A stretch of 64,000 bases of DNA, from the NCBI RefSeq assembly GCF_001442755.1, contig NZ_CP006367.1:3678794-3742793 (forward strand), written 5' to 3'. Position numbers and translations under genes: made by a program. This stretch comes from Aureimonas sp. AU20. Its GTDB lineage: Bacteria; Pseudomonadota; Alphaproteobacteria; Rhizobiales; Rhizobiaceae. The notes beneath the pieces were generated by a model, which saw nothing but the letters and a program-made list of their open reading frames with translations, was not told where the DNA came from and made no database searches. The first letter of the stretch is position 1. Each line of letters opens with the position of its first letter. Below are positions 1 through 64,000 of the stretch, piece after piece.

Positions 1-11
1 CTGCGGCAAAA

Positions 12-29
12 GCCGGACAGAAATCCGGC
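12..29. other. small hairpin in the left-edge intergenic stretch
   Basis: The stretch before the first gene holds a short inverted repeat, GCCGGA (12-17) and TCCGGC (24-29), around a 6-nt loop. No gene can be assigned to positions 1-91. It could be a leader or inter-cistronic hairpin of a tripartite transporter operon that starts outside the window. Confidence 0.3.
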
Positions 30-91
30 CTGCCCCACCGGACGGCCCGCTTCCGCCCCGCCTCGCCGCGGTTCGCCCCTTCCTCGTCGCA

Positions 92-1714
<1,623 letters not shown>

Positions 1715-1747
1715 TCGCTCCCGATCCGGGAGCCCGCAACGAAAAAG

Positions 1748-1776
1748 GGCAGCGCCTCGTGGCGCTGCCGTTTTTT
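1748..1776. terminator. bidirectional rho-independent terminator
   Basis: A perfect 9-bp stem, GGCAGCGCC/GGCGCTGCC, with a TCGT loop is followed by GTTTTTT on the plus strand and flanked by GAAAAA on the other side. It can therefore stop both the TctA gene and the small minus-strand gene that ends at 1818. Confidence 0.9.
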
Positions 1777-1817
1777 CATGACCGGTTTGGAGTGGAGGGT
1801 CCCGCCCTCGCCCCAGC

Positions 1818-1994
1818 TTACTTGCGGTTGATGCCGTAATAGGCCTCGGGGTCGATGCCCACGGCCGTCAGTGCGGCGCGGCTGGGGCTGCGGCCCGCTT
1901 CGGCGGCGGCGGCACAGGCAGCAGCGCCACCGATCGTGCCGGCAATGCCGCGCAGCTGGCGGCCGAAGGTGCGGATGCGGGAGGTCTGGGTCAT
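1818..1994 (-). CDS. 58-aa conserved-looking small protein
   Basis: This is a small gene whose start ATG is preceded by a GAGGA ribosome-binding sequence about 8 nt upstream, which supports translation. The product has a basic N-terminus (RIRTFGRQLR), an Ala/Gly-rich middle (GTIGGAAACAAAA) and a polar C-terminus ending GIDPEAYYGINRK. That tail resembles the short GID-P/E-containing ends of small alphaproteobacterial DUF1127-like proteins, but the rest does not match clearly, so no function is assigned. It shares the bidirectional terminator at 1748 with the convergent TctA gene. The frame stays open upstream to 2432, but the ribosome site and composition favour the short version. Confidence 0.55.
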   Translation of the reverse strand: MTQTSRIRTFGRQLRGIAGTIGGAAACAAAAEAGRSPSRAALTAVGIDPEAYYGINRK

Positions 1995-2340
1995 CGGTCT
2001 CGTCCTCGATCTGTTGCACCGAAGATGAGCCTTCGCACCCTTGCTTTGAAGAGCCAAAGCCGATGGGGAGCCATGCATCAAAGCATGGCTTGTGGATTGG
2101 ATGCTGAACTGTCTGCGCTCGGCTGCCAGAATTTCGGCCTTACACATGGTCCGATGTGACCGTCTCATGCTTCCAGCGCATTCCTTAAATCGGTTGAACG
2201 GACGTTTCCTCGCCCCGAGCAGGCGTCGCCGGGTACTGGGCTCCTTGGTTTTCGCCCGTGCGACGGAACCTCCACCGCGCCCGTGCATTGGGCGCGGTCG
2301 ACGCTGCGAACAAATTCGCGTGCGAGCAAAGGATGCTGCC

Positions 2341-4317
2341 TTGGATATCGTGACGTCGCAGATGCTCAAGAAGGCGCTTCCGCTGTTCACCGCCCTTGCG
2401 GTGACGGTGCTGATCCTGACGGTGTCCTCCATCCTCTATCTCGGCCGCGAAATCTTCGTTCCCTTCGCGCTCGGCATTCTTCTGTCCTTCATCCTGGCGC
2501 CGATCGTCATCAAGCTGCAGCGCTACCGCGTGCCGCGCATCCTGGCGATGTCCGGGGCCATCCTGGCCGCGACTGTGGTGATCCTCGCGCTCGGCTTCCT
2601 CATCGCGACACAGGTGACGGGCCTCGTCGGCGAAATCCCGTCCTACCGGGTAACGGTGGAGCAGAAGCTGCGCTCCCTATCGGAATCGGCCCAGGCCGAG
2701 GGCAACGGGCCGTTCAGCCGCGCCGCCGTGGCGCTGGAAGAAATGGCAGCGGACATCCAGAAGCTCGCTGCCCCCGCCGAGGCCGACGCCAACCAGCCCA
2801 AGCCCATTCCGGTGACGGTGGAGAACAACGGCAGCGTCTTCGCCACGTTGAGCGCCGTCGCCATTCCGCTTCTTTCGCCCATCGCCACGTTCGGCGTCGT
2901 CATCATCTTCGCGATCTTCATCCTCCTCCAGCGGGAGGATCTCAGAAACCGCTTCATACGCCTTGCCGGCACGGACGACCTGCAACAGACCACGGCGGCG
3001 ATCGACGACGCAGCCAAGCGCCTTTCGAAGCTGCTTCTGTTTCAGCTGGGCGTGAACGCCGCCTTCGGCGCGATGACCGCGCTCGGCCTCTGGCTCCTCG
3101 GCGTGCCGAGCCCGATCCTCTGGGGCATTCTCGGCGGCATCCTGCGCTTCATTCCCTATGTCGGCGGCTTCGTCGGCGCCGGCCTTCCCATGCTGCTCGC
3201 CTTTGCGGTCGATCCCGGCTGGTCCATGCTGATCTGGACGGCAGTTCTCTATCTCGGCGCCGAAGCGCTGCTCAGCAATGTCGTGGAGCCCGTGCTCTAC
3301 GGCCATTCCACCGGCCTCTCGCCGGTCGCCATCCTTCTGGCAGCGACGGTCTGGGCGCTGCTCTGGGGCCCGATCGGCCTGATCCTGGCGACGCCCCTCA
3401 CCATCTGCCTCGTGGTTATGGGCCGGCACGTGCCGCGCCTCGCCTTTATCGACGTGATGTTCGGCGACCGGCCGGCGCTTTTGCCGGCTCAGATCTTCTA
3501 CCAGCGCATGCTGGCCGGCGCGCCGCAGGAAGCGGCCGATCAGGCGCGCGAGTTCCTGCGCGAGCGCGAACTCGCCACCTATTACGACGAGGTGGCGCTG
3601 GACGGGCTGCGCATCGCGCACGAGGACGTGGCGCGCTTCGCGGTGAAGGGCGAGCGGCTGGAAACGCTGCGCGCGGCGACGCTCGAACTGGTGCGCGAGG
3701 TCGGCACGATCAACCCTTCCAAGCGCCGCCGCAAGGCGCACCTGACGGCGGAAGCGGCGGCGGCCGTGGACGCGGTCGGCCCCGACCAAGAGGTGACGCG
3801 CATCGTGCAGCGGAAGGGCGATCTCGCGCCGGAATGGCGCGGGCAGACACCCGTCATCTGCCTGTCCGGCAACAATGCGCTGGACGCCGCCGTTACCACC
3901 ATGCTCGCCCAGGTGTTGGAGCGGCACGGGCTCGGCGCACGCCACATCGCCTTGTCGGAGCTGCGCGAGAAGCCGCCGACCGCCAAGGATGCGGAAGGCG
4001 TGGCGCTCGTCGTCCTGTCCTTCATCGAGCCGCTGTCGACCGTCCATCTTCGCCAGGCGGTGCGCGCGGTGCATCGCGTCGCGCCCAAGGCGCGCATCAT
4101 GATCGGCATCTGGCGCCAGCGCGACCCCGCCATGCTTCAGGAGCTTCAGCGCCGCGTCCATGCCGACGCGCTGGTGACCACGCTGAACAAGGCGCTGGCC
4201 GCGGCCCTCGAAATGTCCGGCCAGCGCATGGCGCAGGCGCCCGAACCCCGCCCCGCCCCGCGCCCCGAACGACCGGGCAATAAGGTGGAACCGGAAGCCG
4301 CCGCCGTGGCGCTCTGA
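2341..4317 (+). CDS. AI-2E family transporter (PerM-like) with long C-terminal cytosolic region
   Basis: This is a polytopic inner-membrane protein of the AI-2E/PerM exporter family; members export the signal AI-2, peptides or Na+. Starting at TTG 2341 (AAAGGA about 7 nt upstream; ATG 2362 is an alternative) the product is 658 aa. Paired hydrophobic helices occupy residues 10-95. A soluble loop follows (about 100-185), then the hallmark C-terminal membrane block with GILGGILRFIPYVGGFVGAGLP and a helix ending near residue 370. Typical members are 340-400 aa. Here about 280 further residues follow, rich in charged residues and including an alpha/beta-looking segment (TPVICLSGNNALDAAVTTML and VALVVLSFIEPL). 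The tail's function is unknown. A terminator lies at 4422. Confidence 0.88.
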   Translation: MDIVTSQMLKKALPLFTALAVTVLILTVSSILYLGREIFVPFALGILLSFILAPIVIKLQRYRVPRILAMSGAILAATVVILALGFLIATQVTGLVGEIPSYRVTVEQKLRSLSESAQAEGNGPFSRAAVALEEMAADIQKLAAPAEADANQPKPIPVTVENNGSVFATLSAVAIPLLSPIATFGVVIIFAIFILLQREDLRNRFIRLAGTDDLQQTTAAIDDAAKRLSKLLLFQLGVNAAFGAMTALGLWLLGVPSPILWGILGGILRFIPYVGGFVGAGLPMLLAFAVDPGWSMLIWTAVLYLGAEALLSNVVEPVLYGHSTGLSPVAILLAATVWALLWGPIGLILATPLTICLVVMGRHVPRLAFIDVMFGDRPALLPAQIFYQRMLAGAPQEAADQAREFLRERELATYYDEVALDGLRIAHEDVARFAVKGERLETLRAATLELVREVGTINPSKRRRKAHLTAEAAAAVDAVGPDQEVTRIVQRKGDLAPEWRGQTPVICLSGNNALDAAVTTMLAQVLERHGLGARHIALSELREKPPTAKDAEGVALVVLSFIEPLSTVHLRQAVRAVHRVAPKARIMIGIWRQRDPAMLQELQRRVHADALVTTLNKALAAALEMSGQRMAQAPEPRPAPRPERPGNKVEPEAAAVAL

Positions 4318-4421
4318 GGCGCGCTCAAGCGGGTGCGGGATCGCATCCGCTTCGGCGTGCGTGAAGAGGACTGGAGTTGAGACCCGCCCGCGCTGGCGGG
4401 ACGAAATCTTCAAACGCGATC

Positions 4422-4450
4422 AGGCCCATCCCAACGGATGGGCCTTTTTC
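4422..4450 (+). terminator. rho-independent terminator after the AI-2E family gene
   Basis: A perfect 10-bp stem, AGGCCCATCC/GGATGGGCCT, with a CAAC loop runs into a T tract. It ends transcription from the AI-2E family gene about 100 bp upstream. Confidence 0.9.
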
Positions 4451-4690
4451 GTATGGGGGCGGCAATCCCTCAAGCGCGCCGCGTCCGACTGAACTCAGGG
4501 CCACGTGGAGCGCGACGCGGTGGCTTGAACGGTAATAGTCTCAACAGGTCCATGCTCGGCACCTCTGCCTCCGCCCGGCCTGACAGCCGCCGACGTCAGG
4601 GAGGATGGCGACGAGGCCGCTGACTCCCATCCACTATAGACCCAGGGCATCACTTCTTTTCAGGCCGTCCGAAACCACGCCCCCAAACGA
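4451..4690. other. gene-free stretch between two terminators
   Basis: About 240 bp lie between the terminator of the AI-2E gene and the terminator of glgX. Open frames here are short, lack ribosome sites and do not resemble known proteins. No regulatory pattern was recognised. Confidence 0.4.
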
Positions 4691-4720
4691 AAAAGGCCGC
4701 GCTCGAAAGCGCGGCCTTTC
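4691..4720 (-). terminator. rho-independent terminator of glgX
   Basis: A perfect 12-bp stem, AAAGGCCGCGCT/AGCGCGGCCTTT, with a 4-nt loop lies just beyond the glgX stop on the minus strand and is followed there by a TTTTTCG tract. Confidence 0.9.
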
Positions 4721-4745
4721 CAGAAGTCTCGAATCTCGGACGAGA

Positions 4746-7025
4746 TCAGTCCTGCGACTCGGGGCGCATGAAATGGACCCGGTCCACCGCCGACTTGCGG
4801 AAAGCTTCCGCCACATGGGCGAAGGCTTGGTGGGCGGCGTCCGAAACGTCGTCGTTCTGTTCCGGCTCCAGAAGGAAGACCAGGAACGAGCGGCCCGTCG
4901 CCATGTAGTCCGTGCCGAAGTCGAAGTGAGCGAGCTCGCTGCGGTTCGGCAGGTTGGTGTCGATGATGGAGACCCAGCGCTTGCCCCCGGGCGCGGAGGG
5001 AAGCTTGAAGTTCACCACGTCGTCATGCGCGTTCAGGACGAGAAGCATCGTGGCGTCGCCACCGAGGCGCCGGATGCCTTCCGCTTGCGCGCGGCCGTCC
5101 AGCAGCAGGCCGAAGCAGCGCGCGCCGGCATCCTGCCATTCGCCGTCCTGCATCTCGGAGCCGGAGGGCGAAATCCAGGTCACGTCCTTGGCGCCGATCT
5201 CCTCGTCGAACGTGCCATGCAGGAAGCGGCCTCGGCGCAGCATGGGCAGCGACTGGCGCAGCATGATGAGCTTCTGGACGAACTCGGCGAGTTCGACGCC
5301 CTGTTCGGTGACGTTCCAGTCGACCCACCCGATCTCGTTGTCCTGCGCATAGGCATTGTTGTTGCCGTTCTGCGTGCGGGCGAACTCGTCGCCCGCCAGG
5401 ATCATCGGCGTGCCGCGCGAGAAGAGCAGCGTCGTGAAGAAGTTGCGCAGCTGGCGGAAGCGGACCTCGTTGATGGCGGGATCGTCCGTCAGCCCTTCCA
5501 CGCCGTAATTGTAGGAGAGGTTGTGCGAATGGCCGTCGCGATTGTCCTCGCCATTCGCTTCGTTGTGCTTGTCGTTGTAGCAGACCGTGTCGTGCAGCGT
5601 GAAACCGTCATGGGCGGTGATGAAGTTCACCGAAGCCCACGGCCGGCGGCCGCGCTTGTCGAAGAGATCGGCCGAGGCCGAAATCTTGGAGGCCACGGCC
5701 GGGATCTTGCCCTGCTCGCCCTTCCAATAGGCGCGGATCGTGTCGCGATAGCCGTCGTTCCACTCCGCCCAGCCCGGCGGGAAGCGGCCGACCTGATAGC
5801 CGCCCGGACCGCAGTCCCAGGGCTCGGCGATGAGCTTGACCCGGGTGAGCAGCGGGTCCTGCATCGTGGCGTGGAGGAAGGAGGACTCCTCCGAGAAGCC
5901 GTGCGGCTCGCGCGCCAGAATGGTGGCGAGGTCGAAGCGGAAGCCGTCGACATGCATCTCGCCGGCCCAGTAGCGGAGAGAGTCCATCACCAGCTGCATG
6001 ACGCGGGGATGCGAGGTGTTGACCGTGTTCCCCGTGCCGGTGTCGTTGATATAGTAGCGCTTGTTGTCCGGCATGAGCCGGTAATAGGAGGCGTTGTCGA
6101 TGCCCTTGAAGGAGAGCGTCGGCCCGTTCTCGTTGCCTTCGGCCGTGTGGTTGTAGACGACGTCGAGGATGATCTCGAGACCCGCATGGTGGTAGGTCGA
6201 GACCATTTCCTTGAATTCGTTGACGAAGGGCGAGCCCATGTAGCGCGGATCGGGCGCGAAGAAGCCGAGCGTGTTGTAGCCCCAGTAGTTCCGCAGACCC
6301 TTCTCGACGAGATAGCTGTCGTCCACGTAGGCGTGGATCGGCAGCAACTCGACCGACGTGACGCCGAGGCTCTGGATGTAGCGAACGACGTCGTGATGGG
6401 CGAGGCCGGAGAACTTGCCGCGATCACGCTCCGGCACGGACGGATGGCGCTGCGTGAAGCCCTTCACATGGGTCTCATAGAAGATCGTCCGTTCCCACGG
6501 CACGTTCGGGCGGGTCTCGGTGCCCCACGTAAAAGCGGGGTCGATGACCTGGCTCTTTGGCACGAAGGGCGCAGAGTCGCGCTCGTCGAACGATAGGTCG
6601 CCGTCCGGGTGGCCGATCGTGTAGCCGAACAGCGCGTGGTCCCATTTCAGCTCGCCCACATGCTGCTTGGCATAGGGGTCGAGCAGCAGCTTGTTGTAAT
6701 TGAAGCGGTGGCCGTTCTCGGGCTCGTAGGGGCCATGGACCCGGTAGCCATAGACCTGGCCGGGGCGCGCATCCGGCAGATAGCCGTGGAACACCTCGTT
6801 CGTGTATTCCGGCAGGACGATGCGCTCGAGCTCGTTCTCGCCCGTCTCGTCGAACAGGCAAAGCTCGACCTTGGTGGCGTTGGCCGAGAAAAGGGCGAAG
6901 TTGACGCCGAACCCATCCCAGGTCGCGCCTCGGGGAAAGGGCTGGCCCGCCTCGACCCGCGTGCCGCCGCGCCCGGCGCGCGGAAGGCTCTTCAGCAGGG
7001 AAGCTGTCGTGTTTTGGATGTTCAC
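4746..7025 (-). CDS. glgX: glycogen debranching enzyme GlgX (GH13_11)
   Basis: This cytosolic debranching enzyme hydrolyses the alpha-1,6 branches left on glycogen after phosphorylase trimming. The 759-aa length fits GlgX/TreX. An N-terminal CBM48 region (about 30-150, with GATWDGFGVNFALFSANA) precedes the alpha-amylase barrel. Visible GH13 motifs are DVVYNHTAEGN, DGFRFDLA (nucleophile Asp365), LIAEPWDCGPGGYQVG (acid/base Glu401) and ITAHDGFTLHD (Asp473), so the active site is intact. The start is GTG at 7025 and its ribosome site is weak. No other glycogen gene (glgA, B, C, P) is present in the window. Its own terminator suggests single-gene transcription, divergent from the CBS gene. Confidence 0.95.
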   Translation of the reverse strand: MNIQNTTASLLKSLPRAGRGGTRVEAGQPFPRGATWDGFGVNFALFSANATKVELCLFDETGENELERIVLPEYTNEVFHGYLPDARPGQVYGYRVHGPYEPENGHRFNYNKLLLDPYAKQHVGELKWDHALFGYTIGHPDGDLSFDERDSAPFVPKSQVIDPAFTWGTETRPNVPWERTIFYETHVKGFTQRHPSVPERDRGKFSGLAHHDVVRYIQSLGVTSVELLPIHAYVDDSYLVEKGLRNYWGYNTLGFFAPDPRYMGSPFVNEFKEMVSTYHHAGLEIILDVVYNHTAEGNENGPTLSFKGIDNASYYRLMPDNKRYYINDTGTGNTVNTSHPRVMQLVMDSLRYWAGEMHVDGFRFDLATILAREPHGFSEESSFLHATMQDPLLTRVKLIAEPWDCGPGGYQVGRFPPGWAEWNDGYRDTIRAYWKGEQGKIPAVASKISASADLFDKRGRRPWASVNFITAHDGFTLHDTVCYNDKHNEANGEDNRDGHSHNLSYNYGVEGLTDDPAINEVRFRQLRNFFTTLLFSRGTPMILAGDEFARTQNGNNNAYAQDNEIGWVDWNVTEQGVELAEFVQKLIMLRQSLPMLRRGRFLHGTFDEEIGAKDVTWISPSGSEMQDGEWQDAGARCFGLLLDGRAQAEGIRRLGGDATMLLVLNAHDDVVNFKLPSAPGGKRWVSIIDTNLPNRSELAHFDFGTDYMATGRSFLVFLLEPEQNDDVSDAAHQAFAHVAEAFRKSAVDRVHFMRPESQD

Positions 7026-7215
7026 GGACGATAACTCGCGTCAGGAGGAAGACTGCGAGCGAGGAAAGGCGGGAAGCGCGGTTTGGTTCCGCGCCTTGGA
7101 TGGAACGATTTTTCGCTGAAGGCGAATGCGATCGTCCAACCTCGGGTTCGGCCTGAACTCTTCGCGGGCTGCGGCGTTGAGGCGCGGCAGGAATGGCCAA
7201 GGGGGAACACCATCC

Positions 7216-7644
7216 ATGAAGATCGAAGCCGTCATGACCCGGCATGTCGAATATGCCGCACCGGACGATGCCGTCTCGGACCTCGCTGTCATTATGGGGG
7301 ATCTCGACGTGGGCGCGCTGCCCGTCGGCTCGGACGACGAGTTGCTGGGTGTCGTCACCGATCGCGACATTCTCTTCCGCGTCGTGGCGCGGGGCCTGCA
7401 CCCCGCGCAGGTTTCGGCGCGCGAGATCGTGTCGACGCCGGTGATCGCCTGCCACCCAGGCGACAGTCTCGGCGCGGCGATGGACCTTATGGCCAGCAAC
7501 CATGTGCGCCGGCTGGCGGTGCGGAGCGAGAGCGGCAAGGTCGTCGGCTGGGTGACGCTGGCCGATCTCTCCCGCAAGCTGCTTCTGGATTCCGACGTCG
7601 TGCAGAACGGCTTGGCCGAGATCAGTCGCGATAGCGGCGGTTGA
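7216..7644 (+). CDS. CBS domain pair protein
   Basis: This is a stand-alone CBS-pair protein of 142 aa. Such modules bind adenosyl ligands (AMP, ATP, SAM) and act as energy sensors or regulatory partners. The first CBS motif spans about residues 8-60 (VMTRHVEYAAPDDAVSDLAV, then VGVVTDRDI-type LLGVVTDRDILFR). The second spans 72-128 (TPVIACHPGDSLGAAMDLM, then VVGWVTLADLSR). GGGGGA lies 9 nt before ATG 7216, which favours this start over earlier in-frame codons. Its 3' end overlaps the convergent DUF533-like gene by 23 bp. Target unknown. Confidence 0.88.
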   Translation: MKIEAVMTRHVEYAAPDDAVSDLAVIMGDLDVGALPVGSDDELLGVVTDRDILFRVVARGLHPAQVSAREIVSTPVIACHPGDSLGAAMDLMASNHVRRLAVRSESGKVVGWVTLADLSRKLLLDSDVVQNGLAEISRDSGG

Positions 7645-8215
7645 CGCTGCCGACCACCTCCTGCGACAGGCCGAGGCGTGCCGCCAGATACGTGAGATAA
7701 AGCTGGCCGGCAGCCTGCCGCGAGCCGGCCGCCAGAAGCGAGACGGCATAGGCATGGGCGGCCCGGTCGCTCGCCTGCGCCCCGGCGACGAGGACGTTCA
7801 CCGACAAAGGCGCGGCGGCGGAGGCGCGAAAGCGCTCCAGAACCGCCTCATCCGCCCCGCGCCGCGCGAGCCGCGCTTCGGCGGCGGCAAGCGCCACCTC
7901 CCCGCCGCCGCCGGCCATCGCCGCTGCGGCTGCGACATCCACCAGGAAATCCCGCTCCGCCCCGGCCAGCGTGCGAAAGTCGATCGTCAGCGGGTAGGAG
8001 ATCTGGTGGCGGTTCGCCAGATGCGCCCCCAGAAGCTTGGCCGAGAGAACCTTCAGCGTTTCCGCGCGCTGGCGGCGCATGGACTGCGGGAGGGGCAGCG
8101 GCTCGGCGAGCGTCGCCAAAGCCGTGTCCGGGAGGATCGTCTCCAGCGCCAGCCCCTGCCCGTCGCGCGGGCCGGCGGCGCGGCCGGCAAAACGCCAAAG
8201 CCAGCCGAACGCCAT
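7622..8215 (-). CDS. DUF533 / TerB-like protein
   Basis: This 197-aa protein resembles DUF533 (YebE-type, TerB-like fold) in its C-terminal half: an Ala-rich helical region near residues 100-125, then AHAYAVSLLAAGSRQAAGQLYLTYLAARLGL (written here in parts: AHAYAVSLL and YLTYLAARLGL) at about 155-185. The N-terminal half has a hydrophilic helix set with RRQRAETLKVLSAKLLG. The start ATG shares one base with the upstream response-regulator stop (TAATG), so translation is probably coupled to the sensor kinase operon. Its biochemical role is unknown. DUF533-like assignment is moderate. Confidence 0.6.
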   Translation of the reverse strand: MAFGWLWRFAGRAAGPRDGQGLALETILPDTALATLAEPLPLPQSMRRQRAETLKVLSAKLLGAHLANRHQISYPLTIDFRTLAGAERDFLVDVAAAAAMAGGGGEVALAAAEARLARRGADEAVLERFRASAAAPLSVNVLVAGAQASDRAAHAYAVSLLAAGSRQAAGQLYLTYLAARLGLSQEVVGSVNRRYRD

Positions 8216-8604
8216 TACTGCGCCGCCGCCTCGGTCGCGGTGGCCGGCAGCAGCGCCTCGATCTGCCCGAGCAGGCGCGAGAAATCGACCGGCTTGGCAT
8301 GATAGTCGTCGCAACCGGCCGCCAGCGTCTTTTCCCGGTCACCCGACATGGCATGGGCGGTGAGCGCGATGATCGGGATGCGGGGGATGGAGGGGTCAGC
8401 GCGGATGGTGCGGGCCGCCGTCCAGCCGTCGAGAATGGGCAGGTTCATGTCGAGCAGCACGATGTCGGGCGCGGCGACCTTGGCCTTGTCCACCCCGTCC
8501 TGCCCGTCATGGGCGAGAATGACCTCGTAGCCCCGGCGCTGCAGGCGCCGCGACAGGAAGTCCCAGATTTCCTCGTGATCTTCCACCAGCAGGATACGGG
8601 TCAT
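8215..8604 (-). CDS. single-domain response regulator (CheY-like receiver)
   Basis: This is a stand-alone receiver of 129 aa without an output domain. Acidic pocket residues sit in ILLVEDHEE, the phosphoacceptor Asp (about residue 51) in IVLLDMNLP, the switch Thr in IIALTAHAM, and the Lys in YHAKPVD. It overlaps the hybrid kinase stop by ATGA and the next gene start by TAATG. It is therefore the likely phosphorylation partner of that kinase, acting by protein contact (DivK/Sma0114-like behaviour is possible). Confidence 0.92.
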   Translation of the reverse strand: MTRILLVEDHEEIWDFLSRRLQRRGYEVILAHDGQDGVDKAKVAAPDIVLLDMNLPILDGWTAARTIRADPSIPRIPIIALTAHAMSGDREKTLAAGCDDYHAKPVDFSRLLGQIEALLPATATEAAAQ

Positions 8605-11600
8605 CGGATGGGCTCCAGTTCGGATTCCTGCCCCGCGGGCAGAGCTTCGCTCGGTGTCTTGCGTGTCATAACGCGGATCTGGCCCGCAAGCTCCCGAAGG
8701 TCGACATCTCCCTTCATGAGAATGCGGGAGGTCTGTCCCTGCAGCCGCTCGAACTCCTCGCGGGTGAGGTCCTTCGAGGTCAGGACGAGCACGGGAATGT
8801 CGCGCCATTCGGGGCGCGAGCGCAGCGCGTTGAGGAAGCCGAACCCGTCCATCACCGGCATGACGAGATCGAGAAGGATGAGGCCCGGTTTTTGAACGGC
8901 GACGCGCTCCAGCCCTTCCTGCCCGTTCACCGCCGTCACCACGTCCAGCCCCTCGCGCTCCAGGAGGGTCGCGGTGCGCTGAAGCGCGTCCTCGTCGTCG
9001 TCCACCGCCAGAACCAACGAATTATCGGGCGTGCGGTAGCGCGTCATGACGCTTTTCAGCTTGGTCCATTCCACCGGCTTCAGGAGATAGTCCGAAGCGC
9101 CGAGGGCGAAACCGAGACTGTGCTCGTCGATGATGGTGATCATGATAACGGGAATGTCCGTCAGCTCCGGGTCGGCCTTCAGTTCGGTCAGCACCGTCCA
9201 CCCGTCCATCTTGGGCATGGTGACGTCGAGAAGGATCACGTCGGGCTTGAGCATCCGGGCCATTTCCAGCCCGCTCAGGCCGTCCGCCGCCGTGCGGACC
9301 GAGAAGCCTTCCTTGCTGAGGAAGCGCATCATCAGCTCGCGCGCATGCGGATCGTCGTCGATCGCGAGGACCAGACCCGCCGCGCCGTGCGGCGTCGCCT
9401 CGCCGATCGTGACCGGCGCCGTCAGCTCCGCCTCTTCCGGAGGCACTTCCACCTCGGCGGGAATGCGGATGGTGAAGGTCGTGCCGGCGCCGGGCTCGGA
9501 GCGCACGCCGATGTCGCCGCCGAGCAGGCGGCAGAAGGCGCGGGTGATGGCAAGGCCGAGGCCCGTGCCGCCGAACTTGCGCGTGGTGGAACTGTCGGCC
9601 TGCGCGAAGCGCTCGAACAGGCGGCCGACCTGCTCCTGCGTCATGCCGATGCCGGTGTCCGACACTTCGAAGGTGATCCAGTCGCGCCCATCGCCCGCCG
9701 AGCGCTTGGCGTGGAGGGTGATGACGCCGTTCTCGGTGAATTTCGAGGCGTTGGACAGGAGGTTGATGAGGCACTGGCGCAGCTTCACCTGATCGGTGTG
9801 CATCGGCCCCAGCTCGCCCTCACGCTCCACCACGAGGCGGTTGTTCTTCTTGGCGACGAGCGAGCCGACCGTGGAGGCCACCTCGTCGATCACCGTGCCG
9901 GTCTCGAAGGTCTCGGCGAAGATGTCCATACGCTCGGCCTCGATCTTGGAAAGGTCGAGCACGTCGTTGATGAGGCTGAGGAGATGGCGGGCATTGCCCT
10001 CGATCTTCTTCAGGTCGGACAGGAGATGCTCGTGGCCGAGATCCTCGACCTCCTCTTCCAGCATCTCGGCATAGCCGATGACGGCCGAGAGCGGCGTGCG
10101 CAGCTCGTGGCTCATATTGGCGATGAACTGCGACTTGGCGCGGTTGGCGTTCTCGGCCGTCTCCTTGGCGGCGGCCAGCTCGTCCTCGGCCTCGCGCTGG
10201 CTGGTGACGTCCGTGTTGGTGCCGAACCAGCGCCGGATCACGCCCTCCTCGTCGCGGATCGGGATCGCCTGGCTGAGGAACCAGCGATAGGAGCCGTCGG
10301 CGGCGCGCAGGGGGAACGTGTCCTCCCAGGGCTGCCCCTCGGAGAAGCGCTGCATCAGCCCCTGGCGCACCCGTTCGAGATGGTCGGGATGGTGGACCTT
10401 GGTCCAGCCGAGGCCCTTCATCTCGTCCATCGTGGCGCCAGTGTAGTCGAACCAGCGCTGGTTGTACCAGTAGATCTCGCCGTTCGAACTGGCGGTCCAG
10501 GCGAACTGGGGAATGTTATCGGCGATGGCGCGGAACTGCTCGTTGGTCTCGCCGAGTTCGGCCGCCGTGCGCTTCTGGTCGGTGATGTCGGTGTGGGTGC
10601 CGATCCATTCCAGAATGTCGCCCTCGGGCCCAAAGATCGGCACCGCGCGGGCGATCATGTCCCGCCACTCGCCGTCGAAGCGGCGCACCCGGTGCTCGAT
10701 CTTGTAGACCGATTTGGACTTCACCGCCTCGTTCCAGATGTCGGCCGAGCGCTGCCGGTCTTCCGGGTGGAGGGCGTCGATCCAGCCGAAATCGCTGTAG
10801 GCTTCCTCGCTCTGGCCGGTGAAACGTGCCCAGCCCGGCTGCTCGCCGCTGAAGCGACTGGAACTTGGCACCGACCAGACGATGGCCGATGTCGCCTCGA
10901 TCAGCGAGCGGAAGCGGCTTTCGGACGCGGCGAGCCGCGCTTCGGCGCGCATACGCTTGGTGGCGTTGACGAGAGCGACGCCGGCGCCGACGACCTCCGG
11001 CCCCGCCCGGCGCCCTTCGGCATGAAGCGGGTAGAGGCTGGCGAGATAGACGCGCTCGTCCTCCCCTTCGCCGACCCGCAGTTCCACGTCGTTGTGCACC
11101 GCGCCGCGCCGCAGCGTTTCTTCGAACAGGCGCGACAGGCGCTTTCGGTCGGCGGGGAAGAGATCCAGCACGTTCGCGCCCGGCTTCGGAGCAAGGCCGC
11201 CTTCGCCCGAGACGGCGCCGAAGGCGGCGTTCATGCGCCCGAGCGTCAGGTCGCGCGAGACGAAGGCGGTGCCGATCGGCGCGTTGCTGATGACGGAACT
11301 GAGAAGATCGGCGTTGCGCCGGCCCTCGATCTGCCGGCGAAAGGCCAGGATGGCGAGCGCGGCGGCCGAGGAGATGGCGAGAAGAAAGGCGAGATTGGAG
11401 ATGAGGTCGGTTCGCCGCCCGGCCGCCATGGCCTGATCGACTCGAATCTGCGCATTGCGCTGAACGGTCGCGACCTCGGCGCGAATCTGGTCCATGACCT
11501 CCCGGCCCTGGCCCGAGCGAACCAGTTCGGCGGCGGGCTCGAAGCCCCCGTCGGTGCGCAGGCGCACAACCTCGGCCTCGAAGGCGCGCTCGGCCGCCGT

Positions 11601-11981
11601 CAGTTCGGTCAGGCGCCGGAGCCGGGCCGGGTCGGCGCCCGCCGCCTCCCAGTTCTGGCCCATCCGGTTGAGCTGCGCGTCGAGCCCGGCTTCGGCCAGG
11701 CGATAAGGCTCCAGGAAGACTTCGGTGCCGCCCAGAACGAAGCCGCGCGCCGAGGTTTCCAGCGTCACGATCATCGACAGGAAGCGTTCAGTCTGGGTTC
11801 CGACCTCCGTGTTGGCGGTCACCCGCACGTCCCGCATCCGCGTCTGCCACACCGTCCAGCCGAAGGCGGCGATGGCCAGGACCAGAAGCACGGCGGCCGT
11901 CAGCCCCGTCCGCCCCATGCCGTCCATGCGTTTGCGGCCGGTGTCATTGTCGGATGCGCTTCCGACGCCATTCTTGATCAT
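8601..11981 (-). CDS. hybrid sensor histidine kinase: CHASE3-PAS(x3)-HisKA-HATPase-REC-REC
   Basis: This membrane-bound hybrid kinase has 1126 aa. A transmembrane helix lies at about 25-45, then a periplasmic CHASE3-type helical domain (SARGFVLGG, EAEVVRL) and a second helix at about 190-212. Three PAS regions follow (about 225-340, 350-470, 475-600), with WARFTGQSEEAY and YNQRWFDYTGATMDEM typical of PAS_3. The HisKA box is ANMSHELRTPLSAVIGYAEM (His about 624). ATPase motifs are NLLSNASKF (about 737), DTGIGM (772) and GTGLGLAI (800). Two receivers follow, with Asp near 918 (LLDVTMPKMDGW) and 1037 (LLDLVMPVMDGF). The start ATG 11981 has a GGGGGA site. It is divergent from the SLC13-type gene. 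The signal is unknown. Confidence 0.92.
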   Translation of the reverse strand: MIKNGVGSASDNDTGRKRMDGMGRTGLTAAVLLVLAIAAFGWTVWQTRMRDVRVTANTEVGTQTERFLSMIVTLETSARGFVLGGTEVFLEPYRLAEAGLDAQLNRMGQNWEAAGADPARLRRLTELTAAERAFEAEVVRLRTDGGFEPAAELVRSGQGREVMDQIRAEVATVQRNAQIRVDQAMAAGRRTDLISNLAFLLAISSAAALAILAFRRQIEGRRNADLLSSVISNAPIGTAFVSRDLTLGRMNAAFGAVSGEGGLAPKPGANVLDLFPADRKRLSRLFEETLRRGAVHNDVELRVGEGEDERVYLASLYPLHAEGRRAGPEVVGAGVALVNATKRMRAEARLAASESRFRSLIEATSAIVWSVPSSSRFSGEQPGWARFTGQSEEAYSDFGWIDALHPEDRQRSADIWNEAVKSKSVYKIEHRVRRFDGEWRDMIARAVPIFGPEGDILEWIGTHTDITDQKRTAAELGETNEQFRAIADNIPQFAWTASSNGEIYWYNQRWFDYTGATMDEMKGLGWTKVHHPDHLERVRQGLMQRFSEGQPWEDTFPLRAADGSYRWFLSQAIPIRDEEGVIRRWFGTNTDVTSQREAEDELAAAKETAENANRAKSQFIANMSHELRTPLSAVIGYAEMLEEEVEDLGHEHLLSDLKKIEGNARHLLSLINDVLDLSKIEAERMDIFAETFETGTVIDEVASTVGSLVAKKNNRLVVEREGELGPMHTDQVKLRQCLINLLSNASKFTENGVITLHAKRSAGDGRDWITFEVSDTGIGMTQEQVGRLFERFAQADSSTTRKFGGTGLGLAITRAFCRLLGGDIGVRSEPGAGTTFTIRIPAEVEVPPEEAELTAPVTIGEATPHGAAGLVLAIDDDPHARELMMRFLSKEGFSVRTAADGLSGLEMARMLKPDVILLDVTMPKMDGWTVLTELKADPELTDIPVIMITIIDEHSLGFALGASDYLLKPVEWTKLKSVMTRYRTPDNSLVLAVDDDEDALQRTATLLEREGLDVVTAVNGQEGLERVAVQKPGLILLDLVMPVMDGFGFLNALRSRPEWRDIPVLVLTSKDLTREEFERLQGQTSRILMKGDVDLRELAGQIRVMTRKTPSEALPAGQESELEPIR

Positions 11982-12096
11982 CGTCGTCCCCCGGACGCGG
12001 GCGAAACACCTGCGCGACGGGCGGAACAACGCATCGTCCCTCCTTTCGTTCAGCCGCCGGGCGCCCCCGGCGGCAATTTTGTCGCGAGTTCCCCTG

Positions 12097-13869
12097 ATGA
12101 CACTCGATCAAGCCCTGGCGTTCGGACTTGTCGGCCTCACCGTGGCCGGGTTCGTCTGGGGGCGGCTGCCTTACGACCTGATCGCGCTGGCCGGCCTCCT
12201 GGCGGGCGTCGTGACCGGCATCGTCCCGGTCAAGGCGGCCTTCACGGGCTTCTCGGACGACGTGGTGGTGATCGTCGTGGCCGCGCTTCTGGTGAGCGCG
12301 GCGATCGCGCGCTCGGGCGTGGTGGAGGACATCATGCGCCCCTTCATGCCCTTCATGAAGACGCCGCAGCGGCAGGTCATGGTGCTGGTCGGCGCGGTGA
12401 CGCTGCTCGCCATGTTCACCAAGAATGTCGGCGCGCTCGCCATGTTCATGCCCGTCGCCGCGCAGGTCTCGCGCAAGAGCGGCACCTCGATCTCGCAGCT
12501 TCTCATGCCCATGGCCTTCGGCTCGCTGATCGGCGGCCTCGTGACGCTGGTCGGCACCTCGCCCAACATCATCGTCTCGAAGATTCGCCAGGACATCACC
12601 GGCCAGCCCTTCGCCATGTTCGACTATGCGCCGGTCGGCCTCGGCGTCGTCGCGGTGGGCTTTCTCTTCCTGTGCTTCGCATCCAACCTCATTCCCAAGC
12701 GCAAGCCGGCGGGCGCGGCCGGCGACGCTTTCGCGCTCGACGCCTACACGGCGGAAGCGCAGGTGCCGGAAGGCTCGGCCTTCTCGGGGCGGACGGTGGC
12801 CGATCTCGAAGCGGCGGCCGACGGCGACATCGCCGTGCGCACGGTGATCCGCGAGCGCTTTCGCCGGCTGGAGCCGACCCCGAACCTTCTGATCCGCGAG
12901 GGAGACGACCTTCTTCTGGTGGGCGAGCCGGAGGGTATCGAGCGCGCCGTCGCCCGCGCCGGGCTGCGCCTCACGGGCGAGCCGACGACGCAGGCCGGCG
13001 ACATCGAAAGCGAAAGTGTGGTGGAGGGCGTCGTCACGCCCCAGTCGCCCATGGTCGGCTCGCGCATCGCCAAGCTTTCGCTCCCCTCCGCCCATGGCGT
13101 GACGATCCTCGCCGTCAGCCGATCGGGAACCGAAATCCGCCAGCGTCTCCATTCGCTGCGCCTGCGCGAGGGCGACGTGCTGGTCCTCAAGGGCACCAGC
13201 GAGACCGTGCCGGAAGCCCTGGCGGCGCTGAAGATCCTGCCGCTGGCCGAGCGCTCCATCGTACTCGGGCGCAACCGGCGCTCCTTCATTCCGCTGGGCG
13301 TGCTCGCCGTCGCCATGCTTCTCACGGCGACCGGGCTCGTCAGCGCGGTCGCGGCCTTCTTCGGCGCCGCCGTGGTGCTGCTTCTCCTGCGCGTCATGAG
13401 CATGCACGAGGCCTATTCCACGGTGGAGGCCTCGGTGATCGTGCTCCTGGCCGCGCTGATCCCCCTGTCGGAGGCGATCCAGACCACGGGGGGAACGGAC
13501 CTCATCGCCGGCTGGCTGTCCACCGCGCTGCACGGGCTTTCGCCTCTCACCTCGCTCTTCATGGTGACGCTGCTCGCCATGTCGGTGACGCCCTTCCTCA
13601 ACAATGCCGCGACCGTGCTCATGCTGGGGCCGATCGCGGGCAGTTTGGCGCAGCGGCTCGGCCTCAATCCCGACCCGTTCCTGATGGCGGTGGCGCTGGG
13701 CGCGGCCTGCGACTTCCTCACGCCGATCGGCCACCAGTGCAACACGATCGTCATGGCGCCGGGCGGCTATCGCTTCGGCGACTATTGGCGCCTCGGCCTG
13801 CCCTTGTCGCTGATCGTTCTCTTCGTCGGCGTGCCGCTCATCGCCTTCTTCTGGCCGGTGGCGGTGTGA
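12097..13869 (+). CDS. SLC13/DASS-type anion symporter with RCK_C (TrkA-C) inserts
   Basis: This 590-aa inner-membrane transporter is of the divalent anion:Na+ symporter superfamily. The N-terminal half (residues 1-205) has helices with SLIGGLVTLVGTSPNIIVSKIR, the SNT-like anion/Na+ motif. A cytosolic insert (about 210-390) contains two RCK_C-like modules (VPEGSAFSGRTVADLEA and SPMVGSRIAKLSLP, each followed by an LREGDxLLL-type strand). The C-terminal half repeats the membrane fold with TPFLNNAATVLMLGPIA and TPIGHQCNTIVMAPGGY. This architecture is common in putative sulfate or dicarboxylate transporters; the substrate cannot be told. The start is ATG 12097, with a weak ribosome site. Confidence 0.85.
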   Translation: MTLDQALAFGLVGLTVAGFVWGRLPYDLIALAGLLAGVVTGIVPVKAAFTGFSDDVVVIVVAALLVSAAIARSGVVEDIMRPFMPFMKTPQRQVMVLVGAVTLLAMFTKNVGALAMFMPVAAQVSRKSGTSISQLLMPMAFGSLIGGLVTLVGTSPNIIVSKIRQDITGQPFAMFDYAPVGLGVVAVGFLFLCFASNLIPKRKPAGAAGDAFALDAYTAEAQVPEGSAFSGRTVADLEAAADGDIAVRTVIRERFRRLEPTPNLLIREGDDLLLVGEPEGIERAVARAGLRLTGEPTTQAGDIESESVVEGVVTPQSPMVGSRIAKLSLPSAHGVTILAVSRSGTEIRQRLHSLRLREGDVLVLKGTSETVPEALAALKILPLAERSIVLGRNRRSFIPLGVLAVAMLLTATGLVSAVAAFFGAAVVLLLLRVMSMHEAYSTVEASVIVLLAALIPLSEAIQTTGGTDLIAGWLSTALHGLSPLTSLFMVTLLAMSVTPFLNNAATVLMLGPIAGSLAQRLGLNPDPFLMAVALGAACDFLTPIGHQCNTIVMAPGGYRFGDYWRLGLPLSLIVLFVGVPLIAFFWPVAV

Positions 13870-14018
13870 TGTCGCCGCACGGAGCTTTGGGGGAACCGCC
13901 GTTCGCGATAGCTCGCGAATTCAGCATGGGTTTGTTCGGAAAAGCCCCTTCCCGCCGCTAGGTTCTGCGGCAGAAACGGACCGCCGCCCCGGCGGCGTCC
14001 CTGGAGGGAAGGCAACCC

Positions 14019-14648
14019 ATGGCTCGCATTCTCGTCGTTCCCGGCTGGCGGGGCTCCGAAAACGGACATTGGCAGCGCCATCTCGCGGAAAGCGACCCGG
14101 ACGCGCTCCTGGTGGAACAGGAGGATTGGGAGAACCCGATCCTCACAGACTGGCTGCACACGCTGGAGGCGCACCTAGCGGCAGCGCCCGGCGCCGTGCT
14201 GGTCGCCCACAGCCTCGGCGCGGTGCTCGTGGCGCATCTGGCCGCGCGACCTTCGGCCCAGCATGTGGCGGGCGCGCTTCTGGTGGCGCCGGCCGACACC
14301 GCCCGGATGGCGCGCGGCGACCCGCGCTTCCTGTCCTTCGCGCCGATCCCCCGCGCGCCCCTGCCCTTCCCCTCCGTGGTGGTGGCCTCGCGGGACGATC
14401 CGTTTATGAGCCTGTCCACCGCGCGCTCCTACGCGGGCGCCTGGGGCTCGGGCTTCATCGATCTCGGGCATGCCGGGCACATCAACCCGGCCAGCGGCTT
14501 CGGGCGTTGGCCCGAGGGCGAGACGCTGGCGCGCGACCTCGCCAACGGCTGGGATCACGAGGGGCCGCATGCGGCGGGCCCGAGCCTCTCCTCCGTCGCC
14601 CACGCGCCGATCTTCTCGTTCGGCGTCAACATGGCGTCGAGCGGGTAA
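14019..14648 (+). CDS. RBBP9/YdeN family alpha/beta hydrolase
   Basis: This small serine hydrolase has 209 aa, typical for the family, and is probably cytosolic. The N-terminus has the family's VVPGWRGSENGHWQ strand. The nucleophile Ser65 lies in VAHSLGA. The acid Asp sits in VVASRDDPFM and the His in DLGHAGHIN. A perfect GGAGGG precedes the ATG by about 8 nt. About 30 residues after the catalytic His are low-complexity and variable. It faces the PhoD-like gene tail to tail with a hairpin (14664-14683) between them. Substrate unknown. Confidence 0.85.
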   Translation: MARILVVPGWRGSENGHWQRHLAESDPDALLVEQEDWENPILTDWLHTLEAHLAAAPGAVLVAHSLGAVLVAHLAARPSAQHVAGALLVAPADTARMARGDPRFLSFAPIPRAPLPFPSVVVASRDDPFMSLSTARSYAGAWGSGFIDLGHAGHINPASGFGRWPEGETLARDLANGWDHEGPHAAGPSLSSVAHAPIFSFGVNMASSG

Positions 14649-14663
14649 GCCACCGAGGCCGAC

Positions 14664-14683
14664 GGTGGGCGGGAAAGCCCACC
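14664..14683. terminator. hairpin between convergent hydrolase and PhoD-like genes
   Basis: GGTGGGC and GCCCACC form a 7-bp stem with a 6-nt loop in the 43-bp convergent gap. No T tract follows on either strand, so it is a candidate weak terminator or transcript-end hairpin only. Confidence 0.35.
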
Positions 14684-14691
14684 CGCCGCCT

Positions 14692-16146
14692 TCAGCCCAG
14701 CGCGAGCGCCGGCGTGCGCCCGTGCTCTTCCAGCTCCCAGACGGCGTGCCAGGCGCCGGCCTGACGCTCCACCACGAGATAGTTCCGGTCGGCCGTGTAG
14801 ACCGGCCGTTGGCCCGGCAGGGGGCGCAGGCGGATCTTGCGGCCCTTGAGCGGCGATTCGCCGAGCCGCGACAGGAGCCCCAGCCCGATCGCCATGGCGC
14901 GCGGCGGCTTGGGGTGGGTGATGCCGGAGGCGACGAGCTGGTGCAGCTGGCTGCCGTCGCGAAGATCCATCGTGCCGCGCGTCGCCAGATGGATTTCGCC
15001 CGAGACGATGGTGACGGGCGAGCGGCGGCAGACCGCCTCGCCTTCCATGAGCGCGAGAAAGCGCCGCCATTCCGCCCGATGCGCCCGGCTCTGCCACTGG
15101 TCGCGCAGATCGTCCTCGTATTGCTGCGGCCGGGGGTAGAAGTCGAGCAGCGCTTCCACGAGGCTGAGACGCGGGCCGAGCGCCGGCACGCTGGAAACGA
15201 CGATGCGCCGCGCACCCTCGGGTGCCGCCGTCAACGTGGCCTCGAAGGCCGCCCAGCCCGCCTCGCCCATGACCCGGTCGGGCCGGCGCTCGGAGCGCAG
15301 GTCCGGCAGGAGAACCGACAGGCCGGGGAAATGCGCCCCTTGCGTGAAGCTCCGCCCGGTCCGGTCCGGGCAGGTTTCCGGCAGCAGGCCGTCGGCGGCG
15401 CCGAGCTGGAAGAGAAGGAACATCTCGCGCGCCGCCGCGAACAGGCCGAGCGCCACCGGGCTCTCCTGCAAACCGGGCGGATGGCTGCCCCAACCGTCGA
15501 AAATGTCGTGATCGTCCCAGATCATCAGCGAGGGAACGGCGGCGAAGAGCGCGGCCGCCGCCGGCTGGCGCAGGAGGTCGAGATAGCGGCGGAAGAAGTA
15601 GGAGCGAACGGCCTCCTCCATCTCCGCCGTCCAAGCGACGCCGGGCCTTTCCTCGTTGGGCAGCTCGCCCCAGCGTTCGACCTCGGGATGGGCCTTGATG
15701 GCTTCGTCTGCGTAGAGCTGGTCGCCGCCATGGAGGAGAAGCGCGAAAGGCCGACGTGCGTGCTCACTCTGCAACCGGCGCCACATGACGTCGCGATCCT
15801 CGTGCGAGCGCGCCTCGTCGTCATGCTCCTGCCCGTTGCAGGACACGAAGCCGACCGCGAGGTCGCCGCTCATGTCGGTGGCGACGCGAAAGCTCCCGCC
15901 GTTCACGCCATAAGCGGCGGTCGGCGACAGGGGAAGCCGGAGATCGCTGCGCCAGACCTCGTGGCCGAACAGCGCGCCGAGTCGAACCGGCTCGCCCGCC
16001 GCCCCGCCGGGCGCCTCGAAGACCGGGGCCGGATCGCCCTGGCGCGTGACGGCGACCGCCGCCATCCGGGCTCCGTGCTCGTCCGCCCCGCGCGCGAAAA
16101 GGATCGGCCCTGCCGCAAGGCCGGTCTTTCCGTCATGTCCGGTCAA
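14692..16146 (-). CDS. PhoD-like metallophosphatase
   Basis: This calcineurin-like phosphoesterase of the PhoD group has 484 aa from TTG 16146. Motifs that coordinate the metal centre are visible: VGFVSCNGQ, LLHGGDQLYADE, LMIWDDHDIFDGWGS and TIVSGEIHLATRG. PhoD enzymes are phosphodiesterases or alkaline phosphatases. No N-terminal signal peptide is seen here, so this copy may be cytosolic, unlike classical Tat-exported PhoD. AAGGGG sits 6 nt before TTG 16146; an earlier TTG at 16188 is possible. It lies downstream of the ABC importer operon, separated by a perfect palindrome (16261-16301). Confidence 0.85.
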   Translation of the reverse strand: MTGHDGKTGLAAGPILFARGADEHGARMAAVAVTRQGDPAPVFEAPGGAAGEPVRLGALFGHEVWRSDLRLPLSPTAAYGVNGGSFRVATDMSGDLAVGFVSCNGQEHDDEARSHEDRDVMWRRLQSEHARRPFALLLHGGDQLYADEAIKAHPEVERWGELPNEERPGVAWTAEMEEAVRSYFFRRYLDLLRQPAAAALFAAVPSLMIWDDHDIFDGWGSHPPGLQESPVALGLFAAAREMFLLFQLGAADGLLPETCPDRTGRSFTQGAHFPGLSVLLPDLRSERRPDRVMGEAGWAAFEATLTAAPEGARRIVVSSVPALGPRLSLVEALLDFYPRPQQYEDDLRDQWQSRAHRAEWRRFLALMEGEAVCRRSPVTIVSGEIHLATRGTMDLRDGSQLHQLVASGITHPKPPRAMAIGLGLLSRLGESPLKGRKIRLRPLPGQRPVYTADRNYLVVERQAGAWHAVWELEEHGRTPALALG

Positions 16147-16260
16147 GAGAATCCCCTTCGCCGCCCTGGCTCGTTTGCCGGCTCCCAATGTCGGAAGTCG
16201 GCGGGCGGATGCAAGGGCAGCGCGCCCACACCAAGCGCGCTGGTTGCAGGGTCAGAGCCC

Positions 16261-16301
16261 GTTTGACAACTCGGTCGGGTCGGCCCGACGCGTTGTCAAA
16301 C
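16261..16301. repeat. 41-bp near-perfect nested palindrome
   Basis: Outer arms GTTTGACAAC (16261-16270) and GTTGTCAAAC (16292-16301) are perfect complements. Inside, GTCGGG (16274-16279) pairs with CCCGAC (16284-16289). The element lies 6 bp after the ABC ATPase stop and upstream of the PhoD-like start. It may be the operon's terminator (no T tract), a REP-like repeat unit or an operator. Confidence 0.7.
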
Positions 16302-16307
16302 AGTCCC

Positions 16308-17435
16308 TTAGAGAATGGGCGAAAGGCTCCGTGCCGCCTCGTTCCGGGCGAGGCCGCCGGGCAGCGGGCGGTGGCTGGCGCCGGTTTCGGCGTTCAGGCA
16401 CTGCACGTCGTCGGGCGAGAAGAAGACGCTCAGCCGCTCGCCGCGCGGCGGCGGAGGCGCGGCGGGGTCGTTGAACGTGTCGATCAAAAGTTCGTTAGCG
16501 CCGAAGCGGGCGCGGATGCGCACGACCGAGCCGAGAAACGCCACGTCGACGATCTCGCCTTCCAGCCGGTTGCGCCGGTCCGGCCCGGCCTGGAGCGACA
16601 GAGCCTCGGGGCGCAGCGCCAGCGTGACGCGGCTGCCCGGCTGGGCGCCCGGCGTCTCGGCATGGATTTCCTGCCCCGCCACGATCACCCGGTCGCCATG
16701 CGCCGCTTCGCCTTCCAGAAGGCCTAGGGTGCCGACGAAGGAGGCGACGAAGCGCGTGCGCGGCCGGTTGTAGATTTCGAAGGGCGTGCCGACCTGCTCC
16801 ATCCGCCCCTCGCTCATGACCACGATCCGGTCCGACATGGACAGGGCCTCTTCCTGATCATGCGTGACGAAGATGGTGGTGATGCCGAGCTCGCGTTGCA
16901 GCTCGCGAATTTCCTCACGCAGCGACACGCGGATCTTGGCGTCCAGCGCCGAGAGCGGCTCGTCGAGCAGGAGGACACGCGGCTTGGGCGCGATGGCGCG
17001 GGCGAGCGCGACGCGCTGCTGCTGGCCGCCGGACAGCTGGTAGGGATAGCGATCCTTCAGATGCTGGAGCTTGATGAGGCCGAGCATCTCGTCCACCCGC
17101 GCGGCGATCTCGGCCTTGCCGAGGCCGGCGATCTTAAGCCCGAAGGCGACATTGTCCCCGACGCTCATGTTGGGAAACAGCGCATAGGCCTGGAACACCA
17201 TGCCGATGCGCCGCGCGTTGGGCGGGGTGTCCGTCACGTCCTCGCCGGCGATGCTGACGCGGCCGGCGCTGGGCGTCTCGAAGCCGGCGACGATGCGCAG
17301 CATCGTGGTCTTGCCGCAGCCGGACGGGCCGAGAAAGGAGATGAACTCGCCTCGCTCGACCTCCAGATCGAACTCGCGCAGCACGGGCACGCCGTTGAAG
17401 CTCTTGCGAACGCCCTCGATCTTCAGAAAGCTCAT
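16308..17435 (-). CDS. ABC importer ATP-binding protein (PotA/FbpC-like)
   Basis: This cytosolic ATPase energises the importer encoded by the three genes upstream. It has 375 aa. Walker A is GPSGCGKTT (about 36-44), the signature LSGGQQQRVALARA, Walker B VLLLDEPLSALD and the H-loop TIFVTHDQEEAL. A C-terminal TOBE-like domain (about 240-350, with RPEALSL) is typical of the spermidine/putrescine, iron and phosphonate importer group. The ATG overlaps the stop of the preceding permease gene (ATGA). It is the last gene of the operon. Confidence 0.93.
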   Translation of the reverse strand: MSFLKIEGVRKSFNGVPVLREFDLEVERGEFISFLGPSGCGKTTMLRIVAGFETPSAGRVSIAGEDVTDTPPNARRIGMVFQAYALFPNMSVGDNVAFGLKIAGLGKAEIAARVDEMLGLIKLQHLKDRYPYQLSGGQQQRVALARAIAPKPRVLLLDEPLSALDAKIRVSLREEIRELQRELGITTIFVTHDQEEALSMSDRIVVMSEGRMEQVGTPFEIYNRPRTRFVASFVGTLGLLEGEAAHGDRVIVAGQEIHAETPGAQPGSRVTLALRPEALSLQAGPDRRNRLEGEIVDVAFLGSVVRIRARFGANELLIDTFNDPAAPPPPRGERLSVFFSPDDVQCLNAETGASHRPLPGGLARNEAARSLSPIL

Positions 17436-18256
17436 GGCGTGGCCCGTTTGCGAAAGGGAAGGGAAAACAGGCGCGCGCGGGGCCGACCCGGCCCGCGACC
17501 GCCCGCGACCTGCAGAAGCACCATGCAGGCCCAGGTGACGAGGAAGGAGATCACCGCCAGCGCCGCCGGCTCGTAGGCGCGGTTGGCGCCGACATTCTGC
17601 AGATAGGGCCCGAAGGCCGGCCGGTTGAGAAGGCTGGCCAGCACGAACTCACCGATCACGATGGCGAAGGTGAGAAAGGCGCCCGACAGGACGGCCGGGC
17701 GCACATTGGGCAGGATCACGTTCCAGAGGATAGCGCCGCGCTTGGCGCCGAGACTCTCGGCCGCTTCCGTCAGCGTGCGGATGTCGATCGCCTGCAGGCC
17801 GGTGTCCACCGCACGATACATGTAGGGGAGCGCCAGCACGCTGTAGCCGAAGACCAGCAGCACGTTGGTGCCGGGCACCGTGGCGGTGAAGGGCAGCCAA
17901 GACGAGGAATTGTAGAGCCGGAGATAGCCGAAGACGAGCACGATCGGCGGGATCACCAGCGGCAGCAGCGTGACGAACTCCACCACCGGCCGCATGCGCG
18001 GCAGGCGCAGGCGCACCCAATAGGCCGTGGGCACGACGAGCGCGGCGCCGATCACGATCGTGGCGAGCGCCGCCACGGCCGAGAACAGGAACGTTTCCTG
18101 AAAGCGCTGGTCGGCGAAGACGACGCGGTAGGCCTGGAAGCTCCAGGTGCCGCGCAGCATGGACAGCGAGAACTGGAAGGTCGCCCAGAGCGGAAGCAGG
18201 AAGTAGAGGGCCGCCAGAAGGACGATGAGGGTGGAGACGATGCGGCGCGGCTTCAT
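17432..18256 (-). CDS. ABC importer permease (PotC/FbpB-like second permease)
   Basis: This inner-membrane permease subunit has 274 aa and about six transmembrane helices. The EAA loop that contacts the ATPase is visible as EAAESLGAKRGAILWNVILPNVRP (here given as EAAESLGAKRGA and NVILPNVRP) at about residues 163-186. The ATGA overlaps at both ends show tight coupling with the other permease and with the ATPase. The C-terminal 25 residues are basic and extend past the last helix. The substrate follows that of the binding protein and is unknown. Confidence 0.9.
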   Translation of the reverse strand: MKPRRIVSTLIVLLAALYFLLPLWATFQFSLSMLRGTWSFQAYRVVFADQRFQETFLFSAVAALATIVIGAALVVPTAYWVRLRLPRMRPVVEFVTLLPLVIPPIVLVFGYLRLYNSSSWLPFTATVPGTNVLLVFGYSVLALPYMYRAVDTGLQAIDIRTLTEAAESLGAKRGAILWNVILPNVRPAVLSGAFLTFAIVIGEFVLASLLNRPAFGPYLQNVGANRAYEPAALAVISFLVTWACMVLLQVAGGRGPGRPRARLFSLPFRKRATP

Positions 18257-19224
18257 TTCAGCCACCGTTCGGCGCGCGCGCGCAGCCAGATGTAGAGAAG
18301 ATTGGAGCAGCCGGTGATGACGATCATGCCGAAGGCCAGCGCATAGCCGAGATTGGGATTGTAGAGCACATCGCCCCGGATCTGCGCGTAGAGGAGGATC
18401 GGCACGATATTGAGCGAGGAGCCCGTCAGCGCATAGGCCGTGGCGATGGCGCCGAAGGCGTTGGCGAAAAGGAGCAGGAAGCAGCCGAGAAGGCTGGGAA
18501 ACAGCACCGGCAGGCCGATCATGCGCCAATATTGCCAGTTGGTGGCGCCCAGGATCGAGGAGGCCTCGCGCCATTCGCGCTTCAACCCGTCCAGCGCCGG
18601 CGCGATGATGAGCACCATCAGCGGGATCTGGAAATAGAGATAGGTGAGCGTGAGCCCCCAGAAGCTGAGGAGGTTGAAGCCCATCCGGTAGATGTTGATG
18701 CCGAAGGCCTCGTTCAGGAACCAGGTGACGAGGCCGAGCCGACCGACCGTCGCCAGGAAGGCGAAGGCAAGCGGGATGCCGGCGAAGTTCGAGGCGACGC
18801 CCGAGAAGGTGACGACGCTGGAACGCACGAAGGACGGCAGCCCTCCGTGCACGATGGCATAGGCGACGAAGAAGCCGATCAGCGCGCCGAGCCCGGCCGA
18901 GGCGAGGCTGATGCGGATCGAGATCCAGTAGGCGGCCAGGATCTGCGGCTGGAAGAGAGCCGTGAGATTGGCCAGCGTGAACTCGCCGGCCGGATTCTGA
19001 AAGGCACCGATGATGAGATAGAGCGTCGGCCCCACCAGGAAGAGGAGCGCGAAGAGGAGGAAGGGCACGACGCCGAGCCAGGCCATGGACAGGCGCGCGC
19101 GCCGCTCGGCCAGCGGACCGGAGGCCCCTGCCCGCCCCTGGGCCGCGCCGCTTTGGCCGAGGCCACCGGGGCCCGCTCCGCCCTGCGGCGCTTCAAGAAG
19201 TCCGACGCTCGATGCCAAGGCCAC
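18253..19224 (-). CDS. ABC importer permease (PotB-like first permease)
   Basis: This inner-membrane permease has 323 aa from a GTG start. A 45-residue Gly/Ala/Pro-rich cytosolic N-terminus precedes the first helix (VVPFLLFALLFLVGPTLYL). The EAA loop is EASSILGATNWQYWRMIGLPVLFP, given as EASSILGATNWQYW, near residue 225. It overlaps the second permease by ATGA. It is separated from the binding-protein gene by 165 bp that hold an intercistronic hairpin (19350-19376), which would give the binding protein more transcript than the membrane subunits. The ribosome site is weak. Confidence 0.88.
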   Translation of the reverse strand: MALASSVGLLEAPQGGAGPGGLGQSGAAQGRAGASGPLAERRARLSMAWLGVVPFLLFALLFLVGPTLYLIIGAFQNPAGEFTLANLTALFQPQILAAYWISIRISLASAGLGALIGFFVAYAIVHGGLPSFVRSSVVTFSGVASNFAGIPLAFAFLATVGRLGLVTWFLNEAFGINIYRMGFNLLSFWGLTLTYLYFQIPLMVLIIAPALDGLKREWREASSILGATNWQYWRMIGLPVLFPSLLGCFLLLFANAFGAIATAYALTGSSLNIVPILLYAQIRGDVLYNPNLGYALAFGMIVITGCSNLLYIWLRARAERWLK

Positions 19225-19349
19225 TCCGCGATCTTGCCGAAGGCGCCCCCGCCCCTCCGATCAGACGCGGAAGACGAGAGCTGCCCGTTGGAACGATGTC
19301 CGCTCCCCGCCCGTCAGCCCGGCACGAGAGCCGAGGGGTCGGAACGGGA

Positions 19350-19380
19350 AAAGGCCGCCGGCGAGCGGCGGCCTTTCAGA
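19350..19380 (-). terminator. intercistronic hairpin/attenuator inside the ABC operon
   Basis: An 11-bp stem, AAAGGCCGCCG with CGGCGGCCTTT, and a 5-nt loop lies 14 bp after the binding-protein stop. On the minus strand it is followed by only a short T run (TTTTCCC). It is probably a partial terminator that sets the binding-protein:permease ratio. Confidence 0.7.
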
Positions 19381-19389
19381 AGTTTGGGG

Positions 19390-20505
19390 TTACTGGACTT
19401 TGGCGCCCACGACCTGATCCCACTTGGTGGTGATCTCGGCCTTGGCGCCGTTCTGCTCGTCCAGCGTCGGGAACTTGGCCCGCTCGTAGGCGGCCGCAGG
19501 CGGCAGCTTGGCCAGGAGGTCCTGCGGGATCTTGCCGGCCTTGGCCATCGCGTTGAAGCGGATCGGGTGGCAATAGCCCTTGAGGTAGTTGATCTGCCCC
19601 TCGTCGGAATAGATGTATTCCATCCAGAGCTTGGCGGCGTTCGGGTGCGGCGCGTAGGCGCTGATCGCCTGAACGTAGACACCGGCGACTACGCCGGACT
19701 TGGGCACCACGACCTCGACCACAGGATTGCCGGCCAGCGTGTCGCGGCCTGCCAGGGCGTTGTAGTCCCAGCGGATCATGATCGGCGTCGTGCCCTGCGC
19801 GAGCGAGGCGGGCTTGCCGATCACCGGCACGAAATTGCCGGCTGCGTTCAGCTGCTTGAAGAAGTCGAGGCCGGCATCGGCGATTTCGGTGGCCGAGCCG
19901 TTCGGCTTGGCGGAAAGGCCGGCGGCGTAGACCGCCTGGATCGCCTGCGCCGAGGCGCGGGGGTCACCCGCCAGCGCGACGGAATTGGCATAGTCGGACT
20001 TCAGGAGGTCGGACCAATCCTGCGGCACGTCCTTCACGATGTCCTTGTTCACCTCGAAGGTGAGGACACCGTAATAGTCGCCGTACCAGAAGCCGTCGGC
20101 ATCCTTGGCGTCGTCGGGGATCTCGCTCCAGGTCGCGACCTTGTAGGGCTGGACCAGCTTGTCGGTCTTGGCCTGCGGGCCGAAGGACAGGCCGACGTCG
20201 ATCACGTCGGGCGCCTGCGGGCCGGTGTTGCCCTGGTTGGCCTTGATGGCCTCGATCTCGTCGGCCGAGCCGGCGTCGGGGTTCAGCTCGTTGACCTCGA
20301 TCCCGTACTTGGCCTTGAAGCCCGAGATCATCTCGCCGTAGTTGCACCAGTCGTGCGGCAGGGCGATCGTAGTGAGCTGGCCTTCCTTCTTGGCGGCGGC
20401 CACCAGCTCGTCCATCGACTGAGCCCGCGCGGCGGGCGCGGCGGCGGCCATCGCGAAGGACGCGACCGCCAGAATGGAAACACCGCGATTCAATGTCCGG
20501 CTCAT
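19390..20505 (-). CDS. ABC importer periplasmic substrate-binding protein (family 1)
   Basis: This is the periplasmic binding protein of the importer, 371 aa. A Sec signal peptide ends near residue 28 (cut after AARAQ). The mature protein shows the type II binding fold of the polyamine/iron/2-aminoethylphosphonate group (PDVIDVGLSFGPQA, DGFWYGDYYGVLTFEVNKD, GTTPIMIRWDYNALAG, YSDEGQINYLKGYCHPIRF). The ligand cannot be fixed by eye; polyamine-type or phosphonate-type are the leading options. The ATG has a strong GGGAGAAGGG site. It is the first gene of the minus-strand operon that ends at the ATPase. Confidence 0.88.
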   Translation of the reverse strand: MSRTLNRGVSILAVASFAMAAAAPAARAQSMDELVAAAKKEGQLTTIALPHDWCNYGEMISGFKAKYGIEVNELNPDAGSADEIEAIKANQGNTGPQAPDVIDVGLSFGPQAKTDKLVQPYKVATWSEIPDDAKDADGFWYGDYYGVLTFEVNKDIVKDVPQDWSDLLKSDYANSVALAGDPRASAQAIQAVYAAGLSAKPNGSATEIADAGLDFFKQLNAAGNFVPVIGKPASLAQGTTPIMIRWDYNALAGRDTLAGNPVVEVVVPKSGVVAGVYVQAISAYAPHPNAAKLWMEYIYSDEGQINYLKGYCHPIRFNAMAKAGKIPQDLLAKLPPAAAYERAKFPTLDEQNGAKAEITTKWDQVVGAKVQ

Positions 20506-20726
20506 GTCAGCCCTTCTCCCTTGATGCCGCCCTTTGGCGGATCCGCGCTGCGAGCCGATGCCCGCCGTCTGCGGCTAGCACGCTCGCATGACAGTTCGGT
20601 GTCAGTTGAACAGGCCTTCAACCGCCCCGGCTCCTGGGTGACATGTGATCGGCTTATCGAAAACGAGGCAAGCAAAAAGAAAAGGCAGCCTGTGCGTTTC
20701 CCCAAGGGAGCCACGGCCCATCGAAA
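20506..20726. promoter_or_regulatory. upstream region of the ABC operon
   Basis: About 220 bp lie between the binding-protein start and the terminator of the TerC gene. It must hold the operon promoter. No clear -35/-10 pair, operator palindrome or riboswitch was recognised. Short open frames here are not convincing. Confidence 0.4.
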
Positions 20727-20752
20727 AAAAGGGCCGGCTTGGTGCCGGCCCT
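20727..20752 (-). terminator. rho-independent terminator of the TerC gene
   Basis: A 9-bp stem, AGGGCCGGC/GCCGGCCCT, with a TTGGT loop is followed on the minus strand by a seven-T tract. It lies about 45 bp after the TerC stop. Confidence 0.9.
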
Positions 20753-20794
20753 TCTCAAAGGTTTGGATTGTCGCGTCTTCGAGGCGCGTTCGGC

Positions 20795-21850
20795 TTACTG
20801 GCCTTTGCGGGCGTCCGAACGGCTCTTGAGCAGACTCGCCACCGTGGTCACCACGAGGATGCCGACGATCACGGAGAGCGAGAAGCTCGTCTCGATATGC
20901 GGCAGGCCCTGGATCGGCTGGCCGCCGTTCAGGAAGGGCAGCGTGTTGGCTTCCATGGCGTGGATCACCAGCTTCACACCAATGAAGGCGAGAATGAGCG
21001 ACAGGCCGAGGCCGAGATAGACCAGCCGGTCGAGCAGGCCGCCGAGCAGGAAGTAGAGCTGCAGAAGGCCGAGCAGCGCGAAGGCGTTGGCGGTGAAGAC
21101 GATGTAGGGCGCGTCGGTGAGACCATAGATCGCGGGGATGGAGTCCAGCGCGAAGAGAAGGTCGGTCATGCCGAGCGCGATGATGACGATGAACATGGGC
21201 GTGAAGAAGCGCTTGCCGTTCTCGATCACCGTCAGCGCGTTGCCGCGATAGTCGTCGGTGGTCGGCAGGTGGCGCTGGAAATACTTCACCAGGGCGTTCG
21301 GCTCGTATTCCTCGTCGGTCGACTTGGCGCCGTGCGAGAAGCTTTCCACCGCGAGCTTGTAGGCGGTGTAGAGCAGGAAGGCGCCGAACAGGTAGAAGAC
21401 CCAGGAGAAGCGTTCGATGGCCGCCGCGCCGAGCGCGATAAAGATGCCGCGCATGATGAGCGCGATCACGATGCCGATCAGAAGCGCCTTCTGCTGATAG
21501 GCCGCCGGCACGCGGAAGCTCTTCATGATGATGACGAAGACGAAGAGATTGTCGACCGAGAGGGACTTCTCGGTGATGAAGCCGGCGAAATACTCGATAC
21601 CGTGCTCGCGGTCCCAGAAATGCCAGACGCCCCAGCCGAACAGGAGGGCGAGCGCGACGTAGAAGGTCGACCAGAGGGCCGCTTCCTTGAAGGTCGGCTC
21701 ATGCGGCTTGCGCACATGGGTCAGGAAGTCGAACACGAAGAGCGCGGCGATGCCGCCGATCGTCGCGAGCCATACCCAGGTCGGCACCACATCGGGGGAA
21801 ATCCCCGTCAGGGCGGTCTCCGCCGCGGCATTCGATATCGTCTGGTCCAA
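20795..21850 (-). CDS. TerC family integral membrane protein
   Basis: This 351-aa polytopic membrane protein belongs to the TerC/Alx family, now linked to metal (Mn) export and metalation of exported proteins. About nine helices are visible. Conserved acidic motifs within helices are SLSVDNLFVFVIIMKSF (about 95-111) and DLLFALDSIPAIYG (about 222-235), the expected metal-site residues. The start is TTG at 21850: a perfect GGAGGG lies 6 nt upstream, and no ATG fits as well. The leader carries a candidate yybP-ykoY-like structure. It has its own terminator at 20727, so it is probably monocistronic. Confidence 0.92.
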   Translation of the reverse strand: MDQTISNAAAETALTGISPDVVPTWVWLATIGGIAALFVFDFLTHVRKPHEPTFKEAALWSTFYVALALLFGWGVWHFWDREHGIEYFAGFITEKSLSVDNLFVFVIIMKSFRVPAAYQQKALLIGIVIALIMRGIFIALGAAAIERFSWVFYLFGAFLLYTAYKLAVESFSHGAKSTDEEYEPNALVKYFQRHLPTTDDYRGNALTVIENGKRFFTPMFIVIIALGMTDLLFALDSIPAIYGLTDAPYIVFTANAFALLGLLQLYFLLGGLLDRLVYLGLGLSLILAFIGVKLVIHAMEANTLPFLNGGQPIQGLPHIETSFSLSVIVGILVVTTVASLLKSRSDARKGQ

Positions 21851-21907
21851 CTATCCCTCCTTGGCGACGGACGACATGTCCGCATGGCCCAATCCGTCCC
21901 GCGCGGG

Positions 21908-21973
21908 CCGCCACCGGCTGTCCCGGCGGTCTCGGCAGGCTGTGGGCGGTCGGCTCGTTCGCCAACCGTCCCC
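21908..21973 (-). promoter_or_regulatory. candidate yybP-ykoY-like (Mn) riboswitch leader of TerC
   Basis: On the minus strand the TerC leader contains a GGGGA- start, a variable stem region, then GCCGAGACCGCCGG followed by a complementary GGTGGCGG arm. The GAGACC element and pairing resemble yybP-ykoY leaders, which are often found before TerC/Alx genes. The match was made by eye and is partial, so this is a hypothesis. AAACCGGTTT (22090-22099) further upstream is a perfect 10-bp palindrome. Confidence 0.3.
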
Positions 21974-22229
21974 ACGCCGCGACGCGGCGCATAGGTGTGT
22001 TGTTTTTTTCGCGGTGCAACGGCGCCGCGCGTGAATTCGGACAGTGTGTGGGAAACAACGCCGCCGATCCGCGCGCCGCGCGACAGATCAAACCGGTTTA
22101 ACCGGCCGAGGGCTTGGGTTTTTCCGCTGGAAAGACAAGACGATCAGCTCGTCTTATCACATCGATTTGAGGAAGACTTGAAGCGGCACGGAGCGCCGCT
22201 TCCTCTTCTTGCCCTTCTGGAACGCCTGT
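21974..22229. other. intergenic region between TerC leader and rpe
   Basis: About 255 bp contain a T tract near 22008, the palindrome AAACCGGTTT and a GAAGCGGC/GCCGCTTC hairpin (about 22179-22202) just after the rpe stop. The hairpin lacks a T tract on the minus strand, so it is a weak terminator candidate. No gene is seen. Confidence 0.4.
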
Positions 22230-22901
22230 TCAGGCCGCGTTCGCATGGGCGCGCAGCGCGTCCATGTTGGCGCGGTAGCTCGCCTCGTTGCCGCCCTTGT
22301 AGACCGCCGAGCCGGCGACGAACGTATCGGCGCCCGCCTTGACGATCTCGCCGATCGTCTCGGGCGAAACGCCCCCGTCCACCTGAAGGCGGATCGGCCG
22401 GTCGCCGATCCGGGCGCGCAGGCGGCGGATCTTCTCCAGCGTCGAGGGAATGAAGCTCTGGCCGCCGAAGCCGGGATTGACCGTCATCACGAGGATCAGG
22501 TCCACCCGGTCGAGCACGTATTCGACGGCGCTTTCGGGCGTCGCGGGATTGATCGCCACGCCCGCCTTGCAGCCCAACGCGCGGATGGCCTGGAGCGAGC
22601 GGTCGAGATGGCGCGTCGCCTCGGCATGGACGGTGATCCCGTCGCAGCCCGCCTTGGCGAAGGCTTCAAGATAGGGATCGGCCGGCTCGATCATGAGATG
22701 GGCGTCGAAGAACTTCCGGGACGCCCCGCGCACGGCCGCCACCACGGGCGGGCCGAAGGTGATGTTGGGCACGAAATGCCCATCCATCACGTCGAGATGG
22801 ATCCAGTCCGCCCCGGCGCGGTCCACCGCCGCGATCTCCTCGCCCAGGCGCGAGAAGTCGGAGGAGAGGATGGAGGGGGCGATGACGAGGTCTGCGGCCA
22901 C
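22230..22901 (-). CDS. rpe: ribulose-phosphate 3-epimerase
   Basis: This cytosolic enzyme interconverts D-ribulose 5-phosphate and D-xylulose 5-phosphate (pentose phosphate pathway). The 223-aa TIM barrel has all family motifs: [28 protein letters not shown] (metal/catalytic Asp and His), [24 protein letters not shown] and QVDGGV (second catalytic Asp). The start is GTG 22901, three bases after the fbp stop, so the two genes are probably co-translated. D-xylulose 5-phosphate links it loosely to the xylA locus 19 kb away. Confidence 0.96.
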
Positions 22902-22904
22902 GGC

Positions 22905-23951
22905 TCAGATCCCTCCGGTCGGGCGGTGAAGAAGAAGCGGCGATTCGGCGGCGAGACTGTCGGGATCGGCGAAGGTGCGGCCGATCTCCAGCACCTCGTT
23001 GCGCGAGCCGAACACCACCGGCGTGCGCTGGTGCAGCCCCTCGGGCACGATGTCGAGAATGGGATGGATGCCGTCGGTCGCCGCGCCCCCCGCCTGCTCG
23101 GCGCAGAAGGCCACCGGGCTCGCCTCGTAGAGAAGCCGGATGCGGCCCTGCGCATAGCCCTTGCGGCTGTCGCCGGGATAGAGATAGACGCCCCCGCGCA
23201 CGAAGATGCGATAGGCGTCGGCCACCATCGAGGCGACCCAGCGCATGTTGAAATCGCGCCCGCGCGGGCCGTCCTTGCCGGCGAGACACCGGTCGACATA
23301 GAGGCGCACCGGCGCGTCCCAATGGCGGACATTGGACGCGTTGATCGAATATTCCTTGGCGTCCTCAGGTATGCGCAGCGTCTGGGCGTAGGTGAAGCGC
23401 TGCGTCTGGGACGACCAGCCGAACACATGCGTCCCCTCGCCCACGGTGACCACCAGCAGGAGCTGCGGCCCGTAGACGAAGAAGCCGGCGGCGAGCTGCC
23501 GGCGGCCGGGCTGGCGGAACACCGAAGCCGGGTCGGCCCGGTTTTCGGCCTCGACCGGCAGGACGGAGAAGATCGTGCCGATCGAGACATTGGTCTCGAT
23601 GTTGGAGGAGCCGTCGAGCGGGTCGATGGCGAGCGCCAGCGTCCCTTCCGCGTTCATCGCCACCGCCTCGTCCTGCTCCTCGGAGCCGTAGAAGGCGACG
23701 GGCGCGTTCCGCGCCGCCGCGACGAAGAGCCGGTCGGCCTCGAGATCCAGCACCTTCTGCACGTCGCCGCCGCCATTGGCCGCGCCCTCGGCCGAGGTGG
23801 CCTGGCCGCCGCCGAGCGCACCGCCGGAGCTGATGAGGGTCTGCAGCCGGATCGCCGCCTCGGCCAGCTGCGAGAGAAGCGACACAACATCCCGCCCGAT
23901 CGGGCTCTTGGCCGAGGTGGGCGCGAAATACTCGTCGAGCGTAGCGGTCAT
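22905..23951 (-). CDS. fbp: class I fructose-1,6-bisphosphatase
   Basis: This enzyme removes the 1-phosphate of fructose 1,6-bisphosphate in gluconeogenesis or the Calvin cycle. The 348-aa product has the class I metal motif IDPLDGSSNIETNVSIGT near residue 115, the SEEQDEAV acidic site before it, and the C-terminal YPGDSRKGYAQGRIRLLYEA block. Length fits class I enzymes. The ATG at 23951 has GAGGGGA upstream; longer in-frame extensions are not conserved-looking. rpe follows after 3 bp. fni lies upstream on the same strand with a 103-bp gap, so fni-fbp-rpe may share a transcript. No other Calvin-cycle gene is in the window. Confidence 0.94.
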   Translation of the reverse strand: MTATLDEYFAPTSAKSPIGRDVVSLLSQLAEAAIRLQTLISSGGALGGGQATSAEGAANGGGDVQKVLDLEADRLFVAAARNAPVAFYGSEEQDEAVAMNAEGTLALAIDPLDGSSNIETNVSIGTIFSVLPVEAENRADPASVFRQPGRRQLAAGFFVYGPQLLLVVTVGEGTHVFGWSSQTQRFTYAQTLRIPEDAKEYSINASNVRHWDAPVRLYVDRCLAGKDGPRGRDFNMRWVASMVADAYRIFVRGGVYLYPGDSRKGYAQGRIRLLYEASPVAFCAEQAGGAATDGIHPILDIVPEGLHQRTPVVFGSRNEVLEIGRTFADPDSLAAESPLLLHRPTGGI

Positions 23952-24054
23952 GCGTCGTCCCCTCAGTCCCCTCGGATAGGCTGTGGATATAAGGATGCGC
24001 CAAGCTTCGCAAACCGGAAAATGGCGGGACGGCCCTTCGGGCGGGCCCTCCCCT

Positions 24055-25095
24055 CTATCCCTCCCCGCCCTCCAGAAGCGGCGCGTGGCGCAGGGCGGCG
24101 AGGTTGGGGGAGCCGGTGCAGAAGCAGGCAATGCGCAGCTGCGCGATGACATTGGAAAAATGCGCGACCACCGCTTCCGTGGAGTGATCCGCGCCGGGCA
24201 GCGCGGCGGCCGCTTGGCCGGCGAGATCGGCGCCCAGGCGAATGGCCCGCGCCGCGTCCAGCCCATGGCGCACGCCGCCCGAGCCGATCACCACCGCATC
24301 GGGGCAGGCGGCGCGCACGTCGGCAATGGCGCGGGCGGTGGGAATGCCCCAGTCGGCAAAGAGCAGCGCCGTGGCGCGCGCGCCGGGATCGGCGAGCCGC
24401 TCGGCCTCGATCGCGGCCCAGCTCGTGCCGCCGGCGCCCGCCACGTCGATGGCGCCGACGCCGGCCTCCATCAGGCGCCGCGCCAGCCGGCCGGAAATGC
24501 CGTTGCCGACCTCCTTGGCGACGATCGGCCGGCCGAGATCGCTGGCCAGCGCCTCGATCGCGCCGAGAAGCCCGCGCCAGCGCCGGTCGCCCTCCGGCTG
24601 TACCGCCTCCTGCAGCGGGTTGAGATGGACGATCAGCGCGTCCGCCTCGATCATGTCCACCGCCCGGCGCGCCTCGTCGAGGCCCCATCCGGCCAGAAGC
24701 TGCGCCCCGCCGATATTGGCGAGGATCGGCACGCTCGGCGCCAGACGCCGAAGCGAGCCGTCGAGCCCGCCCTGGCCGCGCCCTTCGAGCGCGATGCGCT
24801 GCGAGCCGACGGCGAGCGCGAGGCCCAGCGCCTCGGCCGCTTCGGCCAGCCGCTCGTTGATGCGGGCCGCGCGCTCCATGCCCCCGGTCATGGAGGAAAT
24901 CAGAAGCGGCGCGCGCAGGGGCCGGCCGAAAAGCGCCGTGGAGAGATCGACCTCGTCCAGATCCAGCTCGGGCAGCGCGGCGTGCTCGAATCGCACGGCG
25001 TCGAAGCCGGATTCCACGCGCGGGCTCGCGAGCTTGGGGCGCAGGACGATGTCGAGGTGATCACCCTTTCGCGAGCGGATGTCGGCGTCTGGCAC
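24055..25095 (-). CDS. fni: type II isopentenyl-diphosphate delta-isomerase
   Basis: This FMN- and NADPH-dependent enzyme interconverts isopentenyl and dimethylallyl diphosphate and so supplies the carotenoid pathway. The 346-aa barrel has the N-terminal [40 protein letters not shown] and the FMN-phosphate region [12 protein letters not shown] and [17 protein letters not shown]. The start is GTG 25095 with AAGAGGA about 8 nt upstream. It is transcribed away from crtE with a 186-bp shared promoter region, the usual placement of an isomerase in crt clusters. Confidence 0.94.
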
Positions 25096-25281
25096 GGCGT
25101 GTCCTCTTGGCGGGTGCGAATCGGCGCGGGCGAGGCGCCCTTCTACTCCTGTTTGCGGCCGGAGGGATGGAACGGGGCGCTATGTCCTTTCGTCGCAGAC
25201 ATAGGTCGCATCGGGCGCGGCGCACTTCCCGCCACGACTTGGAGTGCTACTAATTCCTGTTCAGCTTGGATTTCCCATGAA
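25096..25281. promoter_or_regulatory. divergent fni / crtE promoter region
   Basis: This short region serves both fni and crtE. Toward crtE it contains GGAAC (25169-25173), 17 nt, then CGTC (25191-25194), one base off the GGAAC-N16/17-CGTT pattern of EcfG general-stress promoters. Closer to crtE, TTGGAG and TACTAAT (about 25240-25254) resemble a weak housekeeping promoter. Both are pattern matches made by eye. Confidence 0.35.
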
Positions 25282-26262
25282 ATGCTGGCCACGAAGACGC
25301 TTGAACAAGGTTACGACGCGACGATGATAGCCGGACCGCAGACGACCCGCGATCTTCTGGCCGAGGTGGATGGCCGGCTGGCCACCCTGACCCCCGGCGT
25401 GATCGAGGGACAGTCGCCGCTGGACCTTGCCCTGCGCGACGGCGTGCTGGCGCCGGGCAAGCGGCTTCGCCCGCTGGTGACGCTGCTGGTGGCAGAAGCC
25501 TTGGGCGGCGCGCGCGCGGCGGCGCTGGACGCCGGTTGCGCCTTGGAGATGATCCATGCCGCATCGCTGATCCTCGACGACCTGCCCTGCATGGACGACG
25601 CCGAGTTGCGGCGCGGCCGCCCGACGCTGCACCGCGCCCATGGCGAGGATGTCGCGGTTCTCTGCGCCATCGCGCTTCTGTCGGAGGCCTATGGCACGCT
25701 GGCGCGCCTGGAAGGCGTGGACGGGGCGCGGCGCGGCGAGTGCGTGGCGGTTCTGGCCGAGGCGGTGGGCACGCGCGGCCTCGTCGCCGGCCAGTATCAG
25801 GATCTTCGCGGCGGGCGCGGCCCGCGCCCCGTCAGCGAGATCGACGCAGCCAACGGCCTGAAGACCGGCTCGCTCTTCACCGCCGCCGTGGAGCTCGGCG
25901 CCATCCTGTCGGGCGCCGGGGCGGAGCGACGCGCGCGCCTCAGGGGCTTTGCCAGCGAGCTGGGCCTTGCCTTCCAGCTGCTGGACGATCTTCTCGACGC
26001 GGCCGGCCCGAGCGCCGTCGTGCTCGGCAAGGATGTCGGCAAGGACGCGGCCAAGTCCACCATCGTCTCGATCATCGGACCCGAGCAGGTGGGCCGGCGC
26101 ATCGACCGGCATGTGGACGAGGCGCGCTCGCATCTCTCGGCCGCGCTCGGGCCCGCCTCGCGGCTGGAAGCGCTGGTGATGGACGTGTTCGACCGTTCGC
26201 TGGGCGCCCGCCATCTCACCGAGGCCGCGCGAGAGCGCGAACCCGAGCTCGGCGCGTTATAA
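25282..26262 (+). CDS. crtE: geranylgeranyl diphosphate synthase
   Basis: This polyprenyl synthase makes the C20 precursor of carotenoids. The product has 326 aa from ATG 25282, or 312 aa from ATG 25324, which aligns better with the start of other CrtE proteins. The first Asp-rich motif is DDLPCMDD (about residue 93 in the long form) and the second DDLLD. APGKRLRPLV and GLVAGQYQDL are also family-typical. The stop shares a base with the crtZ start (TAATG), giving coupled translation. It heads the short plus-strand arm of the carotenoid island. Confidence 0.94.
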   Translation: MLATKTLEQGYDATMIAGPQTTRDLLAEVDGRLATLTPGVIEGQSPLDLALRDGVLAPGKRLRPLVTLLVAEALGGARAAALDAGCALEMIHAASLILDDLPCMDDAELRRGRPTLHRAHGEDVAVLCAIALLSEAYGTLARLEGVDGARRGECVAVLAEAVGTRGLVAGQYQDLRGGRGPRPVSEIDAANGLKTGSLFTAAVELGAILSGAGAERRARLRGFASELGLAFQLLDDLLDAAGPSAVVLGKDVGKDAAKSTIVSIIGPEQVGRRIDRHVDEARSHLSAALGPASRLEALVMDVFDRSLGARHLTEAAREREPELGAL

Positions 26263-26822
26263 TGCCTGCAATGGGGCCGCAGGCCCCGCCGACTGTCGAA
26301 AGCATTGCCATGACCACGAGCTGGCTCGCACTGACCCTTATCGCCATCGGCGTCTTTCTCGTGATGGAGATCGTCGCCTGGGCCGCACACAAATACATCA
26401 TGCATGGCTGGGGCTGGGGCTGGCACGAAAGCCACCACGAGCCGCACGAAGGCCTGTTCGAGAAGAACGACCTTTACGCCGTGGTCTTCGCCATCTTCGC
26501 CATCGGCCTCTTCGCGCTCGGCACCTTCGCCGCGCTGCCGATCGTCACCGCCATCGCCAGCGGCATCACGCTCTATGGGCTGTTCTACTTCATCGTCCAT
26601 GACGGGCTGGTGCACCAGCGCTGGCCCTTCCGCCACATCCCGCACAAGGGCTACGCCAAGCGCCTCGTCCAAGCGCATCGGCTGCACCATGCGGTGAAGG
26701 GGCGCGAAGGCTGCGTGTCCTTCGGCTTCCTCTACGCCCCGCCGGTGGAGAAGCTTTCGGCCGAACTCAAGTCGTCCGGCCGGGTGCGCGAGGAGCAGGG
26801 CGAGCGGCGCCCGACGAACTGA
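26262..26822 (+). CDS. crtZ: beta-carotene hydroxylase (CrtZ type)
   Basis: This membrane-bound di-iron hydroxylase adds the 3- and 3'-hydroxyls to beta-carotene, giving zeaxanthin. Histidine motifs HKYIMH, HESHH, HDGLVH and HRLHH are all present, with four hydrophobic segments. The ATG at 26262 overlaps the crtE stop (TAATG) and gives 186 aa. ATG 26310 (MTTSWLALTLIAIG) gives 170 aa, closer to known CrtZ proteins. The C-terminal 25 residues are charged and variable. The gene ends 8 bp from the end of the convergent methyltransferase gene. Confidence 0.94.
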   Translation: MPAMGPQAPPTVESIAMTTSWLALTLIAIGVFLVMEIVAWAAHKYIMHGWGWGWHESHHEPHEGLFEKNDLYAVVFAIFAIGLFALGTFAALPIVTAIASGITLYGLFYFIVHDGLVHQRWPFRHIPHKGYAKRLVQAHRLHHAVKGREGCVSFGFLYAPPVEKLSAELKSSGRVREEQGERRPTN

Positions 26823-26830
26823 GCCCGCCC

Positions 26831-27502
26831 CTACTCTCCGACCACGGCGAGGGCGAACCCGTCCCAGCCCTTGACGCCCACGGTCTGGATCGCGGTGGCC
26901 CGGAGCCTTGGATGGTTGCCCAGCAGGCGCAAGGCGGCCTGCGATCCCTGGACGTTCGGGTCGGCGCTGCCGGTGTCGGCCACTGCGCCGCTCCGGATCA
27001 CATTGTCGAAGACGATCGTGGTGCCGGGCCGCGAGAGGCGCAGCGCCCAGTCAAAATAGCCGGGATTGTTGGGCTTGTCGGCATCAACGAAGACGAGGTC
27101 GAACGGCCCTTCGAGGGTGGGCAGCACGTCCAGCGCCGCGCCGATCCGAAGGTCGATCCGATCCGCCATCCCGGCCCGTTCGAAATTCCGGCGCGCGACT
27201 TCGGCATGGGCCGCCTCGCGCTCGATCGTCACCACCCGCCCGCCCGCCGGCAGGGCGCGCGCCAGGCAGATCGTGCTGTAGCCCCCGAGCGTGCCGATTT
27301 CGAGCACGCGCTTCGCTCCCGTCATGGCGACGAACAGCGCGAGCATTCGCCCCTGCGCCGCCGACACGTCGATCGGCGGCAGACCGGCCGCCGCATTGGC
27401 CGCCAGCACGGCGTCGAGCACGGGGTCGGTGAGGTTCAGGACCTCGCCGAGATAGCTATCCACCTTCGCCGACACGGCCGGGTCGGTTTCGACATGCGAC
27501 AT
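26831..27502 (-). CDS. class I SAM-dependent O-methyltransferase (CCoAOMT-like)
   Basis: This 223-aa methyltransferase is of the caffeoyl-CoA/catechol O-methyltransferase group. SAM motif I is RVLEIGTLGGYST (about residue 60), the acidic metal-binding motif is FVDADKPNNPGYFDWAL (about 137-153), and LSRPGTTIVFDNVIRSG follows. Members methylate catechol-like hydroxyls with a divalent metal. The ATG has GGAGAG 8 nt upstream. It lies 88 bp after crtB on the same strand, so it may be the last gene of the crtX-Y-I-B transcript. A role in pigment or quinone methylation is only a guess. Confidence 0.88.
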   Translation of the reverse strand: MSHVETDPAVSAKVDSYLGEVLNLTDPVLDAVLAANAAAGLPPIDVSAAQGRMLALFVAMTGAKRVLEIGTLGGYSTICLARALPAGGRVVTIEREAAHAEVARRNFERAGMADRIDLRIGAALDVLPTLEGPFDLVFVDADKPNNPGYFDWALRLSRPGTTIVFDNVIRSGAVADTGSADPNVQGSQAALRLLGNHPRLRATAIQTVGVKGWDGFALAVVGE

Positions 27503-27590
27503 GGGCTTCTCTCCGAAGGCGAATCGGCGAAAGCTTAGGCGCCACCGGCCGCCTGCGGCAATCCTCTGGCCAAGGGAATTCCAGGGGGCG

Positions 27591-28544
27591 TCAGCGCCCC
27601 GGATCAATCCTCGGCCTTTGCCAGAGGGCCGGGTCGCGCGCGGGGTTGGCAAGCCTGCGGGGGCCGAACGCGGTGCCGGCGCCGCGAAGGATGGCGCCGA
27701 GCTTTTCGCCCGTGCCGGTGGAGATGCGTCGGCCATGCGCCGCCGCGCCGCGTTCCACGAGCTTCAGGCCGATGCGGCGATAAACGAGGGCGGCGGTCGC
27801 CACCGCCCAGGCCGAGCGGCGGGGGAGATGGTCGATGCCGATGCGGGCGGAGGCGTAATAGGGCTCGGCCGCTGCGACCAGCCGAGCCTGTAGGCGCGCG
27901 ACGGGTTCGGCCTTTGCCGGGTCGAGGAGGTCGGCGGGCGTCAGCCCCTCCTCGCGCAGCCAGCCGAGCGGGAGATAGACCCGCCCCTCCCCGGCATCGG
28001 CCACCACGTCGCGCGCGATGTTGGTGAGCTGAAAGGCGAGGCCGAGATCGGCGGCGCGATCCAGCACCGCCTCCTCGCGCACGCCCATGACGGCCGACAT
28101 CATGACGCCGACGACGCCCGCCACATGCCAGCAATAGGCGAGAAGCGCGTCCAGCGTCTCGTAGCGCTGCCCGTCCACATCCAGCGCGAAGCCTTTCAGA
28201 TGCTCCTCGAACAGCGCGGCGGGCATGGAATGGCGGTGCGCCACGCTGGCGAGCGCCAAAAAGCTGGGATGGAGACGCGCCGTCTCGCCGGCCAGCGCGC
28301 GCGCCGTGTCCCCCCTCAGACCCGCGATGCGCGCCTCCGGCGGCTCGGGCGCATGGACACGGCCCTGCCCGCCCTCCTGCCCGTCCACCACATCGTCGCA
28401 ATGGCGGCACCAGGCGTAAAGGCGCATCACGTCGCGCCGCGTCGCGGGGTCGAACAATTGGGCGGCGGCGGCAAAGCTCTTGGAGCCCTTGGCGATGGAG
28501 TCCTCGGCGAAGCGGTCGAGCGCCTCGCCCTGCGTCTGGCTCAT
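27591..28544 (-). CDS. crtB: phytoene synthase
   Basis: This enzyme condenses two geranylgeranyl diphosphates into 15-cis-phytoene. It has 317 aa. The two Asp-rich substrate motifs are YAWCRHCDDVVDG (about 45-57) and QLTNIARDVVADAGEGRVYLP (about 170), here with the DxxxD spacing intact. GSKSFAAAAQLF at the N-terminus and GVVGVMM in the middle are family marks. It overlaps crtI by ATGA, so it is translated with the upstream crt genes. Confidence 0.95.
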   Translation of the reverse strand: MSQTQGEALDRFAEDSIAKGSKSFAAAAQLFDPATRRDVMRLYAWCRHCDDVVDGQEGGQGRVHAPEPPEARIAGLRGDTARALAGETARLHPSFLALASVAHRHSMPAALFEEHLKGFALDVDGQRYETLDALLAYCWHVAGVVGVMMSAVMGVREEAVLDRAADLGLAFQLTNIARDVVADAGEGRVYLPLGWLREEGLTPADLLDPAKAEPVARLQARLVAAAEPYYASARIGIDHLPRRSAWAVATAALVYRRIGLKLVERGAAAHGRRISTGTGEKLGAILRGAGTAFGPRRLANPARDPALWQRPRIDPGR

Positions 28545-30058
28545 GCGGCGGGGTCGAGGATAAGGCCCGCCGTCGCCTTAGCCGAGCCGACGACGCCCGG
28601 CACGCCCGCGCCGGGATGCGTGCCCGCGCCGACGAAGTAGAGATTGGGGATTTCGTCGTCGCGGTTGTGCGTGCGGAAATAGGCGGACTGCGTCAGCACC
28701 GGGTCGAGCGAGAAGGCCGAGCCGTGATGGGCGTTCAGCTCGGACTTGAAATCGTCCGGCGTGAAGATGCGATGGGTCACGAGATCGGCTCGCAGGCCCG
28801 GCATGTATCGTTGCTCGAGATAGTCGAAGATGCGCTCGGCATAGCGCGGCCCTTCCACGCTCCAGTCGAGCGGCGCGTTGCCCAAATGCGGCACGGGCGA
28901 GAGCACGTAGTAGCTGCCCGCCCCGTCGGGCGCGAGCGAAGGGTCGGTGGCGCAGGGGCTGTGGAGATAAAGCGAGAAGTCGCCGGCCAAGGTTTTGGCC
29001 TTGAAGATCTCGTCGATCAAGGCGCGGTAGCGCGCGCCGAACAGGACGGTGTGATGCGCCAGCTGCGGCTGATGCCGCTTTAGGCCGAAGTAAAGGACGA
29101 AGAGCGACATGGAGAAGCGCTTGGTCTTGAGGCGCTTGGCCTCCTTCGTGCCGCGCGGCGTGTGGCCGAGCAGCGCGTCGTAGGTGTGGACCACGTCGGC
29201 ATTGGAGGCGACGAGATCGGCCGCGAGGCGCCGACCGTCGTGCAGGGTGACGCCCGTTGCGCGGCGCCCCTCCGTTTCGATGCGCGCGACCTCGGCCGAG
29301 AGTTCGACCCGCCCGCCGATATCCTCGAACAGCTTGACCATGCCGGCGACCAACGCGCCGGTGCCGCCTTTGGGAAACCAGACGCCCCATTCGCGCTCCA
29401 GCGCATGGATCAGCGCGTAGATCGAGGAGGTCGCGAAGGGATTGCCGCCGACCAGAAGCGAATGGAAGGAGAAGGCCTGCCGAAGCTGGTCGTCCTTGAT
29501 GAAATCCGAAACCTTGGCATAGACGGAGCGCCAGGCCTGCAGCTTGGCCAGCTTAGGCCCGGCGCGGATCATGTCGCGGAAATGGAGGAAGGGTACGGTG
29601 CCGAGCTTGAGATAGCCCTCCTCGAACACGGCGCGGCTATAGGCGAGAAAGCGCTGGTAGCCCTCGACATCGGCGGGGCTCTTGGCGCCGATCTGCCGGT
29701 CGAGCTCCGCCTGGTCGTTGGCATAGTCGAACTGGTAGCCGTCCTCCCAGCAGAGGCGATAGAACGGGCTGACGGGCAGAAGCGTGACATAGTCCGCCAT
29801 GCTGCGGCCGGCCGCTCGCCACAACTCTTCCAAGGCGCTGGGATCAGTGATGACGGTCGGCCCCGCGTCGAAGACGAAGCCCTGATCCTCGTAGACATAG
29901 GCGCGGCCGCCGGGCTTGTCGCGCTTTTCCAGAAGCGTCGTCGCGATGCCCGCCGCCTGGAGGCGGATCGCCAGCGAGAGCCCTCCGAAACCCGACCCGA
30001 TCACGATGGCCGTTTGCGGCCGGGACGGGGTAGGCGAAGGCGGCGATGCAGATGTCAT
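28541..30058 (-). CDS. crtI: phytoene desaturase (lycopene-forming CrtI)
   Basis: This FAD enzyme introduces four double bases pairs, i.e. four desaturations, into phytoene to give lycopene. The product has 505 aa. The N-terminal dinucleotide fold is VIGSGFGGLSLAIRL, followed by LEKRDKPGGRAYVYEDQGF and FDAGPTVITDP. The C-terminal signature is YFVGAGTHPGAGVPGVVGSA. Length and motifs match bacterial four-step CrtI. ATGA overlaps join it to crtY upstream and crtB downstream. A longer open frame continues upstream inside crtY, but MTSASP is the natural start. Confidence 0.95.
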   Translation of the reverse strand: MTSASPPSPTPSRPQTAIVIGSGFGGLSLAIRLQAAGIATTLLEKRDKPGGRAYVYEDQGFVFDAGPTVITDPSALEELWRAAGRSMADYVTLLPVSPFYRLCWEDGYQFDYANDQAELDRQIGAKSPADVEGYQRFLAYSRAVFEEGYLKLGTVPFLHFRDMIRAGPKLAKLQAWRSVYAKVSDFIKDDQLRQAFSFHSLLVGGNPFATSSIYALIHALEREWGVWFPKGGTGALVAGMVKLFEDIGGRVELSAEVARIETEGRRATGVTLHDGRRLAADLVASNADVVHTYDALLGHTPRGTKEAKRLKTKRFSMSLFVLYFGLKRHQPQLAHHTVLFGARYRALIDEIFKAKTLAGDFSLYLHSPCATDPSLAPDGAGSYYVLSPVPHLGNAPLDWSVEGPRYAERIFDYLEQRYMPGLRADLVTHRIFTPDDFKSELNAHHGSAFSLDPVLTQSAYFRTHNRDDEIPNLYFVGAGTHPGAGVPGVVGSAKATAGLILDPAA

Positions 30059-31224
30059 GCGGTATCCCTGAGGCGAGACGGCGCGGCGAGGATGCGCAAG
30101 GCACCGCGCACCGACACGGGCGGTTTGCCCACGAAGATGCGCAGCTTGTCGGAAAATTCCAGCCGTGCGGCGTAGAACCGCGCCACGACCGGATCGGGCA
30201 GCCGATAGAAATGCTCCAGGATGCGGTAGCGCTCGGCCGGCTCTCCCGCCCCGAAGAGAAGCCGGTTCAGGAGCCTGAAATAGGCTCGGTCGCTCCAAAG
30301 GTTTCGAGCATGCTGGGCGAGCAGCCGCGACAGGGCCTCGGCCGAAAGGTCGGGCGCCGAGGAGACGAGATCGGCGACATGCACGGCGTCGGGCAGCGAA
30401 TAGCCGGTGGTCGGGTGGAACAGGGCGCGGGCGAGGCCCACGGTCGGCACGCCGGCGGCCTCCTCGATCAGTCGCTCCATGTCGCCGCCGAGCGCGATGG
30501 GCAGCACGCCATCCTCTTCGCGCGTGAGCCGAGCGAGCTGCCAGCCCTGCCGCTTCGCATAGGCCGCGATCTCGGCGCGTAGCGTTTCGCGGTCGAGCGC
30601 GACGTCGTCGGCGTAGTAGGTGTCCTCGATCAGAAGCCGCGTCGGGGAAAAGGGCAGGACATAGACGAAGCGATAGCCGCCGGCCTGCGGCACGGTGGCG
30701 TCCATCACCACGGGGCGCGTCACCCCATGCGGGATGGCGGTCTCCCATTCCTGGCCGAGGAACTTCTGGAAGCCAAGCGAGAGATGGGCGCTGCGGCGCT
30801 GCCCGCGCCCGTCGATCACCGCGCGGGCGCGCAGCACCTCGCCGCTTTCCAGCGTGACGCTGCTCCCCGTCAGCGCCCGAACCGGCGCGCCGAGCTTGAG
30901 GCGCTCAGTCAGCCGCTCGCGCAGCACCATGGCGAAGCGCTCGGAGGAAACCGAAGCATAGCCAGTTTCCACGCCGCGCGCGCGGCGGGGAAAGCGCACG
31001 TCGTAGCCCGGCCAGCGATGGGCAACGAAGGGCTCGATCCAGCCATGTTCGACGGGCGAAAGATCGCCATCGTGGAAGCTCCAGGTGTGGTTGCCGCCAA
31101 GCTCCGCGGCGCTTTCCACCACGAGCAGGTCGAGGTCTGGCCGTCGCTCACTGAGGCGATGGGCGATCAGCCCGTTGGCGAGCCCGCCGCCGGCCAAGAT
31201 CAGGTCGAACACCCGCTCGCTCAT
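30055..31224 (-). CDS. crtY: lycopene beta-cyclase
   Basis: This enzyme cyclises both ends of lycopene to beta-carotene. It has 389 aa. The N-terminal FAD/NAD-binding motif is LILAGGGLANGLIAHRL, followed by ELGGNHTWSFHD, the bacterial CrtY signature. FVYVLPFSPTRLLIEDTYYAD and FHPTTGYSLPDAV are further family blocks. It overlaps crtX and crtI by ATGA on both sides. Confidence 0.95.
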   Translation of the reverse strand: MSERVFDLILAGGGLANGLIAHRLSERRPDLDLLVVESAAELGGNHTWSFHDGDLSPVEHGWIEPFVAHRWPGYDVRFPRRARGVETGYASVSSERFAMVLRERLTERLKLGAPVRALTGSSVTLESGEVLRARAVIDGRGQRRSAHLSLGFQKFLGQEWETAIPHGVTRPVVMDATVPQAGGYRFVYVLPFSPTRLLIEDTYYADDVALDRETLRAEIAAYAKRQGWQLARLTREEDGVLPIALGGDMERLIEEAAGVPTVGLARALFHPTTGYSLPDAVHVADLVSSAPDLSAEALSRLLAQHARNLWSDRAYFRLLNRLLFGAGEPAERYRILEHFYRLPDPVVARFYAARLEFSDKLRIFVGKPPVSVRGALRILAAPSRLRDTA

Positions 31225-32477
31225 GCCGGCTCGGGCTCCCGGGCCCGGGTGGGAACGGGCGAGACGAGGAGCCTTTCCGCCCAGTCGGCCGCCGCCTCCG
31301 AGCCGCCGGCCGAGAGGATCTCGCGGCCGATCCGCGCCGCGTTGCGGCGGAAGCTGGGGTCGCGCAGCATGAGGGAAAGTGCGTCGGCCACCTCGCCCGC
31401 CTGAAGGCGGCGATGCGACAGGCGAAGCCCCGCGCCATGGTGGAGCAGCCGCGCGGCGACGCCCGGCTGGTCGTAGGCGATGGGCAGCGCCAGAACGGGC
31501 ACGCCTGCCTCCATCGCGTCCAGCACGGTGTTGAGCCCGGCGTGGGACACGCAGAGATCGGCCTCGGCCAGCACCGCGCGTTGCGGCAGGAAGTCGGTCA
31601 CCACATCGGCGTCGATCAATCCGGCCTCAGCGGCCGAGAGCCGGCCGCAATGGGCGACGGCCAGCTGCGCGCCGATGCGCCGGCAGGCGCGGGCAACGGC
31701 CTGAAACACGCCCAAGCGATGGCCTTGCAACGTGCCGAGCGAGGCGAAGACGAGCGGGCGCGCGGGGTCGCGCCGAAAGGGCAGCTCCTCCTCCGCGCCG
31801 CGCGCGCGAAACGGCCCGAGCGCATGAAGCCGCGCCGCATCGGGGCGGGGATAGTCGAAGCCCGGCACGGTCTGCGACAGGGTGGCGAGCGGCGACAGGC
31901 AGTCCTCCATCCGCTCGCGTGGGCGAAGGCCGAGATCGAAGCAGGCCGCGCGCAACGTCTCGCGCTGGCGGCGCAGGAGCAGGCGGGCGACGCGCTCGCC
32001 GCCGCGATTGCGCTTGCGCCCCTCCGGCGAGGGATCGAAAGGCCAGCCGAGAAAGGGCGAGGGAATCGTCGGGTCGGGATCGATCGGCAGGGCGGCAGCG
32101 ATCGACAGGAAGGGAACGCCGAGATGCTCGGCCAGAAGCGCGCCCGCCGGCTCCATCTGATCGGCCAGCACGGCCTGCGCGCCCCAGCGCGCGGCAAGGC
32201 CGGGGCCTTCCCGACAGAGACTTGCCGTGCGCGCCGCGCCTTCGCGCACCGTACGCAGGATGCCGAACAAGCCGGTCGGCCGATCGGTCAGCGCGGGGCC
32301 GGCCTCGAACGCGCCGGTCTCCCAGACCGCGACGCGGGGCGAGCCGACCAGCGCCCCGCCCCCGGCATTGAGAAGAAAGGCCACGGCATGGCCGCGCGCC
32401 ACCAGCGCCTCGCCCACCGCCTCGAAGGCGCGGACATGGCTGACGAGCGGCGGGCAGACGAGAAGGAAACGGGTCAT
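31221..32477 (-). CDS. crtX: zeaxanthin glucosyltransferase
   Basis: This GT1-family enzyme transfers glucose from UDP-glucose to the hydroxyls of zeaxanthin. It has 418 aa. The donor-binding C-terminal domain has PLVFASLGTLQG and the CrtX/UGT motif SHAGLNTVLDAMEAGVPVLA, then PIAYDQPGVAARL. The N-terminal domain starts FLLVCPPLVSHVRAFEAVGEAL. It heads the tightly overlapping crtX-Y-I-B run, so a glucosylated end product is expected. No good ribosome site precedes the ATG, and the frame is open upstream, so the start is less certain. Confidence 0.92.
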   Translation of the reverse strand: MTRFLLVCPPLVSHVRAFEAVGEALVARGHAVAFLLNAGGGALVGSPRVAVWETGAFEAGPALTDRPTGLFGILRTVREGAARTASLCREGPGLAARWGAQAVLADQMEPAGALLAEHLGVPFLSIAAALPIDPDPTIPSPFLGWPFDPSPEGRKRNRGGERVARLLLRRQRETLRAACFDLGLRPRERMEDCLSPLATLSQTVPGFDYPRPDAARLHALGPFRARGAEEELPFRRDPARPLVFASLGTLQGHRLGVFQAVARACRRIGAQLAVAHCGRLSAAEAGLIDADVVTDFLPQRAVLAEADLCVSHAGLNTVLDAMEAGVPVLALPIAYDQPGVAARLLHHGAGLRLSHRRLQAGEVADALSLMLRDPSFRRNAARIGREILSAGGSEAAADWAERLLVSPVPTRAREPEPA

Positions 32478-33198
32478 GAGGCAAAAGCGGCGGGCAAGGG
32501 TCCGCGAACACCGGGACCTCGCGCACCATATGGCGCAGACCCGCCCGCGATCCATCGCGGCGCACCGATGATTTCGCCGGCGTCCGGAGGGGCCGCGCTG
32601 GCGCCTCGGCGGTTTTCCAGCGTGGTTTTCACGCAGAGCGGCGAAGTTGCCGAGACGGGCGCGTTGAAGACACTTGGTCGCTTTGCGGCGGGAAGTGTGT
32701 GCTGGCGTTTCCGTCGCTCGCATGACGCCGATTTCAAATGACGATCAGCAACGGTTCCGGGTGATGGACTGGTCCGCAATGCGCGTTGGAAAACCGTGGA
32801 CAAGCCTCCAGGACCGATGGCCTCGCACGATGCAGAGGCAGCTTCGGGTGGCGCGCGAAACACAAGGCGGCGGGACACCATCGGAAGACGTCGACGATAT
32901 CGGCTCATGACGGCGAAGGCAGGCGGGTCGACACGACCGGCTCCGCCGCCTTGGTCAATGTTTGAGTTCAGGAAGCCATTGCGACCAGATGGAAACGGGC
33001 ACCCTTGGCGCACCCAAGCCGAAGCGGAAAGCGTCCAACGCATCCTTTCGCTTAAGGTTCGCGCGCGGCTTGCGCGATCGGCCGCAGCGCCCCCGCGCAA
33101 CCCTTGGGCGGACCGGCGCGTTGGGCCGGAATGTTCGGTTCGGATCGGTCGGCAGCCGTGGCAGTCAGACCGGCCGGTGGGTGTGGAGTGCGACGACG
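32478..33198. promoter_or_regulatory. intergenic region, crtX promoter side
   Basis: This 720-bp stretch separates crtX from the DUF2585 gene. It should hold both divergent promoters. Open frames here (for example those running into crtX or into the DUF2585 gene) have atypical composition and no ribosome sites. No TGT-N12-ACA (PpsR-like) site, riboswitch or repeat was recognised. Confidence 0.45.
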
Positions 33199-33780
33199 AT
33201 GAGCGACATGTCCCATCCCCATCGGCCCGAAGGCCTGTCCGCCCTGCCCGCCGGATTGGCCGGACAGGTGATGGTGGGATTGGGCATCCTGGCGGCGATG
33301 GCGGCTTGGCTCGCCTGGATGGACCGCCCGCTGACCTGCCCCTGCGGCACGGTCGCGCTGTGGGACGGCGATCCGCATTCGCCCGGCGCCTCGCAGCAGT
33401 TCGCGGACTGGTATTCCGCGCTGCACGTCATGTACGGGATCGGGCTCTACGCCTTTATCCGGCGGATGGCGCCGCGCTGGCCCTTGAGCTGGATGTTTCT
33501 GGCGGCGCTCGCCTCCAGCGCGATCTGGGAGGCGATGGAAAACACGCCTGCGATGATCGCCCTGTTCGGGGACGCGCCGGGAACGCCGAGCTACGAGGGC
33601 GACAGCATTCTCAACGCCTTCGGCGACACGCTGTTCGTAGTGCTCGGCTTCTTTGCCGCGCGCGGGCTTCCGGTTCCCGCCACGCTTTTCCTCGCGCTGG
33701 CCCTGGAAGGCGCCGTCGCCTTCACGATCGGCGACGGCTTCATCCTGGGGAGCCTGCGTCTTCTGGGCGTCGGGGTGTAA
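33199..33780 (+). CDS. DUF2585 / UPF0314 membrane protein
   Basis: This 193-aa conserved alphaproteobacterial membrane protein has unknown function. Four to five helices are visible. The family's luminal motif is clear: RPLTCPCGTVALWDGD, then SQQFADWYSALHVMYGIGLY, with WEAMENTPAMI and YEGDSILNAFGDTLF further on. ATG 33199 has GGAG 10 nt upstream. The stop codon is the first three bases of repeat element copy A, so insertion of the element may have set the C-terminus. Confidence 0.85.
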   Translation: MSDMSHPHRPEGLSALPAGLAGQVMVGLGILAAMAAWLAWMDRPLTCPCGTVALWDGDPHSPGASQQFADWYSALHVMYGIGLYAFIRRMAPRWPLSWMFLAALASSAIWEAMENTPAMIALFGDAPGTPSYEGDSILNAFGDTLFVVLGFFAARGLPVPATLFLALALEGAVAFTIGDGFILGSLRLLGVGV

Positions 33781-33946
33781 GAGTACCTGACAAAATCTCT
33801 GGGCGGAGGATGGTCGAGGGATTTTCGTCGGGGACAAGGAGCGAAGCGCAGTCGATGCCGGCGGCATCGGCGAGCATTCGCGACGAAGTCCACGGCGAAA
33901 AGACCCGGCCAGCCGACCCCAAGAGATTTTCGTTAGGTGCTCTAAG
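33778..33946. repeat. terminal-inverted-repeat element, copy A (~169 bp)
   Basis: Left end TAAGAGTACCTGAC (33778-33791) pairs with right end GTTAGGTGCTCT (33932-33943); the inverted ends extend to about 24 bp with few mismatches, including AATCTCT/AGAGATT. The interior has no ORF. It is about 85% identical, in the same orientation, to copy B at 44795-44965. It lies in the convergent gap between DUF2585 and zeta, supplying the stop codon of one and ending 4 bp from the other. Confidence 0.85.
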
Positions 33947-33949
33947 CCC

Positions 33950-34285
33950 TCAGGCGTAGAGCGGATTGGCCGAGGCGATGGAATAGGTCGGGCTCATGCC
34001 CTCGTCCATGGCGATGGCGTAACGGGCGCGGACCGTTTCGTTCGAGATGCCGATGGCGGCGAGATCGGCCGCGACCTTGTCGAAACCGCCGCGACCACCG
34101 GGCTTGGCGACGCCCGCGCCGATCACCGAACCCGCATAGGCATCGATCTCCTGGCCCTCGAGGCCGAGCTGGCGCGCGGCCCACAGGCCGACGATCCGGT
34201 CCGCGCGGGCGCGGTCCTGGAACGAGCGCCGCTCGCGGGCGGCGTAGAGATTTTCCTGCATTTCGCGGCGACGATCGATCGACAT
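33950..34285 (-). CDS. ATPase inhibitor subunit zeta (DUF1476)
   Basis: This 111-aa protein matches the alphaproteobacterial zeta subunit, an inhibitor of the F1Fo-ATP synthase in Paracoccus and relatives. The family core is visible as RADRIVGLWAARQLGL followed by EIDAYAGSVIGAG; the C-terminal four-helix part ends near residue 95. AAGGA lies about 8 nt before the ATG. The residues after 95 (MSPTYSIASANPLYA) are not part of the usual family tail. Inhibitory activity in this organism is inferred from the family, and in some species zeta does not inhibit strongly. Confidence 0.85.
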   Translation of the reverse strand: MSIDRRREMQENLYAARERRSFQDRARADRIVGLWAARQLGLEGQEIDAYAGSVIGAGVAKPGGRGGFDKVAADLAAIGISNETVRARYAIAMDEGMSPTYSIASANPLYA

Positions 34286-34461
34286 CTGGCTTTTCCTTTT
34301 CCCCTCGCCGCCTCTCTCTGCGGCATGGGAGGACTTTGCCTTGGAACGCCTCAAATTCGACTTTTCAGAATGGAGTCAATTGAATCGATCGCCGAAAAAA
34401 GAGTGTTGCGAAATCCTTAACGGCCCTCGCCCTCTTCCCTCACGATCTTGCGAGCGAAAAC

Positions 34462-35982
34462 TCAGGCCCGCCGCATGCGGGACGTCATGCCCGGCGCGCG
34501 CTTGCCCGAACTGCCCGCGCCGGTGCGCCAGTCGCTGCCCGCGATGGACACGACGCGGTTGCCACGAAAGTCGGTTTCGGCCGCGATATAGCCGCGCTCG
34601 GCCATGTAGGTGAGCAGGAAGCGCCCGCGCGAGGGCGAGTGGCTGCCATAGGCGCGGGCCAGCGTCTCGTCGCTTGGGCAGGGCTCGCCGTCGCGCGCCG
34701 CCTTGGCAAGCAGGAGATAGACGCCCTGCATATCCTCCGGCAGCTCTTCCGAGCGGCGCACCACCTCGATCCAGTTCTCGTCCTCGCCCGCCGCGCCGAT
34801 GCCGGCGCGCGCCAGGGCAAGGCGGCGGCGGAAGCCGGCCATGTCGAGCCCGCCGTCGCCCACGCGCTTGAGGCGGCAATGGGTGACGAAGTCCTGGTAG
34901 AGCAGCTGCACGGGGCGGAACGCCGCCTCGGGATCGGCCATCAGATCGGCGAAGATCGCGTCCACCACGACCTGCCGCTCGGCCTCGGCCTCCGGGTCGG
35001 GCTCGTTTTCCTCCTCCAGCCGGGCGGGCGCGGGCGCGCCGGCGCGGTTGGCGGCCACGCGCTCCAGAAGCTCGCGCGTCGGCAGCGGCTCGCGCCGCAC
35101 GGGTGCCGGCAGGGTCTCGGGCTCGTCCGCCCCGGCGGTGAAGATCAGGTCCGCCATGGCCTCGGGGCTGGAATCGGGCAGCGCCATGAGAACCGGGCGA
35201 CCGGAGCGGCCGGCGGTTTCCACCGGGCCGATGCGGATCGGGATCGGCCGGCGCGACAGGGCGGGGCCGAGCGCCACGAAATGGCCGGGCTCGAGATCGC
35301 GAAATCGCTCGGCCTGCCGCCGGTCGAGGCCGAGAAGATCGGCCGCGCGCGCCATGTCGATGTCGAGGAAGGTGCGGCCCATCAGGAAGTTCGAGGCCTC
35401 GGCCGCGACGTTCTTGGCGAGCTTGGCGAGGCGCTGCGTCGCGATCATCCCGGCGAGGCCGCGCTTGCGGCCACGGCACATGAGATTGGTCATGGCGCCG
35501 AGCGAGATGCGCCGCGCCTCGTCCCCCACTTCGCCCGCCATGGAGGGCGCGAAGATCTGCGCCTCGTCCACCGCGATCAGCATGGGGAACCAGTAATGCC
35601 GGTCGGCGTCGAACAGGCCGTTGAGGAAGGCCGCCGCGCAGCTCATCTGCAACTCGGCGTCGAGCCCTTCGAGGTTGAGCACGACGGAGGCGCGGTGCTG
35701 GCGAATGCGCGCGGCGATGCGTCCGAGCTCGGACGGGGTGCGGTCGGCATCCACCACGATATGGCCGAAGCGCTCGGAAAAGGAGACGAAGTCGCCCTCC
35801 GGGTCGATGATCGCCTGTTGAACCCAGCCCGCGCTCTGCTCCAGCACGCGGCGGAAGAGATGCGACTTGCCGGAGCCGGAATTGCCCTGGACGAGAAGAC
35901 GGGTCGAAAGAAGCTCCTCGAGATCCATCTCCGCCGGTTCGCCCGTTGCGGTGGTTCCGAGATCGACCGCGACCTTGGTCAA
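34462..35982 (-). CDS. HerA/DUF87-type P-loop ATPase
   Basis: This 506-aa cytosolic ATPase is of the HerA/FtsK-like superfamily. Walker A is VQGNSGSGKSHLFRR (about 31-45), the Walker B region is MLIAVDEAQIFAPS (about 133), and a GRKRGLAGMIATQRLAKL sensor/arginine segment follows. The middle third (about 280-360) is charged and disordered. The C-terminal part (about 360-480) looks helical and ends in a winged-helix-like ARAYGSHSPSRGRFLLTYM segment. The start is TTG 35982 with AGAGGT about 5 nt upstream. It lacks a neighbouring nuclease such as NurA. The role is unknown: DNA translocation or conjugation-like functions are possible. Confidence 0.8.
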   Translation of the reverse strand: MTKVAVDLGTTATGEPAEMDLEELLSTRLLVQGNSGSGKSHLFRRVLEQSAGWVQQAIIDPEGDFVSFSERFGHIVVDADRTPSELGRIAARIRQHRASVVLNLEGLDAELQMSCAAAFLNGLFDADRHYWFPMLIAVDEAQIFAPSMAGEVGDEARRISLGAMTNLMCRGRKRGLAGMIATQRLAKLAKNVAAEASNFLMGRTFLDIDMARAADLLGLDRRQAERFRDLEPGHFVALGPALSRRPIPIRIGPVETAGRSGRPVLMALPDSSPEAMADLIFTAGADEPETLPAPVRREPLPTRELLERVAANRAGAPAPARLEEENEPDPEAEAERQVVVDAIFADLMADPEAAFRPVQLLYQDFVTHCRLKRVGDGGLDMAGFRRRLALARAGIGAAGEDENWIEVVRRSEELPEDMQGVYLLLAKAARDGEPCPSDETLARAYGSHSPSRGRFLLTYMAERGYIAAETDFRGNRVVSIAGSDWRTGAGSSGKRAPGMTSRMRRA

Positions 35983-36401
35983 AGCGCACCTCTTCGGAAA
36001 AACAGGCCTGAGCGCGCGGCAAGCCACGGCGCGGGGGACGGCCCGACAGGGGTTGGATAGTTCTATCTAGCGGGCGCCATTCACCATTCATAGCGGACCG
36101 AGTGTCCCATCCACAGTTTCACGAACGGTCGCTCGTCATCGGTCATCCCTGGCTACGACGTGAGTTCGGATGATCTCGCCTCAGAGCACAGACTTCGGGG
36201 AACCCATGCATCGTGAACCAATCCATCGCAGACTATCCAGCGTATAGATCGTTTACGATGCAAGCCAGGTCGTTGAAATTAGAGTTTCGTTTACGAGTAG
36301 CTACTCGCTTGCTTCACCTGCAATTAAGTTGCTTCAAGTTATATACTTCCAGGGGATCAGGAGATTACCCAGGGAAACTTACGAACGCAGAGGGCGTTTC
36401 G
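35983..36401. promoter_or_regulatory. AT-rich divergent promoter region before the chemoreceptor
   Basis: This 419-bp gap is clearly less GC-rich than its surroundings. It contains a perfect 14-bp palindrome, CGAGTAGCTACTCG (36294-36307), and nearby AAGTTGCTTCAAGTT. The gap must carry promoters for the chemoreceptor and for the HerA-like ATPase. No sigma-28 site was identified. Confidence 0.45.
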
Positions 36402-38558
36402 ATGCGCTTGACGATAAAGTCCAAACTTGCCGCCAGCTTCGGATGCATCCTCGCCCTGAGCGGGGGCATCGGCTATTTCGGAATGGCGAGCCTTGATCGA
36501 GCAAACTCCACCCTGGACAATTTTGCAGCCGGACCCTTCGTGCAGTCGAGCGCGGCCAAGGATTTCCAATCGTCCCTGCGCGCGATCCGGCTCGACATCC
36601 GACGCATGACCGACAGCGCGGACCCGGCCGTGATCGAGACCATCAAGCGCCAGTATGATGGGGACTGGGCCAACATGGAGGCGGCGCAGAAGGCGCTGCT
36701 CGCGTCCATGCCCGCCGCCGAGCGGGATCGGTTCAAGGATCTCGACGGGCTGCTCCACGACTATCGCCCGCTGACGGACGAGGCCATCGCCGCCGCCTCG
36801 CAGGCCGACGCCAACGAGGGCAACACCGCGCTCACCAAGACCGCTCCGGCCGTAGAGGCCTATCGCGCCGCCCTGAACGATCTGGAAGCGCGCGGCAAGG
36901 AGGCCCAACTCGACGCCGCCACGCTCACTCAATGGCGAGTGCAACTCGACGCCCTGGCCAGCGGCGCGCAGCTGGACATGTTGAAGACGATCAACCTTTC
37001 CGACAGTACGGCCATCCTCGCCGCGAGCGACCGGCTGAACGCGACCAATCAGGCCTTCGAAACGGCCCTTAGCGGCATGACCGCCGCCGCGCCCGCCCTG
37101 TCGCGAGAATGGGACGCGGTGCGCCAGCGCTGGCAGGACTCCTTCGCGGCGACGCGCAAGGCAGCCGATCATGGCGCGGAGAACTGGTCCGAGAAGGTCA
37201 CCCTTCTCCTCGGCAAGATCCGCACCGTGGAAAGCAAGCTGTCCGAGCAGTTGGATACGGCGGCCGCGCGCGCCAACGAGGTGACGCAGGCGTCTCTGGC
37301 CGATGCCAAGACCTCCTACGACCAGACCCGATTCTGGCTTCTGACCATGCTGGTGGGCTCGGTTCTCGCCGGAACCGCCGCCGCCGCCTGGATCGCCCTG
37401 TCCATCTCGCGCGGCCTCGGCCGCTCCGTGAAGCTGGCCGAGGCAATCGCGCAGGGCGACCTGACGCAGCGGGTCGAGGCCAAGGGGTCGGACGAGATCG
37501 CCGATCTCCAGCGCGCCATGGGCCGCATGGTCGTCAACCTGTCCGAGATCGCCTCGGACGTGACGACATCCGCCTCGCAGGTCGCCGCCGGGTCGACGCA
37601 GGCAGCCGTCACCGCCGAGCAGTTGTCCGCCGGCTCCACCCAGCAGGCCGCGACCACGCAGCGCCTTTCTTCCGGTGCCAGCGAACAGGCTGCCGCCACC
37701 GAGCAGGCCTCGGCCGCGATGGAGGAAATGGCGGCCAATATCCGCCAGAACGCCGAGAACGCCACCACCACGGAAAAGATCGCGACGCTCGCCGCCACCA
37801 ATGCCGCGCGCAGCGGCGAGGCCGTGCAGAAGTCGGTGGACGCCATGCGTACCATCGCCGCCAAGATCTCGGTGGTGCAGGAGATCGCCCGTCAGACCGA
37901 CCTTCTGGCGCTGAACGCGGCGATCGAGGCCGCGCGCGCCGGCCAGCACGGCAAGGGCTTCGCCGTGGTCGCCTCGGAAGTGCGCAAGCTCGCCGAACGC
38001 TCGCAGCACGCGGCGCTGGAAATCGGCGCGTTGTCCGGCGAAACGCTGGGCGTGGCCGAGGAGGCCGGCACCATGCTCGGCGCGCTGGTGCCCGACATCC
38101 GCCGCACGGCGGAGCTGGTGGCCGAAATCTCGGCCGCCTGCCGCGAGCAGAATATCGGCGCCGAGCAGATCAACCAGGCGATCACGCAGCTCGACCAGGT
38201 GACGCAGCAGACCGTCGCCTCCGTCACCGAGCTCGATCAGGTGACGCAGGCGTCGAGCGGCGCCGCCAACGAGATGTCGGTCACGGCCGAGCAGCTTTCG
38301 GGCGAGGCGCGGCGTCTCGCCGAACGGGCGAGCTTCTTCCGCGTCGATCCGGCTCACACCGCGAAGGGCGCCGAGACCGCCGCGACCCAGCCCGTCCGCA
38401 TCCAGATCGGCCCCTCCGCCAAGGCCAATGTCCGCGAGTTGCAGGCTGCGGCCCAGCAGTTCGCTCCGGCGGCTGGCGCGGCCAAGGGCAAGGAGGCCGC
38501 GAAGGCGAACGGGTTCAACCTCGAACTCGACTCGAACTTCGAGCGCATGAGCGCCTGA
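36402..38558 (+). CDS. methyl-accepting chemotaxis protein
   Basis: This inner-membrane chemoreceptor has 718 aa. A transmembrane helix lies at about 8-27 ([16 protein letters not shown]). A periplasmic helical domain follows (about 30-300), with a second helix near 325-347, then a HAMP domain ([20 protein letters not shown]) and the cytoplasmic coiled-coil signalling domain. The hairpin tip is [20 protein letters not shown] with [18 protein letters not shown]. Gln/Glu methylation sites flank it. There is no CheB/CheR-binding pentapeptide; the tail is Ala-rich. AGAGGG precedes ATG 36402. No other chemotaxis genes are nearby, so it is an orphan receptor. A strong terminator follows. Confidence 0.93.
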
Positions 38559-38589
38559 CGGCCGAGCCGAAAGGCTGATCGGAAAAGCA

Positions 38590-38626
38590 GACGGGGCGGA
38601 CGATCGGATCGTCCGCCCCGTCTTTC
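38590..38626 (+). terminator. rho-independent terminator of the chemoreceptor gene
   Basis: A 15-bp perfect stem starts GACGGGGCGGACGAT and ends ATCGTCCGCCCCGTC, with a 3-nt loop, and is followed by TTTCGTT. Confidence 0.85.
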
Positions 38627-38665
38627 GTTCGGGAAGCGGTTCGCTGGAGTGCTTGAGAGCGCCCG

Positions 38666-40141
<1,476 letters not shown>

Positions 40142-40290
40142 CGCGCCCTCTCCCGCGTGAACCTTTCGGCCTCAACGTCGGGTCGCGCCGTTCGGCTCCA
40201 GCGCTGTTGGTTGTCTGCAGCATCCCGCCGCGAAGCGATGCGCCATTCGGAAGAACGGGGCGGCTGACCGCCGCCCCATCCCGAACCGTC

Positions 40291-40587
40291 TCAGTTGGAA
40301 GAGGGCTTGGCGGCCTTGCCGTCGGCCTCTTCTTCCGCCTCGTCTTCCTCGTCTTCGTCCTCATCCTCCTCCAGATCTTCTCCGAAGGGGAAGGACTCCA
40401 CCATCTGCTCGACGTCCTCGTAGATTTCGTCGAGGAATTCCATGGCCGCGTCGGCGTCCTCGGTGCCCTGCGTCACCAGCATCGCGAGCTGGATCTTCAG
40501 GACGCTGGCGACGTCGTCCAGTTCCATCCCCTGGAAGATCGCCGCGATCTTTTCGGAGATCTCGTCGGTCTTGGCTTCGGTCAGCAT
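40291..40587 (-). CDS. 98-aa acidic protein of unknown function
   Basis: The small protein has a helical N-terminal part (ISEKIAAIFQGMELDDVASVLKIQL, given as ISEKIAAIFQG and VASVLKIQLAML) and a highly acidic tail (about residues 65-90), mostly Asp and Glu. A perfect AAGGAG lies 6 nt before the ATG, so it is well translated. It sits upstream of the UdgX fusion on the same strand with a 149-bp gap. No family was recognised. A chaperone-like or DNA-mimic role is conceivable from the charge, but nothing in the sequence proves it. Confidence 0.7.
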   Translation of the reverse strand: MLTEAKTDEISEKIAAIFQGMELDDVASVLKIQLAMLVTQGTEDADAAMEFLDEIYEDVEQMVESFPFGEDLEEDEDEDEEDEAEEEADGKAAKPSSN

Positions 40588-40788
40588 GGTCGGGTCTCCT
40601 TGGGTTCGGCTGGAGAGAAGAAGGCGATCGTCGGCCGGTGGTTCCGGGTTTCCCGGTCTCGCGCATCCTCTTTGGGCAAGCAGGGCTCCGCTCACCTGGG
40701 GCGCCTCTAGCAGAAAGCGAGCGGGCGCACCGGCTTTTTAGCCGCCATCAACGGCAATTTCACGAAACAGGCCTTGGGCACGCCGCCC

Positions 40789-41475
40789 TCAGGCAGGAGA
40801 AGCCCGGCGCGGCGGGCGGCGGGTGCGCGCGGGAGAAGCCGGCGAGGCAGCTGGCGGCGGGGGCGAGGCCGGCGCGGCGGCGGGCGCGGGAGCCCCATCC
40901 CCCGCCCCATCCCCCGCCGCGGCCTCCCCGCCCTCCGGCGCCAGCGCACGATAGACCGTCATGCGCGAGACCTTGAGCGCGCGGGCGATGTCGGTCACGC
41001 CCTCCCCGGCCGCGCGGCGGCGGCGGATCTCGGCATTGGGCGCGGTGCGCGGGCGGCCCTTGTAGATGCCGCGCTGCTTGGCGGCCTCGATGCCGGCGCG
41101 CTGGCGCTCCAGAATGAAGCGATGCTCCATCTCCGCCACCATGCCGAGCACGGTGACGACGATGCGGCCGAGATCGCCGCTGGTGGTGAGTTCGGGATCG
41201 AGGACCCTCAGCGAAGCCCCGGCCTTGTCGAGATCGTGGACGATGTTCAGCACGTCGCGCGTCGAGCGCCCGAGTCGGTCGAGCCGCACCACGACGAGTT
41301 CGTCCCCCTCACGCAGGAACTGAAGGACCGTCTCCAGCTCGTCCCGCCCGGCCATCGACTTGCCGGACTGCTTTTCGGAGCGGACGATGGTGCAGCCCGC
41401 CGCCTTCAGCCGCTCCACCTGAAGCGTCAGGTCCTGGTCGGCGGTGCTGACGCGGGCATATCCGATTCGAGCCAT
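40789..41475 (-). CDS. serine recombinase (resolvase/invertase family)
   Basis: This site-specific recombinase has 228 aa. The N-terminal catalytic domain (1-140) has Ser10 in GYARVSTADQ, the arginine motif LDRLGRSTRD and the E-helix (EMEHRFILERQRAGI). A DNA-binding HTH (about 150-180) is GVTDIARALKVSRMTVYRAL. The last 45 residues are almost only Ala, Pro, Gly and Arg. No Tn3-type inverted repeats, transposase or hix/res-like site was recognised in the flanks. It may be a degenerate remnant of a mobile element or a domesticated recombinase. The catalytic residues look intact. Confidence 0.88.
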   Translation of the reverse strand: MARIGYARVSTADQDLTLQVERLKAAGCTIVRSEKQSGKSMAGRDELETVLQFLREGDELVVVRLDRLGRSTRDVLNIVHDLDKAGASLRVLDPELTTSGDLGRIVVTVLGMVAEMEHRFILERQRAGIEAAKQRGIYKGRPRTAPNAEIRRRRAAGEGVTDIARALKVSRMTVYRALAPEGGEAAAGDGAGDGAPAPAAAPASPPPPAASPASPARTRRPPRRASPA

Positions 41476-41572
41476 GGGCGATCCGTCACGCTAGGGTCCC
41501 CTGTTGTGCGACGCGCCCGACCAGGGGTCAAGCCGCGTCGCCCCCTAGCGCTTCGCTTGGCCGCGGACGCGA

Positions 41573-41610
41573 AAAGGCCGGGCGGAGAGGGCTCCGCCCG
41601 GCCTTTCGTT
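41573..41610 (-). terminator. rho-independent terminator of xylA
   Basis: A 15-bp stem (AAAGGCCGGGCGGAG/CTCCGCCCGGCCTTT) with a 4-nt loop lies about 20 bp after the xylA stop and carries T tracts outside both arms, so it may work in both directions. Confidence 0.88.
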
Positions 41611-41627
41611 TCAGCGATAGCCCGTCG

Positions 41628-42950
41628 TCAGTAGACGTAGCGGTTCACGACGCCTTCCAGATATTCCTGCCGGCCCGAACGGGGCTGCGGCTGGAGGCCG
41701 AGGCCGCGCTCGGCCACCGCCTCGAAGCTCGATCCGCCCGAAAGGATCGTCTGGTTCTCCGGCTTGTCCCAGCCGGCATAGCGCTCGGCCAGCGGCTTCT
41801 CCAGCGCGCCTTCGTTCAGCATGCGCTCGGCCGAGATCAGCGCTTTCGCGCAGGCGTCCATCGAGGCGACATGGGCGATTACGAGATCCTGCGGGTCGAT
41901 CGACTGGCGGCGGATCTTGGCGTCGAAGTTCAGGCCGCCCGTGGTGAAGCCGCCATGCTTCAGCATCTCGTGGAAGACCAGCGTCATTTCCTTGACGTCC
42001 ATGGCGAACTGGTCGGTGTCCCAGCCGAGCAGGTCGTCGCCGCGATTGATGTCGAGCGAGCCGAACAGATCGTTGGCATAGGCGAGCTTCACTTCGTGGT
42101 CGAAGGAATGGCCGGCGAGGATGGCGTGGTTCTGCTCGAGATTGAGCTTCACGTCGTTGACCAGATCGTACTTCTGCAGGAAGCCGAACACGGTCGCCGT
42201 GTCGAAGTCGTACTGGTGCTTGGAGGGCTCCTTGGGCTTGGGCTCGATCAGGATCGGGCCCTTGAAGCCGATCTTGTGCTTGTAGTCGACCAGCATGGAC
42301 AGGAAGCGGCCGAGCTGGTCCAGCTCGCGCTTCATGTCGGTGTTGAGCAGGGTCTCGTAGCCCTCGCGCCCGCCCCAGCAGACATAGTTCTCGCCGCCCA
42401 GACGATGCGTGACGTCGATCGCCGCCTTCACCTGGCCGCAGGCATAGGCGAAGACGTCCGGGTCCGGGTTGGTCGCCGCGCCCGCCATGTAGCGGCGGTT
42501 GGAGAAGAGGTTCGCCGTGCCCCAGAGAAGGCGCGTGCGATGGGTCTTCATCTTCTCCTCGAAGATGTCGGCGATCACGTTGAGGTTCTTGATCGACTCG
42601 CCCAGCGTCTCGCCCTCGGGCGCCACGTCCACGTCATGGAAGCTGAAGAACGGCGCGTCGAGAATCTGGAACAGCTCGAAGGCGACCTCGGCCTTTTCCT
42701 TGGCCTTGGCCAGCGGATCGCCGCCCTGGCGCATCCAGGGGCGGTTGAAGGTCTCGCCGCCGAACGGATCGCCGCCCGGCCAGGTGAAGGAGTGCCAGTA
42801 GCAGATGGCGAAGCGGAGCTGGTCTTCCATGGACCGGCCCATCACCTGCCGGTTCTTGTCGTAGAAGCGGAAGGCCAGGGGATTGGTGCTCCCCTCCCCT
42901 TCGAAGCGCACGCTGGAATCGAGCCCGAAGTAACCGTTCGCTTGGGTCAT
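41628..42950 (-). CDS. xylA: xylose isomerase
   Basis: This metal-dependent cytosolic isomerase converts D-xylose to D-xylulose. It has 440 aa, typical of class II enzymes. Active-site motifs are [12 protein letters not shown] (catalytic His/Asp), [17 protein letters not shown] (metal site), [17 protein letters not shown] (metal site) and GWDTDQF (Asp metal ligand). An AGGA box lies about 7 nt before the ATG at 42950. It stands alone: no xylB or xylFGH is present. The LacI-family gene directly upstream and the palindrome at 42996 suggest local repression. Confidence 0.96.
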
Positions 42951-42995
42951 GGCGGTCCTGGAGTGACGGGCGCGGCGACAAGCCGGGCCTCTTGA

Positions 42996-43013
42996 TTGAG
43001 CTACGTACCTCAA
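42996..43013. promoter_or_regulatory. candidate LacI-family operator in the xylA promoter
   Basis: TTGAGCTACGTACCTCAA is an 18-bp palindrome with one mismatched pair at its central flanks and a CG centre, as LacI-family operators usually have. It is 46 bp upstream of the xylA start and 41 bp after the end of the regulator gene. Confidence 0.6.
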
Positions 43014-43053
43014 AAACCCCCGGCACCGCAATCCCGCACCGATCGGGCGCGGC

Positions 43054-44127
43054 TCACGGCAGGTTGTCCTTCATGAGGATTTCAATGCGGATGCGCTCCT
43101 GCGCCTCATCCAGCTGGGTGCCGGTGAGTTCCGCCGAAAGCGCGCGCAGCGCCGAGCGGGCCTCGTGGCCGGGGTCCTGAACGATCAGCACGTCGATCGC
43201 GCCGCTCTCGATCAGGGGCCGGGTTTCGGCGGTCAGCTCATGCGCGATCACCAGCGGCTGCAGGTCGTATTCCGACAGGGCGGCGGCGAGCCCGGCATTG
43301 CCGGCGCCGGCGCTGTAGATCGCGGCGGGCGGGGCGGAGCGATGCAGGAAGCGGCGCACGGCCTCCTGCGTCAGGTCGGGGTCGTCCTGCCCCTCCATCA
43401 CGGCGTCGAGGCGCAGCAGCGGGTAGCGCGCGGCCAGCACCTCCTGAAACCCATCCAGCCGATCGCGATGGTCGCGCAGCGCCCGCGCGCCCAGAAGCAC
43501 GGCGACCGAGCGCGGCTCCGATCCGCTGAGGCGCCCGGCGAGCGCCGCCGCGACGCGGCCCGCCGCGCGATTGTCGACGCCGACATAGCGCGCGCGCGCC
43601 GAGCCCGGCACGTCGGAAACGAGCGTCACGACGGGAACGCCGCGCGCGCCGGCCGCATCGATGGCGGCGGCGACAGTGGGATGGTCGAGCCCGACCGCCA
43701 GAACCGCGTCGTGCGAAGCGCCGGCGCGTTCGATCTCGGCGGCAAGGCCGGCCGGGTCGAACGTGTCGACCTCCATCAGATCCAGCGCCAGGGCGCGGGC
43801 GGCGGGGCGGCGCGAGGCGCGCTCCAGCTCGTCCCGAAGCCGCAGCATGAAGGGATTGGAGCCGCGCGGCAGAAGCGCGGCGACGCGAAACCGCGCCCGG
43901 CGGGCCAGCGCGGCGGCGCCGGGATGGCGCTCGAAGCGCAGCGCCGCCATGGCCGCCTCGACCTTCTCGACCGTGGCGAGGCGCACGCCGGGACGCCGGT
44001 TGAGCACGCGGTCCGCCGTGGCGAGGCTGACGCCCGCCGCCCGCGCCACGTCGCTCAAGGTCGGCGCCGGGCGCTCGCTTTCCTCCGCCTCGGAGGTCGA
44101 ACGCCTCGCGCCATCCCCTCCATCCAT
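43054..44127 (-). CDS. LacI family transcriptional regulator
   Basis: This DNA-binding repressor has 357 aa. The HTH and hinge (about 22-75) are [20 protein letters not shown] and [16 protein letters not shown]. The ligand domain (about 80-345) is a periplasmic-binding-like fold, with [14 protein letters not shown] and [21 protein letters not shown] strands. It lies directly upstream of xylA on the same strand, with a palindromic operator in between, so xylose or a xylose-related sugar is a reasonable inducer. The start ATG 44127 is divergent from aroQ. Autoregulation is possible but no operator is seen upstream. Confidence 0.9.
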
Positions 44128-44270
44128 GCCAGCCCCCGCGCTTGCGCTTTTTGGGCTAGACTCGCATGGGCCGCCGCGAATGTCGCCGGTTTTCCCGACG
44201 CCGTCCGCAGCTTTGACAATCGGAATGCGAGACGACAGGAAGACGGGAGACCGAACGCCCGGGGGAGCGC

Positions 44271-44720
44271 ATGAGCCTGATCTTCGTCCTGAACGGACCG
44301 AACCTGAACCTTCTCGGCAAGCGCCAGCCGGAGATCTACGGGCGCGAGACGCTGGCGGATGTCGAGCGCGACTGCCGCGAGCTTGCCCGGGAGTTGGGCC
44401 AAGAGATCCGGTTTCACCAGTCGAACCGCGAATACGAGATCATCGACTGGGTCCACGAGGCGCGAGAGGCGGCGGCCGGCATCGTCATCAACCCCGCCGC
44501 CTTCACCCACACGTCGGTCGCCATTCTCGACGCGCTCAACGCCTTCGAGGGCGTCGTGGTGGAGGTGCATATTTCCAACGTCCACAAGCGCGAAAGCTTC
44601 CGCCACCATTCCTTCGTCTCGCTGCGGGCGGACGGCGTGATCGCCGGGCTGGGCACGGAAGGCTATCGGCTGGCGCTCCGCCACGTCGCCTCGCGTCTGG
44701 CCGCGAAAGCGAACGGCTGA
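44271..44720 (+). CDS. aroQ: type II 3-dehydroquinate dehydratase
   Basis: This enzyme performs the third step of the shikimate pathway, dehydrating 3-dehydroquinate. It has 149 aa and forms dodecamers in the family. Motifs are [17 protein letters not shown] (catalytic Tyr region and the flexible lid), [17 protein letters not shown] (Asn-Pro and catalytic sites), [18 protein letters not shown] (substrate-binding His and Arg). GGGGGA is 5 nt before the ATG. In many Rhizobiales aroQ is followed by accB-accC; here a repeat element and a membrane protein follow instead. Confidence 0.95.
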
Positions 44721-44794
44721 CACGGCAAGTCCCAGCAACGCCGGGCTTTCGAGGCCTGGACGAGACAGGCACCGAGAGCTGCGCCAGGGCTGCC

Positions 44795-44965
44795 TAAGAG
44801 CACCTAACGAAACCTCTGGGCGGAGGATGGTCGAGGGATTTTCGTTCGGGGGCGAGGAGCGAAGCGTAAGTGATGCCGGCGGCAGGGCCAAGCATCCGCG
44901 ACGAAGTCCACGGCGGAAAGACTAGGGCCAGCCGACCCCACGAGGTTTTGTTAGGTGCTCTCAAG
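44795..44965. repeat. terminal-inverted-repeat element, copy B (~171 bp)
   Basis: Left end TAAGAGCACCTAACGAAACC pairs with the right end GGTTTTGTTAGGTGCTCT (44945-44962), a near-perfect inverted repeat. The middle matches copy A (33778-33946), for example GGGCGGAGGATGGTCGAGG, GGAGCGAAGCG and CGACGAAGTCCACGGCG, in the same order and orientation. No ORF or RNA polymerase signal is obvious. No clear target-site duplication is seen. Confidence 0.85.
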
Positions 44966-45052
44966 CCTTGGCGATCGGTCAGGCGCGGAGCGCGCTTGCG
45001 TCTCGCCGCACTTGGCTCGCCAAAAACGAGGGTGCTGGACGATTTGTGTTGC

Positions 45053-45064
45053 TTAGCATACTAA
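45053..45064. promoter_or_regulatory. short palindrome upstream of the membrane protein gene
   Basis: TTAGCATACTAA is a near-perfect 12-bp palindrome 60 bp upstream of the ATG at 45125, in an AT-rich patch. Its form resembles the TTAGCAAGCTAA-type sites bound by SlyA/MarR-family regulators. This is a similarity by eye only. Confidence 0.3.
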
Positions 45065-45124
45065 ATTGGATCGATCGCGCCGGCCCGCTCTTGCCCGGCG
45101 TGGCCTTCCTGCCGAGTTCACGTC

Positions 45125-45769
45125 ATGCGTATTGCCCAGGGTCATCTGGCGTCCTGGCCCCAGACCCCACGTCCCGCCCCTTTCCCCTGGATCAGTTCGG
45201 CGCTTCTGATCGGCTGTCTGGCGCCGCTTCTAGGCCATGCGCTCATGGCGCTGTCCGCCTCGATTTTCCAAGAGAACGGCGCAATCGAGGATGCGCAGGC
45301 GCTGCTTCTGGCCTTTGCAGCGCTCGGCTTCCTAAACGCCTATCGCCGGGCGGGCGATGCCAAGGCGCTGTTCTGCGTGGCGATGGGCGCGCTGTCGATC
45401 CTCGCGCTCCAGCGTGAAATCCCGGCCTGCGAAAGCGCCTTCTTCGAAGGGGGCCTTTGCGTGCCTCGCGCGGCCAAGATTCCTTTATCCGGCGCGGTCG
45501 CCCTTATCGCGGGCATGCTGGCGCTCGCCAAGCGGCCGCGCTGGCGCAGCTTTCTCGACCTTCGCAATCTCGCCTGGGTCTGGCCCGTGGGCATCGCCGC
45601 CCTTCTGCTCGGCGCGGCGGAGCTTGCCGAACACGCCCTGCATCAGGAGATGGAGGAAACGCTGGAATTCGGCGCCTATGCCTATCTCGCGACCTTCGCG
45701 ATCTGGATCGCCCGCGCGCCTGCGGTCGATAAGGCCCACCGGAAAGCGGTGAAGCCCGAAACACGATAG
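45125..45769 (+). CDS. hypothetical integral membrane protein
   Basis: This 214-aa protein is unrecognised. It has about six hydrophobic segments (for example SSALLIGCLAPLLGHALMAL, AQALLLAFAALGFLNAY, GAVALIAGMLALA, WPVGIAALLLGAAELAEHAL and FGAYAYLATFAIWIARA). Two Cys residues (about 101 and 108) lie in a short loop between helices (ACESAFFEGGLCVPR), possibly a disulfide or metal site outside the membrane. The start ATG 45125 has a poor ribosome site, so a later start is possible. It has its own promoter region, cut off from aroQ by the repeat element. Confidence 0.65.
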   Translation: MRIAQGHLASWPQTPRPAPFPWISSALLIGCLAPLLGHALMALSASIFQENGAIEDAQALLLAFAALGFLNAYRRAGDAKALFCVAMGALSILALQREIPACESAFFEGGLCVPRAAKIPLSGAVALIAGMLALAKRPRWRSFLDLRNLAWVWPVGIAALLLGAAELAEHALHQEMEETLEFGAYAYLATFAIWIARAPAVDKAHRKAVKPETR

Positions 45770-45811
45770 GGCCTGTTAAGCAAAAGGCGGAGAGGCCGAG
45801 GCCGCGCCACG

Positions 45812-46150
45812 TCAGGACGCGTCGCCGCCTTCGATCAGGCCCCGCAGAAGGCGCTCGTCCGGCCTCGTCCCGGGCTCGGCTTCGCCATCGGCACCGGGCC
45901 GTCCGTCCAAGAGACCGTCGAGATCCAGTTGCGCGATCTCGTCGTAGAAGCTTTCGGGCGAGACCTGAAGCTGGCGGCTGATGCGAAACAAGCGGCTGGT
46001 GGACAGGCGGCTTTCTCCCGCCTCGTAGCGCAGGATCTGCGCCTCCGAGACCCCGATCCCCTCGCCGAGGCGCTCGGGCGACCATCCCAGCGCTTCCCGC
46101 AATTGTTTCAGGCGTTTGCCCAGCAGCAGATCGAGAGGGTCGTTCGGCAC
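45812..46150 (-). CDS. XRE-type HTH transcriptional regulator
   Basis: This small DNA-binding protein has 112 aa. An HTH_3/XRE domain (about 8-65) includes LKQLREALGWSPERLGEGIGVSEAQILRYE, given as LREALGWSPERLGEG and VSEAQILRYEAGES. The tail is acidic and poorly ordered. The GTG start at 46150 has AAGGA upstream. It lies downstream of, and on the same strand as, the secretion operon 190 bp away, beyond a hairpin. It could regulate that operon, but no operator was identified. Confidence 0.85.
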   Translation of the reverse strand: MPNDPLDLLLGKRLKQLREALGWSPERLGEGIGVSEAQILRYEAGESRLSTSRLFRISRQLQVSPESFYDEIAQLDLDGLLDGRPGADGEAEPGTRPDERLLRGLIEGGDAS

Positions 46151-46298
46151 GTGGTCCTTCGCGCAATCGATAAAGCGTCGAGCGTTCGACGCACCCGCCG
46201 CCGCGTTCGCGCGGGCGGCCCGGAGCCCTGCGACGAGAGACAGCCTTGCGTTGTTTCGGCTCCCCTTTAGGTCGTATTTTCGCCGAACTCAAGGGAGC

Positions 46299-46326
46299 GG
46301 ACCGCCGCAGGACCCGGCGGCGGTCC
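46299..46326 (-). terminator. hairpin after the secretion operon
   Basis: GGACCGCCG (46299-46307) and CGGCGGTCC (46318-46326) form a 9-bp stem 18 bp past the adaptor stop. No T tract follows on the minus strand, so it may stabilise or slow the transcript rather than terminate it cleanly. Confidence 0.4.
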
Positions 46327-46343
46327 CGATGGAGCGACCGCCC

Positions 46344-47711
46344 CTAACGCTCCAGGAAGGCGCGGTTCATGCTGTCCTGCACGGGCTTCACGAGATAGTT
46401 CAGGAAGGTCCGGTGCGAGGTTTCGATGAAGATGTCGGCCGGCATGCCGGGATTGACGCGAAGGCCCGGCACCCGCTCCACCTCGTGCTCCTGCAAGGTG
46501 ACGCGCACGACATAGACATCGCCCATGCGGCCCGGCCGGGGGTCCGGCACCGTGTCGGCCGAAACATAGGTGACGAGGCCGCGCATCTGCGGCGTCGTGC
46601 GCTGGTTGAAGCTGGTGAGGCGCACGCCCGCCGGCTGGCCCGAGCGCACGCCGTTGATGTCGGTCGGGTTGATCAGGGTCTCGATCACCAACTTCTCGTC
46701 GCGCGGCAGGATCTCGGCGATCTGCCGGCCGCTTTCCACGACGCCGCCGGCCGTGTGGTAGTTCAGCTTGACCAGCGTGCCCGAGACGGGCGCGCGCACC
46801 TCGGTGCGGCCGAGCACGCTCTGGGCGGCAAGCAGCTGCTCGCGCATGTCGTCCATGTCGGCCTCGATGCCCTGAAGCTCCTGCGTCGCGCCTTGCTGGA
46901 CCTCCTGGCGCGCCTGGGCGATCTGACCGTCGAGCCGGGCGATCTGCGAGCGCATGTCGCCGAGTTCCCCTTCGATCCGCCCGAGCGAGCCCTCAGCCTC
47001 GGCCGCCGCCCGCTCCACGGTGAAGAGGTCGGAGCGGCGATAGAGCCCTTGTTTGAAGAGGATGGTCTTGGCGGCCAGTTCCTGCCGGATCAGGCTGCCC
47101 TGCCGCTCCACCGCCTGGCGCTGGGCCTGCGAGCCCTCCATGCGCCGGCGCAGCGATTCCTGATTGCGCAGGAGCACGGCGATCTGGCCTTCCAGCGCCC
47201 GGCGGGCGGCGGCGAAGACGCTGCGCTGCCCTTCGAAGACGCGGTCGGCCTCCTTGCGGTCTTCGGCGTCCACCTCGATCGCGCCGAAATCCAGCGTCTC
47301 CTCCCCTGAGATCATGGCCTGGAGGCGGGCGGCGCGCGCCTGGTAGCTGGCAATGCGCAGGAGCAGGCGGCGGACATTGGTGCGCGCCGCCGTCTCGTCC
47401 AGCATCACGAGCGGCTGGCCCTTCTCCACCCTGTCGCCCTCCTCCACCAGGATGGCGCGGATGATGCCGCCTTCGAAGTGCTGCACCTGCTTGTTCTTGC
47501 CGGTGGCGACGAAGGTGCCGTGCGAGACCACGGCGGCGGCGAGCGGGGCGGTGCTCGCCCAGGTGCCGAAGCCGCCAAAGATGACGACCGACAGCGCGAG
47601 GCCGCCGATCACCGTGCCCCGGATGGTGCGCGGCACGCCGACATACCAATCCTCGATCACCTCGCCCGGCCGGGCCGGGCCACGCGTCGCGCCCCCATTT
47701 TTCGCGCTCAT
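46344..47711 (-). CDS. type I secretion periplasmic adaptor (HlyD family)
   Basis: This membrane-fusion protein links the secretion ATPase to an outer-membrane channel. It has 455 aa. A single N-terminal transmembrane helix lies at about 32-52 (VIGGLALSVVIFGGFGTW). The lipoyl/biotinyl half-motif GGIIRAILVEEGDRVEKGQ follows, then long coiled coils (about 105-275) and the second half-motif with RAPVSGTLVKLNYHTAGGVV. The C-terminal beta domain (350-440) ends NYLVKPVQDSMNRAFLER, as in PrtE/LapC-like adaptors. ATGA overlap with the ATPase shows coupled expression. No TolC-type gene is in the window. Confidence 0.93.
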   Translation of the reverse strand: MSAKNGGATRGPARPGEVIEDWYVGVPRTIRGTVIGGLALSVVIFGGFGTWASTAPLAAAVVSHGTFVATGKNKQVQHFEGGIIRAILVEEGDRVEKGQPLVMLDETAARTNVRRLLLRIASYQARAARLQAMISGEETLDFGAIEVDAEDRKEADRVFEGQRSVFAAARRALEGQIAVLLRNQESLRRRMEGSQAQRQAVERQGSLIRQELAAKTILFKQGLYRRSDLFTVERAAAEAEGSLGRIEGELGDMRSQIARLDGQIAQARQEVQQGATQELQGIEADMDDMREQLLAAQSVLGRTEVRAPVSGTLVKLNYHTAGGVVESGRQIAEILPRDEKLVIETLINPTDINGVRSGQPAGVRLTSFNQRTTPQMRGLVTYVSADTVPDPRPGRMGDVYVVRVTLQEHEVERVPGLRVNPGMPADIFIETSHRTFLNYLVKPVQDSMNRAFLER

Positions 47712-49966
47712 GGGACTCTCCGCTGAACGGGAACGTTGCTCTCGCCGGCCGTCTGGCCGGAGATCATCGCCAGGATCTGGTTGCGCTCGCCGATGGCCGA
47801 GATCGCGCCCTTGTCCATCACCATGATCCGGTCGACGCAGCGCAGGAGCGAATGGCGCTGCGTGATGGCGACCACCGTCGTGCCGTTGGCCTTGGCCTTG
47901 GTCATGGCAAGCGCCAGGGCGCGCTCGCCGTCCGTGTCGAGATTGGAGTTCGGCTCGTCCAGCACGACGAGGCGCGGATTGCCGAAAAAGGCGCGCGCCA
48001 GGCCGATGCGCTGCTTCTGCCCGCCCGAAAGCGGCGCGCCGTCGGCGGCGATCACCGTCTCGTAGCCTTGCGGGAAGGAGGCGACGAGCTCGTGGATATC
48101 GGCCAGCATGGCCGCCTCGAACACGTCCTCGTCGAGGGCGTCGTCGCGCATGCGGGCGATGTTGACCTTGATCGAGGCGGGGAAGAGCTGCACGTCCTGC
48201 GGCAGGTAGCCGATGCTCTCGCCGAGCTGGCGCGGGTCCCAGTTCTTGAGGTCCATCAGGTCGAGCCGGACATTGCCAGCCGTCGGCACGATGGAGCCGA
48301 CCAGCATGCGGCCGATCGTGGACTTGCCGGCGCCCGACGAGCCGATGATGCCCAGCGCCTCGCCGGGCTTCAGCGAGAAGGAAAGGCCGTTGAGGATCAC
48401 CTTCTTGTTGGGCGGCGGCACGTAGAGCACGCGGTCGACGTCGAGCCGCCCTTCCGGCCGGGGCAGGCGCAGGCGCTCGACATTCAGCGGCGAGTTGAGG
48501 AGGAGATGCGAGATGCGCCCATAGGCGGCGCGCGACTGGATATAGGTGCGCCAGCCCTCGATCGTGCCCTCCACCGGCGCCAGGGCGCGGCTGGAGATGA
48601 TCGAGGAGGCGATCACCATGCCGCCGGTGAGCTGGCCGTCCAGCGAGAGATAGGCGCCCCAGCCGAGCATGCCGACCTGCGCGAAGAGGCGCAGCGCCTT
48701 GGACAGGGACGAGAAGAAGACGTTGCGGTCCTGCGCCGCGACCTGCGAGCGGAGAGAGGCCGCGTTGTCCCGGCCCCAGAGGCGCACGGCCTCGGGGATC
48801 ATGCCGAGCGCGTTGATGATCTGCGCATTCCGCGACAGGGCGTCGAGCGTCATGTTGGAGCGGGCGTTGTGGCCGGCGGCTTCCGCGAAATGCACCGCCG
48901 TTGCGCGCTTGTTGAAGAAGGCGACCGTCAGGAGCACCAGAACGGAGACGACGACGATGGCGCCCATATGCGGATGCACCAGCCAGACCGCGAAGATGAA
49001 GAGCGGCGCCAGCGGCGCGTCCAGCATGGCGAGCAGCGTCGAGCCAGTGAGAAAGGCGCGGATGTGCTGAAGGTCGGCGAGGATCTGGTAGTCCTTGCCC
49101 GAGCCCGACAGGGCCGAGCGCGAGGCGGCCGCCAGAATGGGCGAGCCGAGCCGCGTTTCCACCTCGACGGCGGTGCGCATCAGGATCGTGCGCCGGATGA
49201 GGTCGAGCGTCACCTGCCCGATGATGGCGCCCACCACGATCAGCGTCAGCATCACCAGCGTGTCGAGCGAGCGCGAGGTGAGCACACGGTCCGAGATCTG
49301 GAACAGGTAGATCGGCACCGCCAGAACCAGGACGTTGACGAGGATCGTGAAGGCGAAGACCCAGGCGATGTTGCGCCGGACGCGCGCCTTGGTCTGCTCC
49401 AGCGCGACGCGGAAGTTCACCTGCTGGCTCTTGCGGGTGATCTGCGAGGCGCCATCGTTGGCGGCGGCTCTACCTTCTGGCAGGAGCGGTCCGCCCGCCT
49501 CGCCCTCGATCGTGGTGCCGCGCAGCGGCGGCGGGCCGGCGCGCTTAGGCTCGGGCGCGCCTTGCGCGGCGGCGGCCGCAGCCGGCGGCCGGACGGGCTC
49601 GGCGGCGGCCGGCGCGAGCGGCGGCGCCTCGATCTCGATCAGCGGCGGCGCGGCCGGCGGGGTGGCAGGCGCGCGCGGCGCTTCGGTACGCGGGGCCGCT
49701 GAGGCAGTGGTTCCTGCGGCCGGTGCGGCGGCAACCTGAATCGGCGCCCCTTGCGGCGCGGTGGCGGCAGGCGCGGCGGCGGCTCGCGCTGCCGTCGGCT
49801 GCGCGGGCACTGGCTCGGGCACCGACACCGACACGGGCGCCGGGAATGGGTCCTGCCCCTCGGCGCGCATGGCGGTCACCGCCGCCTGCATGGAGGCGAA
49901 GATTTCGCGCTCGCGCGCGTCGCGCTCCGGGTCCGACAGGCGCGGGCCGGGTTTTTCCTCGTTCAT
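47708..49966 (-). CDS. type I secretion ABC transporter ATPase/permease
   Basis: This inner-membrane exporter energises type I secretion. It has 752 aa. The first ~165 residues are Ala/Pro-rich, disordered and cytosolic, with no C39 peptidase. Six membrane helices follow (about 195-470). The nucleotide-binding domain has Walker A GSSGAGKST (about 540), the signature LSGGQKQRIGLARA (about 645), Walker B LVVLDEPNSNLD (about 663) and the H-loop ITQRHS (about 702). GAGGGGGA precedes the ATG by about 9 nt. It is the PrtD/LapB-like pump for the two proteins encoded upstream, by position. The long tail-like N-terminus is unusual. Confidence 0.93.
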   Translation of the reverse strand: MNEEKPGPRLSDPERDAREREIFASMQAAVTAMRAEGQDPFPAPVSVSVPEPVPAQPTAARAAAAPAATAPQGAPIQVAAAPAAGTTASAAPRTEAPRAPATPPAAPPLIEIEAPPLAPAAAEPVRPPAAAAAAQGAPEPKRAGPPPLRGTTIEGEAGGPLLPEGRAAANDGASQITRKSQQVNFRVALEQTKARVRRNIAWVFAFTILVNVLVLAVPIYLFQISDRVLTSRSLDTLVMLTLIVVGAIIGQVTLDLIRRTILMRTAVEVETRLGSPILAAASRSALSGSGKDYQILADLQHIRAFLTGSTLLAMLDAPLAPLFIFAVWLVHPHMGAIVVVSVLVLLTVAFFNKRATAVHFAEAAGHNARSNMTLDALSRNAQIINALGMIPEAVRLWGRDNAASLRSQVAAQDRNVFFSSLSKALRLFAQVGMLGWGAYLSLDGQLTGGMVIASSIISSRALAPVEGTIEGWRTYIQSRAAYGRISHLLLNSPLNVERLRLPRPEGRLDVDRVLYVPPPNKKVILNGLSFSLKPGEALGIIGSSGAGKSTIGRMLVGSIVPTAGNVRLDLMDLKNWDPRQLGESIGYLPQDVQLFPASIKVNIARMRDDALDEDVFEAAMLADIHELVASFPQGYETVIAADGAPLSGGQKQRIGLARAFFGNPRLVVLDEPNSNLDTDGERALALAMTKAKANGTTVVAITQRHSLLRCVDRIMVMDKGAISAIGERNQILAMISGQTAGESNVPVQRRVP

Positions 49967-50013
49967 GGCTTGGATCCCCCTCTTGGTCGTCTTCTTGGTC
50001 TTGGATCGGTTGC

Positions 50014-50036
50014 GGCGCGGCCCTTTCGGCCGCGCC
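50014..50036 (-). terminator. intercistronic hairpin upstream of the secretion ATPase
   Basis: GGCGCGGCC and GGCCGCGCC form a perfect 9-bp stem with a 5-nt loop in the 86-bp gap after the 650-aa protein gene. There is no T tract, so it is more likely a stability or attenuation element than a full terminator. Confidence 0.5.
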
Positions 50037-50052
50037 AGGACAGGCGGCCGCC

Positions 50053-52005
50053 TCAGGAAAGGATGCCGCCCACCCCGTCCGCCCCCGCATCGTGGGCAAG
50101 GGTCGCGTGGCTCTGCGACAGGGCGTTGGAGAAATGGTTCGCCCCGTCGCCCTGGATGTCGGAGACGAAGGCGATCACCTCGGGCGCCAGCGTCCCGGTG
50201 TCGAAGGTCTGGATGTCGGGCCCGCTCGCCACGAGATCGGCCTGAAGCAGCATGGAGCCGGAATAGTATTCGCCGCCGAGAAAGCGGACATGGCCGGCAT
50301 CATCGACATCGACGATCCTGGCCTCGTTGAGCAGCGTGTTGCCGCCGGTCGTCACCGTCCACTGCGCGTCGGGCGCCACCGCGTTGGCGATGCGCGCCAG
50401 CGTGCCGTCGGCCATGCGCACTGTGTCGGCATCGTCCAGGATGTTGATCTGCGAGATGACGTTCATCTCGATCACGTCGCCGGTGATGTAGAGAACGCGG
50501 ACATTGTGGGCGCCGAGAAAGGCGAGATCGGAGCCAAGGCTCGGGTCGCCGCTGGCGAGCTTGCTCTGGAAGGCCGAGACAAGGTCGCGCATCTCCGGTG
50601 AGAAGGCCGCGAAATCCCCCACCGCGCCGACATTGTGGATCGAGGCGTGGTTGATCAGGAGATTGCCGGAGGTCGAGACCGAGCCGCCCGTTCCGGCGGC
50701 GTCGGAGACGATCCGGTCGCTGTCGTTCAGGACGTTGATCTGCTGGATGAAATTGCCCTCGTAGACGCTGCCGCCGACGATCACGAGGTCGTAGGAGCCG
50801 AGAAGCTTGGAGAGCTGGGCGACGTTGAGGCTCTCGTTGCCGCCGGTCGCGGCGCGCACCGTGGACTCCATCGAGGAGAGAACCACCTGGTCGCCGTCCA
50901 GCGTCAGCTTCACCTGCCGCAGGAAGTTCGCGATCTCCAGATTGCCCTCGATCACGTCCACCTTGTAATTGGCGGGAAAGCCGTCGCGCGGATCGAGGCC
51001 GGGCCTGGCGCCGGGCGTCGCGTCGGTGCGCTCGAAGACGGCGATGTTGAGGCTGCGCGTCGTATCGGCGATCGCGGTGGACACGGCCTGGCCGAGCCCG
51101 TCGGCCGTGTCGGCATCGGCATGGATGTTGAGCTGGCGGATCGAGTTCACCTCGAACCAGTCGCCCTTGACGGCGGTCACGGCGCCGAGGTGCCCGACAT
51201 TGATCAGGATCGCCTGGTTCACCGAAAGATTGCCGCCGGTCGTGAGGTAGGGCTGATCCTCCGGCAGATCGGCGGGTTTGCGCATGTCTTCGACCAGCGC
51301 GGCGATGTCGGGAGCGGCCTCCAGCCGCTCGCCATTGACGAAGACGCCCTCATGTCCGACCGGCGCGCCGAGCTCGGAGGGCTCATCGCCGGCGGAGGCG
51401 GCGGTCCCTCGCAGCACGCCGGCCAGTTGCGTCGGCATGTGCGGAATGCTGGGGAGGGACATGAAGTCCTTTGCCGCCGTCAGCATCGCCTCGAACTGCT
51501 GCGTCACATGCCCCACCACGGCGAGCGGATCGGCGTCGGGGTCGAGGATCAGCGTGTCGCGATCGTCGAGAAGGCCGATCTGATCCTGGATGGCGAAGAG
51601 CGAGTCGGAGGGAACCGAGCGGTAGTGATAGAGCGCGTCGTGCGGCGCGGAGCCCATCGCTTCCCAACCGGCGGAACTGGGAAGATCGGTGGTCGCGGGC
51701 GCGTGGGCCAGCGGCAGATGCAGCGGGTCGATCGACACCTCGACATGGGGCGGCGCAAGGCGCCGGCCGGTTACCTCTTCGATCTCGAACCGATCGTTGG
51801 CGAGGCGGATGTGAGGATCGCTGACGGGAGGGGAAAGGCCGGCGCTTCGTGCCTCCGGGGCTTCGTCCCGCCCGGCCAGCGGATGGACCCTGGCCAGATG
51901 CGGGCTGCCGGAAAGGAGCCGGTCGTGACTCCCGGGATCGACCTCGTTGACGCGGAACAGGCCGATGAAGCGCGCGATGGTTTCCTGGGCCTCGATCATG
52001 AGCAT
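50053..52005 (-). CDS. 650-aa modular protein, probable type I secretion substrate
   Basis: The protein is acidic, without signal peptide or membrane helix, and lies next to the secretion pump. Residues 1-130 are a unique N-terminal part. From about 255 on, two alternating motifs recur: TxGGN-x-L-x-N-x-A-x-I (255-271, 386-400, 444-460, 552-567) and I-x-Q-I-N-x-L-x-D-x-D-x-V (288-301, 361-375, 418-433, 515-529). They look like beta-strand repeats of a fibre or solenoid. The AAGGAG site lies 8 nt before the ATG. A related protein is annotated only as type I secretion protein in some Rhizobiales, so the function is unknown. A cell-surface or matrix role is inferred. Confidence 0.6.
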   Translation of the reverse strand: MLMIEAQETIARFIGLFRVNEVDPGSHDRLLSGSPHLARVHPLAGRDEAPEARSAGLSPPVSDPHIRLANDRFEIEEVTGRRLAPPHVEVSIDPLHLPLAHAPATTDLPSSAGWEAMGSAPHDALYHYRSVPSDSLFAIQDQIGLLDDRDTLILDPDADPLAVVGHVTQQFEAMLTAAKDFMSLPSIPHMPTQLAGVLRGTAASAGDEPSELGAPVGHEGVFVNGERLEAAPDIAALVEDMRKPADLPEDQPYLTTGGNLSVNQAILINVGHLGAVTAVKGDWFEVNSIRQLNIHADADTADGLGQAVSTAIADTTRSLNIAVFERTDATPGARPGLDPRDGFPANYKVDVIEGNLEIANFLRQVKLTLDGDQVVLSSMESTVRAATGGNESLNVAQLSKLLGSYDLVIVGGSVYEGNFIQQINVLNDSDRIVSDAAGTGGSVSTSGNLLINHASIHNVGAVGDFAAFSPEMRDLVSAFQSKLASGDPSLGSDLAFLGAHNVRVLYITGDVIEMNVISQINILDDADTVRMADGTLARIANAVAPDAQWTVTTGGNTLLNEARIVDVDDAGHVRFLGGEYYSGSMLLQADLVASGPDIQTFDTGTLAPEVIAFVSDIQGDGANHFSNALSQSHATLAHDAGADGVGGILS

Positions 52006-52109
52006 CGGATCGCTCCTTTCGAAACCTCGGTTCTAGGCGGAGGGCTAGGCGGGGCTTAGGAGGAAAAAGGGCCCACGCCGCTCCGGGGAGACGACGCGAG
52101 CCCAAGGAT

Positions 52110-52138
52110 GGAGCGCCCGAGGGGGGCAAGGGCGCTCC
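52110..52138 (-). terminator. intercistronic hairpin after the Asn-rich gene
   Basis: GGAGCGCCC (52110-52118) and GGGCGCTCC (52130-52138) form a 9-bp stem 11 bp after the Asn-rich gene stop. No T tract follows on the minus strand, so it may reduce read-through into the 650-aa gene or protect the upstream mRNA. Confidence 0.5.
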
Positions 52139-52148
52139 GGCTGGAGAT

Positions 52149-53219
52149 TTAGGCGTCGCCGAAGTCGGCCCCGCCCGCGTCGCCGCCCACCACGGCCATG
52201 TCGACGCTGGTGAACTGGATGTTCGCGCCCATCGAGATGTCCATGTTGAGAGCTTCGTGGCCGGCCGAGACGCCCGCCGCCGCGCTGTTGCCCGCCGAAA
52301 GCGTGGAGCTGTCGCCAGCGGTCAGCGTACCGTTGTGCATGGCATCCGCCGTGCCGCCATAGAGGCCCGAGGAGCTGAGGGAGAAGCTGCCGCTGCCGCT
52401 CTGCATCTGCAGGCTGGTGCTCGGCTGGTTCAGCCAATCGCTGTCGTTGAGCGTCGCGATCTGCTGGATGGAGAAGACGTTGCCGTCTCCCAGAAGTGCC
52501 TGCCCGCCTTCCGCGTTTAGGGCGTCGCCGCCGATCGTGCCGATGATGCCGTCGAGCTTGTTGCACAGGCCCGTCACGTCGATCAGGTCGTCGTCGGAAT
52601 TGAACGAGTCGGCGACATGGGTGCTGCTGTCGTTCAGCGAGTCGGCCAGCGAGACGTTGGTGCTGGCGTCGTTGTTCGAGTGGTTCGTGCTCGAATTGGA
52701 GTTGTCGTTGCCAGAGTCGGAGACGCTGTTGTCGCTGTAGTCGTTGCCGGTGTTCGAATTGTCCGAATTGTCGGAGTTGTCCGAATTGTCGTTGTTGGAG
52801 TCGGTCGTGCTCTTGTCGTTGCCGATGTCGGACACGCCGCCCACATCCAGCGAGGTCGAGTTGTCGTTGCCCGAATCCGCGACGCTGTTGTCGCTATAGT
52901 CGTTGCCCTGGTTGGAATTGTCCGAATTGTCGTTGCCCGAATCGTTCACGCTCTTGTCGTTGGCGATGTCGGACACGCCGCCCACGTCCAGCGACGTCGA
53001 ATTGTCGTTGCCGGAGTCGTTGACGCTCGAATTGTTGCCCTGGTTCGAATTGTTCGAATTGTCGTTGTTCGAATTCGTGTCGCTGTTGTCGGACAGGTCG
53101 CTGCTGACGTTCGAACCATCGGCCGACTGGTCGTTGCCCTGGTTCTGGTAGCTCGGCGAATTGACATAGGCTTCCGCGACGGAGCCGGCCAAGGCGGTGG
53201 CGTTGCGATCGACGCTCAT
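52149..53219 (-). CDS. Asn/Asp/Ser-rich repeat protein, probable exported matrix or surface protein
   Basis: This 356-aa protein has extremely biased composition. Residues 20-205 are dominated by Asn, Asp, Ser and Gly, arranged as NDNSDNS-type units. Two near-identical 24-residue blocks (67-90 and 114-137, start DSGNDNSTSLDVGGVSDI) are 47 residues apart; NxGNDYSDNSVxDSGNDNS blocks (103-121, 156-174) recur. The C-terminal third (205-356) is ordered-looking, with a single Cys at 219, and has SIQQIATLNDSD (250-261) like the 650-aa protein. It has no Sec signal. GGGAGAG sits 5 nt before ATG 53219. It heads the secretion operon. Function inferred, not shown. Confidence 0.65.
   Translation of the reverse strand: MSVDRNATALAGSVAEAYVNSPSYQNQGNDQSADGSNVSSDLSDNSDTNSNNDNSNNSNQGNNSSVNDSGNDNSTSLDVGGVSDIANDKSVNDSGNDNSDNSNQGNDYSDNSVADSGNDNSTSLDVGGVSDIGNDKSTTDSNNDNSDNSDNSDNSNTGNDYSDNSVSDSGNDNSNSSTNHSNNDASTNVSLADSLNDSSTHVADSFNSDDDLIDVTGLCNKLDGIIGTIGGDALNAEGGQALLGDGNVFSIQQIATLNDSDWLNQPSTSLQMQSGSGSFSLSSSGLYGGTADAMHNGTLTAGDSSTLSAGNSAAAGVSAGHEALNMDISMGANIQFTSVDMAVVGGDAGGADFGDA
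52690..53110 (-). repeat. tandem/imperfect DNA repeats coding the Asn-rich region
   Basis: The DNA shows repeated GTTGTCGTT/GAATTGTC-like blocks, and two near-identical ~50-bp copies (52821-52871 and 52962-53012) 141 bp apart, equal to the 47-codon protein period. The codon choice is reused, which suggests recent duplication. Confidence 0.8.
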
Positions 53220-53671
53220 GATTCTCTCCCGTTGAAGGATAAGGGCCGCCGTCGCTCCTCTTCTGCGGGAGACGGACATCCGGCCATGTTGGATGGAATG
53301 GGGTTGGTCCTCGCCTTCCTGCCCTCCGGCCCGATACGATTGCGGCGATCCGGGACGTCGGCAAAAAGGTTACGCAACTCGAAGCCCTGTGGCCGAAGCC
53401 GCTTGGGCAGTTTTTCCGGGGCGCTTTACTCCGCCCCTTGCGTCCGCCCCGGTCTTTCGAACTGGTTAAGACATCGTTAAGATTGCTGAAGACGAAGCTT
53501 TTGTCTTGCGGGGAAGAACCCAGCGCATCGTCGGGAGTTTTCCGTCAGGAAGAGAAAGAAGATCGACCGCCCCTAGAATGAGAGGCCAAGTCTCTTCGCA
53601 TTCGCAGCAAGATTTTCGGCCGGATGGACTTGGGCACAGCCCATCGATTCAAAGAAAAAGGGAAGCCCCGC
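53220..53671. promoter_or_regulatory. divergent promoter region of the secretion operon
   Basis: This 452-bp gap serves the Asn-rich gene (minus) and the hypothetical gene at 53672 (plus). The central part, about 53455-53500, is relatively AT-rich. A perfect TTAA-N7-TTAA element is listed separately. No sigma-54 pair (GG-N10-GC) or riboswitch was recognised. Confidence 0.45.
53466..53480. promoter_or_regulatory. CtrA-type TTAA-N7-TTAA site
   Basis: TTAA at 53466-53469 and TTAA at 53477-53480 are separated by exactly seven bases (GACATCG), the full consensus of the CtrA cell-cycle regulator of Alphaproteobacteria. It lies 247 bp upstream of the Asn-rich gene ATG and 190 bp upstream of the ATG at 53672. 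Expected by chance only rarely in GC-rich DNA, but binding is untested. Confidence 0.5.
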
Positions 53672-54271
53672 ATGAAGCCGCCGAGCCAATTGCCGCCGAG
53701 ACCCGATTTCGAGACGATCGAGGCGGCGGCGCGTGATGCGGGCGCCACGGCCGCGCGGGGCGACGTCTTCACGCTGATCGGCCAGCTCTCCTTCAGCTGG
53801 TCCAACAACGAGAGTCTCCTGGTCTATTTCATCATGCTGCTTCTGGGCTGCGACCGGGAAGCGGCGCTGATCGTCTTCGGCACGCTCAACACCAGCCGGG
53901 CTCGGGTCGATCTCGTGCAGCGGCTCGCCCGTGTGAAGCTGACGGACCGTGCCTTGTCGGGCGAGATCAAGCGGCTCATGACCCGCTTCGACACGGGCAC
54001 GCGGCTGCGCAACGACCTGCTCCACGCCATGTTCACGGTGGACGCTGCGGGGCACATCACCCATACGCACGCGATGCGATTGGAGGAGCGCGCCAAGGGC
54101 CTGCGCTTCGGCGCGGCCAAGTCGATGGATAGCGAGCGCCTGGAGGCCATCCGCGGTGAGATCAGGGCGATGAATGAGTTGAACCGGGATCTTTGGACGT
54201 TTCTGCCCCGCCTGGAGGCCAGCCTGCGCGCTTGCCCGCGCGGGCGCTCGAGAGAGGATGGCGGCGCGTGA
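53672..54271 (+). CDS. hypothetical protein with HEPN-like RxxxxH motif
   Basis: This 199-aa soluble protein is unrecognised. It is mostly helical, with charged residues throughout. Residues 45-75 include SFSWSNNESLLVYFIMLLLG, a fairly hydrophobic helix. Near residue 110 it has RNDLLHAMF, an R-x4-H arrangement like the catalytic motif of HEPN-fold RNases or the RN-xxH motif of related non-nuclease families. The start MKPPSQ at 53672 has an AAGGGAAG box; a start at 53624 is possible. It may be transcribed from the divergent promoter shared with the secretion operon. Confidence 0.6.
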   Translation: MKPPSQLPPRPDFETIEAAARDAGATAARGDVFTLIGQLSFSWSNNESLLVYFIMLLLGCDREAALIVFGTLNTSRARVDLVQRLARVKLTDRALSGEIKRLMTRFDTGTRLRNDLLHAMFTVDAAGHITHTHAMRLEERAKGLRFGAAKSMDSERLEAIRGEIRAMNELNRDLWTFLPRLEASLRACPRGRSREDGGA

Positions 54272-54534
54272 GGGACAATTTTCAGTCTATAGTTGTATGT
54301 AAGGCTGACGCGGTGTGGGAGGAGACGTCCATTCCCTTCTCCTCACTGCAGTTGCATCACCCAAAATTCCTGGGGAACGGCGTGTCTGGGTGTTTTCATC
54401 GAGGCGCCGGGAACGCCTGACGAAGCCTTGGGGAAGGATGGTCAAACCGGGCTGTCCGGGGGTTAGAGCGCAAGGCTCGGAGGGCACGCGGACGCGTGAC
54501 GGCTGATCCATGGCCAAGTTTATGACGACAAACA
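54272..54534. other. intergenic stretch after the HEPN-like gene
   Basis: About 260 bp precede the terminator of the LuxR-type gene. Short open frames are not supported by ribosome sites or composition. No repeat or regulatory element was recognised. Confidence 0.4.
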
Positions 54535-54572
54535 GAAAGCCCCGCGCTTTCAGAGGCGCGAGGCTTTCAAGG
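54535..54572 (-). terminator. rho-independent terminator of the LuxR-type gene
   Basis: GAAAGCC...CGCGC and GCGCG...GGCTTTC form a 12-bp stem with one mismatch and an 8-nt loop, 33 bp past the gene stop. On the minus strand it is followed by CTGTTTGT, a weak T-rich tail. Confidence 0.65.
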
Positions 54573-54604
54573 GCTCCAGGCCCAAGCTCGTCGACGATGC
54601 GGGA

Positions 54605-55309
54605 TCAGTGCGGCCGGCGCTCGTCCTGCTGGGTCTCGAACTCGGTGATCGAGTTGAACCAGCCGGCCCTGTGCGCATAGCGGATGATGTCGGAGCGCGA
54701 GGCGAGGCCGAGCTTGGCGATGGCCCGCGCCTTATAGGTCTCGACCGACTTCTGGCTGATGTCGAGATCCCTGGCGATCTCCTTGGCGCTGTAACCATAG
54801 GCCGTCCGGCGCAGGACCGACATCTCGCGCGCCGAGACGCGGCTCGGCAGGGCGCCGAAGGGCGTGTAGATCGCCTTGTCGAGCCGCGCCGGCTGGGGCG
54901 CGGTCATGATCGGCACGAGGCGCGGATCGAGATAGGTCTCGCCGCCGCCGACGCGCCGCGCGGCGTCCACGAGGTCGGGCTCGCGCGCCGACTTGAGGAG
55001 ATAGCCCCGCGCCCCTGCCGAGAAGGCCGCTTCCACCGCCTCGCGCGTCTTGGCGTGGCCGAGCAGCAGAAGCCCTGAACGCCCGTTCAAGGCACGGCAG
55101 AAGGCGACGAGCGCGTCGTTGTCGAAGCCCGGCATGGCGGCGTCGACCGCCACCACGTCCGCGCCGGGAAGGCGGGCCGCCTCGATGCCGCCGAGAAGGT
55201 CGGTGACGCAGGCTTGAACCTCAAGGCCTGGCTCGTCCTGCCGCTCCATCACGCTGACGAAACCGGCCGCGAAACAAGGCTCGTTCGTAACCAGCAAGAC
55301 GATGCACAT
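54605..55309 (-). CDS. LuxR/NarL-type response regulator with atypical acidic pocket
   Basis: This DNA-binding regulator has 234 aa. A receiver-like domain (1-118) is followed by a GerE/LuxR HTH (about 155-220) with LSxREMxVL-type VSAREMSVLRRTAYGYSAKEIAR and SQKSVETYKARAIAKL. The putative phosphoacceptor is Asp56 (VVAVDAAMP) and the Lys is Lys106 (YLLKSA). The acidic pocket pair is Asn9-Glu10 instead of two acidic residues, so phosphorylation may be weak or altered. GGGAGGGG precedes the ATG. No partner kinase is adjacent, so it is an orphan regulator. It lies upstream of nothing on its own strand and could act on the glycan operon. Confidence 0.88.
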   Translation of the reverse strand: MCIVLLVTNEPCFAAGFVSVMERQDEPGLEVQACVTDLLGGIEAARLPGADVVAVDAAMPGFDNDALVAFCRALNGRSGLLLLGHAKTREAVEAAFSAGARGYLLKSAREPDLVDAARRVGGGETYLDPRLVPIMTAPQPARLDKAIYTPFGALPSRVSAREMSVLRRTAYGYSAKEIARDLDISQKSVETYKARAIAKLGLASRSDIIRYAHRAGWFNSITEFETQQDERRPH

Positions 55310-55950
55310 GCCCCCTCCCTTTCTTGGGTTGTTTTTCTTGTGTCGGGAAAATCCCCGCTACAACTTATCCCAACGTCCCCACATCTTTGTCGTGCAATTC
55401 CTGATATAAGGGCGTCAGGTTATGAGAAAATCAAGCATATTCAGTTCCCAGCGAACAGCATTTTCCATTCTCAAGCGCGAATGACATGCGCCGAACTGGT
55501 TTATTGCACTTGCTCGAGCTCCGCTTCACCCAAAGGGGGGAAGCACGCCTCGCAATTGTATAAAACCCAAAGTTGTTACGCGCCATCACGAGCGCCGAAA
55601 AGTAGAAAGCACGTCTACTCGTGTGCGGCCGTTGCGGAACCGCCGGTTGATCACCCGGCGAGGCTTGGCTGCTCCCGCTCGCTTTTTGCGAAACGGCGGG
55701 AAAGGCACCTTGAAGAAGCCTTCAATCCCCCTCGCCGCACCCCTTTCTGCCCAAGAACGGGGCAGCATGGAGCGGCGGCGGTGCGAAGCTTGCCCAAGGC
55801 TTGCGCGCCAAAACTTCCTATGTAAGTAATCGAAGCACGATTGCGGCGTTTGACAGGTCTTCTCTCGGCTCTCGCCGGGTTTTGACCCGATCTTGAAGAA
55901 ACCCGTCAGGGAAATCCTGACGATCCTTCCTCGAACGTCGGCGGTTTATC
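55310..55950. promoter_or_regulatory. long AT-rich divergent region before the glycan operon
   Basis: A 641-bp gap with lower GC than the flanks lies between the orphan LuxR-type regulator and the glycan operon. No gene is seen. Near the operon it contains two tandem perfect hairpins, CGGGT/ACCCG (55876-55889) and CGTCAGG/CCTGACG (55904-55922), 28-75 bp before the first ATG. It probably holds the operon promoter and perhaps regulator sites, none of which was recognised. Confidence 0.45.
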
Positions 55951-57032
<1,082 letters not shown>

Positions 57033-57036
<4 letters not shown>

Positions 57037-58541
57037 AGATCGTCGTCATTGGAACCGGCTATGTCGGTCTCGTCACCGGCGCGTGCCTGTCGGAGCTCGG
57101 CCACGAGGTCGTCTGCTTCGACACGGACGCCGCCAAGATCGCCCGCCTGCGGCGCGGCGAAATGCCGATCTACGAGCCGGGGCTGGAAGAGCTCGTTCTC
57201 GCCCATTCGGCGAGCGGGCGCCTCGGCTTTGCCACCGGCTCGCTGCCGCTGGACGCGGACACGCAGGCCGTGTTCGTGGCCGTCGGCACCCCGCCTTCCG
57301 CGCTCGACCATTCGGCCGATCTTTCGGCGGTCTTCGCGGTGGCCGAAGCGATCGGGCGCGCCGGCGTCCACTCGCTCGCGGTGATCGTGAAGTCCACCGT
57401 CCCGGTCGGCACGGGCGAGGCGGTGGAGCGCATCCTGCGCGAGACCAGGCCCGAGATCGAGTTCGACGTCGTGTCGAACCCGGAATTCCTGCGCGAGGGC
57501 TCGGCGCTGGCCGATTTCCGCGCGCCGGACCGCATCGTGGTCGGCACGGGCTCCGCTCGCGCCCGCGCGATCCTCGCCGAGATCTACCGGCCGCTGACCG
57601 AGGGCGGCGCGCCGCTCGTCTTCACCGAGCGCGCCTCGGCGGAGATGATCAAATACGCCGCCAACGCCTTTCTGGCCGCCAAGATCGCCTTCATCAACGA
57701 GATCGCCGATCTCTGCGAGGCGGCGGACGCCGATATCGAGGAGGTCTCGCTCGGCGTCGGTCTGGACCGGCGCATCGGCGCGGCCTTCCTGCGGCCGGGA
57801 CCGGGCTTCGGCGGCTCCTGCTTTCCCAAGGACACGGAAGCCCTGCTCGCCACGGCGCAGAGCCATGGCGTGCAGCTGCGCCTCGTGGAAAGCACGGTGG
57901 CGGCCAATGACGGGCGCAAGCGCGCCATGGGCCGGCGCGTCATCCAGGCGATGGGCGGGGTGCGGGGCCGCACGCTGGCCGTGCTCGGCGTCACCTTCAA
58001 GGCCGGCACGGACGACATGCGCCAGGCGCCCTCGCTGCCGATCCTCGCCGCGCTTCGGGCGGCGGGGGCGAGGCTGCGCATCTTCGACCCCGAAGGCATG
58101 GGCCAGGCGCGGGCCTTCCTGCCCGACGCCGACTATGCCGACAGCGCCTATGGCTGCCTGGAAGGGGCCGACGCGGCACTGCTGCTCACCGACTGGCCGG
58201 AGTTCGCCGCGCTGGATCTGCCCCGCGTGGCGGAGCTGATGCGGGGCGACGTGTTCGTGGACCTGCGCAATCTCTTCCCCCTGGAAGAGCTGCGCGCGGC
58301 GGGCCTTCGGGCCTTCGGCATCGGGCGGCGCTCGCGCCTCGCCGTGCCGCAGCCGGTGCGCGGGCGCGCGGTGGAGGACCTGCGCCAGGGGCTTGCCAAC
58401 CCGGCGTCGCCGCCGGTCGCCCCCAGCGTCCTGCCCGTGGCCGGCGTCCTGCCCGAGCCCTCGCCCGCCGACCTGCCGCCGCTCGCGCTCGTCGCGGCGG
58501 CGAAGGCGGCCAAGGCCGGGCTCAACGGCCACGCCGTCTGA
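57033..58541 (+). CDS. ugd: UDP-glucose 6-dehydrogenase
   Basis: This NAD-dependent enzyme oxidises UDP-glucose to UDP-glucuronate. It has 502 aa. The NAD motif is VIGTGYVGLVTGACLSELGH (1-25), followed by VAVGTPPS, VVSNPEFLREG and the catalytic Cys263 in PGFGGSCFPKD. The C-terminal domain includes VLGVTFKAGTDDMR. About 65 extra Ala/Pro/Leu-rich residues extend past the usual end (about 435). ATGA joins it to the decarboxylase gene, so UDP-glucose is converted to UDP-xylose by consecutive products. Confidence 0.94.
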
Positions 58542-58560
58542 CGCGAAGGGAGACGGCCCC

Positions 58561-60090
58561 ATGCACGCTCAAGCGTGGGCGGGGGGCGCGGACACGATTC
58601 TCGTGTCCGCCTTCCTCCTGTCCCAGATCCTCTATGCCCTCTCGCTCGGGCTCGGCCTGTTCTTCCTGCGTCTGCCGGTGGACTGGGTGGACCCGCGCGA
58701 GGCACAAGGCCGCCGGCCGGAGGAGCACCCCTATATCGTGCTCTTCTACCCCGTGCTGCGCGAACTCGAATCCACGATGCGGACGACCTTCCTGTCGCTC
58801 GCCCGCATCGACTATCCCGCTTCGCGCTACCGCGTGGTGGCCATTCCCAACGCCAACGACACGGCCACCGTGGAAAGCTTGCGGCGGCTGGCGCAGGAGT
58901 TCGCCTTCCTGCAGATCGTCGAGGTTCCCGCGACGAGCGATCCGTCCTGGCAGGTCGTGTGGGACAGCTGGAACGCCAATCCGAAGGCCTATTGGTGGCA
59001 CAAGGGCAAGCGGGCGGGCGTCAGTGCACTGCCGCCCAAGAAGACGCGCCAGCTGATCTACGCCTTCTACACGCTGGCCGAGGACATGGCCGGCGGGGAA
59101 GACTTCCTCGTCAACTACATCGACGCCGACAGCTGCCCGCCGCCGGACCATTTCCTCGCCGCCTCGGCGGGGATGCGGCACTACGACGTGCTGCAGGCGC
59201 AGAACATCGCCGGCAATCTCCTCACCTCCATCTCGGCCTCCTGGCACGCCTTCGACCACATGGCCTGGGACGGGTTCCTCTATCCCCATCTCTCGGCCGG
59301 GGGGCGCCAGCCCTACTGGGTGCTGGGCAAGGGCCTGTTCTTCCGGGCCTCCGACCTCGTGGCGCTGGGCGGTTTCCATCCCTGGATCACGATCGAGGAC
59401 CCGGAGGTCGGCATGCGCTTCTGGGCCAACGGCAAGCGCATCGGCATCATCGAGAACCCGCTGATCGAGGAGGTTCCCTCGACGCTCGGGCATGGGATCA
59501 CGCAGCGCAAGCGCTGGGTCTGCGGCTTCTTCCAGAGCCTCGCCCAGCCCTTGAAGGACATGGGGATGACGCCTTGGCAGCGCCTGCGCGCGCGGCTGAA
59601 CTTCGGCCCCTGCCTTTCGCTCTCGGCCCATGCGATCGGCCTGCCCATGGGGCTCTGGGCGCTTGCCGCCTGGAGCGCGGGCGACAGTCCGGTGCCGCCC
59701 TGGACGCTGGGCCTCGCCGTCGTGAACCTCGCGGTCTTCGCGCTGACGCTCGGCGCGATCTACCGCTCGGTCTGGCAGCGCGCCGCGCTGATCCTGCCCG
59801 AGCGGGCCGATCGGCTTCGCTATCTCCTGCGCGTCAACCCGGCCTCGCTCGTCGTCTGGTGGCTGCTTTGGCTGATTCCGCTCGCCATCGGCTTCTGGAT
59901 GTTCCTGCGCGATCGCGGGCTCGTCTGGGAGCGCACGGTGAAGATCGACGCCAACCACGAACTCGTGCGCGCCGTCTCCGGCTCGCAGCCCGCCGTCGTA
60001 CGGCTCGGGGTCGATCTCGCCCCGCCCGCTCCCGCCAATCGCAATCGCATAGTGGAAGCCGAGGCCCCCGTGCCCGGCATCGCCCTCTGA
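58561..60090 (+). CDS. membrane glycosyltransferase, GT2 family
   Basis: This integral glycosyltransferase has 509 aa. An N-terminal helix (about 12-33) precedes the GT-A domain. Visible motifs are NYIDADSCPP (DxD), TIEDPEVGMRFW (catalytic acidic residue) and QRKRWVCGFF (the QxxRW motif of processive beta-synthases). Three helices follow (about 360-470). It resembles cellulose- or hyaluronan-synthase-like enzymes and probably makes or starts the glycan with xylose or glucuronate units. GAAGGGAG lies 8 nt before the ATG. It is the third gene of the operon. Confidence 0.87.
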   Translation: MHAQAWAGGADTILVSAFLLSQILYALSLGLGLFFLRLPVDWVDPREAQGRRPEEHPYIVLFYPVLRELESTMRTTFLSLARIDYPASRYRVVAIPNANDTATVESLRRLAQEFAFLQIVEVPATSDPSWQVVWDSWNANPKAYWWHKGKRAGVSALPPKKTRQLIYAFYTLAEDMAGGEDFLVNYIDADSCPPPDHFLAASAGMRHYDVLQAQNIAGNLLTSISASWHAFDHMAWDGFLYPHLSAGGRQPYWVLGKGLFFRASDLVALGGFHPWITIEDPEVGMRFWANGKRIGIIENPLIEEVPSTLGHGITQRKRWVCGFFQSLAQPLKDMGMTPWQRLRARLNFGPCLSLSAHAIGLPMGLWALAAWSAGDSPVPPWTLGLAVVNLAVFALTLGAIYRSVWQRAALILPERADRLRYLLRVNPASLVVWWLLWLIPLAIGFWMFLRDRGLVWERTVKIDANHELVRAVSGSQPAVVRLGVDLAPPAPANRNRIVEAEAPVPGIAL

Positions 60091-60117
60091 CCCCCCCTGT
60101 TTCAAAGGAAAACTCCC

Positions 60118-61254
60118 ATGTCCAAAGGTCATGTTCTCGTCACCGGCGGCGCCGGCTTCATCGGCTCCCACCTTGTCGACCAGCTTCTCGAACGCGGCTT
60201 CGAGGTCAGCGTGCTCGACTGCCTCAAGCCCCAGGTCCATGCCGACGCGGAGGTGGATGCCGACGGCTGGCCCGTCTATCTCGACCGCCGCGCCCGGCGC
60301 ATCCGGGGCGATCTCCTCGACGACGGCGTGTTCGAGGCGGCGCTCACCGGCGTCACGCATCTCGCCCATCTCGCCGCCTCGGTCGGCGTCGGCCAGTCCA
60401 TGACGAACATCACGGACTATGTCCGCAACAACGTCATGACCGCCGCGATCATGCTGGAGACCCTGTCGCGCCGGCCGCACGGGATTCAGCGCATTGCGGT
60501 CGCCTCCTCCATGTCGATCTATGGCGAGGGTGCCTATCGCGGCCCCTGCGGCACGGTCGCCCCGCCGCTGCGCCCGCACGAGAAGCTGCTGGCCCGCGAG
60601 TGGGAGCTGGAGGACGAGGAGGGCAACGCGCTCGCCCCTGTGCCGACCAACGAGGAGAAGCTGCTCCAGCCCGCCTCGATCTACGCTGTCAACAAGCGCG
60701 ACCACGAGGAGATGTTCCTGTCCGTCGGCCGGGCGCTCGGCATCCCCACCGTGGCGCTGCGCCTGTTCAACGCATACGGCTCGCGACAGGCTCTGTCCAA
60801 CCCCTATACCGGGGTCGCGGCGATCTTCATCTCGCGCCTTCTCAACGACCAGCCGCCGCTGGTTTTCGAGGACGGCTCGCAGCGGCGCGACTTCGTGCAT
60901 GTGCACGACGTCGCCAACGCCTTCGCCACGGTTCTGGAAAGCGAGCGCTCGGTCTGGGACTATTACAATGTCGGCTCGGGCCGCTCCATCACGGTGCGCG
61001 AGATCGCCAGCGTGCTCGCCCGGCTCCTGCACAAGAACATCGCGCCGGAGATCCTGGGCCGCTACCGCGTCGGAGACATCCGGCACTGCTTCGCCGACAT
61101 TTCCAAGCTGGAGCGCGATTTCGGCATCGCGCCCAAGCGCGGCTTCGAGGAGGGCATGGGCGAGCTGATCGAATGGGTGGCGTCGGCCCGACGGCCGGTG
61201 GACCGCGCCGCAACCAGCCTTGGCGAGTTGCAGGGCTCGCGGCTGGTGGTCTGA
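60118..61254 (+). CDS. NAD-dependent nucleotide-sugar epimerase/dehydratase
   Basis: This extended SDR enzyme has 378 aa. The Rossmann motif is VTGGAGFIGSHLVDQL (about 7-22), then HLAASVGVGQSM, SSMSIYGEG and the catalytic Tyr189/Lys193 in YAVNK. LFNAYGSRQALSNPYTGV and GSQRRDFVHVHDVANAF are substrate-side motifs as in UDP-galactose or UDP-glucuronate epimerases. A ~35-residue acidic insert (about 145-180, with PHEKLLAREWELEDEEG) sits before the catalytic Tyr and is not in typical members. AAGGA precedes the ATG. The precise reaction is unknown. Confidence 0.88.
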   Translation: MSKGHVLVTGGAGFIGSHLVDQLLERGFEVSVLDCLKPQVHADAEVDADGWPVYLDRRARRIRGDLLDDGVFEAALTGVTHLAHLAASVGVGQSMTNITDYVRNNVMTAAIMLETLSRRPHGIQRIAVASSMSIYGEGAYRGPCGTVAPPLRPHEKLLAREWELEDEEGNALAPVPTNEEKLLQPASIYAVNKRDHEEMFLSVGRALGIPTVALRLFNAYGSRQALSNPYTGVAAIFISRLLNDQPPLVFEDGSQRRDFVHVHDVANAFATVLESERSVWDYYNVGSGRSITVREIASVLARLLHKNIAPEILGRYRVGDIRHCFADISKLERDFGIAPKRGFEEGMGELIEWVASARRPVDRAATSLGELQGSRLVV

Positions 61255-61256
61255 CC

Positions 61257-62495
61257 TCAGAAGCCGAGCGGGCGCCGCTCGAAGGCCGCCAGAATCGCCT
61301 CGCGCATCGGCGCGGGGCGCATGTCGGAATCATAGGGCAGGCCCCGGTTGAAGCCGGGGCCTTTGCCTTGCCCGCCGACGAGGCGCCAGTAAAAATCCAG
61401 ATCCTCCGGCTCGATCGCCAGCCAGGAATGGCGCGTCGACAGGCCCCAGGTGGAGACGGCGCGCACGGCCGCGCAGTCCAGCGCCACGTCGAGATAGCGC
61501 TTGGCGATCTCAGCCACGAGCCGGTCGCGCACCAGGGGCGGCGCGGTCAGGTCGTGCTCGCGTACGTCGAGTTCGGTGATGTGGATTTCGAGGCCGAACC
61601 CGCTGAGATCGCGCAGAAAACCGGCGAAGAGGGGTTCGGAAAAAGGCCCCTTGCGCAGGTCGAGATGGCCCTGGAGGCCGATGCCGCCGAGCGGCGCGCC
61701 GGCTTGCCTCAACCGCTCCACCAGCTTGAGGAAGAGATAACGCCGGTCCCGCTCCACGGGAATGTCGTAGTCGAGCCCGTATTCGTTGAGGAACAGGACG
61801 GCGCCGGGCGCATGGGCGCGCGCCTCGTGAAAGGCGCGCTCGATATACCCTTCCCCGAAGGCGCGCAGGAACGTGCCGTCCCGCAGGCCGTCCATCCGGT
61901 GTCCCGTGTCGATCGGCTCGTTCACCACGTCCCAGGTCGCGATCTCATTGCCGTAGCGCCCGAGCACGGCCTCGAAATGGGCCGCGACCGGCGCCCAGCC
62001 CGCCCCCTCCGCCAGCGCGGCCTCCGCCCAGGGCGGAATGCTTCGGTGCCAGATCAGGGTGTGGCCGTGCAGGGCGCGCCCGTTCTCGGTGGCAAAGCGC
62101 AGAAGCGCGTCGCTGCGGGAAAAGTCGCGCCGACCCGGCTCGGGCTCGATCGCGTCCCATTTCATCGAGATTTCCGGGGTCAGCGCGTCGCATTCGACAA
62201 GCAGCGCTTCGGCAAGATCGGGCTCGGCGGCGATCTGCTCGGCCCGCGCGGCCGCGCCGAAGCGCCGGCCAGAGCGCGCCGCCGCTTCCCGCAGCGAGGC
62301 GCGCTCGGGCGCGCGCGCCCGCTCAGTGGGAAGCGTGAACAGGGCGCCCGCCCCCAGGAGGAGGTTGCGCCGGCTCAAGACGGGGGAATCTGCGGGTGAG
62401 GAAGCGTCCGCCTCCCCCGCCGCCCCTTCAGGCCCGCGCCGACGCTCGCGTTCGGCCCGCAGCCGCCCGGCCCGTCCGATGGTTTCGGGGGGCAT
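61257..62495 (-). CDS. endo-1,4-beta-xylanase, GH10 family
   Basis: This glycoside hydrolase has 412 aa and cleaves beta-1,4-linked xylose. The N-terminus holds a twin-arginine-like signal ([16 protein letters not shown], about 41-56), so export through Tat is likely. GH10 motifs are [19 protein letters not shown] (acid/base Glu193) and [11 protein letters not shown] (nucleophile Glu308). Its C-terminal coding DNA contains a terminator-like hairpin (61339-61362). It converges on the UDP-xylose operon, which suggests trimming of a xylose-containing exopolysaccharide rather than plant xylan use. Its own promoter is in the gap before 62505. Confidence 0.92.
61339..61362 (+). terminator. terminator-like hairpin inside the GH10 gene
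   Basis: AGGCCCCGG and CCGGGGCCT form a 9-bp stem with a 6-nt loop, 85 bp past the end of the plus-strand glycan operon but inside the convergent xylanase frame. A short TTG follows. It may end the glycan operon transcript. Confidence 0.4.
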
Positions 62496-62504
62496 GATCT
62501 CAGG

Positions 62505-63176
62505 TCATCGCATCGCCGACAGGACCCGGCGTGCCTCCGTGTTCCCCTGGGCTGCGGCCTCGCTGTAGAGGCTGCGGGCGCGCTCGGGCTCGCGCGCCTT
62601 CACGAGTTCGGCGAGCTTCCACTTGGCCCAGGAATCGTTCGTCTCGCGAACCGAGATCTCGAGATATTGGCGCGCCTTGGCGGGGTCGCGCCGGACGCCT
62701 TCGCCATCGGCCAGCATGAAGCCCAGCATGTGATAGCCCCAGGGATTGCCTTGGTCGGCCGCGCGCTGATACCAGCGCGCCGCCTCGCGCGAGGACTGGC
62801 GCACGCCCATGCCCTTCTGCAGGAACCAGCCGACCTTGAACTCGGCATAGCGATCTCCCGCGTCTCCGGCCCGGCGATACCAGCGATAGGCCTCGCGATA
62901 GTTGCGCGCGACGCCGACGCCGTTCTCGTAGTGCTCGCCGAGCTTGTACTGGGCCGAGACGTTGCCGCGCTCGGCCGCCTTGCGGAAATAGCGCGTCGAC
63001 AGGGCGGGGTTGGGCACCTTGTAGCGAAGATAGGTCTCGCCCGACTTGTACCAGTCCCAAGTGATTTCCGGGGGGCTCGGCCGCGCCGGCTGGCTTGCCG
63101 CCCTCGCCTCCCCGCCCGCGATCGCCCCCGAAACGCAGACGATCCACCCCGCCATGACCCAAGCCACCTGCCGCAT
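62505..63176 (-). CDS. Sel1-repeat (SLR) protein, periplasmic
   Basis: This 223-aa protein has a Sec signal (cut near residue 27). Four to five Sel1-like repeats follow (about 50-210), for example [23 protein letters not shown] and [22 protein letters not shown]. Sel1 repeats bind other proteins. Sel1 proteins near polysaccharide genes, as ExoR in rhizobia, often act as regulators or assembly factors. It lies upstream of the xylanase gene on the same strand, 10 bp away, so it may be co-transcribed with it. Confidence 0.85.
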
Positions 63177-63521
63177 CGCGCCCTCCCGCCGCCTAGGGGA
63201 CGGGCTGCCCGCCCCCGCTCGCGATTAAGGTTAACGCCGCGCCCGGCCAGGGTTAAAGACGGGAGGAATCCGACAGGCCGGCGCCCGGCCTTTCGCATGG
63301 CCGCCGGCCCGGGCTTTCGGTTGACGCGGCCGGGATGTCGGCCTATAAGGCGCGCAGATTTCCGGCGGCGTCCTCGGATGCGGCCTGTTCTGCCGTGGCG
63401 AACCCGATACCAGACGATACCCTGGTTTGGTGCCTCCCTCGGCGATCGATCCCTTCGCGTCGGATGCTGGTCGGCCTGTAGCCGCCCGGGTCCGCCTACG
63501 AGAACACGAGAGACACGACAC
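63177..63521. promoter_or_regulatory. rpsT upstream region
   Basis: 345 bp between the Sel1 gene and rpsT. Two TTAA-containing patches lie at 63226-63235 and 63251-63256, but not in the N7-spaced CtrA arrangement. The first 5'-leader part is GC-rich. No other structure was recognised. Confidence 0.4.
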
Positions 63522-63791
63522 ATGGCCAATACGCCGTCGGCCAAGAAGGCCGCCCGCAAGATCGCCCGCCGGACCCTGGTCAACAAGGCTCGCCGCTCGC
63601 GCATGCGCACCTTCCTGCGCAAGGTCGAGGAAGCGATCCTCTCGGGCGACAAGGAAGCCGCCCGCGCCGCCTTCAAGGTCGCCGAGCCCGAACTGGCCCG
63701 TGCCGCCGCCAAGGGCGTCCTGCACAAGAACACCGCCTCGCGCAAGATCTCGCGCCTGTCGAGCCGCGTGAAGGCGGTCGGCGCCGCCTGA
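63522..63791 (+). CDS. rpsT: 30S ribosomal protein S20
   Basis: This is the small-subunit protein that binds 16S rRNA early in assembly. It has 89 aa. Typical features are the basic N-terminal helix [25 protein letters not shown] and the C-terminal [20 protein letters not shown]. The ATG at 63522 is preceded by GAGAGACACGACAC. In Caulobacter and many Rhizobiales rpsT is followed by dnaA, which may lie just right of the window. A strong terminator follows. Confidence 0.97.
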
Positions 63792-63821
63792 TCCGAGCCC
63801 TTCCAGCGCTCATCGACGATC

Positions 63822-63856
63822 AAAGGCCCGGAGCATCGCTTCGGGCCTTTCTTTTT
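63822..63856 (+). terminator. rho-independent terminator of rpsT
   Basis: AAAGGCCCG and CGGGCCTTT form a 9-bp stem with an 11-nt loop, followed by CTTTTTG, 30 bp after the rpsT stop. Confidence 0.9.
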
Positions 63857-64000
63857 GCGCCTGATGCTCCGCGTTCAGGCTTCGGGTCGGCAAGCCCCAA
63901 AGCGTCATTCAATCGTCACACGGAGCGACGCGCGCGACACGCGCCCTTCACGCAACCGTCACAGTGGACGACTCGCCACAATCCGCCCCATCTCGCTTTG
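63857..64000. other. right-edge sequence after rpsT
   Basis: The last ~145 bp hold no complete gene. No TTATCCACA-type DnaA box was found. Confidence 0.35.

Follow-up and report, generated by a model that had tools for sequence, protein, structure and literature searches.

The closest described counterpart of the locus analyzed here is very probably the ToaDE exporter of Rhizobium leguminosarum bv. viciae 3841. Together with TobDE it was termed enigmatic by Krehenbrink and Downie (2008), and no substrate was found (PMC2275737). According to the accessible parts of that paper, no gene for a known type I substrate is located within 10 kb of toaDE or tobDE. Supernatant proteins, biofilm, motility, glycanase and nodulation were unchanged in the toaD mutant, double and triple exporter mutants showed prsD effects only, and export of a non-protein by the toaD system was considered possible by the authors (PMC2275737, accessible parts).

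In the PrtD/PrsD-type systems with RTX cargo, the ABC protein and the HlyD adaptor belong to the TIGR01842 and TIGR01843 subfamilies and the TolC gene is unlinked. LapA-type retained adhesins carry an N-terminal retention module that is cleaved by LapG, and curli repeats show a regular spacing of Asn and Gln. A non-RTX protein, HasA (about 19 kDa), is exported by the type I exporter HasD, which is described without an N-terminal addition in the accessible text (PMC11026475). In Caulobacter, the Cdz system consists of two proteins and the type I system CdzAB, encoded in divergent operons, and forms aggregates on the cell surface (PMC5380434, accessible parts).

The window, i.e., the whole analyzed stretch of 64,000 nucleotides from Aureimonas sp. 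AU20, contains four genes on the minus strand in the order A, B, PrtD-type ABC and HlyD adaptor, together with a divergent neighbor, here named U. The following features were annotated:

46344..47711, minus strand: HlyD-type periplasmic adaptor (ToaE type), TIGR01843 378 bits with a cut-off of 209
47708..49966, minus strand: PrtD-type type I ABC exporter (ToaD type), TIGR01842 698 bits with a cut-off of 510
49316..49966, minus strand: Ala/Pro-rich N-terminal extension of the ABC protein, 217 residues up to the first conserved membrane motif, from sequence comparison
50014..50036, minus strand: hairpin in the B-ABC gap, 9-bp stem, from the window sequence only
50053..52005, minus strand: B, acidic candidate cargo of 650 aa (ORF; some relatives are named 'Type I secretion protein')
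50056..50085, minus strand: extreme C-terminus of B with hydrophobic residues after an acidic one, candidate for a type I signal (loose pattern)
50218..51645, minus strand: residues 121-596 of B, modules predicted to be rich in beta-strands (GN..N.A.I / GD..E.N.I.QIN.L.D.D), from the AlphaFold model and the module list
50716..50745, minus strand: motif QQINVLNDSD in B, literal match
52110..52138, minus strand: hairpin after A in the A-B gap, 9-bp perfect stem without T-run
52149..53219, minus strand: A, Asn/Asp/Ser-rich acidic protein of 356 aa, candidate cargo (ORF, composition, conserved position of the A family)
52437..52466, minus strand: motif QQIATLNDSD in A, literal match
53624..54271, plus strand: U, divergent conserved protein, modeled as a helical bundle, with an invariant R-N-x3-H (the start may be located further in), from model and loci
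54605..55309, minus strand: LuxR/NarL-type regulator

The basic layout agrees with the first-pass annotation. All four genes were recovered by ORFs and family profile matches, the ATGA overlap of the ABC and HlyD genes is located at 47708-47711, and 9-bp stems are present in both the A-B and the B-ABC gap. No Sec-like N-terminus could be found, as had been claimed; the maximal mean hydropathy over 15 residues within the first 40 residues is 0.68 for A and 0.89 for B. Neither A nor B matched the RTX family PF00353 at E up to 1, again as proposed, and the 41 RTX matches in the genome all lie outside the window. Both A and B are single-copy in the genome and occur in this operon. The N-terminal extension of the ABC protein and the conserved neighbor U are additions to the first reading of the sequence.

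Compared with the PrtD/PrsD-type RTX systems, the subfamilies of ABC and HlyD and the unlinked TolC are the same, whereas the candidates have no RTX repeats and the ABCs linked to B are longer at the N-terminus. As with HasA, non-RTX cargo would pass a type I exporter, but the ABC protein is extended and two larger candidates are present. Cdz shares with this locus a type I system, two cargo proteins, a divergent gene and an alphaproteobacterial host. Regularly spaced Asn/Gln repeats and long beta-strands are features in common with curli and Fap, and CsgA and FapC were among the non-significant fold matches. Membership in the curli family was rejected, as no curlin Pfam repeat was found in A or B (E up to 1) and no fold match was significant (CsgA with an E-value of 0.097). 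The exporter is also of another type.

Taken as a whole, the locus is probably a conserved, dedicated non-RTX type I secretion cassette that exports two cargo proteins of its own, a reading we hold with moderate confidence. Export of A and B is suggested by their linkage, the exporter type, their acidity and the absent Sec signal. The first-pass annotation had proposed a dedicated system with two non-RTX cargo proteins, and comparative genomics supports this proposal well through the near-universal linkage given B, the single exporter clade and the acidic character of both candidates. The matrix, adhesin or fiber function that it also suggested is putative.

For the distribution of the cassette, a profile of B was searched against one genome per species. 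A relative was encoded in 245 stretches, the best 80 of which were retrieved. Even sampling gave a B match in 35 of 397 genomes of the order (32 strong and 3 weak matches), 2 of 385 of the class and 8 of 299 of the phylum, each count including the window's own genome. Two genomes with a strong B outside the order (G581 and G878) keep A, B, ABC, HlyD and U, with two A genes in G581. Two tandem A paralogues before B were observed in L186 (7012-11124), which belongs to a genome of another alphaproteobacterial order. The cassette was found in species of Rhizobium, Sinorhizobium/Ensifer, Mesorhizobium, Neorhizobium, Aminobacter, Devosia, Aureimonas and others.

Gene linkage was determined in 109 loci, 80 from the species search and 29 from the order sample, the window's own locus being excluded. 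They comprise 107 distinct B proteins; at least two pairs are one protein found by two tools. Upstream of B, 95 of the 97 loci with 900 bases on that side carry a gene of the A family, recognized at a profile E-value of up to 1e-3 (of the 22 rows in the profile, 14 stem from such loci). It is missing in L047, which is a broken plasmid copy, and in L131, which has an A-type ORF at a greater distance upstream. Where 1,000 bases downstream of B were available, 107 of 108 loci have the ABC gene, and where 4,500 were available, all 74 have the HlyD gene. These counts are conditional and not independent, since the loci were found through B and include duplicate B pairs.

The occurrence of cargo genes apart from a type I system, which had been named as the point that would speak against the proposal, was checked in part. 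The one locus without a downstream ABC gene (L137) ends inside the ABC extension, and in G289, G108 and G267, three genomes with very weak B matches, the matching ORF likewise directly precedes an ABC and HlyD pair. No A-type gene was recognized in these three genomes. A distant B-like ORF before ABC and HlyD was observed in L183 (7241-14043), with a 1569-aa ORF directly upstream that is possibly another type of cargo. On a plasmid of Rhizobium sp. RCAM05350 (L047, 7445-14945) the cassette is broken, with B in two ORFs and the ABC and HlyD genes in pieces.

The next-best type I subfamily for the ABC protein reached 364 bits. Other PrtD-type ABCs are encoded elsewhere in the window's genome, three of them exceeding the cut-off. 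In a tree of ABC proteins from this genome and eight related genomes, 26 B-linked ABCs fall on one side of a branch with a support of 100/100, with none of 27 other PrtD-type ABCs inside. Out of 28 chosen rows L162 had been dropped for its length, and 4 of 34 matches, those without a locus, were unused. The seven ABCs of G069 and G187, which are the two among the eight genomes that have no B, do not join the B-linked clade.

The N-terminal extension was compared in the rows chosen for the tree. Up to the first membrane motif, 117-482 residues were counted in the 26 B-linked ABCs and 7-130 in 28 other PrtD ABCs; these lengths are upper bounds, counted from the first start codon. Across 100 B-linked ABC ORFs the extension has a median of 233 residues and a range of 35-908, and short extensions were found in L101 (35 residues) and in the broken copy L047 (87 residues). 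In 100 ORFs with more than 60 residues, the window's copy included, the extension has a high content of Ala, Pro and Gly, and 69 of them contain a motif like IEGDxGPL. If the cassette reading is true, long N-terminal extensions mark an exporter subtype. A TolC-family gene (C1:2639458-2640741, TIGR01844 above cut-off) is unlinked to the operon and may provide the outer channel of the A/B exporter.

The start of A was set to the ATG at 53219, which follows the sequence GGGAGA; the longest ORF begins at 53279 and comprises 376 aa. A consists of 19% S, 16% N and 14% D and has a net charge of -50. All of 99 A proteins are net negative with a median charge of -61. The conserved region of the family is C-terminal and could be aligned across the relatives. 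The C-terminus is acidic, often ends with GDA or GEDDA and is unlike that of B. No Pfam or NCBIfam family was found for A above cut-off.

Relatives of A from Rhizobium and Agrobacterium (P0048 and others) carry the names 'fibrinogen-binding protein' or 'MSCRAMM family adhesin SdrC', which probably come from low-complexity similarity. MSCRAMM/Sdr fibrinogen-binding proteins have a Sec signal, Pfam adhesin domains and an LPXTG anchor. The sequence of A has no Pfam match, no hydrophobic N-terminus and no LPxTG, and the assignment was rejected. The term 'fibrinogen-binding protein' was not found among the literature matches listed (15 of 4,318 and 12 of 1,475). If the cassette exports A, proteins named in this way would need renaming.

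B is acidic as well, with a median net charge of -76 over 79 B proteins. Its closest relative is a protein of Aureimonas sp. AU40 (98% identical), and relatives from many genera can be aligned. The core is predicted to be beta-rich (AlphaFold); the mean pLDDT of the whole protein is 67, and in the blocks between residues 121 and 590 it ranges from 50 to 93, mostly above 70. The model had no significant match to any solved structure. No Pfam or NCBIfam family was above cut-off, the only Pfam line being Flavodoxin_5 with an E-value of 0.18. An N-terminal motif, the pattern of which was written with the sequences in view, is kept in 72 of 79 B proteins. The loose acidic-hydrophobic pattern at the C-terminus was found in 76 of 79, compared to 9.7 per shuffle, and this end may act as the type I export signal.

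For the relationship between the two candidates a shared segment QQI-x2-LNDSD had been claimed, and it is present literally in both. A looser form, written with these sequences in view and after the strict pattern, occurs 290 times in 79 aligned B proteins compared to 13.9 times per shuffle, and 19 times in 22 A rows compared to 3.1. The strict central-motif pattern was found in A in 9 of 79 cases. Beyond the short motif, profile comparison gave no indication of homology between A and B (hhalign probability 5%).

The gap between A and B contains a conserved hairpin. A perfect stem of at least 9 bp after A was detected in 87 of 100 A-B gaps, or in 85 of 98 when identical gaps are counted once, and 54 different sequences occur in its arms. 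Control stretches of 100 bases contained such a stem in 1 of 99 cases inside B and in 0 of 99 cases upstream of A. When the first 70 bases were folded, 79 of 98 gaps had a z-score below -2, in a set that counted the window two times and also contained some A ORFs that had not been verified; the z-score of the window itself is -1.0. A classical terminator was rejected, as a T-run is present in only 8 of the 87 stems, and a terminator scan of 45700-53700 yielded 4 matches compared to 4.5 in shuffles. The rarity of T-runs makes a 3' stabilizer or an attenuator more likely than a terminator. The hairpin would be consistent with production of A in excess.

In the proposed mechanism, the ABC protein, the HlyD adaptor and the unlinked TolC would export A and B unfolded and in one step, without RTX repeats. 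The exporter would recognize B by its conserved acidic-hydrophobic C-terminus. The hairpin would let A accumulate as an abundant product, while B and the exporter would be made at a lower level. Outside the cell, the acidic low-complexity protein A and the beta-repeat protein B may form or bind surface or matrix material, a role suggested by composition, beta repeats and the polysaccharide cluster adjacent in this window.

The differences between A and B in type, C-terminus and conservation, the position of the hairpin between A and the B-ABC-HlyD genes and the lack of profile homology would also suit a system with a single cargo protein, such as A as the exported bulk protein with B as surface tether, chaperone or assembly partner retained by the cell, or the reverse. 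Both proteins, however, are strongly acidic, have no Sec-like N-terminus and carry the same short motif, and B keeps its N-terminal motif as well as its C-terminal end. A single cargo protein is regarded as rather unlikely, and export of both remains the preferred reading.

The cassette is also present in L100, Rhizobium johnstonii 3841; judging by the strain number, this is R. leguminosarum bv. viciae 3841 from the ToaDE study (PMC2275737). In the chromosome of this strain the B-linked ABC is encoded at 91523-93148 with HlyD next to it and A and B directly upstream. Exactly three PrtD ABCs above cut-off were identified in the record, at 0.09, 0.67 and 3.85 Mb, and these positions fit the order expected for RL0072, RL0623 and RL3658. 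The ORF of the first one has a single NcoI site, as in the published toaD disruption. Based on the order of the three ABCs and this site, the exporter of the cassette is very probably toaDE (RL0072/RL0071), and RL0073 and RL0074 would be, from the gene order, the tags of B and A. We propose that the two genes directly upstream of toaDE encode the missing cargo.

The accessible parts of the ToaDE paper name the exporter and do not mention A, B, U or the hairpin (PMC2275737). In a literature search, with subscription papers largely outside its range, RL0072 was found in no paper other than PMC2275737, the one paper with RL0073 concerns unrelated chemistry, and RL0074 was found nowhere. The accessible text of PMC4018554, PMC4085339 and PMC4696191 contains nothing on this locus. 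With A, B and U, the system termed enigmatic in 2008 gains two concrete cargo candidates and a co-inherited partner gene. If the assignment is true, type I export of non-RTX proteins by alphaproteobacteria associated with plants and soil would extend beyond what the RTX systems suggest.

The unchanged phenotype of the toaD mutant counts against the proposal, unless the operon is silent in Y-mannitol medium, or the products are retained by the cell or poorly stained. It would be accounted for if the exporter carried something else, such as a small molecule or part of a glycan, with A and B as intracellular or periplasmic partners. The 2008 study found no toaD-dependent protein and raised this option itself (PMC2275737, accessible parts), and polysaccharide genes adjoin the operon in the window. 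Yet the ABC protein is of the PrtD protein exporter type by a wide margin and is paired with an HlyD-type adaptor, and the acidic low-complexity and repeat proteins A and B appear to resemble type I cargo more than enzymes, so that another substrate is considered very unlikely. Further points against the cassette reading are the unlike C-termini of A and B and their lack of profile homology, the absence of a significant structural match for the B model, the weak-B genomes in which neither U nor an A-type gene was recognized, and the limited spread of the polysaccharide neighborhood.

In all 62 loci that extend for 4,500 bases or more to either side, U was found near B. It is mostly located upstream and divergent, in other loci downstream and co-directional. 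Within the order sample, a strong U match was obtained in 34 genomes, comprising all 32 with a strong B plus G294 and G353. For the co-occurrence of U and B a Fisher p of 4e-45 was obtained, uncorrected for relatedness and with the weak matches set aside, two for U (G340 and G098) and three for B. No cassette was found in 19 kb around U in G294, and U is near a contig end in G353. The three weak-B genomes G289, G108 and G267 had no U match.

The U protein comprises about 200 aa and was modeled as a helical bundle with a beta insertion (pLDDT 88). Residues R114, N115 and H119 are invariant in 22 aligned rows. This R-N-x3-H fits the pattern R-x(4-6)-H, the HEPN signature. No Pfam family was found above cut-off, no HEPN family among the Pfam matches at E up to 1, no significant PDB match in the fold searches and no HEPN structure among the matches shown; by its motif, U is a candidate HEPN protein. 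The model resembles one predicted viral protein, A0A4Y5TZQ9 (E 0.0039, probability 1.00, TM 0.56/0.68).

A surface-retained two-protein bacteriocin like Cdz, with U as immunity or control protein, would agree with the two-protein layout and with the co-inheritance of U and B in all 32 strong-B genomes, but it is highly improbable. Membership by cargo was rejected, as CdzC and CdzD are small glycine-zipper proteins of 86 and 84 aa (PMC5380434, accessible parts) compared to 356 and 650 aa here. CdzI is a small transmembrane protein (PMC5380434, accessible parts), and U comprises about 200 aa and is modeled as a helical bundle with a beta insertion. In addition, U occurs without B in G294 and G353, and a fast-changing toxin would not be expected to align across many genera as B does.

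With A and B both taken as cargo, a more far-reaching model can be drawn, which we regard as speculative and, in its entirety, distinctly unlikely. ToaDE-type systems would form a separate non-RTX branch of type I exporters that secretes a two-part surface polymer, with A as bulk subunit and B as beta-repeat partner or nucleator templating A via Q-I-N-x-L-x-D-x-D. The hairpin after A would set the cargo dosage, and U, as a possible HEPN-type protein acting on RNA, would control the mRNA.

Of 62 loci, 48 have a LuxR-family gene like the one in the window in the vicinity of B, and 19 have a GNAT/TPR-type gene there. CsgD was rejected as regulator, since L075 and L100 have LuxR genes with 55.9 and 61.2 bits, far below the CsgD cut-off of 250, and the regulator is therefore assigned to the LuxR/NarL family only. 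Downstream of HlyD, a small XRE-type regulator is encoded on the same strand (45812-46150). It was rejected as a member of the cassette, since no match at E 1e-5 was found in 67 loci, some of them with a short downstream flank.

A polysaccharide cluster was observed at 55951-62495 of the window, including a UXS-like epimerase, a UDP-glucose dehydrogenase, a family 2 glycosyltransferase and a second epimerase. The UXS-like match was found near B in 9 of 67 loci, i.e., the polysaccharide neighborhood is not general. The cluster also contains, on the other strand, a gene of family GH10 (xylanase family).
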